64,000 nt of DNA from Pegea sp. RAD2-039. Its lineage: Eukaryota; Chordata; Thaliacea; Salpida; Salpidae. The DNA lies in NCBI GenBank assembly GCA_034620365.1, contig JAQGEQ010000003.1:1116001-1180000 (forward strand), read 5' to 3'. The translations under genes and the position numbers were made by a program. Shown here piece after piece: positions 1 to 64,000 of the stretch. Under the pieces are notes generated by a model. That model ran no database searches and had not been told where the DNA came from. It worked only from the letters and a program-made list of their open reading frames with translations. Each line of letters opens with the position of its first letter. The stretch's first letter is position 1.

Positions 1-351
1 ACATTAATAGAAGATCTCAGTTATGCCAATATGCATTTAGTGAATCAAATGGGTCCTTTGATTGCAAAGAGAATGACTTCAATCATTCAAGATACTTTGC
101 CGCTAAGACTAAAAAATGTTTGTTTTTTAAATGAATGGCAAATTTTTGACTTAATCTTTGCGATTATAAAACCGTTTTTAAACGAAAAAATACGAAAACG
201 GATTGTTATGATCGGAAATGATTTTGAAAAGTTACATGTTGTTGTCGACCCAGTTTACCTACCTTCAGCATATGGTGGTAAAGTTGAAGAAAATGAATTA
301 AACCACGCTAGTTGGAAATCTGCTGTACTTGGCATAGCTACTGCTTTGTAG
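1..351 (+). CDS. CRAL-TRIO domain lipid-transfer protein, 3' terminal part
   Basis: The reading frame is open from the first base of the window and ends at TAG 349-351, so only about the last 116 residues are present. They match the second half of a CRAL-TRIO (Sec14-like) lipid-binding domain of the alpha-tocopherol-transfer/clavesin/retinaldehyde-binding group. Visible signatures are FPLR-like 'TLPLRLKNVCFLNEW', then 'IKPFLNEKIRKRI', a GND motif and the terminal 'LPSAYGGK', in the usual order. Such proteins bind a hydrophobic ligand (tocopherol, retinoid or phosphoinositide) and move it between membranes; the ligand cannot be told here. The gene must begin left of the window. AATAAA signals lie at about 657-666. 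The family is clear, the exact member is not. Confidence 0.85.
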   Translation, partial: TLIEDLSYANMHLVNQMGPLIAKRMTSIIQDTLPLRLKNVCFLNEWQIFDLIFAIIKPFLNEKIRKRIVMIGNDFEKLHVVVDPVYLPSAYGGKVEENELNHASWKSAVLGIATAL

Positions 352-938
352 AAACTAATCTCTTTATTTAATTTATACATTTAAAATTATGTATTTTTGC
401 AATTATTTTTTTAATTAATATTAAAAATTAATTAATTTAACCATATTAAATTTTAAGATTAATATTGATTTTCTGTATATATCTTAGTTAGTTTATTAAA
501 TAATATCACTTCATTTACATTCCGTGTTTTATTTGAATTTGTTTGTTTCTAAAAAAGGATTTTAATTGTTTAATCTTTAATTATTATTGTTTTTGGTATA
601 CTGCATAACTAATTATTCTTTTATTTATTAATTTTTAATATTGTAGCACTTTTGTAAATAAATAAAATATAATTAATATGATTGACCAACTTTCTATAGT
701 TTTAATATTCTAAATTATTTTTTGTTATTTGTTTTGCATAATAATTCCAGTATATTTTTATTTAGTAGTTTTTATTTATATATAAAGTATAAAAAGATGT
801 TTATTAACTTTAGAACATATTGCTGATAAGTATGACTTAAAATATTTAATTAATTTAATTAGAATGATGGAAATTTTTGAGTATAACTATAAATTTGCTT
901 GAACAGATTAATCATTTGTACATAAAAGCATAAATAAA
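352..938. other. 3' UTR of the CRAL-TRIO gene and AT-rich spacer
   Basis: Very AT-rich with no coding frame. Overlapping AATAAA hexamers at 657-666 are likely polyadenylation signals for the upstream gene. I see no recognisable promoter for the following GNPTG gene. Confidence 0.4.
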
Positions 939-1736
939 ATGAATTGCTTATCTTTGTATTTATTTTGTCTGGTTTTATTAGTACCACAAATATTAAGTTC
1001 AGAATTTAAAGCAATGAAAATCATTGATGGAGCATCAAACCAAGCTTGGAACTCAGCAATTTTAAAATCAAAAGTTTCTCCTTCAACATTTTCTGGTCCA
1101 TTATTCATGTATCAATTTAAAGATAAATGTTTTAATTTAGAAAAAGATCAATATGTCTATAAAGTTTGTATGTTCAATAATATTACTCAAACTGAGACTG
1201 ATAAAAAGTGTTTATCTTTTAGTGGAATATTGGGCATTTGGAAAGAATGGGAAATTATTAATGATACATTCACCTCCTTAGTTTTTAGTGATGGTGATAA
1301 ATGTGGTGAGGTACATAGAGAAGCAAAAGTTAAATTAGAATGTGGCCCTGAAAACAAAATAGCATCTGTTGAAGAATCAAAATGGTGTTTTTATGAATTA
1401 GTTTTTCAATCACCTATGTTTTGTTCACAGTTTGCGTTAGCAGTTTATAATGCATTTAATGAAACTTATCAAACAAAATGGTTCGATCTGAAACAAAACT
1501 TTGTTGATGGGTTTTTAACTCAAAAAGGATATGATTATCATCTTAATAATCTTTATTTAGATGCAGGATTTATTACTGCTCAGAATATTACTAATCAAAA
1601 AACAGTAGCCAAATCAATTTTGTCGTCATTGGCCTATAATTCTGACATTAAATTTGATTCTTTGGAAACGTGTACAGAAGAATATTCAAAACTACAAGAA
1701 CACATAAAAGACGAATTGCAGAAAAATACTAAATGA
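939..1736 (+). CDS. GNPTG: N-acetylglucosamine-1-phosphotransferase subunit gamma
   Basis: A 265-residue protein in a single uninterrupted exon. It starts with a hydrophobic signal peptide (about residues 1-20, ending near LSSE) and then an MRH (mannose-6-phosphate receptor homology) domain. Family marks are 'SGPLFMYQFKDKCFNL', 'YKVCMFNNITQ', the near-invariant 'SGILGIWKEWEI' and paired cysteines in 'DGDKCGEV', 'KLECG' and 'KWCFYEL'. The C-terminal part ends in a 'LETCTEEYSKLQ' helix like the vertebrate protein. Several N-glycosylation sequons (NNIT, NDTF, NETY, QNIT) are present. GNPTG is the Golgi subunit that helps the alpha/beta enzyme tag lysosomal hydrolases with mannose-6-phosphate. 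Length is close to the human protein (about 305) but lacks its C-terminal extension. Absence of introns, unlike most neighbours, could reflect retroposition or intron loss. Confidence 0.9.
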   Translation: MNCLSLYLFCLVLLVPQILSSEFKAMKIIDGASNQAWNSAILKSKVSPSTFSGPLFMYQFKDKCFNLEKDQYVYKVCMFNNITQTETDKKCLSFSGILGIWKEWEIINDTFTSLVFSDGDKCGEVHREAKVKLECGPENKIASVEESKWCFYELVFQSPMFCSQFALAVYNAFNETYQTKWFDLKQNFVDGFLTQKGYDYHLNNLYLDAGFITAQNITNQKTVAKSILSSLAYNSDIKFDSLETCTEEYSKLQEHIKDELQKNTK

Positions 1737-2496
1737 GTTGTTTTTAAAGAAACTTAATTGAAAGTATTAATGGTTTGTTTATATCAGAACCTGTGATTAT
1801 TAATAACTCAAAATGGAATGTTACTAAAATGAAACCAGTTGAAATGAATAAACATGTGAAATATCTTTATGATATACTCTGTAATATTGACTATTTTTTT
1901 AAATTATTTAAATTTTTGTACATTTATTATGTTAAGTAATTCAGTTATAAAATTTGATGGCTTGTATTTATTGATTATGATTTTAATATTGTAAGTTGTT
2001 CTCAAAATAATATCATTGCTTTATACATTAATAATAAAAATCTCATAAAAGCTGTTTGCTGTTGTCTGAATATAAATTGGATTATTACAAAATCTGTTAG
2101 TTTTAAATATTGTACTTATATGAATGAATCCTGCAAATATAATTTTAGTTTTGTATCAGTTTAAAAAGTATAAACATAATAAACAGTTTTAAATCTAGTC
2201 TTGAATATAATACAATAAATGTTTGTACTTAAAGTACTTAGTCTTTAACTTTTAAGATCATTTAAAAGAATGAAAATCAAATATTTTGAAACTTTTTTAG
2301 AAATTTTCATTAAAAGAGTCAAGTTTCTTAATTTTGTGAGCAAATGACTTTTTTTACAGGTTTGCATATTAAGTTTAATTTATTTTTGAGTTTTTTCAGT
2401 ATATAAATCCACCAAAAAGTGTAAGTTAGTAATCAATTGTGTCATGTGAAGTAATAAATACCAAAACAGGGTTTGAAAAATAATTTGAACTAAAAA
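1737..2496. other. GNPTG 3' flank, AT-rich, no gene seen
   Basis: AT-rich sequence with AATAAA-type signals near 2030-2040, 2178 and 2213 that could end the GNPTG transcript. No coding frame or repeat recognised. Confidence 0.3.
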
Positions 2497-2569
2497 TGTT
2501 TCCGCCCGGGCTCGAACCGGGGACCTTTCGCGTGTTAGGCGAACGTGATAACCGCTACACTACGGAAAC
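2497..2569 (-). tRNA. tRNA-Val (anticodon AAC)
   Basis: A 73-nt cloverleaf on the minus strand. The acceptor arm pairs perfectly (GTTTCCG with CGGAAAC, discriminator A at 2497). The T arm is a perfect CCCGG/CCGGG stem around TTCGAGC. The B box is GGTTCGAGCCC and the A-box region reads TAGCGGTTATCAC. The anticodon AAC is the complement of 2534-2536. A run of five T follows the 3' end directly (complement of 2492-2496), a good RNA polymerase III terminator. No intron. The sequence is nearly the same as animal tRNA-Val(AAC), so it looks like an intact gene and not a SINE head. Confidence 0.95.
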
Positions 2570-2844
2570 TGTTGAGATGCTCTAAAAAGTTTATTATTTA
2601 TAACTACTATTTTATAATTTTAACAAGTATAATTTGTACACAACGCCTTATGATTCTATAAAATATCTTGGCTTAGAAGCAACAGCAATTACTGAACTAA
2701 TTTATCATTAATTTGCTTGATGGACAAGACTAACTATTTCCAAAGAAAGTTTTATACTAAACAGAAACAGTAGATGTTTTTATAAATATTTTTTGTAGAT
2801 ATTTTTAAGTAAAGATCATCTGCAAATTTATTTGTGTATTTTTT

Positions 2845-3202
2845 TACCTTACATGTAATGCCAGGGCAGAAATTATGAAGATCCAGTTGTTGCCCATGTA
2901 GCAGAATTTCAAGCCAACAAGCTTATGCAAAGGAACAGATGCAGCTGTGTCTGACTTGCATGGCAAAAACTACCAAAAGGACACTTAGTATAAGTGACAA
3001 ACTGCCTACAAGGCTCAAACTCCGGCTTTAAATTCGAAGTTTGCGTCTTCTAGAAACGTTGTTGTTAACCAGACTCACAGTGCCTTTCTACCCGCATTTG
3101 TTACAGACTTTTCCTTGTCGCAAATATGTGTTCACCTGGGCTCGAACCCGGAACCTCCGTTATATAAGCGGTTGTGATCACCGCTACTTTAGGGACGATC
3201 TT
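2845..3202 (-). repeat. tRNA-derived SINE, copy 1
   Basis: On the minus strand this begins with a tRNA-like head (3202 to about 3128) carrying an A-box-like TAGCGGTGATCAC and a B box GGTTCGAGCCC, then a non-tRNA body of about 280 bp down to about 2845. The body is clearly homologous to 39,899-40,160: shared blocks include GTAGGCAGTTTGTC, GACGCAAA(A)CT and CAGCTGCATC. The head resembles the neighbouring tRNA-Val in its D-arm region, suggesting a tRNA-Val-type origin. The 3' end runs into an A/T-rich stretch. Two diverged copies with a shared body and a promoter-like head are what a SINE family gives. Confidence 0.75.
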
Positions 3203-3250
3203 GTTTGTGTCCACCTGGGCTCGAACCCGGGACCTCCCTTATATATAATG
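3203..3250 (-). repeat. Partial second tRNA-like head next to SINE copy 1
   Basis: A second B-box/T-arm module (GGTTCGAGCCCAGG on the minus strand) repeats most of the right half of the adjoining SINE head, but has no A box. It is a tandem partial duplication of the head or the remnant of a second element. Confidence 0.55.
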
Positions 3251-3542
3251 TGCTAATATATTTTCGTATAATTAACTTATGCTATCCATACAATTTACAC
3301 AAATTATCAAGCAATTTTTTAATCAAATATAAAAATAAATAAAGTTTATTGACTCAATGCAACTGTGTTGAACACAAAAAATGTAAGGTCATAAATGGAA
3401 AGAACTTTTCTGATTTTTGTAAATGCGATCTTCAAAATAATTCTTTTTCATTCAAGCAAAAGAAAATGCGAATCAGCAAACGAGTAGATAAGCTCAAAGG
3501 TCAGTTTGTTGGGCAGTAGAAAACAGGTTTGAAGGACACAAG

Positions 3543-6500
3543 TTAACCCTGGTTTGTTTGGGTAACTTCTAATTTGTATTTGACTCTTTTTGCGGTGAAT
3601 CTAGAAACAAGTTGATGAATAACTGCTGACAGATTTGAAGATTCCTCACCTAGAGTAGGAATTATCGAAAATAAGAGTGTAGATTCCAACTTGATTAGCT
3701 ATTACGTGCCCTTTATGGGGTTCTTTGTGGCAATCAATTCTTTTCAGATCAATCAAAGAAAGAGATGGAGACTCCTTGATAAGATGAAGATTAGTTTCAA
3801 GATCAGAAAAATTGAAATTTTACTTCAGACTCAGCAAAGTGAACTCCGAATGAAATATCTAAATCAGAAGTAATAACCCATTTCAAAATCATTCCAATCT
3901 CTTCAACTAAAACTGGAAGATGAAACGCTTTTCCAGCTTCCACCACAACATCTCCATCATCTTTGGCATCCCGAGAACTAAAAAGATCAAAGGAAGATTA
4001 CTTGGATAGAAGTTTGAAGTTGAAACTCACTTTGAAGTGGTGAAGACTGAAACTATGTTGTTAATACCACCGATCATCGATTCCACTCCGGAAGCTGAAT
4101 ACATCAAACTTCCAAGCAAACTTGTCGATGTCTCTGAAAGATAATTAATCAGTTGCTGAGAGATCTTCTGTGGATCTAACCGCTATTGATTGAATCGTCT
4201 TCATGTAATTGTGATTTTAAACTGTGAGCAGCTTGCCAATACTCGTCTTTATCTCTGTAGAAAATTATCTTTAAAATGATTAATTGAAACACAAGAAGAT
4301 ACAAACTGGATTAGTTGAAGCAATTTTTCTTTCATCTGATTTATATCCGAATTACAATTCTCTAAATCTTCTTTGTAGCGTTTGATTAAAGACTGAAAAG
4401 CAGTTTTTAAACACCACTTTTCATCTGAGCCTTCAGTCTGAAAAATCCTTTTATAAAATGAAGTAGATTTTAAGAAAATACAAACCATTATATCAAGAGA
4501 TGCTAGTTCTGCAATTAGCTGGTTTAATATTTCGGAATTTTCATTTTGCTTAGCTTCTAAATCATTTTCAAGACTTTTACAAACATCTGAACAATCAAAG
4601 TTTAATAATTTGACAAATTGATGATTAGTAGATGATTTTATACAATTTTAAGTCAATTTCTGATTTATTTAAAACAATCATAATTACTAACCTTTTAATG
4701 TTGAAAATTGTTGCAATATTTTATCTAATTCATTTGTTAAATGGCTTAAACCAATTCTATCAATATGTTCATACTCCTAAATAATTGTTAAAAATAAAAA
4801 CGTTTTTCTAGTTTGAGTTATATCACAAACGTTTAACTAAAAAATAATAGAAACTTACAGAAAGAATTTCATCTTGTAAGAAATTGTCGACTTCATAATT
4901 TTCATTCATTTTTCTAAAATATGAAAGCAAAATTTGAAAAGTTTTTTAAATTGAGTTGATTTTGAATACATACTTGAATTTGCGACAAAATTCAATTGAA
5001 GATTTAGTTAAGTTTTTAGTGATCTCAGTTTCTTCATTTATTTGTGCTTTTAATTGTTCAATCTTCATAAAATTCATTACATTCAAAGACATAATATGAT
5101 GAAAAGTAGATGAATAAATCTAACCTTATTATTAGCTTGCAGTTTTTCCTCGATTAAAATATCAATTTGTTGTTTTAATTCCAAATTTTTATTTTCATGA
5201 AAAGAAAGTTGAGTTTGAATTTGTTTGTAATTACAAATATAATCTTCAATAATATTTTGAGAGTTTCCAAGCTCGTTTTTCAGTCTGTCAACTTCATTAG
5301 TTTCTAGCTTCAGTTGTTGATGTAAATTTGATGATGAGCTCTTATATTTTTCCAATTCACTCTAATTATAAAAGATTAAAATGGAAATTAGTCTGTTATG
5401 ATTGATTAGAAATAAATTTGTACCTCTAATAATGAAATAAATCTTTCTTCATCATTTTCACTGCAAAATATTAAAAAATGTCAATGTAGAAGGTAATTGA
5501 AAGGTAATAAACATTTCAATTGCTTCAAAATGTTTTAAGGAAAACTAAATTGGTTTTATTTTAGTAATAATTGATTCACTTTTCAAGAAACGGAAGTTAC
5601 TTAAACAAGGTTAAGTTCGGTTTTCAATAAATATGTTGTAAAAAGAAAACGAAAATTTCTCAATTGCTTAAGAGGTTTAAAATTTCCCCACAATCATCTT
5701 CATTACTTTGCAATTAATTAGATTCTAATTTGATAAATTATATCATCATGTTTGTAACTTCAAATTTAAAGAATTGATTTCATCTGTCTTTTTTCATTCA
5801 TAAATTAGTTCAAGCAATTTGCAAAAAACAATAATTTATTAGGCCATCAAGCAACAAATTTAAGATCTTAACAAAGAAGCAGACAAACATTTAAATAAAG
5901 ACAAAAAAAGTGAAGAATTGAAAAGATTTAGTTGAGAAGAAATCTGATTGAATGAAATTACAAGATCATTACTACCTCTTCTCAACCATATGTTCTTCTA
6001 GAAGATTACTCTTCATTGAAAATCTTTCTAATTCTGATCTCAGATTTTTCTCAGTGTCTTGAGATGTTCTGAGATCAGATAAGATTTCAGACTGCTGGAA
6101 GATTAAATTTTTGTTCTTCTGAGTCAGGATGCTGACTTTTTCTTCCAACTCAATCATTTGCTGCTTGGATTGATTTTGTTGTAATTCTAATTCTAGCTGT
6201 TGGAGAATATTTTCAAATCAGTTTTTTGCAGATTTTAAAGTGAGAATAAACTAAAAGATGAAGAAGATGAAGAAGATCTGGAAGCTTCAAATCCGACTAG
6301 TCATGTGATTGTTACCTTCAAATTCTTTATTGTGTCTTCAGAGGATATCAGTACACGTCGAGTCGTAGCCAACTCTTCAATGGCAACATCTCTATCACTT
6401 CGAAGTGTGTCATCTGCATCAAAACGATGACGTCATCAACACGATCGATCACGTCATCAGCTCACCATCATTTGAAGACTCCTCACAAATTGATCGATCG

Positions 6501-8512
6501 CGTTTTAAATCTTTGATAGTATCAATGATGAGATTGTTTTGTTCCAAAGGTTCCAAGTTTTCAAGATTTAAATCAAGAATGAAAGAGAGTTGATCCAGAA
6601 CATCTGATTGATGGATCTTCTTCTCACAGAGATCTTTAGCGATCTTCAACGCATCCTCCATCAAATCTTCATTCATATTTCTCCTCATTCTTTTAAGATC
6701 ATCATCTGATTCCGGAACACGATAAGAGATGATCTTCTCCAGAACAGAAGATAAGTGATCAAGATGTTGTAACTTCCATTTTAACTCTTCAAGCTCTTTG
6801 ATCTCAGGATCAGGAGTGGATGACTTGACTTCATACAAAGAGCGCTCATTTGCTAACAAATCTTCACTTCTAGATCCAAAAGCGCGCGTGACAGCGGTCA
6901 TCTGACACGAGATAGTCTCTTGAAGCGTGTACTTGTCATCAGCAAGTTGTTTGTTCCGCTCCATTAGTTCCGTCTTCTCAGATTCGATCTTCCTCAATTG
7001 CTTTAACAGCTCATCATCACGTGACTAGACGAAATCGAAGTCACATGGTGGCGTGAAACGTCACGTGTTACCTGATATTCTGATGTCATCTTACTCATCA
7101 CATCTTGAAGATGACGATTTTTTGCTTCCAGATCAGTGATGACACTCGCTAAGATGTTCTCTTTTTCCATCGTTGATTCTCCAAAAGAATCTTTTTGAGC
7201 TTCTAAACTCTGGATTGTGTCCTAATGATGAAGATATCAATATCCATCTTTTTGGTCATAACACTCACTTTTAAGTGTTTAATGGTTCGGTCTGATTGGT
7301 CTAACTCTAAAACAAGTTCTTCGACACGTTGGTCCACACTTGGGGCACTGGGCGGACCGCTGCTGCCTAGAAAAAGACCAGGAGTCAAATTAGACCAAAA
7401 GAATCCCTACTTTCTACATCTAAATCTAAATTTTGAGACTGAAATTAAAAAGCGAAATTCATGCAGAAAACAGCTAGAATTAAAATGCGAGTTGCTACGC
7501 AGATTGCTTCTGAAGAAGCAACTTACGTTGGCACCAGTCTCTCACGTCGTAAAGTTTTGTCATTAATGAGTCTAAATTGACAAGTTGATGACAAAAAGTT
7601 AATTATCAAGATGGACACATACCAGCTGGATTAAAGCTGACCCTTGAACCCATGATTACAGAAGGAGGTGGTAGGCTGCCAAGCGGGACTTGACTGTCCA
7701 CTGCCCAGTGTTCGTTGCGAGGGTAAGTTCGTTTACTACAAACAAAAGTGATGTAAACACGTGACTTTTACGTGTCATGTGATCACCTGCTAAATGTCGG
7801 CCAACCAGAATCTAGATCATAACCTTTGGAGTTTAAATCGAAGTGTACCGCGTTTAAGTCGTATAATGACGTCAGAAGACTCGATGAGTTATTTGGGTCG
7901 ATTAGAATCGAGTTTTGACGAAAGTTTTTGAAATTATTTAAATGTTCTTCCATTAAGCAAGTTTGTAGGCTATCAGCGAGACAGTGATGTACTAAACAGT
8001 ATCTGATTAGTGATCTTCCTCGACCAGTTGAAGATCGAAGCTTAAATGAAGATAAATTGAAAGTTTAGTAATTGAGAAAGACAAATTAGTGATAGGTTTG
8101 ATAAATTGATATCAGCTTACTTCATTGTTGGCTTGAACATATTTTAATGAATCATTTAAACTTCTATTTTTACGCAGACAAGAATATATCCATTGCCAGT
8201 AAGTTTTAGTTTGTCCAAAAACGTTTTTATTTTTTAGACTGATAGTAAGAATAAATTCAAGTTTTGCACATAACCTTTGAAAAACAATCAATTTTAAAAA
8301 CTTATCTTAAAAACTGATAAGTTGATTTTAGATAAACTTTACAACTAAGCTATAAGTTTACAAACTCTACAGAATGTATAACTAAGCAAAAAATAAAATG
8401 ATTTAACACTTAGTAAAACAAGAATATTAAACTTGCATATGTAAGAAGTTATTATCATCTGATATTGGTTCATTAGATTCTTGAAATTCTTCAGATAATT
8501 TTTTGACAATAT
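3543..8512 (-). CDS. FYCO1: FYCO1-like RUN/coiled-coil/GOLD protein lacking FYVE (5' exon not found)
   Basis: Twenty-two exons with matching phases: 8512-8437, 8274-8121, 8040-7787, 7735-7623, 7571-7527, 7366-7269, 7221-7072, 7024-6466, 6413-6316, 6196-5976, 5460-5424, 5361-5125, 5062-4974, 4913-4859, 4776-4692, 4586-4486, 4437-4307, 4254-4181, 4133-4031, 3977-3824, 3774-3650, 3600-3543. They give about 1005 residues. Order: FYCO1 N-terminal 'LSEEFQESNEPISDD'; a RUN domain ('GRGRSLIRYCLVHHCLADSL', 'HFDLNSKGYDLDSGWPTF'); a long coiled coil ending 'DKDEYWQAA'; then a C-terminal GOLD domain ('VGIYTLIFDNSYSR', 'FTAKRVKYKLEV'). FYCO1 links late endosomes and autophagosomes to kinesin through Rab7, PI3P and LC3. 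The FYVE finger and LIR that should lie between coiled coil and GOLD are absent, replaced by a short cysteine-free linker. Human FYCO1 is about 1478 residues. The first coding exon, expected upstream of 8512, was not found. Confidence 0.88.
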
Positions 8513-11459
8513 CTAAGTAAGAAAAACATAAAATAATTTCTTAGTTTAATCTTGTTATTAGAAACAAACAATAATTATCATTAATTAGCATCAGTCTTTA
8601 ATAGCCTCAACAACTTAGTCTAAAATTTACTTTTCTAAAGTGAATTTTTGAAATCTATCAAACTATTTTTAACTAAACAAAGCAGAGTTCATTAAAATTT
8701 TTATAGAATATTACAAAACTACTTCTAATAAATTTGTTTATATTCCTTATAGTTAGTATAAACACTCATTGATAGTTAAATTATGAAAAAGAATAATTGT
8801 TTTAAAAAAAATAGAATATCTAAAACAGGTATAAGTTAAACTAAATAGACCATATTTCATTTTCTAAATAAAAACTCCTTCAATTAAATTTTATAATAGA
8901 CAACAAATTTTAACTTATCATTAAAACTATAAAAAAAAAATTTAAATTACTTATGTAAGTATAAGACAAAAATTTTAACTTAAATTGAGTAAAAACTAGT
9001 GAAAAGTTATCTAGCTTTAATAAATTATTCATAATCACAAAAAATGACTTCCTAAGGTTTTCATATTTTGTATATTTATGCAAGTCACCATAAAAATAAA
9101 ACCTAGTAAATAAATCTAAATTAGAAGTAATAATATACAAAGTATATTACGATTGAATTTGATTTCATAAATACATTCTGTAGCATAAAAAATACTTTTC
9201 AAAAATCAACAAATCTTTTTATGTAAATAATGATAATTAACTTATAATCTAACTTTATAAAATTGTTTAATCAAATTAAGGTATGACAGATAAAAATTCC
9301 TCAATTCAGTAAACATTATTTAGATAAATAGCTTAGAGCTTTTACAAGTCATAGACAAAAAATTAATATAAATATTAATGATAATTTCTATATTATCTAT
9401 AAACTTAACATTACTTTCCCTTACTTCGTAGATCTAAAATAACTTTCGGTTCCCTTGAGGATATTGTTGAGGAACTCATAACTTTCAGTTTTAAAAAACT
9501 TTACTGACATTAAGATTATTCCTAACAAATTTGATAATATCAAACAGTTTATTATAAATAAACAAAAACTTTTTTTAGAATTTAAAAACAAAGTAATCTT
9601 TGGTCTTTTATTTAAAAAAAAAGTATTTAAAAAAAAATTATAGAAAAAGCAAAATTACTGCTAATAAGACAATTTAGAAATATTTGATGATTATTAAATC
9701 ATGTGAACAGTTTAAAAATGACACTTAAACAAATAGTTATGCTGTGATGGTGATGTGAAGATATAAAAATATCAGCTGAAATAAATTCCTAAGAAACCTT
9801 AAAAACATTTAAATCGATAGTTTAAGGATAAGTGAAAATAATTGAAAGTAAACAAGATAAAATTTTTTTAATAAGCTATATTTGTTTACTGTTTACAATT
9901 TGGGAATTCAAAAAGTATTTAAAGCATTAACTTTTTTGAATCATCGAAAAAAAATTAGAATTTTACATAAATAGAGAATTTTGGTGAGTCACCATAGAAA
10001 TTCAGAAAAAGAAAACAAGTTCAAAGACTTTATACAACAAAGCCAAAAATGAAAACAAATGAGTGGATAATCTAGCGCAAAAACAATACAAAAATGGTCA
10101 TTTACAGTTTACAAACTAGTCATATCAAAGTTATACAATATAGTACTATGTAAGTTTAGTTAACATTCTATCATATTTTTATTCTTTAAAGAAACATATT
10201 TTTTTCCTCACTATATCTTTAACTGTTATTCATGCATTTTTAACTTCTTTAATAATTATCTTTAACATTGAAAAAGTATCAAATTTAGATGTCATTACAA
10301 TCAAAAAATTTCCTATAAGTTTGAAAATAATAGTTTAAAAATGACAACATAAAGTCAGAAGCTAATTTTAAAAGCATTTATGCCTTTCAATGAATCTATT
10401 GATTTTATTTATTTTATTTATTAGATTTATGTAACCTTTCAATTTTTTAATCTAGTCCGCAAGTTTTAGATTTATTTCGATCGCTAGTAAAAAAGTTAAT
10501 ACAAAATTCTAGAGAAAGTTAATACACTTATGAAAGAAAATTTTAAACAACACGAATGCTAGAACTTTGTGATCCTAAGAGCAGAATAATCTAAGACGTC
10601 TCTCTAGCTCTGTCGAACACCAAAAGTGTGTTTGTTTGATGAAAAGTTTCTTTTAGGAAACTTCCTATGCGTTATTTGCCGAGTACTTTGTACTAATTTT
10701 GTGTGCTAAATTGACTAACTACTACATTAAGCAAAGCAGTTATTCTAGTATTAACAGACAACCTTATTAATATTATTAAATATTAAAATCTTATTATTTT
10801 ATTATTATGCTGCTTCTCTACCTTTTAGAAAAAGATATTTTTTGTGTTCTTTTACAATTTCATCTTAATGCTAAAAACTTTTCAGGATTTATTCTTATAT
10901 TAATTTTATAAGCGTTTTAAATTTTCAAGAACTTTGGTTTAATTTTGTTTTTAAACTAAATAGTTTTAAAAATTCCCAGTGGCAACTACTAATATTCAAA
11001 ACTTTAGTTAACATAAAGCAAACTGTATAATTTTCTTTAAAAAAGATTATATTGATAATAAGTACATATTGAATGATTTGTATGCTCATAATTAGCTTGA
11101 TTTGCATAAACATTGACCTTGTTATCTTTTTGGTCAGCTCTTGGTTAGAAATTAATTAGTATAGAAGAGTTATATTAATTGAAATAAACTTAAGTAAGTA
11201 AAAAAGTAAACTTATTATTTTCTATTATGCTGTCAGTTTATTTGTTTTTCAGAAATTAAAGAATCTGCTTGCTGGTCCCCAACCAGGTAAATTAGGCTCG
11301 CAGACTTACAAAATTACAAAGAAAGGAATAAACAGCGCTTCACGGACAGTCACTAACAACTTAAAAAGTTGGAAGATATAAAATATTTCATAGCAGTAAG
11401 AGTTGGATGGGATGCGATGCACAGGTCATTGATAAGGGATTATGAACATCATCAAATTC
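8513..11459. other. AT-rich intergenic sequence
   Basis: No coding exon, RNA gene or recognisable repeat seen apart from short TTTAT runs near 10,400-10,430. The missing first exon and promoter of FYCO1 should lie in this interval but I cannot place them. Confidence 0.3.
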
Positions 11460-11760
11460 AATTAAGAATCAAAACTTTGCGTAAAAGCGCTATCTTTTGA
11501 ATTTCAGTTGCTTGATTTTTTTCTGATAATTCTGCAATAAGATTTTTGAATTTCTTTAATATTATTCCAAGTAATAACAGCTGAAAGTATTTTAGTCTTT
11601 ACTTTCCACATTATTCAGATTTCTAATTTTAGATCCTTGCATTTTGACTTTTTTTAGAATTCCTTGATATTTACAATTGTGTCGCTTGGTACTGCAACGT
11701 CTAATAGTAAACACCTTTTGATGCTTATGTATTTTACAAGACCTATTGGCTGTAATTTAT
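11460..11760 (-). mobile_element. LINE relic (C-terminal region of an RT polyprotein)
   Basis: The minus strand can be read in pieces as the tail of a non-LTR retrotransposon protein: 'LDVAVPSDT', 'KEF.KKSKCKDL', 'MWKVKTKI'. The same block occurs at 46,972-47,169 ('SLIDYAVPSDANVSIEEF', 'KSKYKDLEKEI'). Stops and frame breaks show it is dead. Confidence 0.6.
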
Positions 11761-12126
11761 CGCTTTGTATGAGCGCTAAATTTTCATAGTATTGAGTAGT
11801 TTTTATTTTCCATAGCTGGTTTAGAAAACGTGTTTTTAGAAAAAAAATTCATTATTTTTAATAATTATTGTAGTTTCTAATTTCGTTCACCAAAGAATAT
11901 TTAAATGGATGATATTTGGAACGTTATAACTTTTTTATTACTCAACTTTGCACAGTCATAAAATTGACCAAAAAATTCAAAATTACAAAATATAAAAAAT
12001 CCATTTTATGTCAAACTCAGTTGTGAAGCATTGATGCCAGTTTTTTTATTGATTATCAGCTGAACTATTTCTTCATGTCAACAATATTTCAGTAGATGTA
12101 TTAGTTGTAAATATTAGATTATTGCA
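11761..12126. other. Upstream region of PSMD10
   Basis: AT-rich, no coding frame. The PSMD10 promoter and 5' UTR should be here, but no clear core element is visible. Confidence 0.3.
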
Positions 12127-13905
12127 ATGTCAGCTGGTGTGTCAGATATCGAAATATGTAATTATGCGTATGAAGGACAATTAGCTTTGCTAACTCACTG
12201 TTTGAAAGAAAAAAATATAAAAGTTAACTCATCTGATCAAGTAAGATGTTTTTAATAACCTTTTCAGCTGATTTTTAGCCTTTTTGAAAATAAAATAATG
12301 TGGTATTTGTACCTGGTTAAGATTAGGCAATACAATTTTTTAAACTATTTTATATTATAATTGATTATGTTATTCATAGCATTAAATTAATAATTATTTA
12401 TACAATTTATGAATTAGAAGAAAGTGAATAAATAAAATGTTTATTTGATGATATTATGAAATTTTTGTAAATCTTTAATGGTAAGAAAAACTTACCATTA
12501 AAATATTTTAGATAAATTACATTACTGCTATTAAATAATCATAAAGTATTTTATTATAAAAATTCATAAATAAATATACTTATTAAAATGATTTACCTAC
12601 TTAAGCTTTCAACAGAATAACAAGTTGTTTTCATTGACAAGTAAATAGTTTCTTTTTGTCATTGTTACATAAGTATGTTATTATTATTCTTGAAGTTTTA
12701 TTCAAGAAATTTATGATTTAAAAGCAATTCACTTTTTTACAACTTTTTTATATTATTATGATACTATTTGTCTGCTAACTTAAATTTGTTTCTAAAAGTA
12801 GAGTATATAACAAAATATTGTATAAAGTATGTTTTTAAAAGAAGTATTTATTTAATTTCAACTTGATGGTATTTTGATTTAAATTTATTTATCATAAAAA
12901 CTTGATTTCAGTTTGTTAGTTTGAATTGGATTTAATTGGCAGATCTTATCAGAGTTATATTCTAATATCATCTATATTTAAAACAAAACAATATTTTTTA
13001 TTTGATGCTTTTAATAATAACAATATTTTTTAATGAAATTCATGTATTTTTGTTATATGTTTAATAAATAATCAGAATGTTTATAGAACATATTTTTATT
13101 ATAAAATAATCATTAATTAAGAAATTGATACATAATCTTTCACAATAATGACTTTTTTACTTAATTTTATCTCAAGGTTGGAAGAACGCCTCTACATTGG
13201 GCTGTTTCCGCTAAACGACGCGATATTGTTGATTTTTTGATAGACAATGACGCTGATGTTAACGCTCTTGATGATGTTGGTATTTAATTAATATTTTCAT
13301 TTAAAAAGTTCAGAATTTAACAAAATTTCAGACTTCGTGGAGCTGTTTGCACATTGCAGCATCTGTAGGAGATGATATTATAATCTCAACATTATTATCT
13401 CGTGGTGCTGATGTAAATCAAACCAATCAAAACGGTCAAACACCACTACACTATGCTGCATCCAGGAATAGAATTGATGCAACAAAAGGATTGCTCGCAA
13501 ATAGTGCCAATCCAGATGTTGCTGATAAATTTGGGGCAAGACCTTTACACAGAGCAGCCTCTAAAGGAAATAATGAAATTGTCCAGCTACTGATCGCCTT
13601 TCACTCAAATGTCAACGTTCGTGATAGCGAAGGGAATTCACCTTTGTAAGTTTTTTCGTTTAGAAATGACATTTGATTCAAAAACAACTTCTGTTTTAGG
13701 CACCTTGCTTGCTATGAAGGTCGGAGTGAAACTGTTAAACTTCTAATAAGTTCTGGTGCTGATTGCTCAATGAAAAATCATGTTAGTAATTGATTTTATG
13801 AATTAATTGCATCTTAAATTACCTTTTCATGATTTTTAGGATGGAGATACTCCTTTCATAGTAGCAAAGGATTCGATGAAGTCTAATTTGAAGCAATACT
13901 TTTGA
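12127..13905 (+). CDS. PSMD10: 26S proteasome assembly chaperone gankyrin (PSMD10)
   Basis: Five exons: 12127-12240, 13177-13275, 13332-13645, 13700-13781 and 13840-13905, giving 224 residues (human 226). The protein is made only of ankyrin repeats, about seven, with repeat signatures such as 'GRTPLHWAVSAKRRDIVDFL', 'NGQTPLHYAASRNRIDATKG', 'ARPLHRAASKGNNEIVQLL' and 'EGNSPLHLACYEGRSE', in the same order as human gankyrin. The N-terminus 'SDIEICNYAYEGQL' also matches. Gankyrin binds the Rpt3 ATPase C-terminus during assembly of the 19S regulatory particle and in vertebrates also binds CDK4 and MDM2. Exon 2 must end at a weak GTTGGT donor so that '..ALDD' joins 'TSWSCLH', which fits the family alignment exactly. 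The first intron is 936 bp and holds nothing else recognised. Confidence 0.93.
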
Positions 13906-15480
13906 TTACATCAAGTAATCAGATACCTAATTCCGTCTGTTTGTTTTTGTACTCATTTTTATCGTTTGATTTAAAACGGTAAATTATTAGATTAGTTTTT
14001 CATCGAAAAATTGAAGTCGGTTTGATTCTTTGTTTGTTAGTAAGCTAACACAGCTCATTTATTTCAAATTAATAAACTCCTAAAAGAAAGTCTTGATTAC
14101 AAAATCTTTCATTCAAAAGTTACAAAAATTAATATCCTGGAGTATTTAATAAATTTTTAATATTTTCAAGTTAGGTTTTTTTGAATTGAATATTAATTAT
14201 TCATCTTTTTTTTGATGTACATTCTACATTAAATTGTTCAAGAAATTGTAGAATATGAAATTATGAAAACCTCTACAAAAGTACATCTGTTGACAGCTAT
14301 TGTATTTAATGTCAGTTTAGTTTCAACAAGACCCCTTTCAATTTAAACGTTTCTAAATATAAGAACTGAAGTTGCTTCAGCTATTCAATTTCTTGTGTTT
14401 GTTTTAGACCCTTATTTTCAATATAAATTCCTCTTTTCTTTGATTTTGTTTGCTTAGTACTAAATAGCTAATAAGACTGAAAACATTTTATTTTAAATGT
14501 ACTAAACGATAATGAATGAACTGTTTTACTTCATTATTATATTTATAGTAAAAAAGCATAAAATTAACTAAAAATTTTTAGCTGAAATAGTACTTGCTTT
14601 AGATTCGATTAAATTTTGATTTATTATCTTGTTATCACAACCGCCAAAGTAAATTAACAAATACAAACCGCTACCAAGTTAAATGTCAAGTAAACGAGTA
14701 TTTAGTTTGTTTTAATCTTTAATATATTAGCATCCAAAGAGTTAATTTTTTTCGGCGAAATTGTGGTAAGCAAATTAAATAAATAAGTTGATCAATATAA
14801 AATTTCAATTTATTGTTTCATGGCAAAAGTACGAAATAAACGATTAAAACTGTGATCATATTGTAAAATATATTTTTTAAATATAGCAGTATCTAGCTGA
14901 TTGACATGCTTTCCCTGAGGCAATTTAGGTGCCTTATATTTCATAGCAATTAAAAATAAGTTAATTCTGTCATAGTTTACTCTTGGAGTTGACGGAAAAA
15001 AATATTTAGTATATCGAAAAAAGTTATAGAAATATACACGAGTTTAAAAGTTTCTAGATGGCTTCAAGAAGACGAGAGACTTCAGAATTAATCTAATTTT
15101 TTCATGTCTATGAGATCTGCTGATTTTAAAGTTAGTAAAAAGTAGGTGTTGATCATCATTCCTTGAACTCCGTGTCTTGGATGCTTTGGCAAAATAAATT
15201 CTAAAGGAAAACGCCTTCTCAAACTTGGTCTCCCACAAAATATCTGTATCACCTCTTTTTTCATGATCAAATCACAACACAAAGTTTCCTAGAGACATAA
15301 GCATTGGCACCAGCTAGATCTTAGCAAGGGCATCTTCTAGGCAATGACAAGATCGTACCATGGTGCTCATTGTATCACCCATCACTTTCTAAAAACGTAA
15401 AACTAACCTTCTGCAAAAATGGAGTAAAATAAGAATTTTTCTTGCCCTAACGCTCCGAGGAATTTAATTTTCAATGACCA
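13906..15480. other. Intergenic, AT-rich
   Basis: No gene seen. 14,900-15,480 is somewhat less AT-rich and may be further decayed retroelement sequence leading into the LINE relic to the right, but no frame supports this clearly. Confidence 0.3.
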
Positions 15481-15524
15481 AAAAAAAAACGTTTCATGTG
15501 TTCGTCGAAGGAATTTACCTTTAT

Positions 15525-16075
15525 TCAAGATCTGAGCGAAGTTCTTATCAATGCATTGCGTCTAAAGTCGAGGAGCAAAGTAAAAAATATCTATATCCGC
15601 GACTTGCTTTTTACCGATTACGCAACTGTTGTTGCTTATTCAGCAAAAGAACTACAGATGCTGATAGACAAATTTTCATCAGGCTGCAGACTTCGGAATG
15701 AAAATTAGACTAAGAATGACAAAAGTTCTCAGCCAAAGTGCTAACGTTCCAATCAATATCAATGGCTGCGTCGTTGAGGCTAAAGGTAATCCTGTCTATC
15801 TTGGCTCAAAAATGATTGTCTTCAGTACGCTATTGAAGGTCAGCGAAACTTGGACTTTGATAAAGGCTAACGACAATAAACTCAACACCTTTTATTTTCG
15901 TTGTTTTTGTCGCATATTACGCTTAGCATGGTAAAAACATATCTCAAACAAAGAAGTCTTAAGGCGCACTGGTCTGACAACAATGTGTAGCATGCTAAAC
16001 GAGCAAAGGTTTTGCTGGCTCGGACACGTGGTATAGATAGATGGTATGCCTTGCAGTTCAGTTTGTTTCCACCGG
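15525..16075 (+). mobile_element. Decayed LINE, RT C-terminal part
   Basis: Plus-strand frames give pieces of a widespread non-LTR reverse transcriptase: 'IRDLLFTDYATVVAYSAKEL' (the catalytic F/YADD is mutated to TDYA), 'VYLGSKM', 'SETWTLI', 'LNTFYFRCFCRILRLAW', then 'NKEVLRRTGLTTMCSML' and 'FCWLGHVV'. This is the usual order of the thumb/connection region in such elements. Frame shifts and stops separate the blocks. It is a different LINE family from the CR1-like copies nearby. Confidence 0.75.
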
Positions 16076-16867
16076 CAGAAGAGTGACCGAGTTCAGAAAG
16101 TTACTAACGTGGAAAATCTGGACTCATTTCTTTTTTAATTCGGTACTTCTCTCTATTACAACCAGATAACAAGAAGCTAACATATGAGAAACAAATTTAC
16201 ATCAAAATTATATTCATCATTTTATAAGTCTGCTTTTGTTAAACACTTTAATCAAAATAGCTGCAGAAGTCAATGGCGCCGGTATCTTTTGTGCATTAAG
16301 AAGAGAGTTAGTTTATAAATTTTTGAAAGAAAATGCTTTTTGACAAATGAAAGAACAACCAGGTAGAAGAAAATAAGAAATTGGGACAAACATATGAGTC
16401 CATCATCTTGACTTTGTTGAAGAAGGTAGATCAATAGCAGCCTGGAGTTAGTTGCAATGACCAAAATCCCTAAAGAAGAAGCGCAACATCCTAAAAGGGA
16501 TATGTCAGACACAAACGATACAAAGAGTATCTGGTTTTATAAAGAAATAAAGCCATCTCTGGCAAGTAGGAAAGCAATAGAAATTGAAGATTCTGATTCG
16601 TTTCGATTTTATATTTGAATATATTCTTTGAGGTTTTCCAGATTTTAATTCTATCTTTACTGATTAGAACTCCAAATTTTGAAAATCCCAAAGAATAAGG
16701 GTGATGTTTAGAAAACAGATGCTTAGAAAGTTGTTTCAACTATTTTTACTTATGAAATTTCATCATAAAATTGGAAAATGTGACTAAGAAGAGGATAGAA
16801 ACTGTTTTTTACAAATATAAAGCAGAAAATATTTGCAAGTAAACGCATAAAAGGTAATTTTTGTAAT
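16076..16867. other. Spacer between two LINE relics
   Basis: No supported gene or RNA. Short open frames here have no recognisable content. Confidence 0.3.
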
Positions 16868-18960
16868 TAGAGTAGTGCATAATATGTGTGAAGATAATCG
16901 CTTAAAAATAAGCGTCTTCTAAAAGAGACGTATAACAGAAGTCAGAAGGAACAACCAACTGATTTCAAATACAAAGTTCGAGGTCCACCATGGGCCTTGA
17001 GAATTGTTAAGGTTTCTTAAAAAAGCAAAAGTGGTAAATAACCTCTGGACTCACATCTTCTTTTTTCACATTATCCTCGCACACACTTGTGAATACCATC
17101 CTTTCAGCCCAAGATATCAATTCACAGAAGCCTATCATCAAATCTCACAAGCGTCAAAAAGACAATTCTTCTAATACATTAGGTATGTTCTTCAACGCAC
17201 GGTCGATTATTAACAAAATTTTCTAATTGAAAGCTCTTTTGCATTCTCAAGATTTCACATTTATTTTTATTACTGAAATTTGGTTGTAACCGTTTTATCC
17301 TGATTGTTTTATGGTTGACGGTAATCTTTTTTGTGTTTTGCGTTGTGACAGACTGTATGATAAAGGCAGCGGTATTTGCGTAATTTACAAAACATCGCTT
17401 GCACCCATGATCTCTAGAATTCAGATCGATGCCATTAATTATCCAGGATTTGAGATTATAGCTTTCTATTTTCCTTACTCAAAGTCCAAATTTTCTCGTT
17501 TTATATGTACCTACCACCATCTAAAATTAATGATGATATTACTATTAAGACCTTATTGAAAGTTTTAAGAGTGTTGTTGTCCTGAGTTATATATTTTTGT
17601 AATTTTAATTTTAGTAAAATTAATTGGAATAACCCGAAATCAGCATTTATGGGAAGATCATTTAACTTGGATAGCGACAATCCTACTTCAGCTATTTTAA
17701 GTCATACCTTTGTAAGCTCCTCTATCTCAGATGGTTACTTTTCCGACTCAAGTAACCCTGGGAACATTTTCTACGTTGATCAAAAATAACCTTTTGCTCC
17801 GACATGCGATCACAACATGATTGAATTCAAGCTCAATCAAACTTTTTCCATGAACGTTAAAACTTTAAAACGGAATTATTATCGTGGAAATTATGATGGT
17901 ATTAATGAGTTTATATCAGGTGTTGAATGGATTTCTGTTTTCAACCCTACCGAAGACATCAATACTATTTACTCAAGGTTTTCTAACATCGTTAATGAGT
18001 CAATTGAGTCGATTGAAAAATTAATATATTTTTATCGAGTCAACCAAAAAGCACATTTTCCCAAATATTTCAGGAATTTACAACATTTAAAAAACCTCCA
18101 ATACAATTATGCCACGAATATATTCGGTCCTACACCTTGGCATTACTCTATCATCTGACTTTAAATGGCGCAATTATGTTTCCAAAATCTTTGGAAAAAC
18201 AATCAACCTTGTCTACCTTATTATAAAGACCTTTAATTCTAAGGACTCATGCTTTTTTATCAACCTTTTCAAATTGTACGTACGTCCAATTCTTGAATAG
18301 AATGTTAGTACATGGTTGCCATATCAAGTTAGTGATATCAAAAGAATCGAATCTGTTCAGGCAAAATTTACGAGATTGGTATGCAGGAAACTTAATATTA
18401 AATATGATAGTTATATACATCGTCTCAGCTTCTTCAATTTAGAAACTTTGGAAATTCGACGGATTAAATACGACCTAATTCTTATTTCTAAAATTATCTA
18501 CAGTTAAATTGACCTTCAGTTTGATGATTTCTTTTCTATTAGTCCTTCCCTCAAGTTATATCAACTCAGACGACACACATTACATCTTAATAAGCCCATA
18601 TCACCTGGTACATTAATCAGATTGAATTTTTTCTCATACCGCACAATCAGTACTTGGAACCAGCTGCCATCAGACATTGTCATGTTAGAATCACTCGCGT
18701 TGTTTAAGAAGAAGTTGAACCGTTATAATATTGCCAACATTGCTATTTCTAAACTGTGAAATTTTCCTTTTTTCTAATATTGCTTTAATTCTATGTAATT
18801 GTCCACTGTAATATGTTTTGAGGACTACCGAAATGCCATGTGTTACATCTTTTCTTTCTATATTTCTAACTCAATAGATGTTATTTGTGAGAATGTGTGT
18901 TAGCAGGAGGTGCTCTCTTCAGGCACCCTCCTTTGCATTAATTGTAATAAATATGGTTAA
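16868..18960 (+). mobile_element. CR1-like non-LTR retrotransposon, internally deleted copy
   Basis: Homologous along its length to the copies at 31-37 kb. It starts 5'-truncated within the end of ORF1, runs through the endonuclease part ('RCDRLYDKGSGICVIYKT'), then at about 18,100-18,120 jumps from the linker ('LRNLQ'-type) straight into the post-catalytic part of the reverse transcriptase ('LGITLSSDFKW'), losing the whole YADD palm. It continues to the C-terminus ('NIANIAISKL', stop near 18,760), a 3' UTR with the GGAGGTGC/GCACCCTCC hairpin and the TGTAATAAAT end. Many stops and frameshifts; not functional. Confidence 0.85.
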
Positions 18961-20926
18961 CTTAAAAACATAAAAATTGCTTATTCTGATAAAAAAGGTT
19001 TTGTTTTAGCAATGACAACTTTTGTCTTCGCTATCCTCAGAAAATTTACTACGAACTTTAATTTATTCAAAATCATTATTTTTTTTTATTAATTAAATAT
19101 CTTTTAAAATAATAATTAATTAAATCATAATTTATTAATTTAACTTTGAAACTTTTAATTTTTCAAGTGATATTGTTCCGTATTTTAGTGAATTAAGTAA
19201 AAGAGAAACTCACATTAATAACTAAGTTTTTCAATGAATGTTTTTGGTTATCGCGCAAAGGCTGTAGGAAATGATTTTGTTATTGAATTTTATTTAATTG
19301 AAGTTTATTTAATTACTATAGAATTATCTGAAATAATAAGAATGATATAGCCATTTTTTCGAATAAGTTATCTTTAGGCTTTAAATATTATGCTTCTATG
19401 AATAAAAACAAAACTTGTTTCAAACTTAATAGCTAATTTGTTTTTATGAACTTTTAGCTGTTTTGCCTATTAAAGCATTAAAATTGGCGGTGTTTAAAAG
19501 TTTTTTTTTTGCTTATTCTTTTATTTGATGTTATTTCTTAAGTACAATTTTGTTTATCAATAATTTCATAATTGATTTTTCACAAATTCCAAAACTTAAA
19601 CAGATACATTACATTTTTTGATCAATTTAAGTCAATTTCTTCATAGTGGTATAAAAAACAAATGTATATTTGTAATTTATTTTTATTGATCAGTTATTTT
19701 ATGTTAATTTTTATTAAATAACTATTTATCATCATAGTATTTTTCAAATAAGTAATTATTTACCAAGTGTAGATTTTATAAAGGATTTGAGATTAGAAAG
19801 TGTTTCAATCTTTTTAAATTTTTGTTTTAACAAATTTAAGATTAAATAAATTTGTCACATTAAATTTAACTAACTATAATAGTAATAGTTGTAAAACTAC
19901 TATGCATTACTAATACCTTTTGTAATCAAAGACTAACCACAAGATATTTTTAAATTATAAATGCTGTAATTTTTTGCTTTTTCTATATTTATGTAAAAGC
20001 TTGAAGTAAAAATTGTATTTATATAAATATGAAAAATTTTTGTTATAAATTGTTAATAATATGATATAATCATTATTTATCTATTGTTTAATGATTTTAA
20101 ATAATCAACTTTTCTATTAGTTGAGAATCTTTTAATTTAAAAGCACCAAATCTTTTGAAGAGGATATAGTTGATCTTTTAGGCTGACTTATATATTTATC
20201 TTGGGGCTATTTTAAAAGCTTTTTCTCATTACAATTATTTTATTTTTCTGTCTTTCTATATTGATCAGTATTATTCTTGTAAACTGATAAAATCTAAGAA
20301 ATTACACTTTTTATTAAATAATTAAAGATAACTTAATATAAGAAGCTTTATTTTAAGAAATTTAATTTTTCTCACAAAGTTTGTATCTTGAGTAAAAAGA
20401 TTTCTCAGTAATCAAATAACTTTTTTTAATTCTAACTTTTGAGCTTTTTGTTACTCTTGAATCTTAAATATTTTTTATTCTTCTCCTATTTTATAAACTT
20501 CTTTTTTAATTTTAACAAACTTTAAGTATGAGTAATAACTTTAGTTAGACTTTTTATTAAACATGTTAATTTTTATAAGATTAATTTTTTAGAAAATATA
20601 ATTTTTTAAAGATAGAAGATTTTTTTTTCTATTTATGATTACACTTAATTATAAAAGTATTAATTTTTTGAGCAAATGATTTTTAAAGTGAAAAAGTTTT
20701 GATAAATTATTTATTTGTTTATCATTAATTTCACATAGAATTAGTCACTTAGTTTAGGTTTGATGTTTGGTCATAAATATAAAGTTGGCCTTTATATTTT
20801 TAAACTATTTGAAATTAAATAAATAAATCATTTTTGATAGAAATTTATTTCAGTTGATTGTAAGCTTTATGAATCATTTGAAAATTCACAATTTCAAACT
20901 AATACATGAATAATTAAGTTTTTAAA
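18961..20926. other. AT-rich intergenic sequence upstream of the Kir gene
   Basis: Nearly all A/T with no coding frame. A TTTATTTCAG near 20,840-20,851 could be a splice acceptor for a 5' UTR exon of the potassium-channel gene, but this is only a possibility. Confidence 0.3.
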
Positions 20927-22123
20927 ATGACAAAATTTGCTGCAAATACTGTTGAAGTTGATGTATCAGACAAGCTTAAAAAAGAAGAGTATACAAATTC
21001 TGGGTCATGGTCTAGTAAAGAACCAATCAGATATATTAAAAAATCTGGTCATGTTAATGTTAGCCACATAAACTTAGATGGGAAACATTTAATGTATTTT
21101 AAAGATATATTTACAACCCTTGTAGACTTACAATGGAGATGGAATCTGTTAGTATTCACATTTGCTTTTTTAATAAGCTGGATAGGGTTTGGTCTTCTCT
21201 ATTGGCTTATATCTTATATTAACAATGATTTTCATGAAGATAGAGATCATTTTCCCTGTATTAATAACATTGAAAGTAATCAACAGTTCTATTCAACTTT
21301 CTTATTTTCATTAGAGACACAAACAACGATCGGTTATGGTTTCAGAACTGTTACTGACCAGTGTAAGACCTGTTTGCTTTTAGTTGTAGTACAATCTGTA
21401 TTTGGATGTGTACTTGATGCTTTCATGATTGGTTTAATTATGGCTAAAATTATGAGGCCCAAAAAACGTGCAGAAACATTGTTATATAGCAGGAATGCTG
21501 TTATTAATGTAAGAAACGGACAATTATGTTTTATGTTTCGTGTTGGAAATTTACGTAAAAGTCACCTGGTTGAAGCAAGTATAAAAATGCAATTTCTTAG
21601 GTCTAGAACTACTAGAGAAGGAGAACACCTACCTCTTGAACAAATCAATTTGGAACTAGACTTAAATGGTGATTCAGATCGTTTGTTTCTTGTAACACCA
21701 CAAACAATTTGTCATAAAATCGATGAGGATAGTCCTTTATGGGATTTAAGTTGCAGTGATTTGGAAACAGCTGATTTTGAGATTATTGTATTGCTTGAAG
21801 GTATGGTTGAAGCAACTGGTATGACTACACAAGCACGAGCGTCATATTTACCAAGTGAAATTATGTGGGGTCATCGGTTTCATAATGTTATTTCATATCA
21901 TAAAAATCGAGGTTACAAAGTTAATTTCAGAGATTTTCATTTAACTTTTTTAACTTCTGAATGTCCTTTGTATAGTGCTAAAACTATGAATGAGTTTAAA
22001 GAGAATGAAAGACCATTTAAGTTCTCAATTGGTTCAGTTGATGCTAGTAGTACTAGCAGCTCATCACTTGAAAACAGTAATTCTGATTTCTCAAATTTTG
22101 ATGGGCAAAGCTCTTGTGTATAG
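20927..22123 (+). CDS. Inward-rectifier potassium channel, Kir2-like
   Basis: A 398-residue single-exon protein with the full Kir plan: cytoplasmic N-terminus, slide helix ('YFKDIFTTLVDLQWRW'), M1 at about 72-98, pore helix and selectivity filter 'SLETQTTIGYGFR' (GYG at 136-138), M2 at about 148-172, then the cytoplasmic domain. Kir2 traits include 'ETQTTIGYGFR', D164 in M2 ('CVLDAFMIG', the acidic residue needed for strong rectification by Mg/polyamines), 'PKKRAETL' for PIP2 contact, 'VGNLRKSHLVEA', and 'DEDSPLWDLS', 'ADFEIIVLLEGMVEAT'. C111 and C146 are placed like the extracellular disulfide. The C-terminus ends SSCV, a possible class I PDZ ligand (S-x-V). It should set resting potential in the plasma membrane. 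The start is preceded by AAAATG. Lacking introns is common for Kir genes. Subfamily call is by motif only. Confidence 0.92.
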   Translation: MTKFAANTVEVDVSDKLKKEEYTNSGSWSSKEPIRYIKKSGHVNVSHINLDGKHLMYFKDIFTTLVDLQWRWNLLVFTFAFLISWIGFGLLYWLISYINNDFHEDRDHFPCINNIESNQQFYSTFLFSLETQTTIGYGFRTVTDQCKTCLLLVVVQSVFGCVLDAFMIGLIMAKIMRPKKRAETLLYSRNAVINVRNGQLCFMFRVGNLRKSHLVEASIKMQFLRSRTTREGEHLPLEQINLELDLNGDSDRLFLVTPQTICHKIDEDSPLWDLSCSDLETADFEIIVLLEGMVEATGMTTQARASYLPSEIMWGHRFHNVISYHKNRGYKVNFRDFHLTFLTSECPLYSAKTMNEFKENERPFKFSIGSVDASSTSSSSLENSNSDFSNFDGQSSCV

Positions 22124-22337
22124 CTGTGATATTGTTTTTTCTATCTACAATTTTCCTCTTATTTGTTTACATTAAGTACATTACGCTTTCATCTTATTTC
22201 AAATTTAGCTTTTTCAGCTTTTTATTTCTGTAAACTACTTTTTGTCATGTTAACTTCTCTTTTTACACATTTAAAAAATTATGTTTTGAATTTTTACATA
22301 TGTAAGTTAATTTTCAGTTAAACTTGTTTAATTTCAG
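22124..22337 (+). other. Short spacer between Kir and Gla-RTK genes
   Basis: Only 214 bp separate the Kir stop from the Gla exon. It ends in a good acceptor (TTTAATTTCAG, 22,327-22,337). One possible short first exon lies at 22,247-22,301 (ATG to a GTAAGT donor, phase 1, fitting the phase of the Gla exon), but it would need a 36-bp intron and gives a weak signal peptide. I do not call it. Confidence 0.3.
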
Positions 22338-25300
22338 GTTTAGTTAATATGATTGAAATAGATGAAAAAGAAGCAAACAATTTTTTAACACGTAAATTAC
22401 TTGCAAATTCTGTATTTCATTTTGAAGAAGCTCAACAAGGTAACTTAGAACGTGAATGTTATGAAGAACAATGTAGTTATGAGGAAGCGCGAGAAGTCTT
22501 TGAAACAGATGTCAATGGATTAGTAAGATCCTAATTTTGATTTTTAATTTTTCTGATAATTAATATATAATTCTAATCAATAATTGATATTATTATAAAC
22601 TGATTTATTTTACTATCAGTGTTAGTTTTAATCTTGAGTACAAGTGTAATAAAAAATCTTTGCATTTATAGCACTTTGTATTGTAAAAACTCCTCGATAA
22701 ATGAAACCAAATCAAAAAAATAATATTCACAATAAGCTTAAGTTTAGTAATAGAACTGCTTCATACCCAATCTAAAGAACTATCACCTTTGCAAGTTTCA
22801 TTTTTTTATACTTTTGATTTGAATCTTTCATAAAAAACAAATTAAGTAAAAGAATTTATAAAATCTTGTTGACCTATAAAAGCTCCTTAACAACAAGGTA
22901 GTTTTGATGGCTTGACAAAAATTGGTCCTGGTTTTTTTGAGGACCAAGTCTTAGCGGGAAAAGTTGAAAACCCAAAAAAGTTTAAAAAAATTATCTAAAT
23001 AACTACTTAAGAATTTAATTGAAATGATCTCAAATAGTTCATCTTTATAAAGAAACCTCAAGATAAAATGCATCAGACACCAAAAACAAATAATTTTTAA
23101 ATAAAATCAATAAAGAGAATCACTTGTGTAGTTCATCTTAGATGTCATCATCATCACTTTTTCTTGTTTCAGGTTGTATTCTGGGATAGTTACACCGGTG
23201 TAAGTGAATCAAGTAGTCAAGACAACCCAGTTGGTATAATAATTGGGGTGATATTTGGTGTCCTTGGTTTTGTGGTCATTTTAATCCTTTCAATTGGATT
23301 CTACAAACGTTGGAAAGATAAAAATACATCTTCATCACCTCCTCCTTCATACAACGGATACCCGATGCTTAATTACTGCTCACAGAGACGTGAATTCCAC
23401 CCACCCCGCCCCAATTACCCCAATAATCACTTCAACTCTTACAGAGCAATCGAATTATTACGAAAGTGAAGCTTTCATGACTGAAATGGACAATGAACTT
23501 GCCCTGGGCCTCAGTCACTGTTACATCGAAAGAGAGCGTCTCGAACTTGGAGCCCTGATTAGCGGGGGTAATTTTGGTGACGTGTACAAAGGGCGTTTGA
23601 AGGAGCGCGATAACACCATCACTGAAGTCGCTGTAAAGAGTCTCAAGAGTGAGTATCATCATGAGTAGTGACGTCATCAAGTGACGTCATCAATCTTTGC
23701 AGCATTGCAACAAAAAGCAGACATTGAAAAGTTTCTTCGCGAGGGTGTGATGATGAGGGGCTTGGAACATCGGAATATCCTGCATCTAGTCGGGATGTGT
23801 ATTGATTCAGATGTTGATCGCGGGTTCTCATCTCCTCTTATTGTTCTTCCTTTTATGAAGAATGGAGATTTAAGAACTTTTCTGAGAAATGATCAAATTG
23901 TTAGTCTTCAATGAAGTTGATTTTGTTCCCTGATCTTTATCATCATCTTGATCCTCATCATCATCTTGATCTTTATCATCTTTATCCTCATCATCTTGAT
24001 CTTCATCATCTTGATCTTCATCATCTTGATCCTCATCATTTTGATCCTCATCATCTTGATCCTCATCATCATCATCTTGATCTTCATCATTTTGATCCTC
24101 ATCATTTTGATCCTCATCATCTTGATCTTCATCATCTTGATCTTCATCATCTTGATCTTCATCATCTTGATCTTCATCATTTTGATCTTCATCATCTTGA
24201 TCTTCATCATCATCTTGATCCTCATCATCTTGATCTTCATCATCTTGATCTTCATCATTTTGATCCTCATCATTTTGATCCTCCTTTTAATCATTAAATT
24301 TTCTTTCATCTTGATCTTCATGCAAATCATATTCTTTGATCTTTATCATCACCAATCCCAAACTTATTGTATGACGTCATCAACTTCTCGACTATCTCAA
24401 TTTTAGATCCCAAATCTTTCAAGGTCTTCTGTAATCTTTTCTTCATATTTTAGGTGATGACTGTTCTCAACTTACTTCGCTTCTGCTATGATGTAGCAAA
24501 GGGGATGGCATATCTCACTCACAAGAACTTTGTCCATCGTGATCTAGCCGCTCGAAACTGCATGTCAGTTTCACGCTTCACTGATTTCATTCACTAAAAC
24601 GTCCTTTTCACAAATAGGGTTGATGAGAATTGGTGTATCAAAGTGGCCGATTTCGGTTTGACGCGAGATATGATAGATCGTAACTATTATAAAAGTGAAG
24701 TGAAAACACAACTGCCACTAAAATGGATGGCGCCAGAGAGTATTAGATACGGGAAATATAATGAGAAGAGTGATGTGGTGAGTTAATAGATGAGCAAGTT
24801 TGTGTGAAAAGCTCACAAGTTGTTTGTAGTGGTCGTTTGGAATTGTTTGTTGGGAGATTATGACTCGAGGCGGGATTCCTTATCCTACTGTAGAAGCTGT
24901 TAACATCATTCATTATTTAAATGATGGAAATCGTATGCAGAAACCAGCTAGTTGTCCCTCAAAACTGTCAGTCATCTGTTACAATCAATTGATTGATAAA
25001 TCTGAAATTCTTATTTTAGTTTCAAAACTGTTGAAAATTGTTGGTTAGATTCACATGAAGATAGACCTACTTTTATTGAACTTGTTGATATCACTAAAAG
25101 AATTTATCGAAACGCGAAGCGAACTGTTGATGGAACTAAGGAACAAGAAGAACGCGATGTTCCTCGTCGAGAAGCTACTTATCAAAACACACAACCTTCG
25201 GAGTCTTCTAACATCAGGTTTCTTCTTCAATGCTCCCATATTTTAAGTCTCAACTTTTGCCGTTAGATTCTCAGTAAAAAATTGAGATAAATGTTTGTCA

Positions 25301-25720
25301 CGTGATCTAATCAGGGGCTTCTTGGGGCCGCGACCCATAAGTCGAGGAATACTGAAGTCTAGTTTTTAAGTTGTCATATCCCTTGAACAATTTGTGTCTC
25401 AAGGATGTAGAGTTAGATGAAGATTAAAGATTTAGATCTTTAAATAACTTTTCAATTTTAGACCTAAACCGAAGCCAAGAGGGTCAAAGCATCGGAGATC
25501 TCACGATGAGACTCAACAAAGATCTAGATCACGTGATCGGAGATCTCGAAGATTAGAAGAGCGTATCAGTATCAAGTATGTCATAAGTGGTGACGTCACC
25601 ACCGAAAATATAATTTAAAATTGCAGTGATGACGTCATCGAGTCTCCTAATAGATCTTCCAATATACAAGTTGCTATATATGGAGATGTTGAAGAAGATG
25701 GAAGAACGATCGTTGTATGA
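22338..25720 (+). CDS. Gla-domain receptor tyrosine kinase (Gla-RTK), 5' exon not found
   Basis: Ten exons with consistent phases: 22338-22522, 23173-23389, 23445-23648, 23703-23899, 24454-24563, 24618-24777, 24830-24966, 25020-25217, 25462-25575, 25627-25720. Order: PRRG-like propeptide ('[15 protein letters not shown]'), Gla domain ('[20 protein letters not shown]', closing aromatics FWDSY across the first intron), a linker of about 15 residues, one membrane span ('[19 protein letters not shown]'), a PPSY WW-ligand motif, then the kinase. Kinase marks: P-loop '[11 protein letters not shown]' (first glycine is Ser), 'VAVKSLK', '[10 protein letters not shown]', '[12 protein letters not shown]', 'VADFGLTRD', 'NYYKSE', 'LKWMAPES', 'SDVWSFG', closest to the Axl/Met group. 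The tail is Arg/Ser-rich and ends 'GRTIVV'. There are no Ig or FnIII domains. Inference: vitamin-K-carboxylated, Ca-dependent phospholipid-sensing receptor. The signal-peptide exon was not identified. Confidence 0.9.
23930..24292 (+). repeat. Intronic minisatellite, 15-bp unit
   Basis: About 24 imperfect copies of TCATCATCTTGATC(T/C)T lie inside the intron between the kinase N-lobe exon (ends 23,899) and the HRD exon (starts 24,454). The 15-bp unit is a multiple of three, so long false open frames run on both strands (Asp-Leu-His-His on plus, Met-Lys-Ile on minus). Unit variants differ mainly by C/T and by extra CAT triplets. Confidence 0.95.
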
Positions 25721-26640
25721 CGTCACTTCCTGTCACTTTGTAAATATTGAATTTTTGATGCCTTAATTTTTTCCGTCTTTACTACAAGTTGCACCTTTTC
25801 AAGTGGCGTGGATTTTTTGGTACAAGATTTGATTACATTTGGATCTTACACAAGAGCTGTATATAAACTAATTTTCATTTAAATTCGGTGCCTTTAAACG
25901 TTTCTAGTTTCGTTTAATTTCATATTTTGTATTTAATTATTGAACAAATTTTTTTATGTTGCTTCCAGTTTTTTGATAAATCAAGTGGTTGTGTGTTTTT
26001 TTATTATTTTCTTCATTAGGTACAAACTATTTTCAAGTTAAAAACTAAATTATTGAAACGATACAAAACTAGTCCTTGTAAAATATGTCTTTATCTTTTA
26101 AATGATCTTTTTCAACTTTTTCTTTTAGTTTACAAATTTTATTGATTTATTTTCAAGTTGGAAACCAAATTACTTGGAATAATTTTCGTTTGTTGTTGGA
26201 AAGATTTTACTTTTCTACTTGTTACAAATAAATTAAACAAATAAATTTCTAACACTGCAGACGAGACTAAAAACAAATGTTTTTTGTTTGTCACAATTTA
26301 TTTGTTCAGAATTTTGTGGTTTTATTTCAAAACATTTGTTTTTTATCAGAAAGTAAGCTAACAAGTTTATCTTAAATATTTTGTTAATAAATTAAACTCC
26401 CTTAGAACAACTTCTAATTAATTTAAAACTCATCTTTATATCTTTGACAGATTGAATTTGAAATTTATAAACCCTTTATTTTAAACTGACTTTTATAAAT
26501 AGTTCTGATGATTTTAGTTTTAAATATTGGCAAAAATTTTTAAAAGAACGAATTATTCAAATTTAATAAAACTAGAATATTATCCTTAATTTGAATTTAC
26601 AACTCTCACTAGTCTGCTGTTACATCTTGTAGATTTCCTA
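25721..26640. other. Gla-RTK 3' flank
   Basis: AT-rich, with AATAAA hexamers near 26,226-26,245 and 26,385 that may serve for polyadenylation. A TGACGTCA palindrome at 25,716-25,723 overlaps the stop codon. No gene seen. Confidence 0.35.
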
Positions 26641-26960
26641 CAAAGTGGCGAAAAATAAAATTGGCCCGGTGTATAGCATCAATCGTAAACTAATGTAAAT
26701 GGTTTGAACCACAGCTACGGTTTAATTGGGTTTTTTACAAAAATTTTATAGTCTTTGCTGATGACGCTACCAGTTTAAATGGTTTTAATAAATTCTAACA
26801 GTTAGACTTTTGAGTTGGATGTTCTTCCCTATCTGTACATGAATTCACTTATACGTGCGTAGTTACTCTAAGTTCAATCTTCGGTGACCAATCTAGTGAA
26901 TAAGGGCACTTACGTCGATGTTAAAAATTCTAGCTGGTTATGTTTACAGCAATTATTTTC
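26641..26960 (+). mobile_element. Possible reverse-transcriptase relic
   Basis: The plus strand at about 26,748 reads IVFADDATSL, which looks like the catalytic box of a non-LTR reverse transcriptase. The flanking sequence is less AT-rich than its surroundings but gives no longer alignment that I can recognise. Weak call. Confidence 0.3.
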
Positions 26961-27249
26961 AAATCTAAATAGCTAACTACATGTAGGAATATACAAGATT
27001 ATCGACTAAAGACAAGTTTCTCACTTCTATTGTTTTAAATAGTTTTTTTTATGGCGATATTTAAACAATAGCAAAATTATGCTACAAAATTTACGAAAAA
27101 TTCTTTTACTTGTCTAAACAAAAATTTAGAAATACAAATTAAAAATATTTTTATGTGTAAATAGTTTCGATAATTAAACACCAAAGCTATGATCACTAAT
27201 CAGAAGAAACTTCTAATTAATAAAACTGATCACATATCAAGTGAAGTAG

Positions 27250-30200
27250 TTAGTTGAGGTAATTCAGATCAACTACTTGCGCTATATGATCAGAAGGACA
27301 GATTTTACTGGGTAAGGCAGTGTCCTCAACAACCTTTTCATGTAATGGCAAGTCCAGAATCTAAAAATAATTTTGGTGAATAAAATGATTTGAGATGAAC
27401 CAAATAAACCTTCGAAAATTGTAGAGAATTGTTACTGAAGTAAATATAATCTAGCTGAGCATAAAATCCTGCTGCATAGTTCGTATATCTCCGATTATTT
27501 ACGGCAGATTCAAAGCTAAGTTGATGTGAGAGAGGAAGATCACATTTTGGATGTTCATCAATTCCTCCTACAGATGCGATGTCAATTTGGTTGAAATCGG
27601 GTTAATTTACTAACCTGAATAATAATCAGTATGATTTCCTGATAAGGATCCAGTTTCAATCAACTCACAAACACCAGATTTTGGGAAGGAATTAAAATCA
27701 CCACACAAAATGTAATCAACTTTGACATTATTTTCAAACTGATCTTTTAATTCCTTCACTTTCAATTCTAATGAATTTAATAAAACTGATATTTGTATGA
27801 GGCGTACATTAGATGCTCTTGGATGAAAGTACAAATGAGTATTTGCTACAATTAAATATCTTCCATCTTGTCTGGAGTCTTTCAAGACACAAATCTGTTA
27901 AAGAGATACTGAAAGAGATCTAATTAGAGATCAGAAGTTCCTCACCAGCGCGCAACTTCCACGATTAGAAACTTTTTCTAAATAACGTTCGTTGTTTGAA
28001 ACTAAATCGTATAAAACGTTGTTTGTGTTAATTTGTTTCAAAGCTTGAGCAAAGACTAAATTTTCAGCACTTATATAGCTGAAAAAAAAAATCAAAATTT
28101 CATTTATGAAAGTGTTTTCTGCATCAGCAGAGGACTTACCTGTAGGAAGATTTGTTAAAGAATAGCGAGACCCCTTCTTTAGAGCGGTTTTTACAACCAA
28201 GGGCGCCTGCATACCCCAATATACTCATCGAAGGAATAAGATACTCTTCGAAAACTTTACGATCACATTCTTGAATGGCTACTATGTCACAGTTATAATC
28301 TGTAAAAAAAGATGTCAGTAAAACTGACAAATTTGTTGATGTATTTACCTCTGATTTCTTTTAAAATCATTCCAATTCTATATTCAATCTGAAGATATTT
28401 ATCTGGGCAGTAAGCAAACAATTCAGTCTTAGCAAGATCAGTTGATGTGTAGCAGTCGGCTAGTATGTTGTAAGATACAATTCGTATACTAAAAAATAAA
28501 TGTAAACAAAACTAAAAGAACTTTTAAACACAAACTTGTCATGTTTAACTGTAGATGTTAGTTTGAACACAGAAATTTGATAAAAAGCCATTTAAGTCAT
28601 TTTAGCATCTTGACTTTTAAAACTTCATGACCACAACATCAAGCCAAACTTGTCTTAAGGACATATTCTCTGCTGACTCAGCAAAATATCTTTTTAATTT
28701 GTTTCTTAAAAGTTATAGATTAAGTAGGAGGAAACAAGGAACTCTTGATCACGGAATCTTTAATCATAAAAGTCTTTAGGATCAAGTTTGTGTTTAAATG
28801 AAAACAGGACATCTAATAAAAGCTCTTTTCATCAAGTTTGATATTTTATATTAGATTGAAGTGGGCATATAGCTAACTCAAACGCGTAGCTTTTGTCATC
28901 AAAGATACCGCGCCATATTACGCCATCTATCGGACACGAAAAGTCCCAACTATAGGTGAAGTCTTGAAGTTCAGAAGAAGGATATGTAAGTAAACCCAGA
29001 TAGAAAACCTATAATTCATTGACTTCAATGTCACTTGTCTTTGTTTACTGGGCCGTGTTATAAAACATCAAGAGATGGTTTTGTGCACGCTATCGACTAT
29101 AATTAAACCTCATACGCAGGAAGGGAAGGAAAGGGCTGTTAACTTCCTTCCATTTACTACTCCGACCTACAAGACTCAGCCAAACAAAAATAAATCAAAT
29201 TTACTCTCTCTTTGATGAAAGAAAATCTTGTAGTCCAGGTGTATACTGGTACAAACATTTAAGAGGTCCTTCTGTAACTTCCTTTTCTGTTACAGTTGTA
29301 ACTATTTCAGCTTCTGATTTATCATCGGCTGGATGCTTCTCATTTCCAGGAAATACAGAAACTTTTAAATGATGCCCAATATCAGCCAAAGTTGGTTGAT
29401 ATATCTAAAAAAATATCCAGGATAAATTCTCTAATCACGTGATGAAATTTGTAACTAACAGTTTCTGTTCCTATTTGCTCCCACTTAAGGTGATCTTCTT
29501 CTGTAGAATCATCACATTCCATTTGATTGTCATCAATTTGTTTGCTACGGAACCAGACAACTCTGTAAAATTTATAAAAATATAATTCAAGTGATAAAAA
29601 TCAACTTGACTTTTCTTCAACTTTTATCATACTTAGAATGTTTCAACGTAGCATGGCTGAAAGACACCAAAGGATAAAGAGGTATGTCCACCATAGGACA
29701 ACCAATAATATTCAACTTAGATACTTTTGGGCAGTTAAAGATAACTTTAAAAGTTTTATCACGAAATGAAAGTAATGTAGCTTGTTGCCAAGCTTCCATA
29801 CATAAAATATCATTTGCTATCTGAAGAAAGTTCAAGGGCAAATCAATTTGAGTTTAAAAAGTTAAAAAAACTTTTATGATTGATAAAATTAACAAAACTT
29901 ATAGCTAAAATTGAAATTATATCATTTATAATATCTATTTATATCTTTTATAAAAAATCAGCTTTAATTATTAAAACAATAAAATTAGAATACAATTGAA
30001 TTTGGAGAACCTCATCATTATATTTATCAACCAGTTTTGGAATAACTTCTTTTTCATCTGAAGTAGTCAAAGTAGCATAAGGATCAAGTTTTGCTTTTTT
30101 TTTGTCTTGAGATTCCATTTTTATAATTGTTGCAGCCATTCTTTCCAAAGTTTTCTTTATAGCCTCATCACTACTTCTATTTAACTATAGTTAAATAAAA

Positions 30201-30427
30201 AGATACTTTATTAGAAGCAAAAAGATTCAATTAAGATAATCTTGATTAATAATTCATATAATTACGTTCTTCTTTTTCCCATTCAGCATGAATTCAATGT
30301 TCACCATTCCATCATTATCTTTGGTTCTTTGAATAAAAATTTTATCCATTTTAATTTTATTTAACTTATTTTGTGATAATTTTGGAGACCAATACCTTGA
30401 AAAAGACCACAGATTTTTTAAAACCAT
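27250..30427 (-). CDS. PDE12: 2',5'-phosphodiesterase 12, mitochondrial
   Basis: Eleven exons: 30427-30266, 30184-30011, 29820-29633, 29562-29460, 29404-29205, 28488-28349, 28299-28140, 28078-27946, 27894-27615, 27567-27410, 27360-27250; all phases agree and give 602 residues (human 609). The upstream in-frame ATG gives 'MVLKNLWSFSRYW', a basic amphipathic presequence, so I chose it over the Met 26 codons later. The N-terminal half matches PDE12 ('LADIGHHLKVSVFPGN', 'MEAWQQATLL'). The C-terminal half is an endonuclease/exonuclease/phosphatase fold: 'IRIVSYNILADCY', 'DIVAIQECDR' (catalytic Glu), 'VANTHLYFHP', 'ILCGDFNSFP' and the closing 'CPSDHIAQVVDL'. PDE12 removes poly(A) from mitochondrial RNAs and cleaves 2',5'-oligoadenylate. 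The largest intron (28,489-29,204) holds nothing recognised. Confidence 0.94.
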
Positions 30428-31055
30428 TTTTTTTCTATAAGAAAAAAAGATTTTAACAGAACTAAAATAAACTTAAAAAATTATTTCAAAATATTTAATT
30501 GATTAACTTTTGATTTTAAAATTAAGAGATTTTAGTTAAATTTTTATCTTAAAATTTTATTTTTGGGAAAAGTAGTTTCTGAAATCTTACATAAAACTAG
30601 AAATTAAATTTTAATAATTTATTAAAATTTACCTTATTATAGATTCTAAGGCTTATCTTAAATACTAGAAGTAATATACGAACATTTTTGACTTATTCAT
30701 GACCAACATTAAACAATCCAAAAAATCCAAATACTAATAAAAACTCGTCATTCAAGAAATCATAAATTCAAATTTATTTAATTAGTCTTCTACTTTTCAT
30801 TCTAACAATAAAACCGAAGTGACATATATTTTTACAATGAATCAAATTAATAAATGAATTTTATAATAAATTTGATTTATTTAATAGATTCTTGTGCTTT
30901 TGATTATCTAGTGTAGCGTTTTCTTGATATTTTTACTATACCTGCCAAGTCTCAAACCTCAAGAAAGTTAGCTCCTGCAGTTTACCATTACAGTTTAAAA
31001 AATACAAAGACGTAATGGTAATCAAATACTATCTTCCAAAAGTTCGTTCATTGTA
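30428..31055. other. PDE12 upstream region
   Basis: AT-rich. The PDE12 promoter should lie here but no clear element is seen. No coding frame. Confidence 0.3.
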
Positions 31056-31402
31056 AATTAATAAATGCGAAGGAGGGTGCTGAAGAGCACCTCTCGCTAA
31101 CACACATTCTCACAAATAACATCTATTAAGTTAGAAATATAGAAAACAAAAGATGTAATACATGATATTTCGGTAGTCCTCAAAGCATATAACAGTGAAA
31201 AATTACATAGAATTGCAGTAATATTAAAAAAGTTTTAAAATAGCAGTATTAGCAATGTTATAACGGTTCAACTTCTGCTTGAACAACATGAGTGATTCTG
31301 ACATGACAATATCTGTTGGCAGCTGGTTCCAAGTACTAATCCAAGTACTAAATGCGGTATGAGAAAAAAATCAGTCTGATTAATGTACCAGGTGATACTA
31401 AT
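31056..31402 (-). mobile_element. CR1-like element, 3' end fragment
   Basis: Minus-strand 3' end of the CR1-like family: end of the RT C-terminus (from about SPGTLI), 3' UTR, the AGGTGCTCTTCAGCACCCTCC hairpin and the terminal ATTTATTAA. Its length shows heavy 5' truncation. It abuts the 5' region of the plus-strand copy that follows. Confidence 0.8.
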
Positions 31403-32752
31403 TGTGCGGCACCTGAAACTTATTAAAAGAGAATTCATGTAAAATAAAAAGATTCCATTTGAATAAGTTTTTCACGTTATAGTTTGTATTTCATTGACTA
31501 ATTCTTGTAAGTTGTGATAGAATTATCTTTAGTAAGTGATTTGTATATTACTTGTGATCGTCTCATATTTTTAGTTTGGTTACACTAGAAATTTTTCATG
31601 AAAGTAAAAACTGTGGTGAATCCGAATAAAAGTGGCAAGACCTTACGTTCAAGTATACGGAAAAATTCTCACAAACCAACTTCCTCAAAACAAGCTTACA
31701 ATGGCAATTGCAAATCCTGCAAAAAAATTTGCTCTGGTGAAGATCCGGCAACGGAATGTATTAAATGCCTTTCCAGGTTTCATCTCATCTGTAGTAATGT
31801 GAGCAAAAACATTTATGATATATTTGATAACAACCAGATGAAGCCAATGGGATTTAAATGGTTGTGCATTAAATGTAAATATCTGCCTCCTCTAATTCTA
31901 ATTCAAACCTATCATTCGACATCAGCAAATCCATATCCTCAGAATTGGCCAAATTTAAATCTGAAATTGTCAACGATTTCGCCACAATCAATAGCAAAAC
32001 TGTCTAGTTTCTCTAAACCAATGGATAAACTGGATGCCTCTGCAAAAAACCTGTCACATGGGCCTCAGTGGTCGGTGATTCCGGTTCCGACAAAAACCCT
32101 AACATGGTACAGCTTCTTGCCAAAAAGGTCACCGACACACACAAAAAACTTACTTTGGACCGTGAAGACAGGGAAAACAATGTCATCATCTTTAATGTCT
32201 CTAAGATTGATAAAGATGATGACAGTAAGTTTTTTAATCAAATGTGCTCTCAAAGCCTTGATTTTGTGGACGTTCCAAAGGTATCCATGACCAGACTTGT
32301 AGCTAATGGTTCAGATTATCAAAGGCCATTGAAAGTGTCCTTTCAGGAAAGTTGGGACAAACGCAAGTTTCTTGCCAAGCTGTATAAGCTAAGACCTGGA
32401 AAAAAAATTCGAGCGCATTAGAGTAGCACATGATATATATGAAGATGATCGCTTAGAAAGTAAGCGTCTTCTAAAAGAGGCGTAATACAGAAGTCAGAAG
32501 GAACAACCAATTGATTTCAAATACAAAGTTCGAGGTCCACCATGGACCTTGAGAATTGTTAAGGTTTAAAAAAAAGTGGTAAATAACCACTGGACCCACA
32601 TCTTCTTTTTCAAACTCTCTCCACACACACTTGTGAATACCATCCTTCCAACCCAAGATATTAGTTTACAGGAGTCCATCATCAAATCTCACGAGCGTCA
32701 AAAAGACAATGCTTCTATTACATTAGGTATGTTCTTCAACGCACAGTCGATT
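31403..32752 (+). mobile_element. CR1-like element, ORF1 half (split by insertion; continues at 35,679)
   Basis: Plus-strand 5' half of a copy. ORF1 starts at 31,598 and carries a PHD-type zinc finger ('CKSCKKICSGEDPATECIKC', 'FHLICSNVS', 'WLCIKC': Cys4-His-Cys3 spacing). It is frameshifted near 32,060-32,290 and stops at about 32,421. The sequence runs on to the start of ORF2 ('LGMFFNAQSI') and is broken at 32,747-32,752 (TCGATT) by the minus-strand copy. The same sequence resumes after a second TCGATT at 35,679. Confidence 0.85.
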
Positions 32753-35678
32753 TTTTATTTATTTATTTATTTATTACAATAAATGTGAAGGAGGGTGCCT
32801 AAAAAGAGCACCTCTCGCTAACACACATTCTCACAAATTAGATCTATTTGACGTGTAAACGAAAAAGCATATGACAATGAAGAATTGCACAGAATCATAG
32901 TATTGTAAAAGAGAAAAATTCACAGTTTAGAAATGGCAATGTTGGCGATATTATAACAATTCAGCTTTTTCTTGAACAGCATAAGTGATTTTGACATGAC
33001 AATCTCTGATGGCAGATTGTTCCATGTACTGATTGTGCGGTATGAGAAAAAACTTAATCTGGTTAACGTAGCTGGTGGAGTGGGCTTATTAAGATGTAAT
33101 TTATGTCTTCTAAGTTGATATAACTTGAGGGAGGGACTAATGGAGAAAAAGTCATCAAACTGAAGATCAATTAGGTTGTGAATAATTTTAAAAATCAGAA
33201 TAAGGTCGTATTTAATTCTTCGGATTTCCAAAGTATCTAGATTGAAGAAGCTGAGACGATGCTTATAACTCTCGTATTTGATATTAAGTTTCCTGCAAAC
33301 CAATCTCGTAAATGTTGCCTGAACAGATTCGATTTTTCTGATATCACCAACTTGATATGGCATCCATGCACTGATATTGTATTCAAGAATTGGGCGTATG
33401 TACAGTTTGAAAAGGTTGACGAAAAACCATGGATCTTTAGAATTAAAAGTCTTTATGACGAGGTGGACAAGCTTGATAGATTTTCCAAAGATTCTGGAAA
33501 CATAACTGTGCCATTTGAAGTCAGATGTCAGAGTAATGCCGAGGTCTATGACTGAGGATACTCGTTCAAGAATGGATCCATTGATGTAGTATTGGTTGCT
33601 AAAGTTGGCCGCTGGCTTACGGGAGAATGTTATAACTTCAGACTTTGTTGGCTGGATTTTAAGTTGCCAATTCGCAGACCAGTTTTCTACAATGTTTAGT
33701 GCAGTTTGGAGTTTTGAGTGAGAACCAGATAATAGCTTGATGTCATCTGCATACACAAACACACTGACATTGTCTACTGTTATTAGTCTTCTGATGAGGT
33801 CTTCAATGAAAATCAAAAAGAGAAGTGGACCCAGAACGGAACCCTGAGGAACGCCGCTGGTGACTTTACTAGGAGTAGATAAAGATCTTTCTACACGGGT
33901 TCTTTGGGTTCTACCTGATAAGAAATCTTCAATCCATTTTAAGATAGAGTTGCTGATTTTTATGTTTTTCAATACAGTAATGAGCTTGTTGTGTGGAACA
34001 GAATCAAACGCTTTAGCAAAATCAAGGTATATGATGTCACATGGAGTATTACTTTCGTAATGAGCTGTAAGCTCATTGAAAAAAGTGAGATGTTGAGTCA
34101 AAGAAGATCTTCGCTTAACAAAGCCATGCTGGGCATCAGATATTAGATGATGCTCCGTCAAATGGCTAGTTATATGGTTGTGAATGATATGTTCTTGAGT
34201 TCTGCAGATAACCGAAGTCAGCGAAACTGGTCTGTAGTTAAGTGCAGTGTTTCTGGGACCCTTCTTATAAATTGGAGTAATAATAGCATTCTTCCAAATT
34301 TGTGGAAGTCTTCCCCGCTTAAGAGTCATGTTAAAGAGTAGCGATAAGGGTAGCGCTAAAGAAGAAGTACTTTTTCTTAAAAACAAAGCTGGGATTTGAT
34401 CTGGGGTGTTGGAAACTGTTGATTTTAGAGAAGAAATAGCCTTAGATACTATATCAACTGTTATGTCTAGATCTACCATCAGAGATATTTGAAAGGATAT
34501 TGGAGTAGGAAATAGTAGGAGTATTGCCATCATCGGTTATAAAAACCTTTTCAAATTGTTTGTTTAGCAATTCAGCTTTATTCTTTGGTTCCATCACCAG
34601 CTGATTGGCGTTATCAAGCAAGGGAGGTAGATGAGATCTCGCCTTAAGCTTGTGATTAATGAAGCCAAAAAACGTTTTCTTGCTAGGTGAAGATAAGATT
34701 GCACTTTCTTTTCCTAAATAAAGGCTATAAACTGATTTCTTGTAGACTATAAGAAGATCTTTGTATAGAGGTTTGATGGAAGGATCTGCTTTAGTTTGTT
34801 TGTATAAGAGGTTTTTCAAATGCTGTAAATTCCTTAAATATCTTGGCAAGTGTGGTTTTTTGTTGACTCTATATAAAGGTATGAACTTTTTAATTGACTC
34901 ATTAACAATGTTAGTAAACCTCGAGTAGATATCATTGATGTCTTCGGTAGAGTTGAAAACAGAAATCCAGTCAACACCTGATAAAAACTTGTTTATACTG
35001 TTATAATTTCCACGATAAAAGTTCCGTATGCTTGGAGTTTTAACGTTCGTAGAAAAAGTTTGTTGGAGCTTGAATTCAATCATGTTGTGATCGCATGTCA
35101 GAGCAAAAGGTTCATTTTGATCAACGTAGATAACGTTATCAGGTTTTGATGTGATGAGAAGATCCAAAGTATTACCACTAACTTGGGTTGGAAAAGTAAC
35201 CATTTGAGATCGATTATTGGCATCAAGGAAGTTTACAAAGACATGACTCAGATTGGCTAAATTAGTTTTGTCTCCATTTAAATTAAACATTTTTCCATTG
35301 AATGCTAAATTTGGGTTATTCCAATCAATTCTACTAAAATTAAAATCCCCGAGAATATACATCTCAGGACAAACAAGGCTTTTCAGAACCTTCAATAAGG
35401 CCTTAATAGTAACCTCATCGTTAACTTTAGACGGTGGTAGGTAGGTACATATAAAGCGGGAAAACTTAGGCTTTGAGTAATGAAAATTGAAAGCAATAAT
35501 CTCAAATCCTGGGCAATCAATGGTATTTATCTTAATTCTTGAAATCATGGGTGCCAGTGATGTTTTATAGATTACATAAACACCGTCGCCTCTATCAAAC
35601 AGTCTATCACAGCGCAAAGCACGAAAAAGATCACTGTCATCCAGAAAGGAGTCAGGATAAAAGGGTTTCAACCAAGTT
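32753..35678 (-). mobile_element. CR1-like retrotransposon, 5'-truncated, nearly intact ORF2
   Basis: A 2.93-kb minus-strand copy. ORF2 runs from about 35,678 to 32,920 and is broken by a single frameshift near 34,470-34,530. Endonuclease part: 'TWLKPFYPDSF', 'ILGDFNFSRIDW', 'TCDHNMIEF'; the N-terminus is missing (5' truncation). Reverse transcriptase: 'NYRPVSLTSVICR', 'IIYLDFAKAFDSVPH', 'GVPQGSVLGPLLF', 'VFVYADDIKLL' (catalytic Asp pair intact), 'LGITLTSDFKW', to 'NIANIAISKL'. The 3' UTR has the family hairpin and ends in an (AAAT)n tail on the element strand (32,753-32,778 on plus). Flanked by TCGATT on both sides. It is the youngest-looking copy in the window. Clade (CR1/L2/Rex-like) is judged from motifs and tail type only. 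Confidence 0.92.
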
Positions 35679-36235
35679 TCGATTATTAACAAAATTTTCA
35701 AATCGAAAGCTCCTTTGCATTCTCAAGATTTCACATTTGTTTTTATTGCTGAAACTTGGTTGAAACCGTTTTATTCTGATTCTTTTCTGGTTCACGATAA
35801 TCGTTTTTACTTTTTGCGTTGTGATAGACTGTATGATAGAGGCGGCGGTGTTTGCGTAATTTACAAAACATCGCTTGAACCCATGATCTCCAGAATTCAG
35901 ATCGATGCCATTAATTATCCAGGATTTGAGATTATCGCTTTTCCTTACTCAAAGTCCAAGTTTTCTCGTTTTATATGTACCTACCACCATCTAAAATTAA
36001 TAGAGGTATTACTAATAAGCCTTTATTAAAGGTTTTAAAGAGTGTTGTGTGTCCTGAGTTATATATTTTTGTAATTTTAATTTTATTAAAATTAATTGGA
36101 ATAACCCGAAATCAGCATTTATGGGAAGATCGGATAGCGATAATACTACTTCAGCCATTATAAGGCATGCCTTTGTAAGCTTTCACGATGCCAATAACCT
36201 ATTTCAGATGGTTAATTTTCCCACCCAAGTTAGCG
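35679..36235 (+). mobile_element. CR1-like element, endonuclease part (right half of split copy)
   Basis: Continues the copy interrupted at 32,752: 'LHSQDFTFVFIAETWLKPFY', 'RCDRLYDRGGGVCVIYKTSL', 'AINYPGFEIIAF', up to 'VNFPTQVSG' at about 36,234. It is truncated there by an inverted junction. Several frameshifts and a deletion are present. Confidence 0.85.
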
Positions 36236-36815
36236 GGTTTGATGTGAGAAGAAGATCCAAAGTATTACCACTAACTTGGGTCGGAAAAGTAACCATTGAT
36301 TAACCTCACCGACCACTGAGGCCAATGTGACTGGTTTCAGTGTAGAGGCATTCAGTTCGTCCATTGATTTAGACAAACTAGAAACTTTCTCATCAATCTT
36401 GGCAACATCTTTGGCAATTTCCGATTTAAGTTTGACTAATTCAGCACATACAGATTTGCTGATGTCGGATAATAGGTTTTTGATTAGAATTAGATGAGGG
36501 AGCTGTTATGTCAATGGTTCTACATTTAATGCACAACCATCTAAATCCCATTTGCTTCGTTTGGTTGTTATCAAATATATTATAAATATTTTTGCTCACA
36601 TCACTACAGGTGAGATGAAACCAGGAGAGGCATTTAATGCATTCTAATGCCGGATCTTCACCAGAGCAAATTTTATTGCAGGATTGGCAATCTTCTTTCG
36701 AGGAAGTTGGTTTATCAGGATTTTTCTTTACATTTGACGGTAAGGTCTTGCCACTTTTATGTGGGTCTACCATAGTTTTTATGAAAGATTTTTAGTGTGA
36801 CCAACGAATATATAT
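36236..36815 (-). mobile_element. CR1-like element, ORF1 fragment in inverted orientation
   Basis: The minus strand carries ORF1 starting at 36,773 with the same PHD-type finger ('CQSCNKICSGEDPALECIKC', 'FHLTCSDVS', 'WLCIKC') followed, after an internal deletion near 36,300, by a short endonuclease piece (rc of 36,236-36,294, 'VTFPTQVSG'). Its left edge meets the same protein position of the plus-strand copy, so the two form an inverted repeat. Confidence 0.8.
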
Positions 36816-37466
36816 TTATTTTATCTATTACAATAAATACGAAGGAGGGTACCTGAAGAGACTACCTCTCGCTAACACACATTCTCACAGATAATATATA
36901 TTTAGTCAAAAATATAGAAAGCAAAAGATGTAATTCATGGCATTTCAGTAGTCCTCAAAGCATATTGCAATGAACAATTACATGGAATGTTAATAATATA
37001 AGAAAGAGAAAAAAATCGCAGTTTAGAAATGACAATGTTGGAAATCCTACGGATTGAATACGACTTAATTCTTATTTTTCAAATTATCAACAATTTAATT
37101 GACCTTCAGTTTGATGATTTCTTTTCCATTAGTCCTTCCCTCAAGTTATATCAGCTCAGACGACACACATTACATCTTAATAAGCCCATATCATCTGGTA
37201 CATTGGTCAGAGCAAATTATTTCTCCTACCGCACAATTAGTACTTGGAACCAGCTAACATCAGACATTCTCATGTCAGAATCACCTGCGTTGTTCAATAA
37301 GAAGTTGAACCGTTATAACACTTCCATTTCTAAATTGTGATTGCTTTCCCTCTTTTATATTATTAACATTCTATAACGTTCTATAACTTAATACATATTA
37401 TTTGTGTGTTAGCGGGAGGTGCTCTCTTCAGGCACCCTCCTTCGCATTTATCGTAATAAATAATTA
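36816..37466. mobile_element. Head-to-head pair of CR1-like 3' ends
   Basis: 36,816 to about 37,035 is a minus-strand 3' end (tail ATTTATTTTATCTATTACAA, hairpin, 3' UTR, last codons NIVISKL). At about 37,036 it switches to a plus-strand copy coding the RT C-terminus ('LEILRIEYDLILIFQI', 'DLQFDDFFSISPSLKLYQLR', 'TISTWNQL', to ISKL, stop 37,340), then its own 3' UTR, hairpin (37,412-37,446) and TAATAAAT end. Both are severely 5'-truncated. Confidence 0.85.
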
Positions 37467-38054
37467 AATATTTTGCGCTTTTAGGTAAGATTTTTTATGT
37501 GGTTTCTATTGGAACATTACGTTTGAACTTTGTAGCTTACTAGCTGTTTGTCAAGTTAGAATTTATTGTGACTTATTTTAGTAAACAGCAAAATTACATC
37601 AGAATCAAAATAAACCCACTTTTCAACTTTCTACTCTAATTTCATCAGATTCTGTGGATAAGTTAGATTTATATGAACAAATTCGTTCACAAAATCAATA
37701 AATCACAAATTCAACTATTTAAGTATTCATATAAAATCTCAAAAACAGTTTTGTATCTCTTTATTGCTCTTTATAAAAAACTAATTTAAAAAAATCGAAA
37801 CAAATTTTGTTATTCTGCACAAATCATCCATAATCTATCTGTGCTGTGATTAATCACTGAAGAAAGATCACCTAATTATTTAGAAGCTCATGAAAACGAC
37901 GTTATAGAAAAAAAAAGAAAAAAAGTAAACTTGAAACTTTCTAACAAAAATAAATTAGTAGAAAGCAAACTTATCAAGATGAACAAATTTTAAAAAGTAT
38001 TTCAAATTTGTTCTACTTCTTAAATGTAACAAAAACTGAAACACAAAAAAATAT
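37467..38054. other. Spacer between the CR1 cluster and CCHCR1
   Basis: AT-rich, presumably with the CCHCR1 3' UTR at the right side. No gene seen. Confidence 0.3.
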
Positions 38055-41000
38055 TTAAAGAGATTTTTTGATCATTTCAGTATCATCAAAAACTTTTGTG
38101 CTTAAATCTGATACATCTTGAAGCAACTGATTAATATCAGGTGAAAAAGACTCTGTTATCTTTTGCTCTTTTAATTTTGATCTTTCTTGAAACTGTTCAC
38201 ATTCTAGTTGCTGTTGTGATGCCTGCAAAGAATTAAAAGATTGGAAAATATTGGAAAGTACATCTTAAGATTACCATCATCATAGTTTTCTCTTTTTCTA
38301 ATTTGATCACTTTATCCAACAAACGAATCTTTTCATTATTTAATTGTTCATAATCTTTTTCAAACTTTTCGATAAGATTATCTTCTTTTCGAACTGTGAG
38401 TCTGTTATAAGAATCATTTTTGATAAAAAGTTGATTTTCTTTTAAACCAAAAACCTTTGAAAGTTACGGATTTCTTGAGATAATTTTAAATTCGATTTCT
38501 TTATCATTTCTATTTCTATGTTTTTACTTTCTAGTTGATTTTCAAATTCAGTTTGAAGTTTTTCTTCAAGTAATTCCATATCTAGAAAATAAACAAAAAT
38601 TTTAAATAAAAAATTCAAATAAATTTGTGAAACCAACTTTTTTTGGAGGTTTTTTTCAAATCTTCAAATGTATTTTTCAATAAAGATTGTTCTTCCTTTA
38701 AACTAAAATTTTCAATCTGAACATCTTGAAGAGAATCTTTCATCATTTGACTTTTCTGCAAAAACAATAATTAAATTAAAACTAAAAAAAAACAAATATA
38801 ATTCATATAAATTTAAAATAACTAAAATAGAGACTTTAGAAATAAACCTTTTGACAATTTTCTAAGGTTGCTTCTAAGGTTTTAATTTGATTTCGTAAAG
38901 AAGTTTTGTTATCTAAAAGTTCATCTATTTTCAACGATTTTTCTTCAATCTCATTTTGAAGTAAGACTTGTTCAGTTTTCAACTGATGTATTTGATCTTC
39001 TAGAAAAGTTCTACAAAAATTCATCATATAAGAATTAGATTTTTTAAATTTTAAGTAAGAGGAAATTAGAAGTGAGAAAGTTGACAAGCAAATTATCACT
39101 CGCACAAATATCATCTTACAAATTCACTTTCTGTGAAGTTACCTCATTTGTTAAAGAAAATATTTGGATTATTTACAAGAAAATACTTTTTTAAACAGCT
39201 GATACGAGTCGTGATCAAGAATATCAATTTTAAAATCATAATTTTTAAGAAATTAAGTTAATAAATAGCCCAAATATACAAAAAACCTTTCTTCCAGCAT
39301 TTCAATCTCCTTATTTTCGTTTGTGGAGTTTTGTTGTGTTACCTTCATCCTCCAATTAGCATATTTTTGTTTAATTACGTTTTGAACAGTAGAAAATCTG
39401 TTGAAAGTCAATCTAAATACAAACATTTGAAATTATCAGATGTTTACTGGTTAATAGCAAACGCGAGTCGTTGTTCTAGAAGAGATATCTGAGCTAATTT
39501 TGAATTGTAATCCTCAAACATCTGATCAGTTTTTTTCTTGACTTCATTAACATAAGAATCTGTTAAAAATTTTGTTTAAAAAAAAGTCAATTAAAATAAT
39601 AAGGATAAAAATGCATTCACATAAATTGTTTATTTCTTTTTGATCATTTTTATTTTGTTCAGTTTGCTGATATGCAGCTTCTAATTCGACCTCCTTCAAT
39701 TGATACTTGGCTTGTTCATCAGTGATTCGATTTTTCAAAATTTCGTTTATATTTTTTTGTTCTGAAAAAAAAATTTTAAAGTTATTATTCTTCAAGAAAA
39801 AATATTTCGAAAAAAATCAAAAAGATTAAATATTTTACAAATCAAATCTCGAAAATTAATCTGTCATTAAATAAGATATATTTTTTCATTAAAAATTATG
39901 CAGCGGAAGAGATGGATTGATGCAGCTGCGTCTCAGGAGCTGCCAGAGCGACACTGAATACAGAGACAAACTGCCTACGAAGCACCAACTTCGACTTTAA
40001 AATTGGAGTTTTGCGTCTCCTAGAAATGTTGTCATATAACAGACTAACAACGGCGTTCTACCCGGGTTTTTATGGACTTTTCCTTGTTGCAAAAAACCCT
40101 TGCTCGAACCTGCAACCTCAATCAGGCTTAGTGGGCGGATGTAGAGGGCGCCATTCGGAGCGATATCTTCCCAAATATCAATTATTAAGCATATTGAATT
40201 ATACTAATAATTCAAACGAATATCATAATTCAAAATAATTTTTATTATTTTTATATTAAGTTTTTTATATTATTGAAAAATTATGAAAGTACTAAAAAAT
40301 CCTATAAAAGATGCATTTCAAAAATTCTACCATTTAAACGGTTTGTTATTTCATCTAATTCTTGTTTATTCTTATATTTCATTTCATGAGAGGAGATTTG
40401 TTGAGACTTGGATTGCATCATTACTTCAAAAACTTTTTGCCTCCATTTTGAAAGAAGTGCTTTTGTTTGGTCTTCACTAAAAAAATAAAATTTAAAATTT
40501 CAATTTCAGCATCTACAAACCAACTTGGCATTTTCCATTAAAGACTGTTCTTGTATTTTTAAAATATCTGAAGTACATTCAAAACGAGTTTCCAACATTT
40601 GAAAAACTTTCTCTTTTTCAACAGCTTTCTTCTCCAATTCCTTAAAAGTTGCTCTTAATTACATAATCTTGATAATTGAACAAGTTTTCTGTAAATAATT
40701 TTTCTAAAAGTACAAACTTTAATTTTCGAATCCATTTCATTCTTTTCATCTTTCCATATTTTGTGATTTTCAAAATTTTTTTGATAATCACTAACTTTTA
40801 TTTCTAAGATTTCTTTTTGTTTATTTGTTTCAACGAAATCTTTTTTCAAGCTCTGTATAAATCAATAAATAAGTTTTAAACTAAATAAAATAAAAACGAT
40901 TTGATCAAACAAATTATTTCATTAATTACTTTCACTAAATTTTGTAAATATTCAAATTAAACATTTTATTTAGTAAATATTAGAAACCAAATTTTGTAAA

Positions 41001-42113
41001 AACTAAAAAATATATAGAAAATTTTAAACTAAATACTTTAATTTCTTCATCTGCTGATTCCAAATCTTTTAATTTTTGAATCTGATCAAGCCGAAGCTTC
41101 TCAATTTCTTCTTCATGAATCTTCTTTATATGTCTTTCACGATCTTTCTGATTAGAAAGTGATGATTTCAATTCTTCAATCTCATTCTTAAATTCAGAAA
41201 GCTAAAAAATAACAAGCATAAAAAAGTTTGCTAACAATCAGAAAACCTTTGAAAAAGCTAATTTAGATTTTTGCAATTTGTCTTCACTACTAATCTTCTA
41301 ATGTTTAAATCAATACAAAATAGTTCACCTGTTTTTCATATATTTTGCTTACAGCAGTATCAATTAAAAATTCAAGTTCATTTTTGTTAACTTCATCGTT
41401 TTTACATGATATTGATGATGTCAGAGTTTCAGCACTATTTAAACAAAAGTTATTTCAACGAAATTTTTATTGAAATGTAAAGAAAATCTAACTTGGTTTT
41501 TCTTCCAAATATTTTGTCTATTATTTTTTTGTTATCATTTTCAGCATGGCCAATTGAACCATCGTTTTTTTCCGTAAATGTTTTTCTTTCCATATTTTGT
41601 GAAATAGAATTTGTTTCATTCAAAAAACAATCACCAGAAGATTTAATATGTTCACTTCAAATATAAGTTTGTATAATTTCAATAATTGAAAAGAATCTAA
41701 CACTATTATAAACCCTATTTATCTAAACTTGATATACAAATAAATAATTATATAACTTTTAAATTTGTTAAAGTTTACCTGTTTGAAAAAATTTCCATAA
41801 ACTTTCTTTGAAAAGCATCATTATGAGAAGTTAAACATTTATTCTAAGAAAAATAAAATATAGCTAAAGTAATATTTAATGATTTTATTATTAATTTATC
41901 AATTTAATTTAATTTTGAAAAATTATAATTTTTTAAACCAGTATTTATAATTACTTGAAAATAATCGTTAGTTGCTTCAGAAAAATCTTCTTTTCTATCT
42001 TCTGGTTGGCATATTTCAACCGTTGGCAACAAACTTGAAATATTTGGAAAATTATTTGAAGCTGTCGGTTTATTGACAAAAAACGAAGGAGGTAGAAGAA
42101 TTTTCTTTTCCAT
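38055..42113 (-). CDS. CCHCR1: Coiled-coil alpha-helical rod protein 1 homologue
   Basis: A many-exon coiled-coil gene. Exons read with good phases: 42113-41955, 41843-41779, 41654-41493, 41434-41329, 41297-41247, 41201-41037, 40852-40718, one ending about 40,524, 40476-40331, 39761-39621, one about 39,450-39,556, further exons to a last one of about 38,225-38,055. The start is 'MEKKILLPPSFFVN'. Identification rests on 'LLSKWRQKVFEVMMQSKSQQ', matching the vertebrate 'LLNRWREKVFALMVQLKAQE' block, on a following 'EQRLAFAINQ...TVQNVIKQK' region, and on the C-terminal 'INQLLQDVSDLS' like the vertebrate 'LLDDLQDLSEAI'. CCHCR1 is a centriolar satellite/P-body rod protein. The acceptor of the exon ending near 40,650 could not be placed in phase. 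A SINE copy sits in the 39,762-40,330 intron. Confidence 0.78.
39899..40160 (-). repeat. tRNA-derived SINE, copy 2
   Basis: Minus-strand element inside a CCHCR1 intron. The body is homologous to copy 1 at 2.85-3.13 kb (shared GTAGGCAGTTTGTC, GACGCAAAACTCCAATTTTA-type block, CAGCTGCATC). The head keeps a B box (GGTTCGAG) but its A-box half is decayed. It ends in the intron's A/T-rich sequence. Confidence 0.75.
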
Positions 42114-44072
42114 AGATAGAACAAAGTTTATAAAATATATCACTAAACAGAAAATGGTAAAATATGAATAAAATATACAAAATATTAATTATTTAGGCCT
42201 AGATTTATAATTTTAACTTAAATTTTAATTTATAGAAACGTCTAAAATATAATAACCATATCATTTAGCAGAGTAAAGGCTCAAAAATAATATAAATTGT
42301 TAAAACCAAACTATCTACAATTTACTTTTGCTATAAAAATCGTCAAAACACTCACATTGTTTTGAACGTTTGAATTTTGAATGTTAGCATTCGTTAGTCA
42401 GATTATTCAAATTCGTTAATAAGATTATACATTTCTGAAATAAGTTTGAATAATAGCAAAATAATTATATAAACATATTTATAAATTTAAAAACTACTTG
42501 AAAACGTAATATTTTTATTTTCAGGTTATAAATTATAAGTTATGCCGAGCTATAATCACAAAACACAGAATTTGTGAAAATGGAGAATAACCGTTTACCC
42601 AAAATTGTGTTGTACGACAATGTTTTATCTGAATGAAATAAAAAAGGTGCTTCAAAAAAGGGGTAAAAAATTTTAGTAAAATCGTCGTTGAAACGGCTGG
42701 GTATACAACACACTTAGCTGTCTCAACTTGCAGCGGTTCGTGCAACATGAAGAAGTCGTATTAGTCAGTGCATCTTTTGTTGGTTGATCATTTTTTGTAA
42801 GCGAAGCCAAAGCAAAAGAGATTTATTTTTTTAAACTAGATAAAAAAGCATTGCTTTAAACTGAAAAACTAAGTTCAGCTTTCTTTAGTAATTGTTTAAA
42901 AATGTTTTATTTAAAAAGAACTTTATTAGATTGATTTATGGGGAAAATATTTGAAAACCAAAAAAAAAAATCTCTGTTTCTAACAACTAAACATAAGTTT
43001 TTTATTCTAGTACATTTCACCTCACAAAACATGTTATAGAAATAAAAGGGTATTAAAATGATAAAAGATTTTTATTTGTTAATAGTAAGCACTTTCTCAC
43101 GTTTAATTTAAGTAAGTATTTAAAAAAACGATTTTTCTGACAGTTTTTATTAAATTCCAAGTTTAAAAAATTACGTTTGAAAAGCATTACTAGAATTTAA
43201 TATTCTGGGTTGAGGAGCTTTCAAATTTCTAATAATTTTGAATCACTTTAAAAGTTTGATAATCTGAGATAAAAATGCCATAAGTTTACTAAAATAATAT
43301 TTTTATGTTAAAAATAAAAAGAAAGATTATAAGAAAATGTAAATTAACAGCACTCTTTTACAAATCTTAAAAGCCCATTTTCTCCAGCCACTTTACTATA
43401 AAACCAAATTTTATGTAAATAAATACGAAGTTTGTAAACAGAGTGTATTACTGCATATGGTTGGTTTTATTCAAATTTTTTTTTGTAATATTTAAATTAA
43501 GAATTATGGATTGAAGAACTTTTTATCATTTTTTTTACATAATTTAGCTAATGTTAAAAACATTAGAACCAAATTTGAAATGTACTTAAATAAAAACTTT
43601 TTTAATTAAAATTTTAATTTTTTTTTACATATTAATCGTCTAATTTAAATAAAGCAGGTGGTACTTGCCTATCAAACGACTCTACACTTAGAATCCCAAG
43701 AGAAAAGTTTATTAAGATGATAACGTGATAACACAAATATGCTACAGCCACTGTTCGTCTAAATATAACTTTTATCAAAACTACTCCTAAAATTCTAATT
43801 GAAGATATTCACAGTGAAATATCAAAAAGAATATGTTTCGAATAAATCATAATTTAAAAAACAGTCTACATCTTTCAGTATAATGGAAAATTATTAAATA
43901 ATGAAGTCTAATTAGCACTTTTTTAAAATACTAAACAGTAAAAAAAACAAAAAAAAAACAACAACAATCATTCCATTTACAATAATAATTTTTCATAAGT
44001 TTTTTTTAATTTGCAGAACTTTAACCAAGTATTTACATAAAAGAAAAGGTAAAAGTTGCAGTGAACACGTAA
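42114..44072. other. CCHCR1 upstream region, AT-rich
   Basis: No exon, RNA gene or repeat recognised. The CCHCR1 promoter should be just right of 42,113. Confidence 0.3.
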
Positions 44073-44399
44073 TCAGTTTTTTCTTAAATCAATCAGATGA
44101 AGTCTTCTGCTTTGGCAAATTATGTTAACCTTTGATTGAAATACGCCACCAACAAAAGGGGCCTGCCTACAGGTCAAACATATAGATGGTCGACTAAGAA
44201 GTGTTAACACAATTTTACTACCGACAACAATTGGAAAAAAACGTTGACGGTTTTCAGAAAAGGATTTCAGTTTCTTTACCCTCACCGGACCTTCAAGAAG
44301 TGATTTGCGAGCAGACTGATTGAGTTTTTTGTAAAATCCGGGATTACGGTTCCAAGAATCACATGCGATTTCATCATAGTATACAGATGTTGGTTTCAT
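44073..44399 (-). CDS. Hypothetical 108-residue protein or exon
   Basis: An open frame starting with ATG at 44,397-44,399, with base composition clearly less AT-rich than its surroundings. The product begins 'MKPTSVYYDEIACDSWNRNP' and is basic with several cysteines near the end. I do not recognise it. A GTTAAC donor near 44,128 could splice off the last part. It lies on the same strand as CCHCR1 and the gene at 44.9-45.2 kb. It may be a small real gene, a first exon, or chance. Confidence 0.35.
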   Translation of the reverse strand: MKPTSVYYDEIACDSWNRNPGFYKKLNQSARKSLLEGPVRVKKLKSFSENRQRFFPIVVGSKIVLTLLSRPSICLTCRQAPFVGGVFQSKVNIICQSRRLHLIDLRKN

Positions 44400-44894
44400 T
44401 ATAAAAATTTTAAATTAAAACTTAATATTAATTCACCCTTTAATTATATGACAAAAAGTTCCTATCAAAAACATGTGATTTCATAAATTAAGTCTTACAA
44501 GTTGTGAAATGTAAATATACTCATTTGATAATAAAAAAAATGTCTAGCTTTCAAATAAAACTGTACTTATCAAGTTACAAATTAGTTTTTAGCAGCTACA
44601 AACTGAAATGAAATTAAATCTTTTTTTGTAAAACTTCTTATCCAAATACTTTTAATAATTCAACAATAAAATTTGTTTCTAAAAAATTCAAAAATATTTT
44701 AATAAATAATTAGTTATTTAATTAAGTTAATATAAGAGTAAATAATAAGCTTGTCTTATAGGAACTTTTCTTTCAACTGAAGCCTTGCATTATGTTTATA
44801 AGATTATCTTCAAAAGTGAGTCTTACACTCAGTGATTTGCTTTATCTCGTTCAGAAAAATTCTTGCACAAAAAACTTTTTTGGAATAAAAAATA

Positions 44895-45243
44895 TTAATT
44901 AAGAGTTTTTGTGTCCATTGATTCTTTAAAACTTTTTGGAGACATCATAGAGACTCCAGCTAAAATTTTCCACAATATTAAAACAATAAAAATTTTGCCC
45001 CGCTTGTCTTCTAGAAGAACCGATTTCTATTAAATATTCGATGTTAACTGTTGTCGAAGCATATACAGTATGAAAACTCACCTTATTAAATTCTAAGATA
45101 GATTTAAAACCATCTAAATATTTTTTGATCAAAATATTTTCAAAAGTCATAAATACGTTTGTTGCTGTTCAAAGAGATTTGAGCAAAAAACTCCACAGAT
45201 GTTAACTTTCATCATATTTTTGAAGGATTTTCTTTTCAGCAAA
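44895..45243 (-). CDS. Unrecognised gene, three 3' exons
   Basis: Exons 45243-45207, 45164-45082 and 45026-44895 join with matching phases, GT-AG sites (one donor is AAG|GTGAGT) and introns of 42 and 55 bp, the size usual in this window. The product reads 'FAEKKILQKYDE', then 'TFENILIKKYLDGFKSILEF', then 'KSVLLEDKRGKIF', ending 'SFKESMDTKTLN' at stop 44,895. Mostly helical and lysine-rich; no family recognised. Earlier exons should lie right of 45,243 but were not found. Confidence 0.45.
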
Positions 45244-45487
45244 CTAATAAAAATAATATTTGTTTAAACATTTTTAAAAAATAGGCTAAAGCTCATAATA
45301 CAAAATTATATAAAAAAAAACATTGACCAATAAACAGTTTTATCTTTATCCAACTAAACTTTACTTTGAAAAACATTTTAAAAGATATATATAAAATATA
45401 GTTAGTATAAAGTATAAAAAACAACCCAATAACAGTTCTAAGGTTGATAAGAAGTTAAAATATAAAACTAGAACTAAAAAAGTGGCT

Positions 45488-45600
45488 GAAAAACTAAACC
45501 TAAAAGAAACTTAAAAAACTAAACTTAAAAGAAACTTAAAAAACTAAACTTAAAAGAAACTTAAAAAACTAAACTTAAAAGAAACTTAAAAAACTAAACT
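45488..45600. repeat. Tandem repeat, 25-bp unit
   Basis: About 4.5 nearly identical copies of AAACTAAACTTAAAAGAAAC plus TTAAA in tandem; GAAAC recurs at 45,506, 45,531, 45,556 and 45,581. Confidence 0.95.
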
Positions 45601-46971
45601 GAATTCTTATTCTATTAACCTTATTAAACATTAGAATGAAATTTTATTTAATTAAAAAATTTAATATTAATTTTGAATGAGTATTAGGCTAAGCATATAA
45701 ATTTGTAAGAATAATTAAATGTAAACCAAATAATTAGTTTAGTGATTTGATGTCCTTTCAAGATTTAAATAAAAATGATCAAGAAGTTTAAGCTATTCTC
45801 ATTTTCACAAAACCTTTTCTGATACATTTACCAAAGATTATTGTGAGAAGACCACCAAAGAAATACATCAGACTTTAGAAAAACAATTTGGGTAAAAATC
45901 AAGATAAGAGAAAATTATGTAGACCAACAAAAGTTAAGCTTAATGATATTAATAATAAATCATATTAAAAATGTTGGAGCTTATGAAAATATTTTACCAA
46001 AATATATAGAATATTGATAAATTCTAACCAATACAAATCCAGAATAAGTCATAGATTTTGAAATACAATTATTTTATTCAATTACAACGTTACAATGCGT
46101 TTTTATTAGCAAAAGGCATGTAAACTAAGATAAAAGTTAATTTGTAAAAAGTATTTTAAAACCTCAAAAGTTATATACAAAAAAAACCAATCATAAAATA
46201 CATCAATATATATTTATGAAAAGGTACTTTTGAGGAAGTAAATAAAAAGCTTAAATTGATATTATAATAAAAAGCATATTAAAAGCAAAACGTACTACTT
46301 CAGCCCAACCGAAATATTTCATATCCTTCGAGATTGAAGTATCGATATAAAGAAAAGAAACTAGAATAAGAAAAATTTGAAAGCAGGGCAAAGGTCAAAC
46401 CAAACTTTTTCAAATTAACCCGCTACTGTTTTTCTAAACCGGTTGAAATTTTTAAAATTTAATTAAATATTATTTTTATAAAGTTAAGTTGTTAGCAAAA
46501 AATATTAAAAGGGATTTTATAAATAAAAAAAAAACTTTGATACGCCTTTTTATGGGGTGCACCTATCTTGCTAACAGAAATTGATCTTATTACGTATCGA
46601 AAAAAAGTTACTCGAAAAATATGATAAGTTGTTTCTAGTTTTACAATCTAGCAGTAAATTAGCAATGAACGTTGTATCTGTCAAGTTGAGTTTGATAACT
46701 TATATAGAATTAGACACTATTATAATTTCTAGGTCGTTATTGCCAGCGGGCTTTCCGTTTTGCGCTCACCATAAAACCAGAAAACTCGTATCAAACTCAT
46801 CAAAAAGTCGTAAAACTGATTTCTAGCAAAATATATGCAATAATTGTCAATCTGGGTATGAAATTTGGGATCACAATAAAAAATTATTAGGTCTTACAGC
46901 CAGAATTCAATGATATGGTATACTATAAAATTAATAAAGTAATTTTTTTGCACTTTAGCTGAAAATTTGCT
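45601..46971. other. AT-rich intergenic sequence
   Basis: No gene recognised. A short less-AT-rich patch at 46,560-46,830 has no clear coding content. Confidence 0.3.
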
Positions 46972-48620
46972 CTATCCAAACAGAAGTGGGAGTATTTTGG
47001 TATTCACTTTCCACATTGTTCGGATTTCTTTTTCTAGATCTTTGTATTTTGACTTTTTATAAAACTCCTCGATGCTTACGTTTGCGTCACTTGGTACTGC
47101 ATAGTCAATTAGTGAGCAAATTTCATTGGTTTTATCTTTCAGAACAATATCTGGTCTGTTGGCTCTCATTTCTCAGTTTGTTTCGATGCCAAAATCCCAG
47201 AGTACTGTGTACTTTTTATTTTCAATGACAGCTTCAGGAACATGGTTGTACCATTTTTCATTTGTAGGAATATCTGTAGCTTTATAAATGTGCTGGTGAA
47301 GACATTTGGCTACTTGGATATGGAGTTGACGGTTCCTGCTAATACTCTGATATGACAGGGTAGATGGTTTCTGGTTTGGTTTTACACATTTTGCACATTA
47401 AGTGGCTTTTGGTATTTTTGCTTGGACGTTTTTGACAGGTAGTGTGATTGGTCCTCTGCCGCAAGTAGTTGTCCTTCTGTTTCTGCTGTAAAGCCCTGCA
47501 CTGTTAAGCCACCTCTATGTGTGGTTCAGAGACAAATTGAACTGCTCTGTTCTTTTTACTAATCGGGCACGAAGTGGTTTTTGCCTTTAGGCGTTTGCGA
47601 TGCTCATTGAAGCTCATATATTATGTAACAACTGCATTCGTTTTATTATACATCACTACTCCAATTGTCAAGTTATTGAAGGCTTGAACCTTATGCTTGG
47701 AATTGAGCTCTTTTGAGAGTATCTTCCTTGCTCTCTTTTAAATGTTGGTAATTTATTTCTTGGTATAAATCTTTGATTGATGCATTTGCACTAAAAACTC
47801 ATTCTAGTGTCTTTGCTGAATGTGTCGGTAGCTGGGAGAAAGTCTTTTAATAATTGATCGTTTCTAGAATAGATTTTCCAGCCATCTATATCGAAAAAAT
47901 TTTTTGTTGTAAATCCTGTATGTAAATTACTTATTTACTTTGCTGTAAACCCGACTAACATTCTGTTCAGTAGTTTAGGCAATGACATCAGTAAGATGAA
48001 GAAGAGTAGCGATGGGAACGACTCACTTTGGAAGATTCCTGATCTGATGTTTATTCTAGATGAAATTTCGATCTTATTACAAGATGTACTACCTCAGTTT
48101 TTTGAATGACTTTATCATGAATCATGGCATTCAATGCAGTTCCATTGATTCAATGATACAAGAATGAGGGGCAGTGTTGTAGCTTTATGATAGTCGATCT
48201 TTGCCGTACTGAGATTTTATGTCTTTCTGGATCATTTTATTGTTGAGAAGCTGATATTTCCAGCCTTATTCCGTATTCGACATCCTTTTTGTTTCAAAGA
48301 CATTAAATTATTTTCTACGAAATACTTGTAGGGCTTTTTAAGTAAGAATCGAAGTAAGTGGCTTATATAAAGTACTTAAGCAGGTAATTGCTCGGTAGTT
48401 TTTGGATTTTCCCTGCCGTCTCACTCTAGGAGTAGATATATTACTCCTTCAGTGATACAAAATGGCCCCCTGGTAGACAATTGCATGAGTCTGTGCAGTT
48501 GGTTTGCAGTCATTTAGCGTGCAGTAGACAGGTGGTGCAACTAGAAGTTCGGAATTTTATCATTACTAGGTATCTTCCATTTCTGCATCTTTTTCAACGC
48601 CTGAGAAACTTCCTCAACTG
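46972..48620 (-). mobile_element. Decayed LINE of the 'RPDIVLKDK' type
   Basis: Read on the minus strand from right to left: 'PISVEEVSQALKKMQKWKIP', 'NDKIPNF', then after stops 'NPKNYRAITCLSTLYKPL' (start of the reverse transcriptase), and far left the C-terminal 'RANRPDIVLKDKTNEICSL' with 'AVPSDANVSIEEF'. The order and spacing are those of a full-length but heavily mutated non-LTR polymerase. The same family left a fragment at 11.46-11.76 kb. It is not the CR1-like family. Confidence 0.7.
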
Positions 48621-49419
48621 ATATTGGATTCCACTACTGCCGGATTATGTGTTGAATCAATTATGCATTGTCATTATGTTGTACTGGCTTATTCAAAATG
48701 CCAAAACTCTTGTACTCCAACATTTGGTGTCTTGCTTACTTCTACTAATGCACCACGACACGAGGCAGTCATCTTGAATACCGATAGTTTTTTTTATCGG
48801 AAATTTCTGACTTGCGTTATAACTTCAATTATTATTTTTAAGTTCTATTTGTGAATAGATCTTATCATAAGAGTTTAGATCTTATCATCCTGAATTCTAA
48901 AATTAGATTCTGTCGTGATTATATCCCTGCTTTAATACCTCTAAGTAAATCAAAGATATCTGGAAGGACTCAAGTTAGTTATATTATGCATGGTGATGTT
49001 TATCTCTACTTTCAGGAGATTTTTATCTTGCAAACATGAATTGGACAACTGTAACAATTTAAATTAGTTCTGCCCATAACACATTCTCAATTTTAGATCT
49101 TTCATTCTGTAACACCCAAGCGCCTTATGAATTGTTGTCAATCCTTCCTTCTCTCTTGCATGCGGCCATTTTGTTGGTTCCTTACAGTTTAATTTGATTC
49201 ATTCATAAATGCCCCGAACCATGGTATGGCCTCTTCTGGCTTCTATACAGCCAACTTTAAAAAGTTTTTAACCGGAAATACAAGCTTACAGTCTTTTGAT
49301 GGATTTCATCCAAATTCTGACCAAATTCTATTCAGAGGTTTGTTTCACTAAAAACTCGTCGAATTAAATAAAACTTCACATAAAATTATTGTTGAATGAA
49401 AAACATTTTTGTACAAAAA
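48621..49419. other. Probable further LINE-derived sequence
   Basis: Base composition remains less AT-rich as far as about 49,350, so the LINE may extend here, but I cannot align any protein motif. Confidence 0.3.
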
Positions 49420-49820
49420 TTATCTAGTTAAAAACCCGTACCAAAGCTTGAGTGTGAGGAATATAAAGTTGAAGCTGAGAAGTAACACAATGACAGAAAA
49501 AATAAATTTGTAACAGCGGCTTATCATATAAATTCTGGATGTTTGTTAAATTTAAATCCAAATTCTGGTCATCCATACTACCCCTTGTTGATAAAAATAA
49601 AAACATTTTTTTCAATGATTTTGGAAAAGCTCAAATTTTTAACTTAAACTTCAAAAAGGGCTCACCAAAAATAACAATCTTACAAATATTATTCTTAAAG
49701 TGAAGAAATCTAATCTTATGAACGATTATCTTATCTACGCGTTTACTTTCTTGACGCTTTTACTGTCTCTACAATACTAAAAACAAACTAACTAGTTCAC
49801 AAATGAACAAATCTTATTTT
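49420..49820. repeat. Unclassified dispersed repeat, copy A
   Basis: Diverged but collinear with 53,340-53,760. Shared blocks include TTTGTTAAATTTAAATCC / TTGTTAAATCCAAAT, CCCCTTGTTGATAAAA, CTCACCAAAAATA / CTTCACTAAAGACA and AACTAACTAGTT(C)ACAAATGAACAAAT-like ends. No coding capacity. Confidence 0.5.
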
Positions 49821-52674
49821 GTTAAGAGTTCTACTTCCTTATATTCAAGCTGTCTCACATGTTTCTAATTTTTTTATTGTCTTCCAATCTACATAAATTT
49901 CAAATGAAAAGTTCCACTAATATACCAGCTCTTAAAGTTTTTAAAACTGATTTTATAGGTAGAAGTTTTAAATGATTTGTATTTAAATTTAGCTTTTATT
50001 ACTTGAATAACTATTTTTTGTAATTACCTAACTGATGTAAATATTTTTAAATCAATTTTAAACTTATAATTTAAATTTCTTATAATTTAGCTTAAAGTAA
50101 TAACCATTTAAATAAAGTCATTAATAACTGCGATATTAATAATATTTTGTTTCAAAAGATTTATAAGAGTATTTGTAATTACACAAAATTTTCAAAGCAT
50201 CATCAAACTTATTTTCTTTACTTTGTTACCTATTTGTTATTGGATTGATTCAACTTCATATCTTTATTGAGACCTTTTCAATGGGTATGCTCTGTGATGT
50301 TATCTACTTTAATTTTGAAACAAATAATTTGTCTTTTGAAAGCTTTCTGTAAAAATTTAATAAAATTTAAAAATGTATGTTTCTTTTTGAAAATGTTTAT
50401 AATTTTTTTTTAATCTGACCTTTTAATAGTTTAAACTTTAAAAATCAGTTTTTAATTTGACTTTATATTAATGAAGCTTTTTTTTACAAATTTTGAAATG
50501 CCTCAATTTAAGCAGATCCTTTAATAAGAAAGCATTGCAGTAGTAAAGCTAGTAGACCTGAAGACAAACTTGGCAATACCCGAAGTAAATCAGCTCCTTA
50601 TAAATTTTAACCCATTTTTTCTTATTTTAAAGTTGGTGATGAAATTTGTGTTAAAAGAAGTTTAACTGATTACTTTTGTGAAGTTACTTTTTACTGTGCA
50701 GGCGATGAAATTTTGTGTGTGATTAAAAGTAAAGAAAAAACATTTTGTTGATTATTCTAATTTAGTCAAGTTATAGCAGATCAAAATGTTTAATTTAAAA
50801 TTATCTAATTTATAATTTTCAATGAAACTAAAAAAAGCTCTTCAGAGCGAGAAAATTAGGTCCTAATATATCCATGATCAAAACCAGTCCAAACTCTTTT
50901 CTACTTTCCATCTCATGATATACTTTTTTTCGGTTTTCCTATTCTACCAAATTGTAAATATTTTAATTCCTTTTTCATTATAATAAGAACGTCTCGATGC
51001 TCTTCTTGATCCCTGATTAGAGACTAATATTTGGTCTTTAAACTGTGAAGCAATTCTTCTGTTTTCCTTATTTATTCTTTTTACTTCATCATAAATAGAA
51101 CGTACAGATGCTCTTTCATTAAGCTAAGTAACGTAAAAATGCTTAATTCTGATCTGAGCATCACTACAACTCTTTTCTAATAATAGTCACATCTAAAAGA
51201 TTTGGTTTTACAACTTTACTTTATTTCCTTGTCATATATTTAGCACCTGTTACTAAATTCTTCCAACTTAAACAAAAGAAAATCCTTTCCCTTCACCATC
51301 CCTACACAGAAGCTTTTTATGCCAAACAGTTTTATATTTATATTGCTTCCTAATCAGATGGAGGTTAACTTTGTAAAAATTTGTTTATCTTGCACATCTT
51401 AGACGATTGAGCCATTTCCATTTTTAACTGATTTCGAGCTTTGTGAATTTTGAAGTTCTGAGAAATCTGTCTACTTTCGAAAACCTTCAAGAATCCTTGT
51501 ATTAATATGTACTTTACATGCCCACATTAGAGACATCTACGATTACATGGTTCAACTTCTAAAAAAAACATCAAATAATTCCAATTTATTCATGCCCTTT
51601 GAGTAGTTATTACGGTTACCTCATTTGGTTGTTTTCCTGACTATTTCATGAGAGGCTTTCCCTGAAAATATATCTTTTAAGTTTATGAGGTTAAAGTCCG
51701 AAGTATTAATTGTTCCGCTGGACATACTCAAGTGTCACTACTCAGTTAGAGGCTTCTTTTAATGTGAACGTTTCTAACAACCTTTGCTGTAAATCTGATG
51801 AGATCAATTCATCTATAGATCATATCTTCATCATATCTTCATCATACTGACATTATTAAGTCGGCTGTAAGGTCAAGAAACCTTCTGTGCTTTCTGGCTA
51901 ATATAAGAAGGTATTATGATGAGTACGAACTCTGTTCGAAAGTTTTACCAGGTGAGCGGTGATACTCTAAACAATACTACACAACTGACCCAACGATGCA
52001 ACGTGAATTTAAAGACTTATTATAAATAGTACCCATAATGCATTCTTCTTCTGCATTTCGACGAGTTTTTAAGATTTCTTTTTTGTTTTCCGTGTGCTAC
52101 GATGAACACGGTAACTAATTGCTTGAAGAAATTATTTTGACTTTTTAGAACTTTCAATCATATCCATTCAGATCAGAGGTCGGCTTTTATGTCTCAACAA
52201 CTAAAGGATTATCTATCAAGAAAAGAAATGTCGAACAACTTCATGCCATCTGTAGGGCAATGATTAAGTATAATAGTTTAGAGAGCTGTGACACTGAAGT
52301 CTACAAAACTGCCTGCTAGAGATTGGAAGAAGGTGTTACCAGAAGGTCGGACTTTGTTGTCCACATCGACGAATAAAACTCCTCACACAAAATTCGTTAG
52401 CTTCTATCAAGGAACACTTCAGTTTATCGAAATGATTTTGCAAGTCAAGGTCAGTACTTTTACAAAACAGAACGCAAAGAAGAGTTTAAAGAAAATTGAA
52501 CTTCTGAAGGCTAATCTAATGTAAGCTATCCAGGTGGTAATCCAACGCTGCATACCTGCTGATGAACAGGAGTTTGATCTTTATCCCGCACAACGCAATA
52601 AAGAGGAGAGTCCCCAAAAATGTGAAAAACGGGAAGCTACTCAAGTGAGTAAGATTAGTCAGTAACTCCGATGT
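49821..52674. other. Intergenic with possible decayed coding sequence
   Basis: AT-rich up to about 50,850. From 51,870 to 52,560 the plus strand has scattered peptide-like stretches ('SLANIRRYYDEYELCSKVL', 'EQLHAICRAMIKY') broken by stops and frameshifts, suggesting an old retroelement or pseudogene that I cannot name. Confidence 0.3.
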
Positions 52675-52942
52675 CAAACTTCAGCCCCTTCGTGTCAGCT
52701 CCTTGCTGTCAGCTCCTTGATGTCAGCCCCTTGATGTCAGCTCCTTGGTGTCAGCTTCTTGGTGTCAACCCCTTCGTGTCAACCCCTTGTTGTCAGCTCC
52801 TTGCTGTGAGCTCCTTGCTGTCAGCCCCTTCGTGTCAGCTCCTTGCTGTCAGCTCCTTCGTGTCAGCTCCTTCGTGTCAGCTCCTTGATGTCAGCCCCTT
52901 GGTGTTAGCTCCTTGCCGTCAGCTCCTTGGTATCAGTTTCCA
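52675..52942. repeat. GC-rich minisatellite, 14-bp unit
   Basis: About 18 copies of GTCAGCTCCTTG(C/A/G)T in tandem with point variants (CCCCTTCGT, AACCCCTTGTT). The unit is not a multiple of three, so open frames through it are incidental. It stands out sharply from the surrounding AT-rich DNA. Confidence 0.95.
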
Positions 52943-53339
52943 GGTTCTCTGCTGCTAGCATTAGATTATCAATTAATTATTGTAACATCAGATTTTTGGC
53001 AAATTAGATAGACCCCGTGTCCCATTGACTTCCACTAAACCGATATATTGTTCCTAGCTGAGTACTATCTGATAAAATTCCTAATAAACTCTATGACCTT
53101 TACCCCTGGCAATCATACCATCGGAGGAGGTATCATAACTCGATAGAAGTGACAGAAAAGCTTAGGAGGTTCATACAAATTTAGATTCTTTCTCATTGTC
53201 AAAAAAGTCTTATTATTTACGGAACTATTTGTGTCGAATTTTAACCTGAAATCTAAAGTCAGATTCAAATGTGTTGATATCTGATCAAGTCTGTCCAAAT
53301 ATTTGCTCCACTAAAAGCTTCCTTTTACCTCAATCGTAT

Positions 53340-53760
53340 AAAAACTTCATCTTGCAGTAAACACTTGTTGAATGAAACCATCTCTTATGCAAATAATATA
53401 AAATTTGTGCTTAAGTGTACGAAATATAAAAATGAAGAAAAGAAATGGTACGGTTACAAAGAAAGTAAAACTTGTGACAGTGGCTCATCACAAATTTGTA
53501 TAAGCTTGTTAAATCCAAATAAAATTCTTATCTTCCCTCCCCCGTCCCCCCCCCCTTGTTGATAAAATGTTTATCTCAGTGATCTCGAACAAACTCAACC
53601 TTTCAATCTAACATTTCAAAAGGTCTTCACTAAAGACAGCTAGTTTAAAAAGATTATTTAAAGCAAAGTAACCAAATATTGTGATTAATCTTGACATTTT
53701 CACAGCCGTTGACAATTTTAAAGACTAACTAATTTGTAAACAAATATTTTATTATGAAAC
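53340..53760. repeat. Unclassified dispersed repeat, copy B
   Basis: Partner of 49,420-49,820 (same order of matching blocks). It contains a C-rich run (CCCTCCCCCGTCCCCCCCCC at about 53,537-53,556) directly before the shared CTTGTTGATAAAA block. Confidence 0.5.
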
Positions 53761-55470
53761 TTCTAAAATAAAGTTAAAAACTTGAAACGATTGCAGTTAA
53801 TTTTTCATTTTTATTAATTAATTTTTTTAATTTAAATAATTGCATCACAATTAAAAAATTATTTAGTTCGTGGTTTTTTTCATGTTAAGATCTAAAAATA
53901 AAACAACTTTGATAAAAATCTTATTTATAAAAAATAAACTTTTATCAAAACATAAATTGGAAAAGCTTACAAAATTACAACACGATTAATTGTTTTGAGA
54001 AATAGATTTAGTGTAATATTGATATATATAAAAATTATGAGACTCTAGAAGATATATTTCAATATAAAAGCTTTTATGTAAATTTGAACATCTTTTACAG
54101 GAAGTTTTTACATTTAAACAATACTTTTGTTTTAGGATTAAGTAAGAAAAATGTTTCAGTTTTGAATAGTATTTTATAACAAGTCAAACAAATTATACAG
54201 TTTGCTCTGTGCAGTGATTAATACAAACAAATAGAAATACAAATTTTGATGTTTAATACATTTACACTTACAGTTTTTATTAACATTTGCAAAAAAGGTC
54301 GCTAATATCTTTTAAATTTTATAATAAATGCTTAAAACAATCTGAAGAATTTATTACCATCAAAGTTAGCTACGCGCAGTCAAGTCCTCTATACGTCCTT
54401 AATCATCAAACAGAAGAGAGAAGTTTTATAGATTTGATATTGTGACCCAAAGAAGTTAACAGATAAAGATCTTAAATCAATTCATTCAAGATAATCTATC
54501 TATGTCGGATTTAAAACGATTAAAGTTTTTAAAACGCTTTCAGGAAAGCACACAATAAACAGTATTCATGAAACAAAAACACACTTATGTAATAAAAACT
54601 TAAATTTTTATTAAGATTATTAATACTTTTTCAACTTTACAAAATAGATTTACAAAAAGTAGTTACACGAGCTACTTTCTACTCAATGGTTTTTTCGCAA
54701 CACAACTAAGTAAAACGACATTTGTGTAAATTTATTTCTTCTTTGCTTGTAGTTTCAACAAACCTTCATACAGCATGATTTCGTACATCTATAAACTTGA
54801 TACAGAATTCATTTGAAGTAGTTGAAGGACTTAGCTTTGTTGGATTAAATATTTTAATTAAAAGGTGACATGCTTTTCTGTTTATAAAATAATTTTTTAT
54901 TAAAATAAGTATTTGTTTAGCTGAAATGAAGTTTCTTCTAAGAACTGCTACATGAAAATGCTTCAATATTTTGTGATTTTCTCCAAAGGAAAATTATTTG
55001 TTTAATCAAGAAGTTTTTGCTCAATGACTAGAGCTTGATTAACTTGCCTGGAAAGTAATGAAGTCAACCTTGTTTTCACTAGAAGACGTCAAGTACAATA
55101 TTTTTTATTAGACTTTAATTATTTGGTTCAGTGATAACTATCGACTATTATTAGTATGTTTTGTGAGCAACTAACTTACAAAATACATCAAAAACGTCTC
55201 GATTAATTTCTAAACTATAAATAAGCTTTACTGCATCAACTAGAAGCAATCAAGTTGTCAACATTACGAGCTGATGTTACTAACTTAATGTTGTTAGGAG
55301 TTTTTTTCAAGGTGCTAGATCAACGTAACTGACTTTAAAAATGGCTATGTGCTGAAAATGGCCTGGACAGTTGGCAGAAGGACTCAAAAATCTTCATGAA
55401 AAATCTTCTGATCTTAAACAAATTTGGAAAATAAATTTGACGATAAGTTTAAAATCTGATTACAGAAAAC
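53761..55470. other. Intergenic, AT-rich
   Basis: No gene or repeat recognised. The right end should hold the 3' UTR of the receptor gene. Confidence 0.3.
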
Positions 55471-56641
55471 TCATGAAGCAGAATTTCTAACTGATAAGTG
55501 TAAGATCTTTGAGGTCATTTGATTCCAGAAGAAGACGAAACGATCCTTGACTTCCCCTACTCTGATCCCGTAAATGACTGGAATCAGTAGAGCATGAAGC
55601 AGCAACATTATAAGTGAGTAGTCACCGTCACGCTTGATTTCACATGGCTGTGGGGAGCACGAGATAAGGGTCACTGACCATGGTACACAAGTGACCAGGA
55701 AGGAAATGACAAATAGTCCCAGAGTGGCCAATAATTTAGTGCTGACCACATTCGGTCGCAGATGAGCCACGCGTTGATTGATGACGTCACTTTGGGCTAC
55801 TGGTAGTGCATTGTTTTTGTGGACCGCTGGCTTGGCTGTGAAAAGAATTGTAAAAATCAGCTTGGCAACACTTTTTATCGTTACCTGAGAACATGATGGA
55901 TGCTGCTTTGGAGATGATGAGGGTATTAAGGATGACAACTGTAAGTGCGATCAAGAGCGAGAAGACACAACAAGTGATTGTCAATAATCCGTAGACCATC
56001 TTTCGCTCTTTTACGTCGCCTAGCGACAACGGGATCGAACAGATAAATGGGAATCCGAAAGAGATCCCCCACATCAATCCAGCTGATGTACGGACAATTC
56101 GTGTCCGAGTAAATTTTGCATATTTCAAAGGAAATAGGACAGCTATGAAACGGTCCACTGTAATGGCCAACATAAAAAGGTGCGAAGATAAATAACCGCC
56201 CAATAAGATGACCATAACGAAGATACTTTCGTAGAAGTAACCAGGTGTACATCTAAAGATCATATGAAGATCAAAATAAGATCAGATGAAAGTTACACAA
56301 AATGATTAAACTCACTCTCGTCTTTGTGGACACGTGGATAAAGATCTTCCGTGATAAAAGATGAATCCGAAGGCAATTATTGCATCAGCAGATGCTAGAT
56401 GAGCAAGAAACCAGAACATTTTGCAAGTTCTTCCTCCACTCCATGAGGCAACGGCTGAGATGAGCATCAGGTTAAGTATGAAGATTACACAAGCTGAACA
56501 TGTAACCATCAGTGAGATACTGATTTGTTTGTCGGTGCAGTTTGACTGACAATCAGGTTTCCACGCTCCATCGAACATTGGTTCGTTGCTAGGCAACAAG
56601 GTATCGTTTGTAAATGTAACTTGATTCACTTGTGAGAACAT
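55471..56641 (-). CDS. Rhodopsin-family G-protein-coupled receptor
   Basis: Three exons, 56641-56316, 56252-55885 and 55835-55471, with agreeing phases, give 352 residues and seven membrane spans. N-terminus has sequons NDT and NCT. TM1 contains 'FILNLMLIS' (Asn of the GN motif region), TM2 'LASADAIIAF' (conserved Asp), a Cys before TM3 ('RRECTPGYF'), TM3 end 'TVDRFIAVLFPLKY' (DRF in place of DRY), TM4 with W, a very short ECL2 without the usual cysteine, TM6 'VTCVPW' in place of CWxP, an ECL3 cysteine pair ('SCSPQPCE'), and TM7 'LLIPVIYGI' in place of NPxxY. It is a class A receptor by plan, but ligand and subfamily cannot be told; the ECL pattern is somewhat like the lipid/melanocortin group. 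A TGACGTCA lies in the third-exon coding sequence. Confidence 0.85.
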
Positions 56642-59600
56642 TTTATAGCAATTTATCTGAGGAAGATTAGTTTAAGAAGATAGCTTAATAAAGTTTAACA
56701 GATTTCTAATTAACCTCTAAAAGTTTGCTATCTTGTTTAAACAAATAAAAAAAAATAGTGACTGTTAAGAAATTGTTAAATAACCTTATTAACTCTCTCT
56801 TAAAAACTGGTTTTATTCTGATCGAAAAGTTATCTAAGAATATTTCAAATACTTTCAACAAAACCATAAATTTAAGTTGATTAAAAACGTAAAGTAACTT
56901 TAATGTTACATCTTCAAGCTGTAAGTTAAAAATAGATCTGAAAAAATCTGTATTTTCAGGTGATAGAGTAAAAGAGTTTGGTTTTTATTTCTGCTCACTT
57001 GATGGTTCTTCTGAATAACCTCTTAATTCGTGTTTTAGTTTTTGTTGGTGTTTTTATTGCTGGGAACTAATAAAGTTTTAATGAAGAACAAATTGGATCT
57101 TATCTTTGAACATCTTTTTTTAAGTTTTAAAATAGTTTGAATATTGTTCTTCAAATACATTTATTTATTTCAATTGTTTTCTAATATTTCAAATCTCTGA
57201 GTTAGGAAATAAATACTGAAATTTTTTTTTATCCTTATTAATTTTGTATGTAAATTAGTTCCTCTACTTTTATAAACCAAAAATACATTTTAAAATATTT
57301 TTAAAATAAAAAATTTTAAGTTATTTTTTACTGAAAATCAATATTAAGAAATCAAAAGCATATAGTACTCACTTAGATATTCTATTTTTTAATTTTCAAA
57401 AAAAAAATTCTATTTTTTGTTTAAAAATAATCTTTAACTGAATAAAAACTTATCATCAATGTTAAGTAATAAAAAAAAACTTTGCATATGATTGTAAGAT
57501 AGATTAGATGTCAGATTAGGTTATCAATACAAGATTCTAAGAAAATCAGACTTTTAAATTTGTGGTTTTGACGTTGCATGCTGGGGATATTTTAAGGTAG
57601 AAAAACTACAAAACAACATTTTGTTAATTAATATCTTACAAGTTTAGAGTTTGAAAAAAATTAGTTTACTTTAGTGGCATGTTATATGAAGAAATTTAAT
57701 AATTTGCATAAAATAACATTTTATCACGAGTAAAAAATGAACATTAATTGAATATTAAAATTAAATAAAACTTAAAAAGAATTTTCCAATAGTTTTTTCG
57801 AATTGTTTTTATACATATTTTGCTACAATTCTGTTGAACTATTTTTCAAGCTTTAGTTCAGCCTTTTGTATGAAGAGAAGATGATGACGATTTTACGTTA
57901 GAATATTTCTTAACTTCTTATCAATCAAAAAACCGCCAACATTGAAATAGGATTTTCTTTATTAAGATTAAATGCAAAAAATTTATCGAAAATAATAATA
58001 TTTCTGAACTTTGTGAGTTTGTAAGATTTAGTTTTTTTACTCTTTTATTTAAAATAAAAGTCAATCATCTCATTGTATTTATTTAAACTTCAACCATTTT
58101 TAACCTATGATCTTAATTTAAAGATAAAGAAGTATGATTATTACATTGATGACAACAACAAAAAATTAGTTAGTTTCAATTAGCAAAGATTTTTTGGCAC
58201 TAGAGGTTTTTTTATTGATGAAGATGCAAAAAACAATCTTGTGCTGATTGATCTTCATCATATTTAGATTGAAAATGATCAACAACAATCTTTTCAATTT
58301 ATCAAAATTATTTGATATTTTTCAATTGCTACTAAAAAGATACTTCCTTAAAGGAATATCATAAAAGTGACTCACAGAAACCCTTTACATCCGGAGTTAA
58401 AGATTTTTTGTGAGACAAGTTGTTGGGGGGTAAGTTGTGGTTGATATGTGAAGTCAATCTAGTTGACTTTTTTTTAAAACTGGATTCATACTATTGTTGC
58501 TGGTTTTGCAAACCTAAGCTTCTATCACAACACATATAAGTGTACAAAAATGCAGATCATGACAAGATCATGACAAGATTTTAAAAATCAACATTTTGTT
58601 GACATTTCTCAAAATTAATCCTAAACAAATTAGATCATTGGAATGTTTATTTTCACATATTTTGAGTTTGAAGTAAGTATTGAAACTAATTCTATTATTT
58701 TATTAACAGAGTTACATCCTTTACTTGGCTTAAATAGTTGGTGACGAAAATTTTTACATTTTACGGTTACAATTATTTTAGTTAAATAAATTCACAGAAA
58801 ATTTTATCAAAAATTAACAAAATCTCCTGTCTGAAAAATGAGAGTTTTAAACTATTCAACTTATTTTAGTTTATCGAATAAAAGAATATTAGTCATTCAA
58901 AGGAATATGTCTAAAAATGTTTCAATTAAGTTGTAAAAAATATATTTTATAATAAAGTAATTAACTAATTAGGATTTGGAATATTAATTTGAGGAATTTT
59001 TAATAAACATTTATCTTCATTTCTCATAAATAACTTTATGTAATTTATATGTAAACAAGAAGCCATAAAACAAATATAAACTTTAACATTAAATAATTTA
59101 ACATAACATAATGTAAATAAATATTTAGCGGTTTGTTGATCTCTTTTTTTATAAAAAATAGGTCAATCCAGTAATTTCAGCCCAGTACATCTATCAACCA
59201 ATTTTATTATTTAGTAAATTCGTTCTAGCACAGCAGTTCTTACACATAACTTTATAGATTTATCCACAGTCTAGTTTATGATCATGAGTTAGTCCTTGCT
59301 AAGAAATATAGATGAACATGGTTAGGGGTCAGTGTTCTGGTATTTTATGAGTTTTATTACTTTACCTATAAATATATTCTAAGCAATATTAACTTTCTTT
59401 AATTTTTTCAGTTTAGATGGTTGGCGTATAAAAGAGATATTATGAAGGAGATGATGCAATAGTTTTTAGTTTATAATTTTTATATTTATTTTAAGTATTC
59501 ATTACTTTCTCCTTTTTATAAAGCATAAACACAACATTAGAAACTAACAAAAAACCATCTTTGTTTATAAAACGTTTGTTGGAACACAATAAAAGTATTT

Positions 59601-60593
59601 AAAAGTGAGAGAGCTTCATGTGAAGCAGTAAAAATTCCTAAGCCTACATAATCTTAGTTGTTTACAATTTTTATGTCTAATAAACGTAGTAACCTTATTT
59701 AGTGCAGAAAATGTTTATTTAAAGTAAAAATAAATATTTCTAGTTTTGTTTACTTTGTGGCCTTCTTATTCACTTTAATTCATTTCTACTATTAAATCGA
59801 AAATTAATAAAAAATTTGATTAATTCAAACTTTGGTGATAAGGTGGAGTTAACCAACAAAGTCAGTGAAAATTATTCAAATCTAACTTCTAAAGTTGTTC
59901 TGAAATTTTCAGAAGATATTTTACTGAAAAAATCTTTCAAATATTTGTCGGAGGTTTTTTCGGGAAAAATTTAGTAAATTATTAATAAAAGATAAATCAG
60001 GTCATTAAAAAGTATAGTTTTCGCTTATTTACTACATTTGAAAGTAAATTGTATTAAAATAAGGAAGTAACAAAAGTTTTGATAGCTTAGAACTGACATA
60101 GTCAGTAAATATAAATACAATTTGTTTTTTTTATTGCATTCTTAATATTTTTTGTTTCTATTTACTTCACAATTTATAAATTGTTTTTCTTTTTAAATAC
60201 AGCGAAAGTAACAAATTATAGCAAACGATGAAAAAAACTATTTGTTTTATTCATAAATGTTATCTTTTTTTTTAAACAAAAGGTTTTTGAACAATTTTTT
60301 GTATCAATATTTATGTTTTTTTAAATTATATTTTCCTCGTATTATTTTAGATAAAGTTAAAATTTCTATAATAAAAATAAAAATCAATTTATTACTCTTA
60401 TCAATATAAATATCTAAATCAGTCTACTAATAATGTTTTCAAAAAAATTCAGGTAATATTCCCGTTTTATGCAAACTTTGCAAAATATTTATTTAGATAA
60501 AACAAATACTTATTTAGTTTTTTTTACATTTTGTTTTGTTTTTATAGTTTAATAAAAAATTTAATTCTTCTTCTAACTTCAATAATTAAAATT
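56642..60593. other. AT-rich gene desert
   Basis: About 4 kb without a recognisable exon, RNA gene or repeat. The left end should hold the promoter of the receptor gene and the right end that of the SLC22 gene. Confidence 0.35.
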
Positions 60594-63500
60594 ATGGACT
60601 ACAATAAACTGTTAGAAGAATATCCAGGTGTTTCAGTAACACAATTATTTGTAATTTTGTATATTTTGTATGGAAGTATTACCTCGGGATTTATTGTAGT
60701 AGCACCAGTTTTTCTCAATTATGTACCTGAATATCGGTAAAAAAACTTTAAACTTCAATCAATGATAAATGAAAATAATTTATGTTTTAGTTGTAACGTC
60801 ACGCTACCAGAAAATTGGTCCCAAAATCATTTCAGTTTTGATGACTTAGTCAACATTACCACTCCATTTGATTCGAAAACAGAACAATATGAAACTTGCT
60901 ACAGGTGATATTAATTTGCTTGAAGCTGTCTTCTTATAAAAATACAATTCTAACAAAAGCTACTAGTTGTTATATTTATTTAAAGGTATCAGTGCTCAGA
61001 TGATAACAACTCGTGTTCAAACAATGTACTTCAATGCTTTAATCATTCAGCAGACCCAATTAAGTGCAAATCAGGATATTTATACAAAACGAATGTAATG
61101 GAGAGTTCAATTGTTACTCAGGTGATAATCTCACTATTTGTTTATTTCAAATTATTAGGAATTTTAATTTGTAAACTAATAAACATTTTTAAGTCCCACA
61201 TCAAGCACATAAATTATAAATAGCTGTTCAAATGGAGCTCTTGATTTGTAAGCTTATTCGACCAAAACTCTAGGCCACGAAAACTCGTCTTACAGAAAAA
61301 TCTTGTGCTTGGTTGCCGAGAGTGCTAAACACATGCACACTTATAGCAGTTGTATTTCCAAAAGCTCATCACTTACTGCCTCAAATTCAACATAATTTTT
61401 TTATATTAAAGTTTGGTCTTGTATGTGACAACAGCCTTAGAAACACTATCTCTAAATTCCTCTACTTGGCAGCGATGTTTTTTGGATCATTCTGTTTTGG
61501 ATACATTGCAGATAGGTGGATTCATTCAAATATTTTTAAAATTTAAGCATCAAAATTGTTTAGATTTGGAAGAAGAACAGTGATTCAAATTTGTGTTTCA
61601 ATAAATTTAATTTTTCAATTAATTGCAACATTTGTTCCCAATATAAATGTTTATGACTTTTGCCGGTTCTTAATCTCCTTCTCTGATATTGGTTTATTTT
61701 CATCTTCATTTGTATACAGTAAGTGAAGTTTTATAAAAATTTCTTTATTTATTTTGAAGTAAAAATTTAATTTTGTTTTTAGTAACTGAAATAGTCTCTG
61801 CTAAATGGAGAACTGAAATCGGGATAGGCTTTCAAGTGTTTTTTGGAGTTGGTTATAGTTTATTTTCACTGATTGCCTTTTATCGGAACAATTTATTTGA
61901 CATTCAAGTAAGATTTTAAAGTTACACCAAATCAACTCTTATTATTGATTTATTTTCTCTATAATCACTTTATGCTAAAAATATTACCAAAGATAGACCA
62001 AGATTTTTTTTAAAGCAACGACAAGTAAGAAAAACTAAAAATCTTTTTGTTCAGTTTACAAACAAACGAAGGATCATTACAAACGACTAATTTGAAATAT
62101 TATTTGATGAAATATTTTCAATAGAAATCTAAAAATTAAAAATAAACAATAAACTAAAAGATTGGAGTTTGTTAGTTGTAACAAATTTAAGTTGTTTATA
62201 GTTTTAAATATTTTTAACGTAAATCAAAAGCATCAAACCTTTCTATATTCAAAATGACCCTAGGCATATCTATTAGGGTTTTGAGGGAGAAACTGAAATG
62301 GCTGTATAGTTTGATCCGCTTGTTTTATGGATTACTTAAGAAGGGGGTTTACAACCTCAAAGGACCAGAGAACAAACTAAAGAGGCATCAAAGAAGATAT
62401 CATTGTTGCAAAAAGAGCCAAGTACTTTTGCTCACATATCAATTCTGTTTACAAATCTTCAAAGAACCTTTTTTCGATTAAAGCTAAAATACTGTCCAAT
62501 GAAATTGAAACCAATAAATTGGTTAGCAAAATGTAAGAGATATTCTAATTAATTGCTTACTTGTCTTTAAAAGAATCATTTTCCATTATCCCGAACACAG
62601 CTAAGGGTTCAGACTCACAAAAATCATAAATTCTTTCATGAAAATATTGTTTACAGCTGATTTGGGGTATTTGGTATGCACCTTTATTTTTTCTGATGTT
62701 ATTTTTACCTGAATCACCGAGGTGGTTGTTTTCTGTCAACAAAACTGAAAAAGGAATCAAAGTTTGTAATGACTTATTTGAAAACAGATAATTTTCAGCT
62801 AGAAAATATGGTTTTTGAGTTACTAAAATCTATAATAAAACTGCCCTTTTTGCACTTAATTAATGGCTACTTATAATCTTTATAAACCGATTCAATAATG
62901 TTCAGTAAAATGTTTAGTCTTTCCAAATTTAGATTTACCATTAGATTCGAGAATATTTATTCTTTTTTTTTGTGCAGACATCAAAATTTTTATTACCGAA
63001 AAATTATTACGACCTAGATGATGAAGATATTCTTTCAGTTAATACACAAGAAGAAGAAGAAGAAGATGCAGATGATATTTGCTTAATCAAAGATGGCAAT
63101 ATCCAAGATTCAATTCAGGTTTACTTGACAACTAATTCCAAGCTTTTAAATTATTTTTATTTCGTTGTATGCGTTTTTGGAAATTAACATAATCATGATT
63201 TTCAATCGCTTTCTGACAAATTATCAAATTTAATTGACCTACTGATCAAAAATAACAAATTGTAGCAGGATTTAAAAACTAGCGGGGGCTCTTACAATGA
63301 TTTGTTCAAAAGAGGAGTATGGAAAACAACTTTTAAAGTAGTTTTTCTTTGGTTTGTTGTCCAAACTTTTAGTAAACTAACTTCTGAAACAGTTTTTCCA
63401 GGTTATCAAGCACAACACTGTATTATGCTGTAAGTTATATGGTTACTACTGTAGGTGGAAATCTTTTCTATAATAACATCATTAGTAAGGAAACCAGAAG

Positions 63501-64000
63501 TTTTTTTATACTTCAACAAATTCTCTTAACTTTTAGATGGAGCAATGGAAATATTTTCTTATTTAATTTCTTTATCAATTAATAAGGTTGGAAGAAAACC
63601 TGTTTTATTTACTTACTTTTTTATGGCTGGTGTAGGGCTTGTAGCTATGGCGTTTATATCTAATCTGTCTTCAGGAAATGGTGAATAGTTTAATCGATCT
63701 AAAAATATTTTGTCTTAAATATAATATAAGTGACGAATATTGATTATTAATCTCCAATTAAGTTGTAAAGTATAAAAGCGCTTCTTAGAGCAATTTCATT
63801 TTAATAACTAGTATAAAATAACTAGATAAAATATTTTTCTGTCAAATATCTACTACACTCTTTTTAACATATATTTAAGAACCACAGAGGTACATTGTTG
63901 ATGTTTATTTCAGTGAGTGTAATTGTCATTATTGTGATATCCTATGTTGTCAAGTTAGCTTCATCTGGTACGTCAGCTGTTATGTACGCTTATACTTGTG
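60594..64000 (+). CDS. SLC22-type organic ion/carnitine transporter, 3' partial
   Basis: Exons: 60594-60736, 60791-60904, 60986-61121, 61412-61515, 61564-61718, 61783-61907, 62978-63118, 63269-63351, 63402-63484, 63537-63680 and 63914 to the window edge; phases agree. It has a major-facilitator plan: TM1, a large cysteine-rich glycosylated loop ('CNVTLPENWS', 'CSDDNNSC'), 'FGLVCDNSLRN', TM2, the 'GYIADRFGRRT' motif A, TMs 3-5, an acidic loop ('TQEEEEEDADD'), 'LSSTTLYYAVSY', 'SINKVGRKPVLF' and 'GTSAVMYAYTC'. SLC22 proteins carry organic cations, anions or carnitine across the plasma membrane; the substrate is unknown. The exon for TM6 and the PESPRWL-type motif, expected after 61,907, was not found. 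The acceptor at 63,265/63,268 is a tandem AGCAG that could add one Gln. Confidence 0.85.
61908..62977 (+). other. Large SLC22 intron with unexplained open region
   Basis: This interval should contain the exon for TM6 and the PES-x-RWL motif. A plus-strand stretch at about 62,254-62,481 is less AT-rich and includes 'REKLKWLYSLIRLF', faintly like a degraded ES-x-KWLYS block, but no acceptor gives the right phase. I do not call an exon. Confidence 0.3.

Follow-up and report, generated by a model that had tools for sequence, protein, structure and literature searches.

The window analysed here is a 64,000-nucleotide stretch from the salp Pegea sp. RAD2-039 (assembly GCA_034620365.1, contig JAQGEQ010000003.1, positions 1,116,001 to 1,180,000 of the forward strand), and all positions are counted from its first letter. 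At 22338-25720 on the plus strand lies a predicted gene for a protein with a Gla domain, a membrane span and a tyrosine kinase domain. The model consists of ten exons separated by nine introns (in order 650, 55, 54, 554, 54, 52, 53, 244 and 51 bp), each bounded by GT..AG and matching in phase, and it ends with a TGA codon. The predicted protein is 534 amino acids long from the ATG at 22350, or 556 if an optional upstream exon is included; residue numbers refer to the longer version. The features are as follows.

20918..22123, + strand: neighbouring gene for an inward-rectifier K+ channel (Kir), a single open frame whose stop codon lies 214 bp before exon 1
22247..22301, + strand: doubtful optional upstream exon, MLTSLFTHLKNYVLNFYI
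22338-22522, + strand: exon 1, encoding the propeptide and the beginning of the Gla domain; the earliest in-frame ATG is at 22350, and the acceptor is in phase 1
23173-23389, + strand: exon 2, in which a single open frame holds the rest of the Gla domain (with the aromatic stack VVFWDSY), a linker of 12 residues, the span and PPSY
23233..23301, + strand: membrane span, residues 101-123 (limits set from hydropathy), with GxxxGxxxG and hydropathy of up to 3.1
23341..23352, + strand: PPSY, residues 137-140, a WW-domain binding motif of the kind present in PRRG proteins
23390-23444, + strand: 55-bp intron connecting the Gla/span (PPSY) exon to the first kinase exon
23445-23648, + strand: exon 3, encoding NYYES next to the membrane and the N-lobe of the kinase, with its SGGNFGDV loop and VAVK lysine
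23543..25086, + strand: tyrosine kinase domain, residues 186-444, exons 3-8, with catalytic motifs and twin activation-loop tyrosines (RNYYKS)
23703-23899, + strand: exon 4 of the gene model
24454-24563, + strand: exon 5 of the gene model
24618-24777, + strand: exon 6 of the gene model
24830-24966, + strand: exon 7 of the gene model
25020-25217, + strand: exon 8, end of the kinase domain and start of the tail, with YQN at residue 476, which we take to be a Grb2-type motif
25462-25575 and 25627-25720, + strand: exons 9 and 10, basic tail with C-terminal TIVV, then TGA

The rebuilt model agrees with the ten phase-consistent exons of a preliminary description of this DNA, and confirms that Gla and kinase exons form one predicted Gla-span-kinase gene; a single transcript probably carries both. 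That an error of assembly or prediction has united unrelated exons is barely credible: all ten exons share a strand and fall within 3.4 kb of a 1.2-Mb contig, the junction of Gla domain and span is internal to one exon, and matches of at least 70% identity were confined to this locus among the best candidates scored. The Gla domain itself is split by the 650-bp intron, its second half sharing exon 2 with the span and PPSY.

The Gla head was recognized by Pfam at residues 47-88 (E=5.7e-17, 62 bits, cut-off 27), and exon 1 alone scored 58.9 bits when the genome was searched with the Gla profile PF00594. Compared with factor X, 10 of the 11 Gla positions are glutamate, and C17, C22, F40, W41 and Y44 are kept; position 39 is lost, as it is in the second Gla gene of this genome. 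The membrane keel carries a two-residue insertion (ANSVFHFEE), and the domain has one extra residue ahead of the aromatic stack. Carboxylase-binding propeptide residues are given as F-16, A-10 and L-6 in PMC5578492; here A-10 and L-6 are retained and position -16 is glutamate instead of phenylalanine. Position -1 is leucine (RKLL|ANS) with no arginine, so that the usual basic cleavage site is missing. In clotting factors, Gla function is impaired when the propeptide is retained. The linker to the span, previously put at about 15 residues, measured 12 (residues 89-100). The span is flanked by acidic residues before and K/R after, and the positive-inside rule would place the N-terminus outside and the C-terminus inside. 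Pfam reported no Ig, FnIII, EGF or LamG families in the predicted protein at E<=0.001, and no Sema, PSI or IPT ectodomain. The PRRG-like propeptide and Gla head, the single span followed by PPSY, and the lack of Ig and FnIII repeats had all been recognized in the preliminary description, and each was borne out.

The kinase domain is complete (Pfam PK_Tyr_Ser-Thr, E=2.3e-89, 299.5 bits, profile positions 2-255 of 258) and has its catalytic motifs, with serine replacing the first glycine of the GxGxxG loop (SGGNFG). For Gla and kinase domains alike, the scores rule out a chance match. Its identity was 47.5% to MET (276 positions), 41.4% to AXL, 40.7% to MER and 41.3% to TYRO3. In the best tree it was placed beside MET/RON (SH-aLRT 96, UFBoot 73), and a TAM placement was not rejected (p-AU 0.469). 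The earlier assignment as Axl/Met-like stands as to the MET/TAM group, with MET the nearer in identity and in the best tree. Elsewhere in the genome is a MET-like receptor (C1) with a kinase sharing 59.8% identity with that of MET; a further receptor, encoded on C258, shows a weak Ig-like match. The best single-domain hits of the C258 receptor were AXL, MER and TYRO3, and its position in the tree was unsupported (18/38).

Gla exons were detected at two places in the genome, and repeating the PF00594 search at E<=10 returned the same two; since the first step passed two candidates only, a very divergent Gla exon could have been missed. Inspected by eye, the Gla domain of the second Gla gene is interrupted by a phase-0 intron at the corresponding position. 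The propeptide of that gene ends RNKR|ANS, compared with RKLL|ANS in the Gla-kinase gene. There were 17 rows of LamG matches, none of them on a contig that carries either Gla exon. A candidate for the gamma-carboxylase gene, for which the preliminary description had proposed to look, is a GGCX-like gene with IFIVYFFAGIKKTDSDW, whose best exon scored 83.3 bits; a VKOR-like gene with CVVC was also present (32.1 bits, cut-off 27.5).

The 5′ end of the gene was considered in relation to both signal peptides and trans-splicing. The optional exon at 22247-22301 is doubtful because it would require a 36-bp intron, below the other nine (51-650 bp), and its product is not signal-peptide-like (best 19-residue hydropathy 0.94, windows starting in the first 25 residues). 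Positions 15000-22337 of the plus strand were scanned for an ATG followed by a hydrophobic stretch and a phase-1 donor. A stricter scan gave no hits there and none in its controls; under its rule for donors, however, the signal exon of the second Gla gene, with GTAAAC as donor, would not have passed. A looser scan, which recovered that exon as a positive control, gave two hits against one in each of two controls. Both hits lie across the Kir gene's end in a different frame, and they were rejected as chance. No signal-peptide exon was therefore found above control level within 15000-22337 (+). PRRG1 and PRRG3 are likewise described as having no signal sequence in PMC5578492.

A spliced-leader 16-mer occurred in 272 exact copies genome-wide and in none in the reversed control, and GTAAGT directly followed it in all seven copies examined within an array. 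According to PMC7986045, the C. intestinalis leader is the same 16-mer and the Sm motif of the Ciona SL RNA is AGCTTTGG; the latter was absent from the array examined, which has AGCTTTTG instead, seven times. Trans-splicing may make the 5′ end of the Gla-kinase transcript. An operon partnership with the Kir gene is possible but unproven, and the 214-bp gap exceeds the limit of <100 bp that the same source gives for Ciona operons.

The junction of the PPSY exon to the kinase exon through the 55-bp intron is the weakest step of the model. Its donor (GAC|GTGAAT) is weak and its acceptor, CTTCAACTCTTACAG, is good. When each GT or GC donor at 23320-23465 was paired with every AG acceptor as far as 23559 that kept the phase, avoided a stop and left 30 bases or more between the two, 14 pairs were obtained; four had GT, all using donor 23390, and among these only the 55-bp pair had a pyrimidine-rich acceptor. 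Reading on through the retained intron would meet no stop until 23467-23469, 25 bases beyond it, so that retention could let the gene also produce a PRRG-like protein that lacks the kinase. The open frame and the weak donor, together with the occurrence of spliced-leader repeats in the genome, would also suit an arrangement of two products, in which a Gla-span-PPSY protein retains the intron and a cytoplasmic kinase starts from an ATG in exon 3 after trans-splicing at 23445. A still shorter product might end at one of the AATAAA motifs at 22648, 23100 and 23109, within the intron after the Gla exon. However, the two cistrons would overlap, and neither AATAAA nor ATTAAA begins anywhere from 23110 to 24292. 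The cis intron, moreover, resembles its neighbours in size (five others are 51-54 bp), has a good acceptor and is in the right phase, and in ascidian Gla-RTK cDNAs the Gla and kinase parts are reportedly joined. We therefore consider two products very unlikely.

A single protein could also be the animal's TAM receptor with the Gla module of its ligand fused to it, in effect Gas6 and Axl in one; the preliminary description had contrasted the one protein with the separate ligand and receptor of vertebrates. Such a fusion would account for a Gla module and a MET/TAM-group kinase in one gene, and for the failure to see a Gla-LamG ligand: only two Gla exons were detected genome-wide, the LamG rows lie on other contigs, and the second Gla gene appears to combine Gla with EGF-like units and to have no LamG. 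The TAM placement allowed by the tree test and the unsupported position of the C258 receptor also leave room for it. The kinase is nonetheless closer to MET than to any TAM receptor (40.7-41.4%) and groups with MET/RON in the best tree, Pfam reported no EGF or LamG part in the protein, and the C258 receptor, with its Ig-like match and TAM best hits, is a candidate for a separate TAM-like gene. Given separate MET-like and TAM-like receptors, the Gla-kinase gene is not simply Gas6 plus Axl, and we regard the merged ligand and receptor as unlikely.

These results favour, with a probability of about 0.55, a single-pass receptor tyrosine kinase of the ascidian Gla-RTK type, in which a PRRG-type Gla head as the only ectodomain is joined to a Met-class kinase and which works as follows. 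Spliced-leader trans-splicing at 22338 would generate the 5′ end, and the membrane span would take the protein into the ER with no need of a cleaved signal peptide. Gamma-carboxylase would bind the N-terminal propeptide and carboxylate about ten glutamates, and calcium would fold the Gla domain. The keel could then bind acidic phospholipid (phosphatidylserine) in the outer leaflet of the cell's own membrane or in a closely apposed one, and crowding at the lipid, aided by the GxxxG span, would bring the kinases together. The paired activation-loop tyrosines would become phosphorylated, tail sites would recruit adaptors and PPSY would bind WW proteins. Carboxylation, lipid binding and activation are all predicted from sequence. 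For PRRG4, PMC3764795 describes PY motifs that bind WW proteins, a main WW site of LPSY, and a loss of PPPY that lowered MAGI binding only; a lone PPSY may therefore recruit less than PRRG4 does.

Direct sensing of phosphatidylserine by the head is plausible, but the missing arginine at -1 and the keel insertion would count against its simplest form. Together with Glu at -16 and the extra residue before the aromatic stack, they lend weight to a different working of the same single receptor, in which the Gla head is no lipid sensor. Retained propeptide and altered keel would make it a calcium-dependent module for trafficking or protein binding, and the main drive for the kinase would come from its density, the GxxxG span or a different receptor. 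PRRG4 has been tied to protein sorting and to WW partners (PMC5578492, PMC3764795). Yet 10 of 11 Gla positions, both cysteines and the aromatic stack are kept, the carboxylation genes are present, and the altered keel retains hydrophobic residues (V, F, F) that could serve membrane contact. This working is a real possibility, though a minority one in our estimation. A more far-reaching proposal is that the receptor is self-contained, its ligand-type module detecting calcium and phosphatidylserine at its own membrane or a neighbouring one without any soluble ligand as a bridge; that this is the animal's PRRG-type gene; and that a chordate Gla-RTK may have given rise to vertebrate PRRGs by loss of the kinase, or may itself have come from them. 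We advance this only tentatively and think it rather improbable as a whole.

PRRG1-4 share with the Gla-kinase protein a Gla head, one span and a cytoplasmic PPxY. They are short (about 200 amino acids, PMC3764795) and have no kinase domain; with its kinase domain after the span, the Gla-kinase protein is PRRG-like in the head only. MET and RON provide the closest kinase domain (47.5% identity to MET) and have the same twin activation-loop tyrosines, but their Sema-PSI-IPT ectodomain has no reported counterpart here. The TAM receptors AXL, MER and TYRO3 have a kinase of a neighbouring group (identity about 41%), and their ligands Gas6 and protein S have the Gla module of the head, whereas the Ig, FnIII, EGF and LamG units of these receptors and ligands were not reported in the Gla-kinase protein. 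If it works as proposed, the receptor would be a one-protein version of the vertebrate Gas6/protein S and TAM system.

The same architecture has reportedly been described in an ascidian by Kulman and colleagues in 2006 (Gla-RTK/Ci-Gla1, in which one protein combines a Gla domain, one span and a receptor tyrosine kinase), in agreement with the preliminary description, which named Ciona, and gamma-carboxylase and VKOR orthologues are said to occur in the same animal. A description of it was not found in the part of the literature that was searched, which says nothing about its absence from print. With the design reportedly described in ascidians already, the present gene is a further example of a rare, little-studied receptor and not a new one. 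The genomic setting may be new, in that two Gla exons were detected, MET-like and TAM-like receptors exist separately, the scanned region yielded no signal-peptide exon, and the propeptide lacks arginine at -1. Ciona has four Gla proteins, compared with the two Gla exons detected here, and this animal keeps its carboxylation genes with only those two. If it works as proposed, the receptor would be a compact setting in which to study the role of Gla domains before blood clotting arose, direct gating of a kinase by a Gla head, and a possible common gene ancestry of PRRG proteins and Gla-RTKs. A search of the assembly for mitochondrial COX1 returned no match. The tunicate origin of the genome is marked on C14, where matches to cellulose synthase (28.8 bits, cut-off 24.7) and to GH6 (27.5 bits, cut-off 27) lie no more than 2.4 kb apart, a pairing that is presumably tunicate-specific.

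The predicted Gla-kinase receptor gene comprises ten exons joined by nine GT-AG introns with agreeing phases, and when counted from the ATG at 22350 its predicted product has 534 residues. In Pfam, its Gla domain scores 62 bits against a cut-off of 27 and its tyrosine kinase 299.5 bits; the two are separated by a linker of 12 residues, one strongly hydrophobic span containing GIIIGVIFG, and a PPSY motif. The exon model and the domains confirm the coordinates and part order given in the preliminary description, and its statement that Ig and FnIII repeats are lacking agrees with Pfam, which reported no Ig, FnIII, EGF or LamG for this protein. The gene and its surroundings are as follows.

20918-22123, forward strand (that of the receptor): inward-rectifier potassium channel gene (Kir), one open frame, directly upstream
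22338-25720, forward strand: Gla-kinase receptor gene
23905-24290: long CATCATCTTGAT-type repeat, recognised by eye, filling most of a 554-bp intron within the kinase part
32923-35722, reverse strand: LINE-type element, with open frames for a reverse transcriptase (PF00078) and an endonuclease (PF14529)

Kulman et al. 2006 reportedly described a Gla-bearing receptor kinase (Gla-RTK/Ci-Gla1) in ascidians, and we take the present receptor to be another example of that kind. The present analysis adds its genome-wide context, together with the unusual features of its propeptide and membrane keel.

The 105.7-Mb assembly, in which the window is contig C15:1116001-1180000, was searched for related genes. 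Two Gla exons were detected genome-wide, and a MET-like and a TAM-like receptor are also encoded.

Contig C262, locus L015, 4503-7342: second Gla gene, with signal peptide, RNKR propeptide, Gla, EGF-like units and stop
Contig C258, locus L027, 3754-6293: TAM-like receptor, AXL its best single-domain match (270.4 bits)

The second Gla gene has five EGF-like units by eye, four of which pass as Pfam EGF, and neither LamG nor a protease domain was reported in it. The search for a gamma-carboxylase gene proposed earlier yielded a GGCX-like gene with IFIVYFFAGIKKTDSDW on contig C213; a VKOR-like gene with CVVC lies on contig C3.

Among the best 60 of 2630 matches to solved structures, the closest relatives of the receptor kinase were MET chains (up to 269.6 bits, an EGFR construct aside), followed by AXL (249.9), RON (241.1), MER (up to 239.1) and TYRO3 (230.9). 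The EGFR construct has two domains and was set aside, its 295.2 bits being the total of two copies at 146.6 bits. In a comparison of ten sequences, the receptor kinase was 47.5% identical to MET and 44.7% to the MET-like kinase of its own genome; RON followed with 43.4%, AXL, MER and TYRO3 with about 41%, and the TAM-like kinase of this genome with 36.4%. The best tree placed the receptor kinase with MET/RON (SH-aLRT 96, UFBoot 73); the AU test rejected neither a TAM placement (0.469) nor one outside MET/RON and TAM (0.0715). The kinase has RNYYKS, and the first glycine of its loop is replaced by Ser.

The MET-like receptor on contig C1 has one IPT domain, with no Sema reported by Pfam, and its kinase, 59.8% identical to MET, joins MET/RON at 96.5/96 in the same ten-sequence tree. 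In the TAM-like receptor an Ig match reached 23.9 bits, under the cut-off of 30, FnIII was not reported, and the position in the tree was unsupported (18/38). Nearly without introns, its ectodomain, span and kinase are spread over a pair of long open frames separated by 30 bases, which suggests a retrocopied gene. The preliminary description had seen Gas6 and Axl merged in one protein, a view not borne out by the existence of separate TAM-like and MET-like receptors; the Gla-kinase receptor therefore appears to be a third MET/TAM-group gene and not a TAM receptor with an attached ligand.

Aligned with factor X, the receptor has Glu at 10 of 11 Gla positions, position 39 being lost as in the genome's second Gla protein, and keeps Cys17/22, Phe40, Trp41 and Tyr44. 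Its propeptide retains Ala at -10 and Leu at -6, has Glu and not Phe at -16, and ends in Leu at -1; in the second Gla gene the corresponding site is RNKR. The membrane keel (ANSVFHFEE) is two residues longer than in factor X, and one residue is added ahead of the aromatic stack. These differences matter because a retained propeptide harms Gla function in clotting factors. As read from the sequence, the altered propeptide and keel are the best grounds for doubting simple phosphatidylserine sensing.

The Gla domain of the receptor is not a stand-alone exon. A 650-bp intron splits it upstream of the aromatic stack (VVFWDSY), and its second half, the span and PPSY form a single open exon; the second Gla gene has an intron at the same place and phase, followed by a 25-base exon (boundaries by eye). 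The sole connection to the kinase is a 55-bp intron at 23390-23444. Pairing GT or GC donors at 23320-23465 with AG acceptors no farther than 23559 gave 14 pairs that were in phase, stop-free and 30 or more bases apart. GT was used in four, each from donor 23390, and among these four the 55-bp pair alone had a pyrimidine-rich acceptor. Its length is in line with five other introns (51-54 bp), and its donor, GAC|GTGAAT, is weak. If the intron is retained the frame stays open across it to a stop at 23467-23469, and the product would then be PRRG-like and lack the kinase. Transcripts may also end early in the intron after the Gla exon, because AATAAA occurs there at 22648, 23100 and 23109. Within exon 2, a perfect donor, GTAAGT (23200-23205), immediately follows the 27-base aromatic-stack piece, roughly where the 25-base exon of the second Gla gene ends; read here as coding (VS), it is possibly a remnant of an ancient intron or an alternative splice site.

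Membrane crowding is the simplest scheme proposed for activation. A carboxylated Gla head with calcium would bind phosphatidylserine as far as the short linker lets it reach, pairing would be favoured by the GxxxG span, and the kinases would phosphorylate one another. The YQN of the tail is a Grb2-type motif and would fit Grb2. Through PPSY the receptor would bind WW proteins, by analogy with PRRG4; that protein recruits YAP, TAZ, NEDD4 and MAGI mainly through LPSY, with PPPY important chiefly for MAGI (PMC3764795). Beyond the sequence anatomy, we infer all of these steps.

A scan of 15000-22337 for a signal-peptide exon gave nothing above control level (2 hits versus 1 and 1) and picked up the known signal exon of the second Gla gene. 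The C. intestinalis spliced-leader 16-mer (the same sequence in PMC7986045) has 272 exact genome copies (149 + 123; reversed control 0 + 0), many dispersed and some in an array.

C4:1135044-1142217: spliced-leader tandem array, unit 198-200 bp (7 copies fetched)

In all seven fetched copies the leader is followed by GTAAGT, and none contains AGCTTTGG, the published Ciona Sm motif, in whose place AGCTTTTG occurs seven times. Since no signal exon exceeded the controls and spliced-leader repeats are present, the preferred reading is that a leader would be trans-spliced onto the receptor transcript at 22338 and translation would begin at 22350. According to PMC5578492, PRRG1 and PRRG3 are also devoid of a signal sequence. 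The Kir gene ends 214 bp upstream, with none of six kinds of poly(A)-signal hexamer in that stretch; because the gap exceeds the Ciona operon criterion of <100 bp (PMC7986045), an operon of the two genes is only a possibility. Elsewhere, on contig C14, matches to cellulose synthase and to GH6, each barely above cut-off, lie at most 2.4 kb apart, a pairing that we take to be a tunicate marker.
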